A DNA stretch of 20,200 nucleotides from a virus, in IMG/VR virus record IMGVR_UViG_3300008113_006924, positions 1 through 20,200 of that record. The stretch is one strand, 5' to 3'. Below the pieces are notes generated by a model. The model was not told the DNA's origin. It worked only from the letters and a program-made list of their open reading frames with translations, and did not search any database. Within the stretch, counting starts at the first letter, position 1; the number at the start of each line of letters is the position of its first letter. Below are positions 1 through 20,200 of the stretch, in pieces. Both the position numbers and the translations under genes were made by a program.

Positions 1-55
1 TGCCCAAAGTCATGGCTGCAACCATGGCTAGTGCGATTTTCTTAAATGACTTCAT
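1..55 (-). CDS. 5' end of an exported protein (cut by window edge)
   Basis: Only the first 18 codons are inside the window. They read MKSFKKIALAMVAAMTLG: two to three lysines followed by a hydrophobic alanine-rich stretch, which is the n- and h-region of a Sec signal peptide. The ATG at 55 is preceded by AAGGAGAAC about 10 nt upstream, a good ribosome binding site. The rest of the protein lies beyond the left edge, so its function cannot be told. It is the most downstream gene seen on this strand. Confidence 0.72.
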   Translation of the reverse strand, partial: MKSFKKIALAMVAAMTLG

Positions 56-103
56 TTAATTTGTTCTCCTTATTTCCTCTGCCTCTATATTGAGCGCAGA
101 AAT

Positions 104-274
104 TTAGTGTAGTTCGTTTACTTTTACATGAAATGAGCACGGATCTCCGCCTTCATCCCATTCTTTCATTTCTTCGTCAGACATTGGAGGACCATCATGT
201 GTATCGCAAAATACATCTGAAATCCATCCCCTGTCATAACCATTCTTTAGCCATATCTCAAACTCTAAATCCAT
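104..274 (-). CDS. Small acidic protein of unknown function, 56 aa
   Basis: The ATG at 274 overlaps the last codons of thioredoxin by 10 nt, and the frame runs 56 codons to TAA. The protein starts MDLEFEIWLKNGYDRGW and is rich in Asp, Glu and Trp, with two cysteines (residues 23 and 46) and several aromatic residues. It has no signal peptide or membrane segment and looks like a compact cytosolic protein. It resembles small conserved proteins in actinobacterial phage genomes, but I cannot name a function. Its tight coupling to the thioredoxin gene suggests co-expression. A plausible gene given composition and overlap; a homologue search would settle it. Confidence 0.7.
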   Translation of the reverse strand: MDLEFEIWLKNGYDRGWISDVFCDTHDGPPMSDEEMKEWDEGGDPCSFHVKVNELH

Positions 275-567
275 TCAGATATTTCCTCAATGAACTTATG
301 TTTTGGCATAGCTCCTTTAGTTCTCTTTACCTCTTTACCGTCTTTAAAAACAATAACTGTAGGCAAAGAAATAACATTGTACTTCTCGGCACTTGATGGA
401 TTTTCATCCGCATCTATCTTTCCAATCCAGACATTGTGCTCTGATGCTACCTCATCAAGTATTGGAGAAAATCTTTTGCATGGACTACACCATTCAGCCC
501 AAAAATCTACAAGGACTACATGATGAGAACTAATAACTTCATCGAAATTGCTGTCAGTTACAATCAT
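265..567 (-). CDS. trxA: Thioredoxin
   Basis: A 100-residue single-domain thioredoxin, close to the usual 105-110. The active site is WCSPC (Cys27 and Cys30; the common form is WCGPC), preceded by the DFWAEW strand typical of the family; the cis-proline is Pro69 in SLPT, followed by VIVFKDG. It should reduce disulfides in the cytosol, and there is no export signal. Known phage thioredoxins serve as polymerase processivity factors or feed ribonucleotide reductase; neither partner is visible here. The ATG shares one base with the stop of the preceding gene (TAATG), with AAAGGAT upstream as ribosome binding site. The Gly-to-Ser change between the cysteines should shift redox potential modestly; this is inference. 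Confidence 0.95.
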   Translation of the reverse strand: MIVTDSNFDEVISSHHVVLVDFWAEWCSPCKRFSPILDEVASEHNVWIGKIDADENPSSAEKYNVISLPTVIVFKDGKEVKRTKGAMPKHKFIEEISEWI

Positions 568-773
568 TACTTATCCTTTAGAGTCTCTGCTGCTTCATTA
601 AAGCGAATCATAAAATTTTGGATTACCCAAAATGTTGTTTCACCAGCATTTTTAGCCATTGCCTCAGATGCTTCTGGTGTTCTATCTTCTTGTGCTAGAC
701 CATTGTACCATTTCTGGTACAGTTCCTGCCCAAGATCTTTAATTATTTCGTCCAAAACTGTAAGTTCAGCCAT
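567..773 (-). CDS. Hypothetical small protein, 68 aa
   Basis: A soluble, mostly helical 68-residue protein beginning MAELTVLDEIIKDLG, rich in Glu, Ala and Gln, with no cysteines and no membrane segment. The ATG at 773 sits in ATGGCTGA, overlapping the stop codon of the protease gene by 8 nt, which suggests translational coupling; no clear Shine-Dalgarno is present. An in-frame ATG at 806 would add 11 residues inside the protease tail but also lacks a ribosome binding site, so the later start is preferred. Its stop overlaps the thioredoxin start. Function not recognised. Confidence 0.72.
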   Translation of the reverse strand: MAELTVLDEIIKDLGQELYQKWYNGLAQEDRTPEASEAMAKNAGETTFWVIQNFMIRFNEAAETLKDK

Positions 774-1929
774 TAAGTTTTGCCATCCAAGCTGCTCTTG
801 CTGCATTCAACTTATCTTGTGCAGCTTTTAGTTCAGCAGCATATTGCTTTTCTGCTTCAGCAATTCCAGCTTCCACCTGCAGTTTTAATGCTGCTTTGGC
901 ATCGGCTGCTGCTTTGGCATCGGCTGCTGCTTTGGCATCGGCTGCTGCTTTGGCATCGGCTGCTGCTTTGGCATCGGCTGCTGCTTTATCTGTTGTGTTT
1001 GTAGTGTTACCACTCACTGCATTAGAAATAGTAATTAGCTTCTTAAATGTGCCTTGTCTTCCAGTTGTGTTTGCAGAGTTAGCCTTCATAGCATCTATCA
1101 ACTGACTACCAGATTGTCCAGATGTAGTCATCATTCTAAGATATGTTGCAGCAGCAACTTGAGTTGCAGGAGAAGTTCCAGCAATATTCTTGGAAATGTT
1201 TCCTGGGCCAACTGCTTGCATATTTCCTAATGCAAAGAAATCTAGTAGTACTGAATCATTATTGCTATAGGATGCAATTTCTCCAATTTGATCAACAGCA
1301 CCTACAGAAACTACATCCTGTATACATGAAGGCCAATCAATTCGTGAGTAATCACGAGCATTACCTACTGCAGAAAATACTGGCACTGACATTGAATTTA
1401 ACTGCTGTACTGCTGAAATTGTTCTTGGAAATGTTGGGCAATATTGTGTTCCAGATTTACCAAGAAGTCCGCTACTACCTTGTGAAAGAGAGACAGCTTT
1501 AATATTATATTTAGTTGCATTATCTCTTACCCAAAAAAGTGCTGCAGAAATTGTTGACTCTCCAGTTGGCTTTCTTAGTCCAGTAGACGTATTTGCAATT
1601 ATCTTGATGAACAAAATTTTAATATTAGGATTGGATTGAACTGCAGCAGTTGCCATAAATGTTCCATGATCAAATCCATTTTTAGAAATTAAATCCTTTG
1701 GCATTGATGCTGAACCTGGGCCCTCTTGGAAGTTTGTTCCATTTGGACACAAAGACCATTCAAGTAGGCATACCTCTCCAACAATTTTGCCTTGAAGAGA
1801 AGGAACTGATGTGTCAATTGCTGTATCTAGAATAGCTAGAACTGGTACGTCTGTGCCAGATGCCTGTGAAATTGCAACAGGTGATAGAAGTGATAAAGTA
1901 AGTACCGCCGTGATTAGTTTATTTTTCAT
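766..1929 (-). CDS. Secreted subtilisin-like serine protease (S8 family)
   Basis: 387 residues. Residues 1-24 form a Sec signal peptide (basic start, hydrophobic core, Ala-Ser-Gly near the cleavage site). The S8 catalytic triad appears complete: Asp35 in ILDTAID, His88 in FDHGT and Ser253 in AGTSPATQVAAA; Asn190 in SAVGN is the expected oxyanion residue. Residues 315-346 are five KAAADA repeats, followed by a charged Ala/Lys/Gln-rich helix to the end, resembling a stalk or coiled coil. There is no obvious propeptide. The product should be exported by the infected cell or carried on the virion, and could process surface proteins. A strong promoter lies immediately upstream and the mRNA appears leaderless. 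First gene of the unit that continues into thioredoxin. Confidence 0.92.
   Translation of the reverse strand: MKNKLITAVLTLSLLSPVAISQASGTDVPVLAILDTAIDTSVPSLQGKIVGEVCLLEWSLCPNGTNFQEGPGSASMPKDLISKNGFDHGTFMATAAVQSNPNIKILFIKIIANTSTGLRKPTGESTISAALFWVRDNATKYNIKAVSLSQGSSGLLGKSGTQYCPTFPRTISAVQQLNSMSVPVFSAVGNARDYSRIDWPSCIQDVVSVGAVDQIGEIASYSNNDSVLLDFFALGNMQAVGPGNISKNIAGTSPATQVAAATYLRMMTTSGQSGSQLIDAMKANSANTTGRQGTFKKLITISNAVSGNTTNTTDKAAADAKAAADAKAAADAKAAADAKAAADAKAALKLQVEAGIAEAEKQYAAELKAAQDKLNAARAAWMAKLNG
890..987 (-). repeat. 18-bp tandem repeat, about 5 copies, coding for KAAADA
   Basis: On the plus strand the unit gctttggcatcggctgct recurs about 5.4 times with no visible mismatch. It encodes alternating Lys-Ala-Ala-Ala-Asp-Ala blocks in the protease tail. 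Because the unit is a multiple of three, copy-number change by strand slippage would lengthen or shorten the stalk without breaking the frame. Confidence 0.95.
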
Positions 1930-1935
1930 ATCCTA

Positions 1936-1963
1936 AGTATACTAAATACAGTAGGAATGTCAA
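1936..1963 (-). promoter_or_regulatory. Consensus promoter of the protease gene (leaderless)
   Basis: TTGACA (1963-1958), a 16-bp spacer, and TATACT (1941-1936) match the sigma-70/SigA consensus closely. The protease ATG begins 6 nt after the -10 box, where transcription should start, so the mRNA is probably leaderless. The TGA inside TTGACA is the stop codon of the preceding small gene. Confidence 0.85.
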
Positions 1964-2112
1964 GGCTTTTGCTTATACCATTTACCAGACTCTAAATCTG
2001 GTGGGGTTTTGCTCTCAATAATATCATTAACTAAGAATATTAACATGTCTGTAAGTGCGCTTAAGTCTTCTATTCTAGACTCAAGGTGCTTAATTTTTTT
2101 AGAGTTCCTCAA
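1960..2112 (-). CDS. Small protein with hydrophobic centre, 50 aa
   Basis: This frame fills the gap between the membrane zinc protein and the protease. It starts at TTG (2112), with GGAG 6 nt upstream, and overlaps the preceding gene by 14 nt. It runs 50 residues to a TGA that is part of the next promoter's -35 box. Sequence features: a basic start (MRNSKKIKHLESRIEDL), a helical heptad-like stretch with a hydrophobic core (LTDMLIFLVNDII), then a Pro-containing tail ending in KWYKQKP. It could be a short coiled-coil partner. Function unknown. Confidence 0.65.
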   Translation of the reverse strand: MRNSKKIKHLESRIEDLSALTDMLIFLVNDIIESKTPPDLESGKWYKQKP

Positions 2113-2470
2113 TGTTGCTCCGATCTATAGGTGTTGGTGCTGTAGCAAGACTACCACAAGATAAACATTCCATATCTAAGAAATAGCTTGCTATCTCATA
2201 TTCTGAGAAAACAACCTTAACTAGCCAAACTTGAGACCCACATGGGCAAACATGGGTGGGAGTTCCTCTTAGATCTATAGCCTTATCATAATCAACTGGT
2301 GGAATATACCTAGGGTCATTTTGGGCTATTACGTTTAGCATGTCATGAACAGCCTCTTCATACTTATCTATGTAGTATACGCCAACTTTAAACCTTTTAA
2401 AAAAAAGAAACAAGAAGAGTAGAGTTAGTGATACTGCAATTGACATTGAAACTGCTAGGGCTATCTTCAT
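2099..2470 (-). CDS. Membrane-anchored zinc-ribbon protein
   Basis: 123 residues. Residues 3-24 form one transmembrane helix (Ile/Leu/Val/Phe-rich) followed by KRFK, predicting the C-terminal part to be cytoplasmic by the positive-inside rule. The soluble part has CPCG (Cys75, Cys77) and CLSCG (Cys102, Cys105), a likely zinc ribbon. No known family recognised. The ATG at 2470 lies 6 nt after TATAAT and has no Shine-Dalgarno, so the transcript starting here is probably leaderless; the small gene 1960-2112 overlaps its 3' end and is likely coupled to it. Confidence 0.8.
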   Translation of the reverse strand: MKIALAVSMSIAVSLTLLFLFLFFKRFKVGVYYIDKYEEAVHDMLNVIAQNDPRYIPPVDYDKAIDLRGTPTHVCPCGSQVWLVKVVFSEYEIASYFLDMECLSCGSLATAPTPIDRSNIEEL

Positions 2471-2476
2471 AGATAA

Positions 2477-2505
2477 ATTATACCTTAAACTTGGATATAT
2501 GTATA
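2477..2505 (-). promoter_or_regulatory. Promoter of the membrane zinc-protein gene (leaderless)
   Basis: A -35-like TATACA (2505-2500, 4/6 match to consensus), a 17-bp spacer and a perfect TATAAT (2482-2477). Exactly 6 nt separate the -10 box from the ATG at 2470. The promoter lies inside the 3' end of the Ntn hydrolase gene. Confidence 0.7.
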
Positions 2506-3042
2506 GGGTGGTGCTACGCTCATATTAAATGCTGTTGCTGCTTCTAGTGCAAGTTTAAGTCTAAGCTTAGGGTTCTTTTGATTTTTAGTTGCATGTAATG
2601 CCCCTAATGCTATCTGCCCGCCACTTCCTTCTGCCATATAATTAACTATATTTTCTCCAACATGGAAGTCCTCATCTATAGTAAAGATTCTTCCTTCTAC
2701 TCCTACTATAAATATTCCACCAGTATCTTCTTCTGATGAAGATCCAATACTTCCGTACCCATGATCCTTGAAAGCAGCCTTAACTGAGTCAACAAACTTA
2801 GTCCTCATAAATTTATCTAGCCCAGAGTTTGTTTTTGTTGGAGTGTATTTTGGTGGGGTCCACATATATTGTAAAATTTGGCCCATTCTAAATGAATCTG
2901 TAAACGCTATGCCGTATTGACCTACCTTAAAGCACTTAGGTTCTTTTCTTGAGAGTATCCATCCAGTTTTATCATCTGAAGCCGCATGGTCGGAACCCAT
3001 ATAAACGGTCCCACCTTGGGCAATAGCAACTATACATGTCAT
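2485..3042 (-). CDS. Proteasome beta/HslV-like Ntn hydrolase
   Basis: 185 residues, in the size range of HslV and small proteasome beta-type subunits. The start, MTCIVAIAQGGTVYMGSD, has the family layout: after Met removal Thr2 would be the N-terminal nucleophile, followed by a hydrophobic strand, a Gly turn and an Asp at the position of the conserved catalytic Asp17. Further strands (GGIFIVGVEGRIFTIDED and a Gly-rich AEGSGGQIALGAL segment) also fit the fold. No HslU-like ATPase is present, so it could act alone, join host proteasome components or have another amidohydrolase activity; these are inferences. The mRNA appears leaderless. The first codons are decisive because the nucleophile must follow the initiator Met, which supports this start. 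Confidence 0.75.
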   Translation of the reverse strand: MTCIVAIAQGGTVYMGSDHAASDDKTGWILSRKEPKCFKVGQYGIAFTDSFRMGQILQYMWTPPKYTPTKTNSGLDKFMRTKFVDSVKAAFKDHGYGSIGSSSEEDTGGIFIVGVEGRIFTIDEDFHVGENIVNYMAEGSGGQIALGALHATKNQKNPKLRLKLALEAATAFNMSVAPPYTYIQV

Positions 3043-3048
3043 GCTTTC

Positions 3049-3077
3049 AGTATACTATTTTAAAAATTCTTTGTCTA
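3049..3077 (-). promoter_or_regulatory. Promoter of the Ntn hydrolase gene (leaderless)
   Basis: TAGACA (3077-3072, 5/6), 17-bp spacer, TATACT (3054-3049), then 6 nt to the ATG at 3042. The first three bases of the -35 box are the TAG stop of the preceding gene. Confidence 0.78.
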
Positions 3078-3392
3078 TTCTTCTATTAAATCCATATCAA
3101 TATGCATATCCATATGCTCTATTTTTGATAAAGACCTGTCTAGGTCTGCCTTAACTGATATTAGCTCCTGAAGGGCTTCGTAGTATTTTTGCTTCCATTC
3201 ATCTAAATCTTTTTCTAATTTATATAGCTTGATTTGAAGATCTTTTAGCTCTAAAAGCAGCCCATCGTGAAGTTTTTCGGCTTTCCTAATTTGTTCTTTT
3301 TTCTTTTCTCTTTTATAATTAAAAAGTACGCCAACTAAACCGCTGGAAACAGAGGCAATTATTGTTATAATTATCTGAGTATTATTAAACAT
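3075..3392 (-). CDS. Membrane-anchored coiled-coil protein
   Basis: 105 residues: an N-terminal hydrophobic helix (about residues 6-24) followed by a long charged helix (about 27-95) dominated by Lys, Glu and Leu with heptad-like spacing, and an acidic tail. The arrangement of one membrane anchor plus a cytoplasmic coiled coil is seen in some spanin-like or structural accessory proteins, but the gene is not next to the lysis genes and no specific family is recognised. A TATAAT box lies 9 nt upstream of the ATG, giving at most a very short leader. Confidence 0.75.
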   Translation of the reverse strand: MFNNTQIIITIIASVSSGLVGVLFNYKREKKKEQIRKAEKLHDGLLLELKDLQIKLYKLEKDLDEWKQKYYEALQELISVKADLDRSLSKIEHMDMHIDMDLIEE

Positions 3393-3401
3393 TATTACAT
3401 A

Positions 3402-3407
3402 ATTATA
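3402..3407 (-). promoter_or_regulatory. Probable -10 box for the coiled-coil gene
   Basis: GGGTATAAT with the hexamer at 3407-3402, 9 nt before the ATG at 3392. No convincing -35 hexamer is seen at 16-18 bp, so this is weaker than the other promoters listed. Confidence 0.45.
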
Positions 3408-3413
3408 CCCTAA

Positions 3414-3650
3414 TTAGACTAATAATTCAGAAGCTTTTATATCTTCTCCGTGGTATCTTTTCTTAGAAATATAGTCTTTTACTGTGTCGTGTCCGTATTG
3501 TCTTCCAGTAAGAATAACAACCCACCTTGGCTCAAGCTTATTTGAAATACATGTCTCACATAACAAAAGATTTATTGGTAAAAGGGTAGACTTTTTTAGT
3601 GAAAGGCTAGCCTTAGTCTTGTTACAAGAATAACATAAAACTTTTTCCAT
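3414..3650 (-). CDS. Small zinc-finger protein, 78 aa
   Basis: Two CxxC knuckles, CYSC (Cys6, Cys9) and CETC (Cys31, Cys34), define a four-cysteine zinc site; the rest contains EPRWVVILTGRQYG and a basic helix. It looks like one of the small conserved zinc proteins of actinobacterial phages, but has no assigned role. The ATG overlaps the TAA of the preceding gene by one base and is preceded by GGAGAG at 5 nt, indicating coupled translation. It may bind nucleic acid; this is inference from the zinc fold and basic residues only. Confidence 0.78.
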   Translation of the reverse strand: MEKVLCYSCNKTKASLSLKKSTLLPINLLLCETCISNKLEPRWVVILTGRQYGHDTVKDYISKKRYHGEDIKASELLV

Positions 3651-3844
3651 TAGTTCTCTCCATAATTATTAATTATAATTTCATCTGAAATGATAAAATC
3701 GCTATTGTCAAATGGCTCTACGACTTCCTCGAAGCCGTCATGATACCTTATTGTAGACATAAATGCTCCCTCAGACACTATTACGCCATACTTTTGTTCT
3801 GGGATGATGAATACTTTTGTTGCAAGTTCATCTCGTTCTTCCAC
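3650..3844 (-). CDS. Hypothetical small acidic protein, 64 aa
   Basis: An in-frame ATG at 3877 exists, but GTG at 3844 has GGAGGG 8 nt upstream, much the better ribosome binding site, and reduces the overlap with the preceding gene from 50 to 17 nt; this start is preferred. The protein is beta-rich and acidic (Glu/Asp with Ile, Val, Phe), with an SH3-like appearance around KYGVIVSEG and IRYHDGFEEVVE. No cysteine site, signal or membrane segment. Function not recognised. Confidence 0.68.
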   Translation of the reverse strand: MEERDELATKVFIIPEQKYGVIVSEGAFMSTIRYHDGFEEVVEPFDNSDFIISDEIIINNYGEN

Positions 3845-4151
3845 CTGGCTTTCCCTCCAACTCGACTCGTACCCCATATGATTCTAGGATCCTTTTAACC
3901 ATTTCGATATAATCTATAACTCTCATTCTCATACTGCCATCGTACTGTGAAAAATTGTTTTCATATAACCTTATTGCTAAAAATTCAGGATACTTTACTA
4001 TATCCATCTGTAAGTCGTGTGCAGGGCTTTTAAGCTCTCTTACTTTTTGTGCCATTTCTTTTGTATAAAAAACTGGTTTATTTGCTTCTCCAGTCCATTC
4101 ATTAATACCATATTTAAAGTGATCTTTATCTTTATTTATAAAGTTAGCCAT
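3828..4151 (-). CDS. Hypothetical protein, 107 aa
   Basis: A soluble alpha/beta protein of 107 residues beginning MANFINKDKDHFKYG. The C-terminal half has a helical segment (RVIDYIEMVKRILESYGV) followed by a short basic tail. The ATG directly follows the TAA of the whiB-like gene, with only a weak AAAGAAAAAG upstream, so translation is probably coupled to that gene. No recognised domain. Its position in a run of small genes after a regulator suggests an early-expressed accessory protein; that is inference. Confidence 0.75.
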   Translation of the reverse strand: MANFINKDKDHFKYGINEWTGEANKPVFYTKEMAQKVRELKSPAHDLQMDIVKYPEFLAIRLYENNFSQYDGSMRMRVIDYIEMVKRILESYGVRVELEGKPGGRTR

Positions 4152-4463
4152 TTAAACACCATGCTTTTTCTTTAATGTTCTTACTACTTCTTTTGTTTTG
4201 TGAGAATTTTTTGATTTATCTGGGCTGCCAGCACTTAGATAAACTCCTCCCCAAACTCCGTAGTTGTCTGACTCAGTCCCATAGCTATAACACATTGCTA
4301 TTACTGGACAAGAAATGCATGCCTGATCGATACTTTTTGCTATGTTTACATCCGATTCATACAACTCAAAAAATAAATTAGTATCCATGCCTAAGCACAG
4401 AGCAAGGTCTTTCCATTCAAAATTATCTTCGTCTATACCTAGACTATTTAAAAAATTTGACAT
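4152..4463 (-). CDS. whiB: WhiB-family iron-sulfur transcription regulator
   Basis: 103 residues, typical WhiB size. The four cluster cysteines are Cys23, Cys49, Cys52 and Cys58 (spacing C-x25-C-x2-C-x5-C), followed by the signature turn GVWGG at 69-73 and a lysine-rich C-terminal tail (83-101) for DNA contact. WhiB proteins bind a [4Fe-4S] cluster and usually act with the host principal sigma factor; the family is confined to actinobacteria and their phages, making this the best host marker here. Phage WhiB proteins are known to alter host gene expression. The ATG overlaps the 3' end of the upstream gene by 20 nt; GGAAAG lies 13 nt upstream, an imperfect ribosome binding site. Confidence 0.93.
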   Translation of the reverse strand: MSNFLNSLGIDEDNFEWKDLALCLGMDTNLFFELYESDVNIAKSIDQACISCPVIAMCYSYGTESDNYGVWGGVYLSAGSPDKSKNSHKTKEVVRTLKKKHGV

Positions 4464-4674
4464 ATTTTAATGGCACTTTCCAAACTCCATCATTATTGAC
4501 TGAAAATTTTTCTGCCACTCCCCAACTACCCTTAAACATTCCTTTTGAGCTTGTAAATCCAGAGTTATCTTTTTGCCAAACAACTAAAGAATAGTTGTCC
4601 CAGAATGCATTAACATTCTTGTATTTATTTTTTTTAATTAGAACTTCTACACCAAGCTCTGTTAAGTTTAACAA
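4444..4674 (-). CDS. Hypothetical protein, 76 aa, translated from a tRNA trailer
   Basis: The open frame extends back into tRNA-Leu, but initiation inside the tRNA is implausible. A TTG at 4674, 16 nt past the tRNA 3' end, has CAGGAAG just upstream and is in frame. The resulting 76-residue protein is basic and aromatic (NAFWDNYSLVVWQKDN, GMFKGSWGVAEKF), has no cysteines or membrane segment, and may be a small beta-barrel. Its message would be co-transcribed with tRNA-Leu and released by tRNA 3' processing. It overlaps whiB by 20 nt. Function unknown. Confidence 0.65.
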   Translation of the reverse strand: MLNLTELGVEVLIKKNKYKNVNAFWDNYSLVVWQKDNSGFTSSKGMFKGSWGVAEKFSVNNDGVWKVPLKYVKFFK

Positions 4675-4690
4675 TATACTTCCTGTTCGG

Positions 4691-4774
4691 TACCCATAGT
4701 CGGATTTGAACCGACACTCCATTGTTGGAGGCAAATTTTAAGTCTGCTGCGTCTGCCGATTCCGCCATACGGGC
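4691..4774 (-). tRNA. tRNA-Leu (UAA)
   Basis: Cloverleaf of 84 nt. The acceptor stem GCCCGTA pairs with TATGGGT (two G-T wobbles). The anticodon stem GCAGA/TTTGC carries loop CTTAAAA, anticodon UAA. A long variable arm (CTCCAACAATGGAGT), as in class II leucine tRNAs, and a GTCGG/CCGAC T stem with TTCAAAT loop are present. The discriminator is A; CCA is not encoded in full. It decodes UUA, a codon favoured by AT-rich genes. Confidence 0.96.
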
Positions 4775-4789
4775 ATTGTGCTAATTACT

Positions 4790-4818
4790 ATTATACTAGT
4801 ACAAATTGGACATGTCAA
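4790..4818 (-). promoter_or_regulatory. Perfect consensus promoter of tRNA-Leu
   Basis: TTGACA (4818-4813), 17-bp spacer, TATAAT (4795-4790): an exact consensus sigma-70/SigA promoter. Transcription should begin about 8-9 nt before the mature tRNA. The -35 box contains the TGA stop of the upstream small gene. It probably also drives the 4674-4444 gene and whiB. Confidence 0.92.
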
Positions 4819-4961
4819 CTGTTTTTAGAGACTTTTATTATCTTTACGCTTTTTATTTCATCGTCTACATTAAATATATCAGAGATGTAGTCTTTAGCAT
4901 CATCTTCTGAAAAAGCATCTACTGTAGCCAAAACCTCTATTTTAACAGAATATTGGTTCAT
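4815..4961 (-). CDS. Small protein, 48 aa
   Basis: An ATG at 4961 directly abuts the TAA of the endolysin gene and the frame runs 48 codons to a TGA inside the next promoter. The sequence (starting MNQYSVKIEVLATVDAF) has strand-helix-strand character: a beta strand, an acidic helix FSEDDAKDYISDIF, and a second strand VKIIKVSKN. It resembles small phage proteins with a ferredoxin-like half-fold, but no function can be named. Coding bias and the exact abutment to its neighbour support it. Confidence 0.7.
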   Translation of the reverse strand: MNQYSVKIEVLATVDAFSEDDAKDYISDIFNVDDEIKSVKIIKVSKNS

Positions 4962-5591
4962 TTATTTAGAAACTGTATATCCATTTTTAGTTAGAAGATC
5001 GATGGCAGCCTTTACTTTAGGGTCTACCTTTGCTGGTAGCTTTTGTGATGTGGATGGCTTTGATGCAGGCTTAGCTTCAGCTTTTGTTGCCCCGCTAAAC
5101 TTTGGTCTTCCAAAGCCTACGATAGAAATCAGCACACCAGCCTTGTTCTTTTTATATGCACGAAGTTGTTTGCAAACTTCTCCGCCATTTCTTTGGCTTC
5201 CAGACTTCTTTGAAGACGTATTTCCTTCAATGCACCAAACAGTGCCGTCTTCATTGTCTTTTACAACAATTCCAACGTGCGAAATCCTATCGACACCATC
5301 TGAGGGGAAATCAAAATAGGCTATATCTCCTGGTTCTGGATCTGCAATATCTACATCAATCCATGAGCCAGCTTTCTTAAATGCTGCTGCTCCGCCTGGA
5401 GTATAAACAGTGTTAGGAATCTTTACGCCACTTTCCGACCCACACCAATTTACGAAACTTCCGCACCATGGTTGGAAGTTAGCTTTCATAAAAGCACCGT
5501 ACTTAGTTTCGTTATCCTTTGGGCCTTCAATAGTCCCAATCTCTGCTGTAGCAACTTCTATTAAACGTGCTGCTGTACCTTGATCTGCCAT
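4962..5591 (-). CDS. CHAP-domain endolysin
   Basis: 209 residues. Residues 8-165 form an NlpC/P60-like CHAP domain with Cys43 in PWCGSFVNWC, His105 in ISHVGIVV and Asn124 in CIEGN as likely catalytic residues. CHAP enzymes cut peptidoglycan as amidases or endopeptidases. A Lys/Ala/Pro/Ser-rich linker (166-187) leads to a short C-terminal module (KVDPKVKAAIDLLTKNGY), possibly cell-wall binding. No signal peptide, so release through a holin is expected; the two-helix protein encoded just upstream is the candidate. The ATG shares one base with that gene's stop (TAATG). The endolysin closes a PA14-membrane-lipoprotein-holin series, fitting a lysis cassette. Confidence 0.88.
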   Translation of the reverse strand: MADQGTAARLIEVATAEIGTIEGPKDNETKYGAFMKANFQPWCGSFVNWCGSESGVKIPNTVYTPGGAAAFKKAGSWIDVDIADPEPGDIAYFDFPSDGVDRISHVGIVVKDNEDGTVWCIEGNTSSKKSGSQRNGGEVCKQLRAYKKNKAGVLISIVGFGRPKFSGATKAEAKPASKPSTSQKLPAKVDPKVKAAIDLLTKNGYTVSK

Positions 5592-6001
5592 TAGTCTTTA
5601 TCCCAATCTGTATCAACTGGCTGCTCTTCTGGCATTTGTCCGTCTGGCTTAGCTGCCAATCGAGCTGCTGTTGCATCAATTTCTGCTTCAAGCTTTTTGT
5701 CAGCCTGTGTATTTTTTGCATCTACTTCTTTGTTTGCTATCTGTGCTGCCATAATGTCTTTAGCACCTGAGTTGCCAATTAAAATTCCTGCAAGTGTTCC
5801 TGTAATAAATGTTGCAATACTACCTAATACATTAAAGAACATCTTGTCATTCTCTGACTGAGCTCCAATAGGTTGTGTCACAAACAACAGCCCGTAAATA
5901 ATTCCAAGAGCCGTCATGAAAAGAATGCTTCCAAGAGTTATTCCTAGAATAAACTTTAAACGAGCATCTAAATCTGCGGGCGTTAGTTTTTCTTTAGCCA
6001 T
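5591..6001 (-). CDS. Two-helix membrane protein, candidate holin
   Basis: 136 residues with two hydrophobic helices (about 16-42 and 55-77), the second Gly/Ala-rich (IATFITGTLAGILIGN), and a long soluble tail rich in Ala, Lys, Asp and Glu with coiled-coil character. Size, topology and position directly before the endolysin suggest a holin or lysis regulator, though the acidic tail is longer than usual. The ATG is preceded by AGGAAA at 8 nt and overlaps the lipoprotein stop by 8 nt. An alternative is a phage membrane scaffold unrelated to lysis; sequence alone cannot decide. Confidence 0.78.
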   Translation of the reverse strand: MAKEKLTPADLDARLKFILGITLGSILFMTALGIIYGLLFVTQPIGAQSENDKMFFNVLGSIATFITGTLAGILIGNSGAKDIMAAQIANKEVDAKNTQADKKLEAEIDATAARLAAKPDGQMPEEQPVDTDWDKD

Positions 6002-6209
6002 TTGTTATTTCCTGTTCTGGTGTAGTAGGTGTAATTTTTATTACATCTTTTGTACAAGTCTGTGAGGCTTCACATTCTGGAGGAGTACATTCTGCAATTT
6101 CCCAATTTTTAGGATCTTGACATGGGTAGCGATATCTATTTAAAGAGTCGCACCCAGTTAATGATAGCATTAATAACCCAGATAGGGCAATAGTGATTAA
6201 TTTCCTCAT
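5994..6209 (-). CDS. Small lipoprotein, 71 aa
   Basis: The start at ATG 6209 gives MRKLITIALSGLLMLSLTGC: a lipoprotein signal peptide with lipobox LTGC, so Cys20 would be lipidated and the protein anchored outside the cell membrane. The mature part has five more cysteines and is Pro/Thr-rich near the end. A longer frame exists upstream, but a TATAAT box 6 nt before this ATG and the signal peptide make 6209 the start, with a leaderless mRNA. Small lipoproteins in phages can block superinfection or act as outer spanin-like partners; a role here is inference. Confidence 0.82.
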   Translation of the reverse strand: MRKLITIALSGLLMLSLTGCDSLNRYRYPCQDPKNWEIAECTPPECEASQTCTKDVIKITPTTPEQEITNG

Positions 6210-6215
6210 ATGACT

Positions 6216-6244
6216 ATTATACCCTATTGCTCGTCTTTTCTTAA
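6216..6244 (-). promoter_or_regulatory. Promoter of the lipoprotein gene (leaderless)
   Basis: TTAAGA (6244-6239, 4/6), 17-bp spacer, GGG then TATAAT (6221-6216), and 6 nt to the ATG at 6209. It lies within the 3' end of the upstream membrane-protein gene and could give the holin-lysin genes a separate transcript. Confidence 0.68.
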
Positions 6245-6421
6245 AGGTATGGTTAGCAGCCATATTGCAGTAGCAATTACTGTGGCAACACCAACGACTT
6301 GCTGGGCTGATCCTGTTAGGGTAAGCCATGCAATAAAAAATCCAAGCAGGGTAAATACCTGGGCAATACTCTCTTTAATTACTTCCCAAATATAGTTAAC
6401 TATAGCTTTGATTATTTTCAT
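6224..6421 (-). CDS. Small membrane protein, 65 aa (holin-like)
   Basis: 65 residues with two hydrophobic segments (about 20-37 and 41-59) and a charged tail RKDEQ. The short hairpin topology matches many small phage holins; with the 136-residue protein downstream, the cassette may have two membrane proteins as in many actinophage lysis modules. AAGGAGG lies 6 nt before the ATG, the strongest ribosome binding site in this region, and the ATG overlaps the preceding stop (TAATG). Holin function is inferred from size, topology and place only. Confidence 0.75.
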   Translation of the reverse strand: MKIIKAIVNYIWEVIKESIAQVFTLLGFFIAWLTLTGSAQQVVGVATVIATAIWLLTIPLRKDEQ

Positions 6422-8370
6422 TATATCCTCCTTGTCATGGCCGCTGCCACAATATTTGATGCGATAATTACTGGTACAACAACCTCTTGAGCCTTCTCTC
6501 TTTGGTCATCAGTCATATCTTTGCCCCATTCTGATGGATTTAACACCTTACTAAAATCTATGTCTGTAAATGCTCCTATTGGATCCGCCAAAAATGCTTC
6601 TGTTTGCACCTCTGTTGTTGCGTCCGCTAAAGTATATGGCATGCTTGCATCTCCTGCAGACTCTGCTCTAGACTCAAACTCAACAAATGCCTGTGCAAGC
6701 TCTGGGTTGCTTTTCATAGCCTCTGCAACTTGAGCAACATCTGAAGCCTTAATTCCTAGAGTTTCTGCAACTTCGGCCTTTGCCTCTTGAGTTAAAGCCT
6801 GTAGAGTTTGACTAACTGCAGATATTTGTTCTGGAGATAATACAACTAATTTATTGTCTTTGCTTGTAAGATTTGCAATAACATTAGAAAGATCTTCTTC
6901 GGTTCCGCTTCCCTTTTCAGGAACCAAGGCTGCTAGAACTTCATCTTTAATTTCAACATTATCTGTAGGCTCAGGTGTGGGCTCGTCTGTAGGCTCAGGT
7001 GTGGGCTCGTCTGTAGGCTCAGGTGTGGGCTCGTCTGTAGGCTCAGGTGTGGGCTCTGGACTTGGTTCTGGTGTAGGCTGATTTGCTGCAGCGTTGGCTG
7101 CTGCTTGTGCAATAGCAGCATTTAATTCTCTTTCAGATTGTTCAAAATAATAAGTCCATGCATCTTGAATAGCAGCATTCAAATCAATTATAGATTGATC
7201 ATATGTGTTGATTCTATTATTCTTTAATTCCAAGGAAGATGTTAGGTTTTGTTGTGCGTATGTTAGGTTTTGGCTTGCTGTTGTGAGAATTGATGTTAGA
7301 TTTTGTAAGGTTTCTAATTCTTGATTATAAACACTTAGTTTATCATTGTATACTTCTAACTTATTGTTATAATTTGTTTGAGCTGTAGCCCTTGCTGCAA
7401 GTGCTTCTTCATATGCATCTAACTGTGCTTGAGTTGGTCCTGATCCAGAAGAAAATGTATTTAGATTACAACTAAAGTTTTGTCCCCATACTCTTGGATT
7501 TCCAGCATAGTCACAACCTGCTCCAGTCCATCCTCCAGGAATAGCCCATCCAAGATGGTAGGATCCTGGGCCTCCTCCGTTGTACCACCATATCTCTACA
7601 CCTAAAGTCTTATCTTCACTGACATCGTATACTGGAGAATAGTCGCTCCATGTAGCGCCTTGCTCTACCCAGTTATCAACAGCAAGTTGTCCATCAACAT
7701 ACATTCTAAAACCATCATCTGTATATCCCGCAAAGTAGGTTTGCGTAAACCACGAAGGGACTGTTATCTGTCCAGTAAATTTAACTATAATATTTTCATA
7801 TCTACCACAGACTGGAAGTTGCATAGAACTTGAGTTCCATGTTCCAGTACATATTACAGATCCTGGAATTGCTACGTTTCCATTTCTTAATAAGTTATAA
7901 ACTGTATAGGCAAGACCAGGGCCACCAGAGCTTTGAATATTTGATTGAGTTATTTGGACATTAATATTAGCTATGCTAAGTGCATCTTGAGCATCGTTTC
8001 TTTCTTCAAGGGAATTATCTTTATGCTCAAGAGCCAGTGCTACCGTGGCTGTTTGGCCATCTACATTTGACTGAGCAAGGTTTTTAGACTCCAGCGCTGT
8101 AGCCTCTGCATCTACTGCATCATCGTAGGCATCATATGCATCGTCTTTAAGCTCCATAGCATTTGTCGCATATGTAAATTTATTTTCTGCTATGTCTATA
8201 AGATCTATAAAATCATCTTGATAAACTAAATTAGATACTTTATTATTAAGCTCTTCTATTTCTTGAGCGGCGAGGCTAAGTGGATCATCTCCATGGGCAG
8301 GAGTAAGAAATACCCATCCAAACATTAAAATGGTGGCTAATGATAATCTCCATGCTTTAGTCCTAGTCAA
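6421..8370 (-). CDS. Secreted PA14-domain protein with coiled coils and Pro-rich repeat
   Basis: 649 residues. Signal peptide at 1-27 (ending PAHG). Then a helical Ala/Asp/Glu-rich region (about 32-145), a PA14-like beta domain (about 151-305, with FAGYTDDGFRMYVDG, several Trp and four Cys), a second coiled coil (315-425), a Pro-Thr-Glu repeat linker (431-470), a Gln/Glu-rich region and a hydrophobic C-terminal helix (630-645) ending TRRI. PA14 domains bind carbohydrate, so this may be a surface or virion adhesin, or a tail-associated receptor-binding protein. It starts at TTG (8370) with AGGAG 7 nt upstream. It is encoded just before the lysis genes. The C-terminal helix followed by two Arg would fit membrane anchoring. 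Confidence 0.85.
   Translation of the reverse strand: MTRTKAWRLSLATILMFGWVFLTPAHGDDPLSLAAQEIEELNNKVSNLVYQDDFIDLIDIAENKFTYATNAMELKDDAYDAYDDAVDAEATALESKNLAQSNVDGQTATVALALEHKDNSLEERNDAQDALSIANINVQITQSNIQSSGGPGLAYTVYNLLRNGNVAIPGSVICTGTWNSSSMQLPVCGRYENIIVKFTGQITVPSWFTQTYFAGYTDDGFRMYVDGQLAVDNWVEQGATWSDYSPVYDVSEDKTLGVEIWWYNGGGPGSYHLGWAIPGGWTGAGCDYAGNPRVWGQNFSCNLNTFSSGSGPTQAQLDAYEEALAARATAQTNYNNKLEVYNDKLSVYNQELETLQNLTSILTTASQNLTYAQQNLTSSLELKNNRINTYDQSIIDLNAAIQDAWTYYFEQSERELNAAIAQAAANAAANQPTPEPSPEPTPEPTDEPTPEPTDEPTPEPTDEPTPEPTDNVEIKDEVLAALVPEKGSGTEEDLSNVIANLTSKDNKLVVLSPEQISAVSQTLQALTQEAKAEVAETLGIKASDVAQVAEAMKSNPELAQAFVEFESRAESAGDASMPYTLADATTEVQTEAFLADPIGAFTDIDFSKVLNPSEWGKDMTDDQREKAQEVVVPVIIASNIVAAAMTRRI
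6962..7057 (-). repeat. 24-bp tandem repeat, 4 copies, coding for PTPEPTDE
   Basis: Plus-strand unit tctgtaggctcaggtgtggg followed by ctcg, four copies at 6962, 6986, 7010 and 7034; only the last base of the fourth copy differs. It encodes a rigid, acidic Pro-Thr-Glu linker in the PA14 protein. The near-identity suggests recent expansion, and copy changes would stay in frame. Confidence 0.93.
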
Positions 8371-8384
8371 TTATAACTCCTACA

Positions 8385-8412
8385 TAACAAATTTTGTTAC
8401 ATAGTAATTATA
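8385..8412 (-). promoter_or_regulatory. Extended -10 promoter and palindrome before the PA14 gene
   Basis: TGGTATAAT, an extended -10 element (hexamer 8412-8407), without a clear -35. Just downstream, around the predicted start of transcription, is the perfect 7-bp inverted repeat TAACAAA-T-TTTGTTA (8385-8399). A palindrome across the start site is a typical place for a repressor operator. The leader to the TTG start is about 30 nt. Confidence 0.65.
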
Positions 8413-8421
8413 CCACTTTAA

Positions 8422-8610
8422 CTATTTAGGATTGTCGGTTTTATAAAACCCGTTTCCCTTAAATTGTATGCCAAAAGAGCTGAAGTGTCTTGTCATTATA
8501 GACTCACATTCAGCGCATGTGTACCCTGGATCATCTTCTGAAATTGAACGGGTTACTGAAAGTATTGCATGTGCATCATCGTAAGAACACTTGTATTCAT
8601 ATACTGGCAT
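8422..8610 (-). CDS. FmdB-type zinc-ribbon protein, 62 aa
   Basis: Starts MPVYEYKC and ends with GIQFKGNGFYKTD, both hallmarks of the FmdB/CxxC_CxxC_SSSS regulatory-protein family, which has small zinc ribbons of unclear function. The ATG at 8610 (GGGAG 6-7 nt upstream, overlapping the preceding stop) is preferred over an in-frame upstream codon because it gives the exact family N-terminus. The second knuckle is present (Cys32, Cys35), but the first has only Cys8; the expected partner at position 11 is Asp. His14 might replace it, or zinc binding may be weakened. It ends the accessory operon that begins near Hsp20. Confidence 0.85.
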   Translation of the reverse strand: MPVYEYKCSYDDAHAILSVTRSISEDDPGYTCAECESIMTRHFSSFGIQFKGNGFYKTDNPK

Positions 8611-8813
8611 TATTTTCTCCCCCATTGTATATAGTTCCAGCCACGCTCATGTGCGTAGTAAATAAATATTTTAACTACCGTTTCCCAAAATGCAATTGTA
8701 ACAGATAGAGAGGCATTCTTTGTAATTACATAAGCAACAGCAACAGAGGAAAGTGTGCCCCATATGCGATAACTTAATGCTTTAGCAAACGATCTGGCTT
8801 TTGTTACTGTCAT
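8610..8813 (-). CDS. DUF2061 membrane protein (copy 2)
   Basis: 67 residues with the DUF2061 pattern: an N-terminal basic RSFAKALSYR motif, two hydrophobic helices (about 16-31 and 36-52), and a C-terminal YYAHERGWN...WG motif. The ATG at 8813 overlaps the TGA of its paralogue by 4 nt (ATGA) and yields the same 67-residue length, so it is preferred over an in-frame TTG at 8825. DUF2061 proteins are small inner-membrane proteins of unknown function; in some bacteria the domain is encoded near or fused to sulfate-assimilation kinases, which fits the kinase gene upstream here. Confidence 0.83.
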   Translation of the reverse strand: MTVTKARSFAKALSYRIWGTLSSVAVAYVITKNASLSVTIAFWETVVKIFIYYAHERGWNYIQWGRK

Positions 8814-9013
8814 TCTTTGCCCCAAGATACGGAGTTCCAGATTCTTTCGTGGTAATAATAAGCAACAAAATTAACTCCATTAGTTATAATGGTTGCTAAA
8901 GTTGCCATACTAAAATCCTTGCTTAATGCGTACAGAGTTATAAATGTCGTTACTAGGGCAACAACCCTCCATGTTAAAGACTTAGCAAGTGACCTACTTT
9001 TCTTTACGCTCAT
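8810..9013 (-). CDS. DUF2061 membrane protein (copy 1)
   Basis: 67 residues, a divergent paralogue of the next gene: RSLAKSLTWR near the start, two hydrophobic helices (about 17-30 and 36-52), and YYYHERIWN...WG near the end. The shared conserved positions (R-S-x-A-K, Y-H-E-R-x-W-N, W-G) indicate a tandem duplication followed by divergence, or acquisition as a pair that works as a heterodimer. AGGG lies a few nt before the ATG. Predicted inner-membrane; function unknown. The paired genes follow the kinase/nucleotidyltransferase gene. Confidence 0.85.
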   Translation of the reverse strand: MSVKKSRSLAKSLTWRVVALVTTFITLYALSKDFSMATLATIITNGVNFVAYYYHERIWNSVSWGKE

Positions 9014-9122
9014 TTTTATCCCTAAACATTATTCGCTCTTCTGCTTCGTTCATTAAACGACCAGACTCCTCTAAGTAATTAAATACCCATTTGCTTGCGT
9101 TTTTCAGTAGCTGAAATAGCAT
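8994..9122 (-). CDS. Small basic protein, 42 aa
   Basis: Hidden in the overlap between the kinase/nucleotidyltransferase and the first DUF2061 gene. ATG at 9122, with a GGGGG run about 9 nt upstream, opens 42 codons to TAG. The product begins MLFQLLKNASKWVFNYLEES, continues with a charged helix (MNEAEERIMFRDKNERKEK), and looks like a short amphipathic helix pair, possibly membrane-associated. It overlaps the upstream gene by 44 nt and the downstream one by 20 nt. Coding-like composition in the part outside the overlaps supports it; function unknown. Confidence 0.62.
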   Translation of the reverse strand: MLFQLLKNASKWVFNYLEESGRLMNEAEERIMFRDKNERKEK

Positions 9123-9840
9123 GAATGTCTGCCCCCAAGTCTACTTGCTCAATCTTATATCCTACATCACGACCATAAACAATGTTGGTAATGTTAGGCA
9201 ATCTTAGTACTAATGCACCATCCATAAATTCGTCTTTAGCAATGTAACCCTTTACCTGATCAAAAGTGAGCGGGTCTTTCTCGCTTGTGTTATATGTATT
9301 ACGAACTCCTAATAATACTTGTTCTGTTCTTTTGCCCGCTTCTTTATAAAGAGCGTGGTGCCCTTCGTGCCAAGGCTGATATCTTCCAAGCATTAGCGTT
9401 GTAGGTGCAGACCAATCGTGTAAATTAAACTGGTCGATTATTGTAGAAGCTTTTTGATTAGGGTCGAACAGATGGCTTGGGAAACCGATGTCGTATTTAT
9501 CTGGGGCCTCAAACATTTTGTTTGTGTCTTCAAATCTGCCTTCTGTTATAGTGTTCATGTAAACAAGAATGTCTGGCTTCCCAAATGCTGCACGAGTTAT
9601 TGCAGTTGGGCATACAAAATCTACAATTACTGGTGCAACTCCCTGTTTAGCAATTAGGCGAGCCATTTCTCCCATTCGCCTTGCCTGCTCAATTCTATCT
9701 TCTGGGGTAAAGCTTAAATCAGAATTTACTGTTGCACGTACTTCATCTGCGTTAAGATGAATGGCGTTAATTCTTTCCTTTAATGCTTTTGCTAATTCCG
9801 TCTTTCCAGAACCTGGTAGCCCAATAATTTGAATAATCAT
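9079..9840 (-). CDS. Adenylylsulfate-kinase-like / nucleotidyltransferase fusion
   Basis: 253 residues from ATG 9840 (AGAGAG about 6 nt upstream; an in-frame GTG 48 nt earlier is less likely). N-terminal P-loop kinase: Walker A GLPGSGKT (7-14), DEVR (32-35) and DLSFTPEDRIEQARR (41-55), as in APS kinases (CysC), plus the lid-like FEDTNKMFEAP segment. C-terminal nucleotidylyltransferase (about 147-253): GRYQPWHEGHHAL with the HxGH motif at 158-161 and ISATEKR at 242-248, as in NadM/NadR-type and cytidylyltransferase-like enzymes. The domain order is the reverse of host NadR. It may make or activate a nucleotide-linked compound such as PAPS- or NAD-type molecules; the substrate cannot be read from sequence. 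Neighbouring DUF2061 genes favour a sulfate link. Confidence 0.85.
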   Translation of the reverse strand: MIIQIIGLPGSGKTELAKALKERINAIHLNADEVRATVNSDLSFTPEDRIEQARRMGEMARLIAKQGVAPVIVDFVCPTAITRAAFGKPDILVYMNTITEGRFEDTNKMFEAPDKYDIGFPSHLFDPNQKASTIIDQFNLHDWSAPTTLMLGRYQPWHEGHHALYKEAGKRTEQVLLGVRNTYNTSEKDPLTFDQVKGYIAKDEFMDGALVLRLPNITNIVYGRDVGYKIEQVDLGADIHAISATEKRKQMGI

Positions 9841-9890
9841 ATTAATCTCTCTGTTAGAGGGCAGTTTTTGGACGTACCCAGGTCTCACTT

Positions 9891-10307
9891 TTATTTAATT
9901 TTTAGAATTTTTGGTTGTTTTTCTTTTGGCAGATTTCTAACAACACGGATATTTAACATTCCGTCTTTTAGTTCTACACTAGAAACTTCCATGTATTCAC
10001 TTAGTTCAAAGATTCTTGTGAACTTACGTGCAGCAATTCCCTTATGTACAACTTCTGCATCTGTTACTTCTGTAATCTCACCTGTAATCCAAAGACTTCC
10101 GTCCTCTATTGATACAGTTAGATCTTCTCTGGTGAATCCAGCAACTGCCAGCGTTAACTGATAGTTGTCTTCGTCTAGCTTTAGCAAATCATACGGCGGG
10201 AATGCAGTATTATTTACCTTACTAAGACTATTGAAACGCTCCAACTCTCTGTTGAAGCCAATAAAAAATGGATCCTTGAATAGATCCATAGCAAATTGTG
10301 TTACCAT
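9891..10307 (-). CDS. Hsp20/alpha-crystallin small heat-shock protein
   Basis: 138 residues from ATG 10307, with AAGGAG 6 nt upstream. The alpha-crystallin domain spans about 35-128: PPYDLLKLDEDNYQLTLAVA and GFTREDL resemble IbpA, followed by LWITGE, the FELSEY segment and DGMLNIRVVRNLP. The C-terminal PKILKIK contains the I-x-I/L-type tail motif used for oligomer contacts. Small heat-shock proteins hold unfolding proteins; in phage they have been linked to capsid or replication protein folding. It has its own promoter and palindromic leader, unlike most internal genes. Confidence 0.93.
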   Translation of the reverse strand: MVTQFAMDLFKDPFFIGFNRELERFNSLSKVNNTAFPPYDLLKLDEDNYQLTLAVAGFTREDLTVSIEDGSLWITGEITEVTDAEVVHKGIAARKFTRIFELSEYMEVSSVELKDGMLNIRVVRNLPKEKQPKILKIK

Positions 10308-10331
10308 TTTATTCTCCTTTTTAAGCAAGTA

Positions 10332-10395
10332 ATTTAGTCTCCCCCATTTGGCAGGCGACTAAATAATTATACCATTTGCTGGGATAGTTGTGCAA
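10332..10395 (-). promoter_or_regulatory. hsp20 promoter with two inverted repeats
   Basis: TTGCAC (10395-10390), 18-bp spacer ending TGG, and TATAAT (10371-10366), an extended -10 promoter. The inverted repeat ATAGTTG-TG-CAACTAT (10384-10399) is centred on the -35 box. A second, ATTTAGTC...GACTAAAT (10332-10339 and 10357-10364), spans the start site and early leader and could be an operator or a leader hairpin. The 5' leader is about 50 nt. Confidence 0.7.
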
Positions 10396-10803
10396 CTATT
10401 TTTTTGATTTAGCCCTTTGTTTTGCTAGGGCGCTAAAGTCTTTAATCTTTGTTTCCCCCATATATCCCCATGCATACCCATCATCTATCATTTTCTGATT
10501 AATAGATATATCAGATCCATCAAGGAATACCCAACCTAAAATTCGACCATATTTTTCTGAAGAGTCCATCTTTTCTGTTTTGATTACAACAGTCTTTGCT
10601 GCCTCAATTGCACTTTTTAAATATGCCTTAGACTCAAGCCCTAATGACTTTTCTAGTTTATCTGATGTTCTGCTTTCTGGCGTATCGATGCCAGCCAAAC
10701 GAACTCTGGAGCTGAATGAAATATCAAAACCAAGATCTATATCTACATCAATAGTATCTCCGTCAACAATTTTACTCACCTTTTTTACGTAATATTCAAA
10801 CAT
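10396..10803 (-). CDS. Staphylococcal-nuclease-like protein
   Basis: 135 residues with the thermonuclease OB fold: KIVDGDTIDVDIDLGF (11-26), VRLAGIDTPES (34-44) with Arg35, Asp40 and Glu43 matching catalytic residues, KYGRILGWVF (84-93) with Arg87, and the INQKMIDDGYAW helix typical of the C-terminal half. These enzymes are Ca2+-dependent DNases/RNases. There is no signal peptide, so it would act in the cell, for example in host DNA breakdown. AAAGGAG sits 7 nt before the ATG. It follows the dehydrogenase gene by 9 nt and precedes the hsp20 promoter. Confidence 0.92.
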   Translation of the reverse strand: MFEYYVKKVSKIVDGDTIDVDIDLGFDISFSSRVRLAGIDTPESRTSDKLEKSLGLESKAYLKSAIEAAKTVVIKTEKMDSSEKYGRILGWVFLDGSDISINQKMIDDGYAWGYMGETKIKDFSALAKQRAKSKK

Positions 10804-10812
10804 GTTTCTCCT

Positions 10813-11508
10813 TTACCATGGCCTATCTATACTCTTTGTATGGGCCATACTTATTTTATTTATATTAACTGTTTCTGGTAGCTGAGACACCCAAAATATT
10901 GCTTCAGCTACATCTGAACTAGACAAAGCAACTTCTCTGGGCTGCCTACCATTTATGGTGCCTGGGGCTATTTCTGTTACACGTATGTTGTCTTGGTGAA
11001 GCTCAAATCTTAATGACTCTGTTATTACAGAGTTTGCTTTTTTTGCAGCAGAGTACGAGTTACTTCCTGGGAAAATATTATCTGCAGCAGTAGAGGTTAT
11101 GTTTATTATATGTCCCCTTTTATTTTTTTTGAATATTGGTATCAATACCTTTGACATGTTAAAAACATAAAAAACATTTATGTCAAAGCACTGCTGTAGG
11201 TGATCTTCTTTTGAGTATTCTACTGGTACATAGTCTATTCCTCCGCCAGCTACATTAACTAATATGGAAACATCCATATCAGAAATATAATCTCCAAACT
11301 TAGATATCTCTTCTTTATTAGATAAGTCTATGCTGTATGCGGTTATATTTTCATGGCTGTCTGATAGATTTTTTAATGCAGATTCAGTTCTTGCTAATGC
11401 AATTACTGTAAATCCTTCTTCGGCAAACCTTAGTGATGTTTGTCTACCAGAACCATAGCTAGCACCAGCAACTATTACTGTTCCCCTGCTCTCATTTTTA
11501 ATATCCAA
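10813..11508 (-). CDS. Short-chain dehydrogenase/reductase
   Basis: 231 residues from TTG 11508, which has AGGAG 7 nt upstream; the frame also runs back into tRNA-Arg, but starts there are implausible and an ATG at 11532 lacks a ribosome binding site. SDR landmarks: the cofactor motif GASYGSGR (15-22), NVAGGG (85-90, matching NNAG), Ser139, and YSAAK (Tyr152, Lys156) as catalytic residues, with APGTING after them. A classical NAD(P)-dependent SDR is normally about 250 residues, so this is slightly short. Substrate unknown. The message would be separated from tRNA-Arg by tRNA processing. Confidence 0.9.
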   Translation of the reverse strand: MDIKNESRGTVIVAGASYGSGRQTSLRFAEEGFTVIALARTESALKNLSDSHENITAYSIDLSNKEEISKFGDYISDMDVSILVNVAGGGIDYVPVEYSKEDHLQQCFDINVFYVFNMSKVLIPIFKKNKRGHIINITSTAADNIFPGSNSYSAAKKANSVITESLRFELHQDNIRVTEIAPGTINGRQPREVALSSSDVAEAIFWVSQLPETVNINKISMAHTKSIDRPW

Positions 11509-11538
11509 TTTTGTTCTCCTTTTATATTGCATTTTTAG

Positions 11539-11611
11539 TACCCCTGGAAGGAATCGAACCTCCGACACGCAGGGTAGAAACCTGCTGCTCTATCCCCTGA
11601 GCTACAAGGGC
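11539..11611 (-). tRNA. tRNA-Arg (UCU)
   Basis: A 73-nt cloverleaf. The acceptor stem GCCCTTG pairs with CAGGGGT (with G-T wobbles). The D arm contains AGCTCAGGGGATAGAGCA. The anticodon stem GCAGG/CCTGC carries loop TTTCTAC, anticodon UCU, and the T arm is GGAGG-TTCGATT-CCTTC (one wobble). The discriminator is A and CCA is not encoded. It decodes AGA, rare in high-GC hosts but common in AT-rich genes. Confidence 0.95.
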
Positions 11612-11617
11612 ATTGCT

Positions 11618-12340
11618 TTAAACATTATAGTCTAAAATAAATTTTAATATTGGCCTATATTTATCAACTACCAAATGATCATTTAATAAAAGATTTAGTG
11701 GCTTTTTGTACTGCATAGTGCTATCAATCATATCGCATCCAAGCACCTCACGAATATTTATAGGATCTGGCAGGTTATTCTTTCTGGAGTACTTTTGTAA
11801 TGCGTCTACAAACAGCAAATGCTGCTCATGTCTTTCCTCAAATTCTATGGCTGGGTCATCAGCAAAATTGCCCCAGTTAGCAGTGACTATAGTTATAAAC
11901 TGCGGTATAGGCTCTATAAAAACTATATTGGCATTGTCAAACTTTTTGATAGTGCTATTAACATAATGTTCTGCAACTTCGTCTGCGCCCTTGTATTTAT
12001 CTGATTGAGGTAAATAATTTTTTACATCTATGTAGCCTAGCCACGGCATAACTAAAGACTCAGAATTATTAAAGTCTTTAAGGTATTTATGTTTTTCATA
12101 GTTAAAGTTATACGCCGATCTTCCTGGATGGCTTGAGAAGGTAATATTGATATCATTTTCTATATAATATGTAAGCTCGTCATGTATTTTTTGCTGACCG
12201 CCATCTTCATTAGTTAAATATTGAACCAAAAATGTTTTAGATAATATGTGATCATGCATTTGATTATTTTTAATATGCATGTCTGGGAGATTATAGCTCA
12301 GCTTAGATGTATGAGAATCTCCTATTACTACTTTTTTCAT
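11618..12340 (-). CDS. SGNH-hydrolase-like protein
   Basis: 240 residues from ATG 12340 with AAAGGAGG 6 nt upstream; the frame continues back into tRNA-Met, so longer starts are rejected. GDSH at 7-10 resembles the SGNH/GDSL block I, MPWLGYIDVKN (98-108) resembles the Gly/Asn blocks of polysaccharide-modifying members, and NDHL (220-223) supplies Asp221 and a candidate His222. These proteins often hydrolyse or transfer acyl groups on carbohydrates. There is no signal peptide. The similarity is motif-level only, so a non-catalytic relative is possible. It lies between tRNA-Met and tRNA-Arg, as an accessory cassette. Confidence 0.72.
   Translation of the reverse strand: MKKVVIGDSHTSKLSYNLPDMHIKNNQMHDHILSKTFLVQYLTNEDGGQQKIHDELTYYIENDINITFSSHPGRSAYNFNYEKHKYLKDFNNSESLVMPWLGYIDVKNYLPQSDKYKGADEVAEHYVNSTIKKFDNANIVFIEPIPQFITIVTANWGNFADDPAIEFEERHEQHLLFVDALQKYSRKNNLPDPINIREVLGCDMIDSTMQYKKPLNLLLNDHLVVDKYRPILKFILDYNV
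11624..11629 (-). promoter_or_regulatory. Possible -10 box of tRNA-Arg
   Basis: TATAAT at 11629-11624, 12 nt before the mature tRNA 5' end and overlapping the end of the SGNH gene. No good -35 hexamer was found. Read-through from tRNA-Met and the SGNH gene could also supply tRNA-Arg. Confidence 0.45.
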
Positions 12341-12362
12341 TTTTGCCTCCTTTAAAATATAG

Positions 12363-12436
12363 TGTGCCAAGTAGGACTTGAACCTACGATTACCGAATTA
12401 TGAGTTCGGGGCTTTAACCAACTAAGCTATTGGCAC
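12363..12436 (-). tRNA. tRNA-Met (CAU), elongator type
   Basis: A 74-nt cloverleaf with a perfect acceptor stem GTGCCAA/TTGGCAC. The anticodon stem CCGAA/TTCGG carries loop CTCATAA, anticodon CAU, and the T arm is GTAGG-TTCAAGT-CCTAC. The normally paired first base pair and the lack of three G-C pairs in the anticodon stem rule against an initiator tRNA. tRNA-Ile2, which also has CAU and is modified to lysidine, cannot be excluded. The discriminator is A; CCA is not encoded. Confidence 0.93.
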
Positions 12437-12445
12437 CTAAGCTTA

Positions 12446-12473
12446 ATTGTACTATATTACTGCTGGGTGTCAA
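12446..12473 (-). promoter_or_regulatory. Promoter of tRNA-Met
   Basis: TTGACA (12473-12468), 16-bp spacer, TACAAT (12451-12446, 5/6). Transcription would start a few nt before the mature tRNA. The promoter lies inside the 3' end of the preceding small gene and should also drive the SGNH gene. Confidence 0.82.
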
Positions 12474-12693
12474 TAGAGTTTTCTACGATACCCTGTACGT
12501 ATTCAGAAAAATGTTTTCTTATGTTACCAGCTGGCTTAGAGCCATAAGACTCCCATATTCTTTTATACTCAATAACATTATGATACGTTGTTGGGCACAA
12601 TATGACTTTATTGTACTCTTTTAATGTGGTTGGAAGAGGCACATGCTTGGTACAGCATTTGCACTCCTTTGCTCTTTCTTGATATTCGCTCAT
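12457..12693 (-). CDS. Small cysteine-containing protein, 78 aa
   Basis: 78 residues starting MSEYQERAKE, with cysteines at 11, 13, 14 and 33 (CKCC ... C) that could bind one zinc ion, and a mainly helical C-terminal half (YKRIWESYG, GNIRKHFSEYV). The ATG overlaps the TGA of the large terminase gene by 4 nt and has GGAG 5 nt upstream, so translation is coupled to TerL. No family recognised; a packaging or head-related accessory role is only suggested by position. Confidence 0.75.
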   Translation of the reverse strand: MSEYQERAKECKCCTKHVPLPTTLKEYNKVILCPTTYHNVIEYKRIWESYGSKPAGNIRKHFSEYVQGIVENSIDTQQ

Positions 12694-14495
12694 ATTATCT
12701 CCATGCTTTCTATAGATCTAGCTAAACTTTCAGGCATTCTCGGCGCACGAATCATATTCTGAACATACTCTATTTCGCCATCGTTTCCGTTTGCAAAATC
12801 GTTATCATAGCTCATTGATTCATAGTCGTGTATTTTTATTTCTTCGTCTCTTTTTATTCTGCTTCTGCTTATAGAGTTGTATACAGCTCCACATACAGCA
12901 TCGGCTAAGTCTTTAGAGCCTTTTCTTGGGTGGTCAACCTTGTCCCTCATAATTCTTAGCTGAAGCAATTCATCAATTAATAATGGTATATGCGGTCCAG
13001 AGAGCCTTTCTTCTAGCACAACCATGGCCATATCGTCGTAGTGCTTTTTTGCCACCGAAAGAATTTCTGTATTAATACCATATGTTTTTAACTGCTGCAT
13101 CATATCATGAGAGTTCCATCGGTCAAACGTGCAGACTTTTATGTTAAATCCTCTAGTCTTTAAAGAAAGTATATAGTCTTTTACCTCTGTAAAATCTACG
13201 GACTTATCTGGCGTGGGGGTCCAAAATCTAACAGCATCTATTTCTACAATAGGTGCTGGCTGATTATATGTATCTGTTACTTTTATATCAACCCATTTAT
13301 TTACGTGGCCCATGGCAACCGCACAATGGTCATGCTTTTGAGCTAAGTCTACATGTATAAAATAATCTTTTCCTTCTTCTGGCTTAAACCACTCCTCTAG
13401 TCTTCCAAAAGAGTCTACTGCTAGGTGAGCTTTATTAAACGCCTTTTCTATCTTGTCTCTTGATTTAAAAAATGCATCAACTGCGTCAGTTGGCATACAT
13501 GCAAATCTTCCTAGTGCATCTTGTGGATTTTTGTGAAAAGCGACAGTAAAATCTGTTATCTTTTTTGTAGGGTTTACTTCCCAAGTAGGCCTTTTTAAAG
13601 CAAACACTCTTGGGTAAACATAAGAAATAATATGGTCTTCTTCCCAAGATACTTCAAACTCGTTCCCGACTGTACCTGCTGGAAGATCTTGGTCTAGCTT
13701 TAGTATCTCTGTTCTAATAATTGTTTCTTTTTCTGCAATAACTGATTGATAAAACTTTTGTATTGGATCGTTTTTAAATCTTGGGAATGAAAGCAGGATA
13801 ACCTTTCCGAAGTCTGGGAAACGTGAGTCTACTGAAGCACGATACATATCATATATAGCGTCTGCTGTTTTAGCTTGGTCGTGACCACTTGTGTTCTCTG
13901 TTGCAAATCCAGAAATTTCATCTAGTATCACAACTAAAACGTTATAGCCTTCCCAGGCTTCTCTTTCTGAGTGTCCAGAATGAACTGTTATTGATTTATC
14001 AAATTTTATTTCAGAAGCTTTGTCTGTATATTTTCCAGCAAACCAAGGCGAAACCTCGATACGCATTTTAAATCCTTTAAAGAAAACATTGTTGGCTTGT
14101 TGGGCATTAATAGCAATATTTAGTATATCTATTGCATCTCTTGGAGGCTTTCCATAATATGCTGCTGGGTCTTTTAAGCATAGTAAGAGGTAAACTATAT
14201 AGGCTACTGCTATTGTTGAAGAATAATCTTTTCCAGACCCTTTGCCGAGCTGTGCAATTACCTCTACGCAAGTTTGTTTAAACATTTTTTTGCCAACATC
14301 TTCGCCATACAGCTTAATCAATGTAGATTCTTTATATATCTGAGAGCTTCTTGCTATTAAAGTATATTGATTTTCTGAAAGTGGTGGTAAACCAAGGTAG
14401 TCTGGGCTTGTAACAAATGTTTGAAGATCTACTGGACGCTCTTCAAATTCTTCTCCGTCTAGTATTTCTATAAAATCTGAAAAATCAAATGGCAT
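12690..14495 (-). CDS. terL: Phage terminase large subunit
   Basis: 601 residues from ATG 14495 (an in-frame TTG at 14507 would add four). ATPase half: a Walker A-like AQLGKGSGKDY around 81-91 and Walker B VVILDE around 188-193. Nuclease half with RNase H-like acidic residues: FIHVDLA (about Asp383), CTFDRWNS (about Asp458) and SKDLADAV (about Asp529/Asp532). This motor drives DNA into the prohead and cuts the concatemer. The start overlaps the stop of the small-subunit gene by 11 nt. No intein or frameshift is seen. Together with TerS it marks the packaging module. Confidence 0.96.
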   Translation of the reverse strand: MPFDFSDFIEILDGEEFEERPVDLQTFVTSPDYLGLPPLSENQYTLIARSSQIYKESTLIKLYGEDVGKKMFKQTCVEVIAQLGKGSGKDYSSTIAVAYIVYLLLCLKDPAAYYGKPPRDAIDILNIAINAQQANNVFFKGFKMRIEVSPWFAGKYTDKASEIKFDKSITVHSGHSEREAWEGYNVLVVILDEISGFATENTSGHDQAKTADAIYDMYRASVDSRFPDFGKVILLSFPRFKNDPIQKFYQSVIAEKETIIRTEILKLDQDLPAGTVGNEFEVSWEEDHIISYVYPRVFALKRPTWEVNPTKKITDFTVAFHKNPQDALGRFACMPTDAVDAFFKSRDKIEKAFNKAHLAVDSFGRLEEWFKPEEGKDYFIHVDLAQKHDHCAVAMGHVNKWVDIKVTDTYNQPAPIVEIDAVRFWTPTPDKSVDFTEVKDYILSLKTRGFNIKVCTFDRWNSHDMMQQLKTYGINTEILSVAKKHYDDMAMVVLEERLSGPHIPLLIDELLQLRIMRDKVDHPRKGSKDLADAVCGAVYNSISRSRIKRDEEIKIHDYESMSYDNDFANGNDGEIEYVQNMIRAPRMPESLARSIESMEII

Positions 14496-15024
14496 CTGAC
14501 TCTTCAATTATGTTAATAGACTGGACCACTCCAGTTATTTGAGAAAGTCTTTTTGCTACTTCTATTTTACAGTGGTTGCAGCTTGAAGTAACTTCTTTGA
14601 GTATGCCAACAAGCATCTCCTGCTTTCTTTCTGTTTCCAGTATCTGAGATGCCATTTCATTATTTTCAAGAACCCCGATTGACTGAAGCATAGCAATTCT
14701 TTTTGTCTCTATGTCTGCAATAAGCTTAAGGGTTCCAGACTTAACGTTTAGTTGCCCTTGTGTATCTGCATCCTCAACCGTTTTCCATGCTTCTTTGATT
14801 AACATGTCATAATGCTGATCTGCTCCAAGCAAAGCTTCTTTGGCCCTGTCCCTGACATTTGTATCATTATGGACAATAGACTTCCACTCATCGATATGCT
14901 CAAGAACTTCTTTACGGGTAAGCCCAGTGATAGATGATATTTGAGTAGCAGAATTACCTTTTAATAGCTCAGAAACTACTCTATTCATTTTGTCGAATTG
15001 TACTGCTGGCTCTATTTCGCTCAT
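14485..15024 (-). CDS. terS: Probable terminase small subunit
   Basis: 179 residues, mainly helical. Residues 22-44 (GNSATQISSITGLTRKEVLEHI) form a helix-turn-helix of the type used by TerS to bind the packaging site; the middle is a long helical segment fitting the oligomerisation core, and two cysteines (SSCNHCK) occur near the end. It is directly upstream of and overlaps TerL, the strongest support. The ATG lies 6 nt after a TATAAT box without Shine-Dalgarno, so packaging genes appear to begin a new leaderless transcript. Confidence 0.82.
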   Translation of the reverse strand: MSEIEPAVQFDKMNRVVSELLKGNSATQISSITGLTRKEVLEHIDEWKSIVHNDTNVRDRAKEALLGADQHYDMLIKEAWKTVEDADTQGQLNVKSGTLKLIADIETKRIAMLQSIGVLENNEMASQILETERKQEMLVGILKEVTSSCNHCKIEVAKRLSQITGVVQSINIIEESDAI

Positions 15025-15030
15025 AAAATA

Positions 15031-15059
15031 ATTATACTTCTAGTCAACTAAAAAGTCAA
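15031..15059 (-). promoter_or_regulatory. Promoter of the terminase operon (leaderless)
   Basis: TTGACT (15059-15054, 5/6), 17-bp spacer, TATAAT (15036-15031), then 6 nt to the ATG at 15024. TTGACTAG occurs again inside the spacer. The -35 box directly follows the TGA of the upstream helix-turn-helix gene. Confidence 0.85.
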
Positions 15060-15206
15060 TCAGCGTCTGATCTTTAGCTTAAACTTATCTATATATCTCT
15101 GTATAGTCATGTGCGACACAGAGCACTCTGTGGCTATTTCTACTATTGTTTTTTTCTGTACAACATATCTATTGTATAGCCAGTCTTTATTTTGATATAA
15201 CTTCAT
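15060..15206 (-). CDS. Tiny helix-turn-helix protein, 48 aa
   Basis: The gap between the resolvase and TerS holds a 48-codon gene starting MKLYQNKDWLYNRYVVQ. Residues 19-44 (KTIVEIATECSVSHMTIQRY followed by IDKFKL) form a resolvase/sigma-region-4-like helix-turn-helix, and the tail is basic. It is essentially one DNA-binding unit and may regulate the adjacent promoter or help recognise DNA. The ATG overlaps the resolvase TGA by 4 nt (ATGA), with AAAGAG upstream. Its stop directly abuts the -35 box of the terminase promoter. Confidence 0.85.
   Translation of the reverse strand: MKLYQNKDWLYNRYVVQKKTIVEIATECSVSHMTIQRYIDKFKLKIRR
15117..15132. repeat. 7-bp inverted repeat inside the HTH gene
   Basis: CACAGAG-CA-CTCTGTG, perfect arms around a 2-nt centre, located in codons for ATECSV in the recognition region. 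It is about 60-80 bp upstream of the terminase promoter. It could be an operator for the encoded protein or chance; the arms are coding, so selection may be protein-level. Confidence 0.5.
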
Positions 15207-15769
15207 CTCTTTGTTAGTACCTGATTTGAATAATGTGCAATCCCAAATGCATCTGCAACATCAAAATCATCTAGAGAAATTGAATATTTTTTATTAAAAT
15301 AGTCTGCTGTTCTTTGCTTTCTCATATTCCTCAGCTGATTTTTATACCAAGAGTCTGCGTAGCCTGGGTTTTTTATTCTTATCCCCGCCTTTTCTTCTTT
15401 AGTGGGATTTTTATTGCCTATATAAGACTGCCAAGCACTTGGAGATATTGTTATAACTTCAGCGCCAGTAGACATTAGCTCTGCAATAACTACACCATAA
15501 ACATATGAAAGCTTAATTACAGCATCTGCTGATCTAACAAGTACTGCACCTTCTACCACTATATAGTCTGCTTTAAGCTCGTCTAGCATGGCTGAAGTCT
15601 TCACTTTAGCGTCATATATCTTTTGGTAAATGTCGTTTCCAACAATATTAAACTTACCCCACTTAAGTGGAATATCATTTTCCATTAAACAAAATGCTAC
15701 AGAGTTTGTAGAGGCATCTATGCCAAGAACTCTGCTTGCCTTTGTCTTTACAAGACTAGCCAATGTCAT
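15203..15769 (-). CDS. RuvC-like Holliday-junction resolvase
   Basis: 188 residues with the RNase H-like RuvC core: Asp18 in LGIDAST, Glu73 in IVVEGAV, and the C-terminal pair Asp170/Asp173 in DFDVADAFGIAHY; PSAWQSYIGNK is the usual basic region. These Mg2+ enzymes cut four-way junctions and resolve branched DNA before packaging. Its position between a Cas4-like nuclease/zinc protein and TerS/TerL fits. The ATG overlaps the stop of the zinc-finger gene by 14 nt with no good Shine-Dalgarno, so coupled translation is likely. Confidence 0.9.
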   Translation of the reverse strand: MTLASLVKTKASRVLGIDASTNSVAFCLMENDIPLKWGKFNIVGNDIYQKIYDAKVKTSAMLDELKADYIVVEGAVLVRSADAVIKLSYVYGVVIAELMSTGAEVITISPSAWQSYIGNKNPTKEEKAGIRIKNPGYADSWYKNQLRNMRKQRTADYFNKKYSISLDDFDVADAFGIAHYSNQVLTKR

Positions 15770-16034
15770 CTATTATACCCATAAGATCTTTTTTAAACTT
15801 TGAGCTTTTAGACTTTATGCATTTAGCGCAGTATGGCTGATCATTATACCTACTTAAAAAACTGCTGCACCCTTTGCATTTTCTAGGAGCTCCATTTTTT
15901 ATTGCTTTTTTTTCGTAGTACTTTTCCATTATTCGCTTATTTGTTGAAACTCTACAGCATTCATCTGAGCAGTATTTTTGATTATGCGTTTTAGACACAA
16001 AATCTTTTTTACATTCTGAATTTAAACATATCAT
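15756..16034 (-). CDS. Double zinc-finger protein
   Basis: 92 residues with two four-cysteine sites: Cys3/Cys8/Cys22/Cys26 (with KYCSDEC) and Cys53/Cys56/Cys69/Cys72 (CKGC and YCAKC), joined by a basic helix NKRIMEKYYEKKAIKNG. The layout resembles small DNA-associated zinc proteins that sit next to phage resolvases. It probably binds DNA or a nuclease partner. The ATG shares one base with the stop of the nuclease gene (TAATG) with AAGG upstream. Confidence 0.82.
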   Translation of the reverse strand: MICLNSECKKDFVSKTHNQKYCSDECCRVSTNKRIMEKYYEKKAIKNGAPRKCKGCSSFLSRYNDQPYCAKCIKSKSSKFKKDLMGIIDDIG

Positions 16035-16822
16035 TATTTTGAAACCTTCATTAGCTCGATCTCTACTGTTCCAGGATCAGAGCCTTTAGACCAACATTCT
16101 TTTTTGACTGGGCAGTAAGTGCATGGCAGTTTATATTTTGTTGCGCCTTCTGGTCTAACTGGTAGGCCTCCTTCTTTGAAGTTGTCCCAAACCTTTTCCA
16201 TCCACCTAAAAGCATCTTCTATTATGGCTTTATTTTTTTCATTCATAGAAATTGGAATAATTAAAACCTCTTGGGTATTTTTGTTTTCATACAGGAAGAA
16301 TCCTTCTTTAGCATTTTTAAGCTTCATGTATGTAAGTAGCTGCAGCATGTGGTTTGGAGAAGACTTCATTTCTGCTTGCCTTGTATCCCACACCTCTTGC
16401 TTAGCAGTTTTAATTTCCCCAATGACCATCTCGCCGTCATATTCCATAATTAAATCTATAAAGCCACGAATGGGTGGGTATTCATTAACAATTTCTTCTT
16501 CTTCCGCCCTCCACTCAGGCATAGTCTTAATAAGATTTTGTAATCTTTCATGAGCCTGTGTACCCTGAGCCATATTGGCAACGGCAACTGCATCATTATC
16601 GTCGATAAAAACTGCACCAGTAAATGCCATATACCAATACCTTGGGCAGGTTCCATGGCCGTAGCCAAGAGAGCTTGGGCTAAATGACTTTTTAGTGGTA
16701 TCACCATCTGGCCTTTTAGTATTTCTATAAGATTCATCTAGAAGTTGTGCAAACTTTTCTGGGTCAAAGAAGTTTCCAATATGTTTTTTAAATTTAAGGT
16801 TCTTTACAATATCTCTAGCCAT
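16034..16822 (-). CDS. Cas4/RecB-like PD-(D/E)XK exonuclease
   Basis: 262 residues. Cys59 in GTCPRYWYMAF and the C-terminal Cys234, Cys237 and Cys243 (CTYCPVKKEC) match the four-cysteine iron-sulfur site of Cas4/AddB-type nucleases. The catalytic core has His91, Asp123 in GFIDLIM, Glu136-Ile-Lys138 (GEIKTA) and QLLTY (161-165), the RecB nuclease motif. No Cas proteins or CRISPR repeats are in the window, so a recombination role with RecA and the RuvC-like protein is favoured. A TATAAT box 6 nt before the ATG and no Shine-Dalgarno indicate a leaderless message. ATG follows directly on the stop of the disrupted gene upstream. Confidence 0.9.
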   Translation of the reverse strand: MARDIVKNLKFKKHIGNFFDPEKFAQLLDESYRNTKRPDGDTTKKSFSPSSLGYGHGTCPRYWYMAFTGAVFIDDNDAVAVANMAQGTQAHERLQNLIKTMPEWRAEEEEIVNEYPPIRGFIDLIMEYDGEMVIGEIKTAKQEVWDTRQAEMKSSPNHMLQLLTYMKLKNAKEGFFLYENKNTQEVLIIPISMNEKNKAIIEDAFRWMEKVWDNFKEGGLPVRPEGATKYKLPCTYCPVKKECWSKGSDPGTVEIELMKVSK

Positions 16823-16894
16823 TTATGAATTATACCTAACGACATACTTAAGTGCATCTACAAGTTTGTCTATGGACTCCTTTACTGAATAGTA
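16823..16894 (-). pseudogene. Displaced C-terminal fragment of the preceding gene (other frame)
   Basis: Reading the -1 frame across the end of the 59-codon gene gives YYSVKESIDKLVDALKYVV followed by RYNS and a stop directly before the nuclease ATG. It has no start codon of its own and looks like the natural C-terminus of the interrupted protein. From memory of related actinophage proteins, the full family has a linking helical region between the two parts; the gap suggests an internal deletion that also shifted the frame. Confidence 0.55.
16829..16834 (-). promoter_or_regulatory. -10 box of the Cas4-like nuclease gene (leaderless)
   Basis: AGG then TATAAT (16834-16829) and 6 nt to the ATG at 16822. 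A convincing -35 hexamer is not present. The same -10/start spacing recurs at five other genes, which supports function. Confidence 0.58.
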
Positions 16895-17061
16895 ATTAAA
16901 TGTGGGGCTTTTGCAGATGGAACATCTGGATTCATCAATAACTTTACTACTATTGCAAGTGCTTTATCTAAGTGCTCATCTTGCATAAAATCATGCAGGT
17001 CGTTAAACTCAGTTATATCACTTATAAGATGCAACGTATTTTTATCTTCTGGCTTGTTCAC
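16882..17061 (-). CDS. Conserved phage protein, apparently truncated (59 aa)
   Basis: GTG at 17061 overlaps the oxygenase TGA by 4 nt (GTGA) with GGGAGA 5 nt upstream. The product begins MNKPEDKNTLHLISDITEF and contains EHLDKALAIVVKLLMNPDVP, a pattern I recall from a conserved family next to Cas4-like nucleases in actinobacterial phages. It stops after KAPHLITIQ, while the expected C-terminal helix (YYSVKESIDKLVDALK) is present right after in another frame. So the gene appears frame-disrupted, probably by an internal deletion. The junction lacks a classical slippery heptamer, so programmed frameshifting is less likely. Function of the family unknown. Confidence 0.65.
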   Translation of the reverse strand: MNKPEDKNTLHLISDITEFNDLHDFMQDEHLDKALAIVVKLLMNPDVPSAKAPHLITIQ

Positions 17062-18011
17062 ATTTCTCTCCCGTCAACGTATGTCCTTTTGTCTTCTTCT
17101 ACAATAATAGAAATTCCATAACTTAAATCTTGTGGTATCTCATGGCTATATAAAACTTGCCTATCCATTTCTCCATTAGATATCTGATCCTGTATTTTTT
17201 CTCTGCTCATTTCTTTCCATTTTTCTTCGCCATATATTTCAAGTCCTTGCTTCCACTCATTAGAACCGTCGTGTGACCATAAAATAAAAAGCCTGAGAAA
17301 AAGTTTTCTTTTACCAGATATTACAGATTTTGCAGAATGCCAAAATGGCAATCCAGATGGAAAAATAGTTAGGTCTCCTTTTTTAGGCTTGTATGTTACC
17401 AAGCTTTTATCATTTTCATTTAAAAACTCTATCTCTCCGCCTTCGTAGTCATCATTAACATAAAAAGTCACAGTAGCAACGTGCTTATCTCCTGGCTCCT
17501 GTTCCCTATGCTCATGGGAATCGGTATGAAATGTTATTGAAAACTTTTGTTCTGGAGTGTAGTAATGCTGTAATATTTCAATTTTCCCGTAGTTAAGTCG
17601 TCCACCTAGTGACCAATCATCAACGTATACTGGCCATGAACCTGAGCCGATCCAGTCTTTTTTATACTCTTCAAAGCATTCTTCTATCTTAGAAAATAGC
17701 TTCTCTTTGAATTCATAAAGAAATTTATTGTATTCGTTATTTATATTGTCTGGGGTGGGTTTGTTTGCAAACGAGGACTTTTCACCAAACGTATACCATG
17801 TAACCCATGGATCTATTGGGCTTTCTGGATCTAAAACATTGGTTGCATCTCCATGAACATTGTAGAGCATAGACTCAATAGGGGTAATCTTGTTATCATT
17901 ATCTACGACATTTTTTGTGTTTTCTATCGCCTGCATCAATTTAGAAAGATCTTCGTCTGAAAACAAATCTTTAAAAACGTATACCTGTGGAATAACTTCG
18001 TATTTTTTCAT
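17058..18011 (-). CDS. 2-oxoglutarate/Fe(II)-dependent oxygenase
   Basis: 317 residues. A prolyl-4-hydroxylase-like double-stranded beta-helix covers about 140-245: HTD (His162, Asp164) is the first part of the iron triad, YEGGEIEFL follows, then PKKGDLTIFPSGLPFWHS with His225 as the distal ligand, and GKRKLFLRLF supplies the 2-oxoglutarate-binding Arg/Lys. Such enzymes hydroxylate proteins, nucleotides or small molecules; many T4-like and cyanophage genomes carry them with unknown substrate. The ATG overlaps the previous TGA by 4 nt. Position among DNA enzymes suggests, but does not show, a nucleic-acid-related role. Confidence 0.88.
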   Translation of the reverse strand: MKKYEVIPQVYVFKDLFSDEDLSKLMQAIENTKNVVDNDNKITPIESMLYNVHGDATNVLDPESPIDPWVTWYTFGEKSSFANKPTPDNINNEYNKFLYEFKEKLFSKIEECFEEYKKDWIGSGSWPVYVDDWSLGGRLNYGKIEILQHYYTPEQKFSITFHTDSHEHREQEPGDKHVATVTFYVNDDYEGGEIEFLNENDKSLVTYKPKKGDLTIFPSGLPFWHSAKSVISGKRKLFLRLFILWSHDGSNEWKQGLEIYGEEKWKEMSREKIQDQISNGEMDRQVLYSHEIPQDLSYGISIIVEEDKRTYVDGREM

Positions 18012-18310
18012 GCATTGTCCTCTTTGAACCTAATTAATTCTTCTAACACTGACCATTCTATTATACCAAGTCTGACCTTGGAGTCTTGACCAATTATTAT
18101 TTTTAGTGCTGGGTGCATATCTCTGTTTACCTTAAATGTGTCGGTGCATATCTTCGACCACACTTCTTTATTTAAAGTAAATGATCTGGATGCCTCCTTG
18201 TAATCAACTAAAAACTGTTTCCATTGTGCATCACCTTTCTGGTAGTCACCTCTACCAGAATTTTTTTGCGCTTTAGCACCGTCTCTTTTAACTTCTGATC
18301 TTTCAGACAT
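18008..18310 (-). CDS. Small PD-(D/E)XK-like putative nuclease
   Basis: 100 residues. The N-terminal part has NSGRGDYQKGD (17-27) followed by FLVDYKEAS (33-41): an Asp (27), then Asp36-x-Lys38, like the D...(D/E)xK core of small resolvase or nicking endonuclease folds. The rest is a helix-strand-helix region (KEVWSKICTDTF, PALKIIIG, RLGIIEWSVLEELI). This assignment is motif-level, and a full catalytic set cannot be confirmed. The ATG overlaps the preceding stop (TAATG), and the gene is in the RecA-nuclease cluster, which fits DNA processing. Confidence 0.68.
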   Translation of the reverse strand: MSERSEVKRDGAKAQKNSGRGDYQKGDAQWKQFLVDYKEASRSFTLNKEVWSKICTDTFKVNRDMHPALKIIIGQDSKVRLGIIEWSVLEELIRFKEDNA

Positions 18311-18498
18311 TATCCAACCCTTACTTCATTTGAGTGTCCGTCTGGGCATTCCCAAGCAAGGATCATTGTTTCTGCGTCCCAAAAAGCTTCTTCAGCATTT
18401 TTTTCACATTTAAAGCAAGGCTTGGATCCATGTATTGACTCTAAGCTTTTTTTATTAACAATCTCTGGTCTAGAAAAAAACTCATTAAGATTTGGCAT
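18310..18498 (-). CDS. Small zinc-ribbon protein, 62 aa
   Basis: 62 residues with CFKC (Cys28, Cys31) and CPDGH (Cys51, His55) forming a probable CCCH zinc ribbon, with aromatic residues between them (FWDAETMILAWE). An N-terminal peptide of about 22 residues (NEFFSRPEIVNKKSL) is polar. The ATG lies inside the 3' end of recA (14-nt overlap). It looks like a standard RecA-neighbour in actinobacterial phages, but no function is known. Confidence 0.8.
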   Translation of the reverse strand: MPNLNEFFSRPEIVNKKSLESIHGSKPCFKCEKNAEEAFWDAETMILAWECPDGHSNEVRVG

Positions 18499-19489
18499 TT
18501 ATTTGTCCAATTAAAGTTCCAGCAACCTCTGGATTTTCTCTTAGGTAAGCTACAGCCTTTGCTCTACCTTGAAAACGTTCACCGTTAATGGTATACCAGG
18601 CTCCGCCTTTTTCAATTAATCCGTACATCTCTGCAACATCTAATGTCTCACCAATACGATCAACCCCTAAAGATTCTCCTTGGTAATAGAAGTCGTATTG
18701 TCCCGAAAGATTAGGGGGGCCGAGCTTGTTGTAATCAATAATCCAATTGACTGGCCTGCCAACTCTTTGTTCAATGATCTTGTCACCAACCGCAACACCA
18801 GCTTTAATAGCATTAGCTTCAGCTTCCGAAGACCATAGCTTAATGACTGTGGAAGAAAAGAACTTAACTGCCATTCCTCCTGTCGGAATGTGGGAGGCAT
18901 GCATAGATCCAAATTGATTTCTTTGCTGTGAGATGAGAACCAGTAGTGTGTTTTTATTTGCATAGTTTAACATTTTGACTGCATGAGTCATATCCTTTGC
19001 TTCTGCTCCGATTTGCTTTGTGTCTTGCAAATCTTTCATTTCATTTCCATCTTTTTCAAAGTAAATTCCTGGAAGTAGTGCAGATATGGAATCAACAACA
19101 ATTACATCTACTCCAGCCTCCATTAACTTTACGCCAACATCAACCATATCATTAACTGTTTTAGCCTGAGAGTAAATAAGAGAAGATGAATCTACTCCAA
19201 GCTGCTCTGCCCATTTTTGATCATAAGATGCCTCAGCATCAATCCAAGCACATGTTTTTCCTTCTTGTTGGGCTAACGCTATCATCTGTAAACAGAAAGA
19301 TGATTTTCCAGCAGACTTATTGCCCCAAACAAGTACTTGCCTTCCATAACCTAAGCCACCCTTAAGAGCTACATTTAATCCTATGCTAGGTGTTAGTTGT
19401 TTATGAACCTGAACATTTTGTGCTGACTGAACTCTTGCACGGGTTTTTGGATCTAGCTTTGCCATTATGTCTTCTAATGAAATAGTCAT
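18485..19489 (-). CDS. recA: RecA-like recombinase
   Basis: 334 residues, near the usual RecA length (about 350). Walker A is GNKSAGKSS (56-64), followed by WIDAEASYD (82-90) and Walker B DVIVVDSISALLPG (128-141); LISQQRNQFG resembles RecA's L2-region motif, and VKFFSSTVIKL follows. It forms filaments on single-stranded DNA and exchanges strands, supporting replication-coupled repair and concatemer formation. The C-terminal domain is short. An extended -10 promoter lies just upstream; AGAAAG is a moderate ribosome binding site. It heads the recombination operon down to the nuclease and resolvase genes. Confidence 0.95.
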   Translation of the reverse strand: MTISLEDIMAKLDPKTRARVQSAQNVQVHKQLTPSIGLNVALKGGLGYGRQVLVWGNKSAGKSSFCLQMIALAQQEGKTCAWIDAEASYDQKWAEQLGVDSSSLIYSQAKTVNDMVDVGVKLMEAGVDVIVVDSISALLPGIYFEKDGNEMKDLQDTKQIGAEAKDMTHAVKMLNYANKNTLLVLISQQRNQFGSMHASHIPTGGMAVKFFSSTVIKLWSSEAEANAIKAGVAVGDKIIEQRVGRPVNWIIDYNKLGPPNLSGQYDFYYQGESLGVDRIGETLDVAEMYGLIEKGGAWYTINGERFQGRAKAVAYLRENPEVAGTLIGQINAKS

Positions 19490-19512
19490 TTATAATCTTT
19501 CTTCTCTCTACT

Positions 19513-19518
19513 AGTATA
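19513..19518 (-). promoter_or_regulatory. Extended -10 promoter of recA
   Basis: TGCTATACT: an extended -10 element with hexamer TATACT at 19518-19513. A weak TTCCAA lies 17 bp upstream. The leader to the ATG at 19489 would be about 16 nt and includes a Shine-Dalgarno-like AGAAAG, so this message is not leaderless. Confidence 0.6.
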
Positions 19519-19546
19519 GCATTAAAATAAAGGTTTTGGAACCCTA

Positions 19547-19744
19547 TTAGTCTTTTATTTTTAATTTAAATGTAAATGTTTGATTAGACTCATCATAATC
19601 TACCTGCACTTCTTTATCTTCATTTTGTGCGTCAACAATTTTCATTACTGGAACTGAAATTTCTCCTAGCGTTTCAAGTGCTGCGACAAGTATCCTTGCA
19701 ATGTTTAGCTGAGCATAAACATCTTCAATCTTGGCTTCTGTCAT
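19547..19744 (-). CDS. Hypothetical small protein, 65 aa
   Basis: 65 residues starting MTEAKIEDVYAQLNIARILV: an amphipathic helix, a turn with EISVPV, then an acidic strand-rich half ending FTFKLKIKD. No cysteines, signal or membrane segment. AAAGGA lies 7 nt before the ATG, which overlaps the preceding TGA by 4 nt (ATGA). It lies between a polymerase end and recA and may be a replication accessory protein; no family is recognised. Confidence 0.78.
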   Translation of the reverse strand: MTEAKIEDVYAQLNIARILVAALETLGEISVPVMKIVDAQNEDKEVQVDYDESNQTFTFKLKIKD

Positions 19745-20200
19745 TTTATTTCCTTTACGTTTAAAGTTCCATCATCTAATTTTGACAGAACAACTTTACA
19801 TTTCATTCCTTCACGCATTTTAGCGAGGGTCATCTTATACATTGTCGGAAAAGCAATCGCTCTAGTAAGAACTTTGTTTTTATCAGACAAAACTATGTGG
19901 CTCATTGTCTTTCCAGCTTTTGTTGTATATGGGGTAAAGTTAACAACAATGTATTCATCTTCTGCTAAATCATATTCTTTTCTATAAAGATAGTCAACAA
20001 ACATATCATTTGAAGACGGATCGATTTCTGATACCTTAATGTATCTAGCAATTCTATTATCTCCAACCAGAATAAAATACATTTGCCCTACTTCAATTTG
20101 GGTCTGCTCATTATGGAATAATCCAATAGAACCTGTTTCATCAACAAGCTCAACTCTGGCCCATCCAGAACCACGCTTAATTCCTTTAACCATTCCAAAC
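19741..20200 (-). CDS. C-terminal end of a probable DnaE-type DNA polymerase (5' end cut)
   Basis: The frame is open to the right edge (codons for Phe-Gly precede the ATG at 20193), so the first Met is probably internal. The visible 152 residues begin FGMVKGIKRGSGWARVELVD and contain ETGSIGLFHN and GQMYFILVGDN, an OB-fold like the nucleic-acid-binding domain near the C-terminus of bacterial/phage PolIII alpha (DnaE); the last part (SKLDDGTLNVKEIK) fits the tail. The polymerase active site lies outside the window, so this rests on the OB domain and on the neighbouring recA. Another OB-fold nucleic-acid-binding protein is possible. Confidence 0.68.
   Translation of the reverse strand, partial: FGMVKGIKRGSGWARVELVDETGSIGLFHNEQTQIEVGQMYFILVGDNRIARYIKVSEIDPSSNDMFVDYLYRKEYDLAEDEYIVVNFTPYTTKAGKTMSHIVLSDKNKVLTRAIAFPTMYKMTLAKMREGMKCKVVLSKLDDGTLNVKEIK

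Follow-up and report, generated by a model that had tools for sequence, protein, structure and literature searches.

The window analyzed here, 20,200 nucleotides of the IMG/VR virus record IMGVR_UViG_3300008113_006924, carries on its minus strand an open reading frame (positions 766–1929, stop codon included) that starts with ATG and encodes a secreted S8 subtilase of 387 residues. Its N-terminus, MKNKLITAVLTLSLLSPVAISQASG, was judged by eye to be a Sec signal peptide; the leader, residues 1–25 (1855–1929, minus strand), reads MKNKLITAVLTLSLLSPVAISQA and is followed by SG. From the sequence, the catalytic domain (residues 28–300; 1030–1848, minus strand) begins within about 10 residues of the signal peptide. 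It contains Asp35 (1825–1827), His88 (1666–1668), the oxyanion-hole Asn190 (1360–1362), and Ser253 (1171–1173), all on the minus strand and in the order seen in S8 enzymes, and not one of these four residues is substituted among 118 distinct viral ORFs. Four cysteines (54, 61, 164, and 202) are likewise invariant across 118 distinct protease ORFs. A genome search gave a Peptidase_S8 match of 52.5 bits (E 3e-16), the core without its C-terminal tail matched PF00082 with 52.8 bits (E 5e-14, cut-off 21.8), and the same profile exceeded its cut-off in all 18 family members tested (best E 4.8e-19). Thus, the complete S8 triad noted in the initial annotation is borne out by the intact residues, the profile match, and a subtilisin fold (see below), and the Sec-type leader supports the proposal that the product is secreted. 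At the active serine some family members have GSS in place of GTS, and most show Q at a position where subtilisins usually carry P; the specificity of the protease may therefore be narrow.

At full length the protease had no matches in Pfam or PHROG. Its low-complexity Ala/Lys/Asp tail apparently masks the S8 domain, as trimming the tail restored the match, and phage S8 genes of this kind are probably under-annotated because such alanine-rich tails hide the domain in standard full-length profile scans. Once the tail was removed, the protease also matched PHROG 3677 ("protease"), another phage-borne S8 domain, as did 14 of 18 family members at E ≤ 0.01. The PHROG 3677 profile, however, spans 1125 positions and is matched at an internal domain, whereas the protease described here is a short, stand-alone exported enzyme.

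The tail consists of a (KAAADA)5 repeat spacer (889–987, minus strand), a perfect tandem array of 5.5 copies of an 18-bp unit, and a conserved helical, coiled-coil-like module at the C-terminus (residues 338–387; 769–918, minus strand) that is found in phage members only. The 50-residue module ends in ...DKLAAxKAxWxAKLNG and is preceded by spacers with varying repeat units: there are six copies in a 98% identical sister and different units in other relatives. The module is present on 42 of 77 non-redundant phage proteases, and the members that bear it cluster as few events on a quick tree, as a single gain and several losses could produce. By inspection, the spacing of its hydrophobic positions is suggestive of a coiled coil, and an AlphaFold model renders residues 315–386 as one long helix. 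We did not find the module elsewhere in 15 phage records or in 151 genomes of the host family (E cut-offs of 1e-4 and 0.01; the profile was short and of low complexity), and the idea that other proteins of phage or host share it found no support in these searches. The dN/dS of the tail, 0.09–0.59, is looser than that of the core (0.07–0.20). The repeat stalk to which the initial annotation drew attention is thus real, but it is specific to the lineage of the window; because a stalk is missing from roughly half of the family and from every host homologue, it is not the defining feature.

Most such proteases need a helper segment, the propeptide, to fold. The catalytic Asp of the phage protease lies only 32–43 residues from the start methionine (118 distinct ORFs), which leaves no room for an I9 propeptide, and no I9 profile match was found between the signal peptide and the catalytic domain. 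The calcium-A loop (residues 75–83 of subtilisin BPN') is also absent from the family. In every one of 118 members, 20 residues separate the His from the strand that follows it, and the family profile aligns without gaps to Δ75–83 BPN' across the missing loop, whereas full-length BPN' chains have nine extra residues over this stretch. An AlphaFold model built on an alignment of only 26 rows had a mean pLDDT of 81.6, with most core blocks at 80–97. Its best solved Foldseek matches were variants of subtilisin BPN', including the calcium-independent 1gnv and 1suc, with a target-normalized TM of about 0.78. Structural prediction, which had been proposed as a check on a propeptide and a stalk, returned a helical tail.

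The closest parallel among known enzymes is the set of Δ75–83 variants of BPN' (1gnv, 1suc, and Sbt70; MEROPS S8A), which resemble the phage protease in fold, triad, oxyanion Asn, and missing calcium-A loop. Those variants were engineered, whereas the phage protease is natural and about 22% identical. It differs from BPN' further in lacking the 77-residue propeptide and in having the four invariant cysteines, the C-terminal helix, and a GT/SS...Q motif at the serine. Classical extracellular (pro)subtilisins, in contrast, have both an I9-type propeptide and a high-affinity calcium-A loop. In subtilisin, deletion of residues 75–83 makes an interrupted helix continuous and speeds refolding greatly, and the engineered Sbt-70 has no need of its prodomain to fold (PMC4865297). 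As read from its sequence, then, the phage protease is a natural enzyme that pairs a missing propeptide with the absence of the very loop that makes a propeptide necessary, and by analogy with the engineered variants we infer that it folds alone.

Foldseek also found S8 domains in baseplate and tail-fibre proteins of Synechococcus phages, and the protease might by that likeness be a component of the virion or a virion-maturation protease. The cyanophage domains are embedded in larger virion proteins, however, whereas the protease stands alone with its own leader among non-structural genes, and a related genome (G005) has its large, probably structural ORFs in a different region, at 1–55 kb. 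A place in the virion is consequently very improbable, and the maturation of virion proteins, suggested in the initial annotation, is unlikely for a protein that is Sec-exported.

Transcription of the gene appears to start at a promoter on the minus strand (1936–1963), TTGACA (1963–1958) and TATACT (1941–1936) separated by 16 nucleotides, with the ATG 6 nucleotides further on, so that the message would be leaderless. All but one of 88 distinct upstream regions from homologous genes reach a score of at least 10 out of 12, the gap to the ATG being 6–7 nucleotides in nearly every case, and the hexamers are nearly invariant across relatives while the spacer sequence varies. The near-consensus leaderless promoter assigned to the gene at the outset is in this way confirmed. 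The strong expression deduced from it is plausible, given the conservation of the promoter, and the same layout occurs on other genes of these phages: an HslV-like gene and a gene at 14485–15024 share it, which rules out a protease-specific element. Conservation at synonymous third positions reaches 87% over the first 25 protease codons, compared with 51–67% elsewhere, which suggests that the leaderless message is constrained at the nucleotide level near its 5' end.

Immediately downstream lies an ORF for 68 residues (567–773, minus strand), the start codon of which overlaps the stop codon of the protease gene: the protease ends in ...AAT GGC TGA, and the small ORF starts within the same bases as ATG GCT GA. 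This overlap may explain why most protease copies end in NG. The 68-residue product is modeled as two helices (pLDDT 92); no significant relative was found by profile search, and there was no match for its fold in the PDB. An identity as Imm71 was rejected as noise (E 0.035–0.047 in 2 of 32 members, mixed with unrelated families). The junction between the protease and the small ORF is never interrupted, whereas the next junction, between the small ORF and a conserved thioredoxin-like gene (265–567, minus strand), is broken by 0.45–3 kb in 14 of 61 distinct loci. The overlap alone could account for the uninterrupted junction. A bolder reading, which we regard as distinctly unlikely, is that the two ORFs form a new kind of two-gene unit, in which a propeptide-less, self-folding exported subtilisin is co-translated with a cytosolic partner that holds it unfolded or inhibited until export and so performs in trans the guarding job of the propeptide.

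Relatives of the protease were recovered from IMG/VR viral contigs, 41 by a single-sequence scan and 277 by a profile scan; a tblastn search of 50,697 isolate phage records found none. Two scans for neighboring genes, each restricted to the best 80 loci, so that more distant phages could be without the protease, gave concordant results. The protease was present in 80 of the 80 loci retrieved with the 68-residue ORF and in 79 of the 80 retrieved with the upstream HslV-like gene, the exception ending about 270 bases past that gene. Conversely, the small ORF adjoins the protease in 120 of 121 protease loci, the exception having 95 bases left. The protease thus belongs, on the evidence of synteny, to the core genes of this group of freshwater actinophages and has a fixed locus in them; its presence there wherever syntenic neighbors had enough DNA speaks against accessory cargo. 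The absence of a propeptide and of the calcium-A loop, the overlapping ORF, and this core status had all escaped the initial annotation.

That the gene is phage-encoded, as initially annotated, and not a piece of host chromosome is upheld by the source, a virus record that carries genes for TerL, a UvsX-like recombinase, a CHAP endolysin, and WhiB. The TerL is about 63% identical to that of Streptomyces phages such as Gilson, which are classed in the Stanwilliamsviridae. Relatives of the window reach 116 kb, and the gene order of G005 matches over about 30 kb. In G005 (L268, L270–L272) at least eight ORFs match a 2OG-Fe(II) oxygenase of the window. The WhiB gene, the kinship of TerL to actinophages, a G+C content of 37%, and the closest cellular homologues, which are in Nanopelagicaceae, together indicate that the host is probably a member of the Nanopelagicales.

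Those homologues, the nearest cellular relatives of the phage protease, are clear family members (bits >120) in 7 of 151 Nanopelagicaceae genomes (about 5%). Of these, one is found around position 980,000 of its contig, and a second has ordinary chromosomal genes as neighbors (identified from sequence only). All eight host sequences that we inspected by reading lack a tail and a propeptide and keep the four cysteines, and the two closest form long branches beside the phage group on a quick tree. The tail-less subtilases of Nanopelagicaceae (L158 and L160, for example) have in common with the phage protease a short leader, the absence of a propeptide, the four cysteines, and the sequence EVC...CPNG. 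They differ in having no tail and in that the 68-residue ORF was not detected in the host genomes (a search run without a positive control); identity is about 30% in the one pair measured (L043/L160). Such tail-less homologues would fit an exoenzyme acquired from the host that supplies amino acids or clears debris during infection. A universal fixed locus and a conserved overlapping ORF, however, accord better with a core infection function than with an optional metabolic gene, and we hold a nutritional or degradative role to be more doubtful still than the two-gene unit considered above.

Several neighboring genes are also conserved. Upstream is the HslV-like Ntn-hydrolase gene (2485–3042, minus strand), which has its own leaderless promoter, is >90% identical across the best 80 loci, and is a second conserved protease-like gene. 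Downstream, the window contains the 5' end (1–55, minus strand; MKSFKKIALAMVAAMTLG...) of a gene for an exported Ig-like protein that is complete in relatives (for example, L004:9884–11011) and has an Ala/Lys helical C-terminus ending in KKWNAKNPKAKV. A similar protein occurs in one host genome (L253). A further conserved ORF, at L004:11080–11877 and in relatives (MRFHWMERGGDTSIDHL...), may encode a luciferase-like flavin monooxygenase. Finally, a 649-residue exported protein at 6421–8370, with a PA14 match, PTEP repeats, and a hydrophobic C-terminus, is apparently a second surface protein of the phage.

The exported neighbors give rise to the main rival interpretation, in which the targets are exported proteins of the phage itself that coat the infected cell, either the downstream Ig-like coiled-coil protein or the PA14-like secreted one, and the protease serves to mature or trim them. 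The Ig-like gene lies about 0.5–1 kb downstream of the protease in most of 61 distinct loci (2 of the 61 have no match), and both proteins end in Ala/Lys-rich helices. Yet one locus (L020) carries a different exported protein at the Ig-like position, and the shared position may be mere general synteny. We consider this interpretation unlikely, if less so than the other alternatives.

We favor instead, with a probability of about 0.6, the view that the gene encodes an active, self-folding subtilisin that is exported by the infected actinobacterial cell and cleaves surface proteins during infection. The infected cell, probably one of the Nanopelagicales, would transcribe the gene from the host-type leaderless promoter and produce the overlapping 68-residue protein from the same message. 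The protease would be exported through Sec, which argues for action outside the membrane, and there would fold by itself in the manner of Δ75–83 subtilisin, whose missing loop it shares, with the four invariant cysteines perhaps serving as stabilizer in place of calcium. In the roughly half of lineages that have it, the C-terminal helix may tether the protease to the cell envelope or cause it to oligomerize. Surface proteins of the infected cell would then be cleaved, either loosening the envelope for lysis and release or stripping receptors against superinfection. The presence of the gene in every locus examined argues for a regular role in infection. The neighborhood, with its exported Ig-like protein, WhiB, thioredoxin, and more distant lysis genes, is compatible with both a lysis aid and receptor stripping; the distance to the lysis genes varies among relatives. 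Cleavage of surface proteins seems to us the best general reading of the function of the protease.

Our search of the literature for phage subtilisins turned up nothing relevant, and proteases, peptidases, and subtilisins are absent from the main text of two freshwater actinophage papers. The exported subtilases borne by these phages form a genuine, conserved subfamily, of which the literature searched holds no earlier description. Few freshwater bacteria are as abundant as the Nanopelagicales (acI), and to our knowledge little has been learned of how phages alter their cell surface. That a large group of phages probably infecting them shares an exported protease as a core gene points to a surface-remodeling step in infection. 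Moreover, as a natural counterpart of the Δ75–83 subtilisins of folding studies, the enzyme could reveal a solution to folding that is free of both prodomain and calcium.
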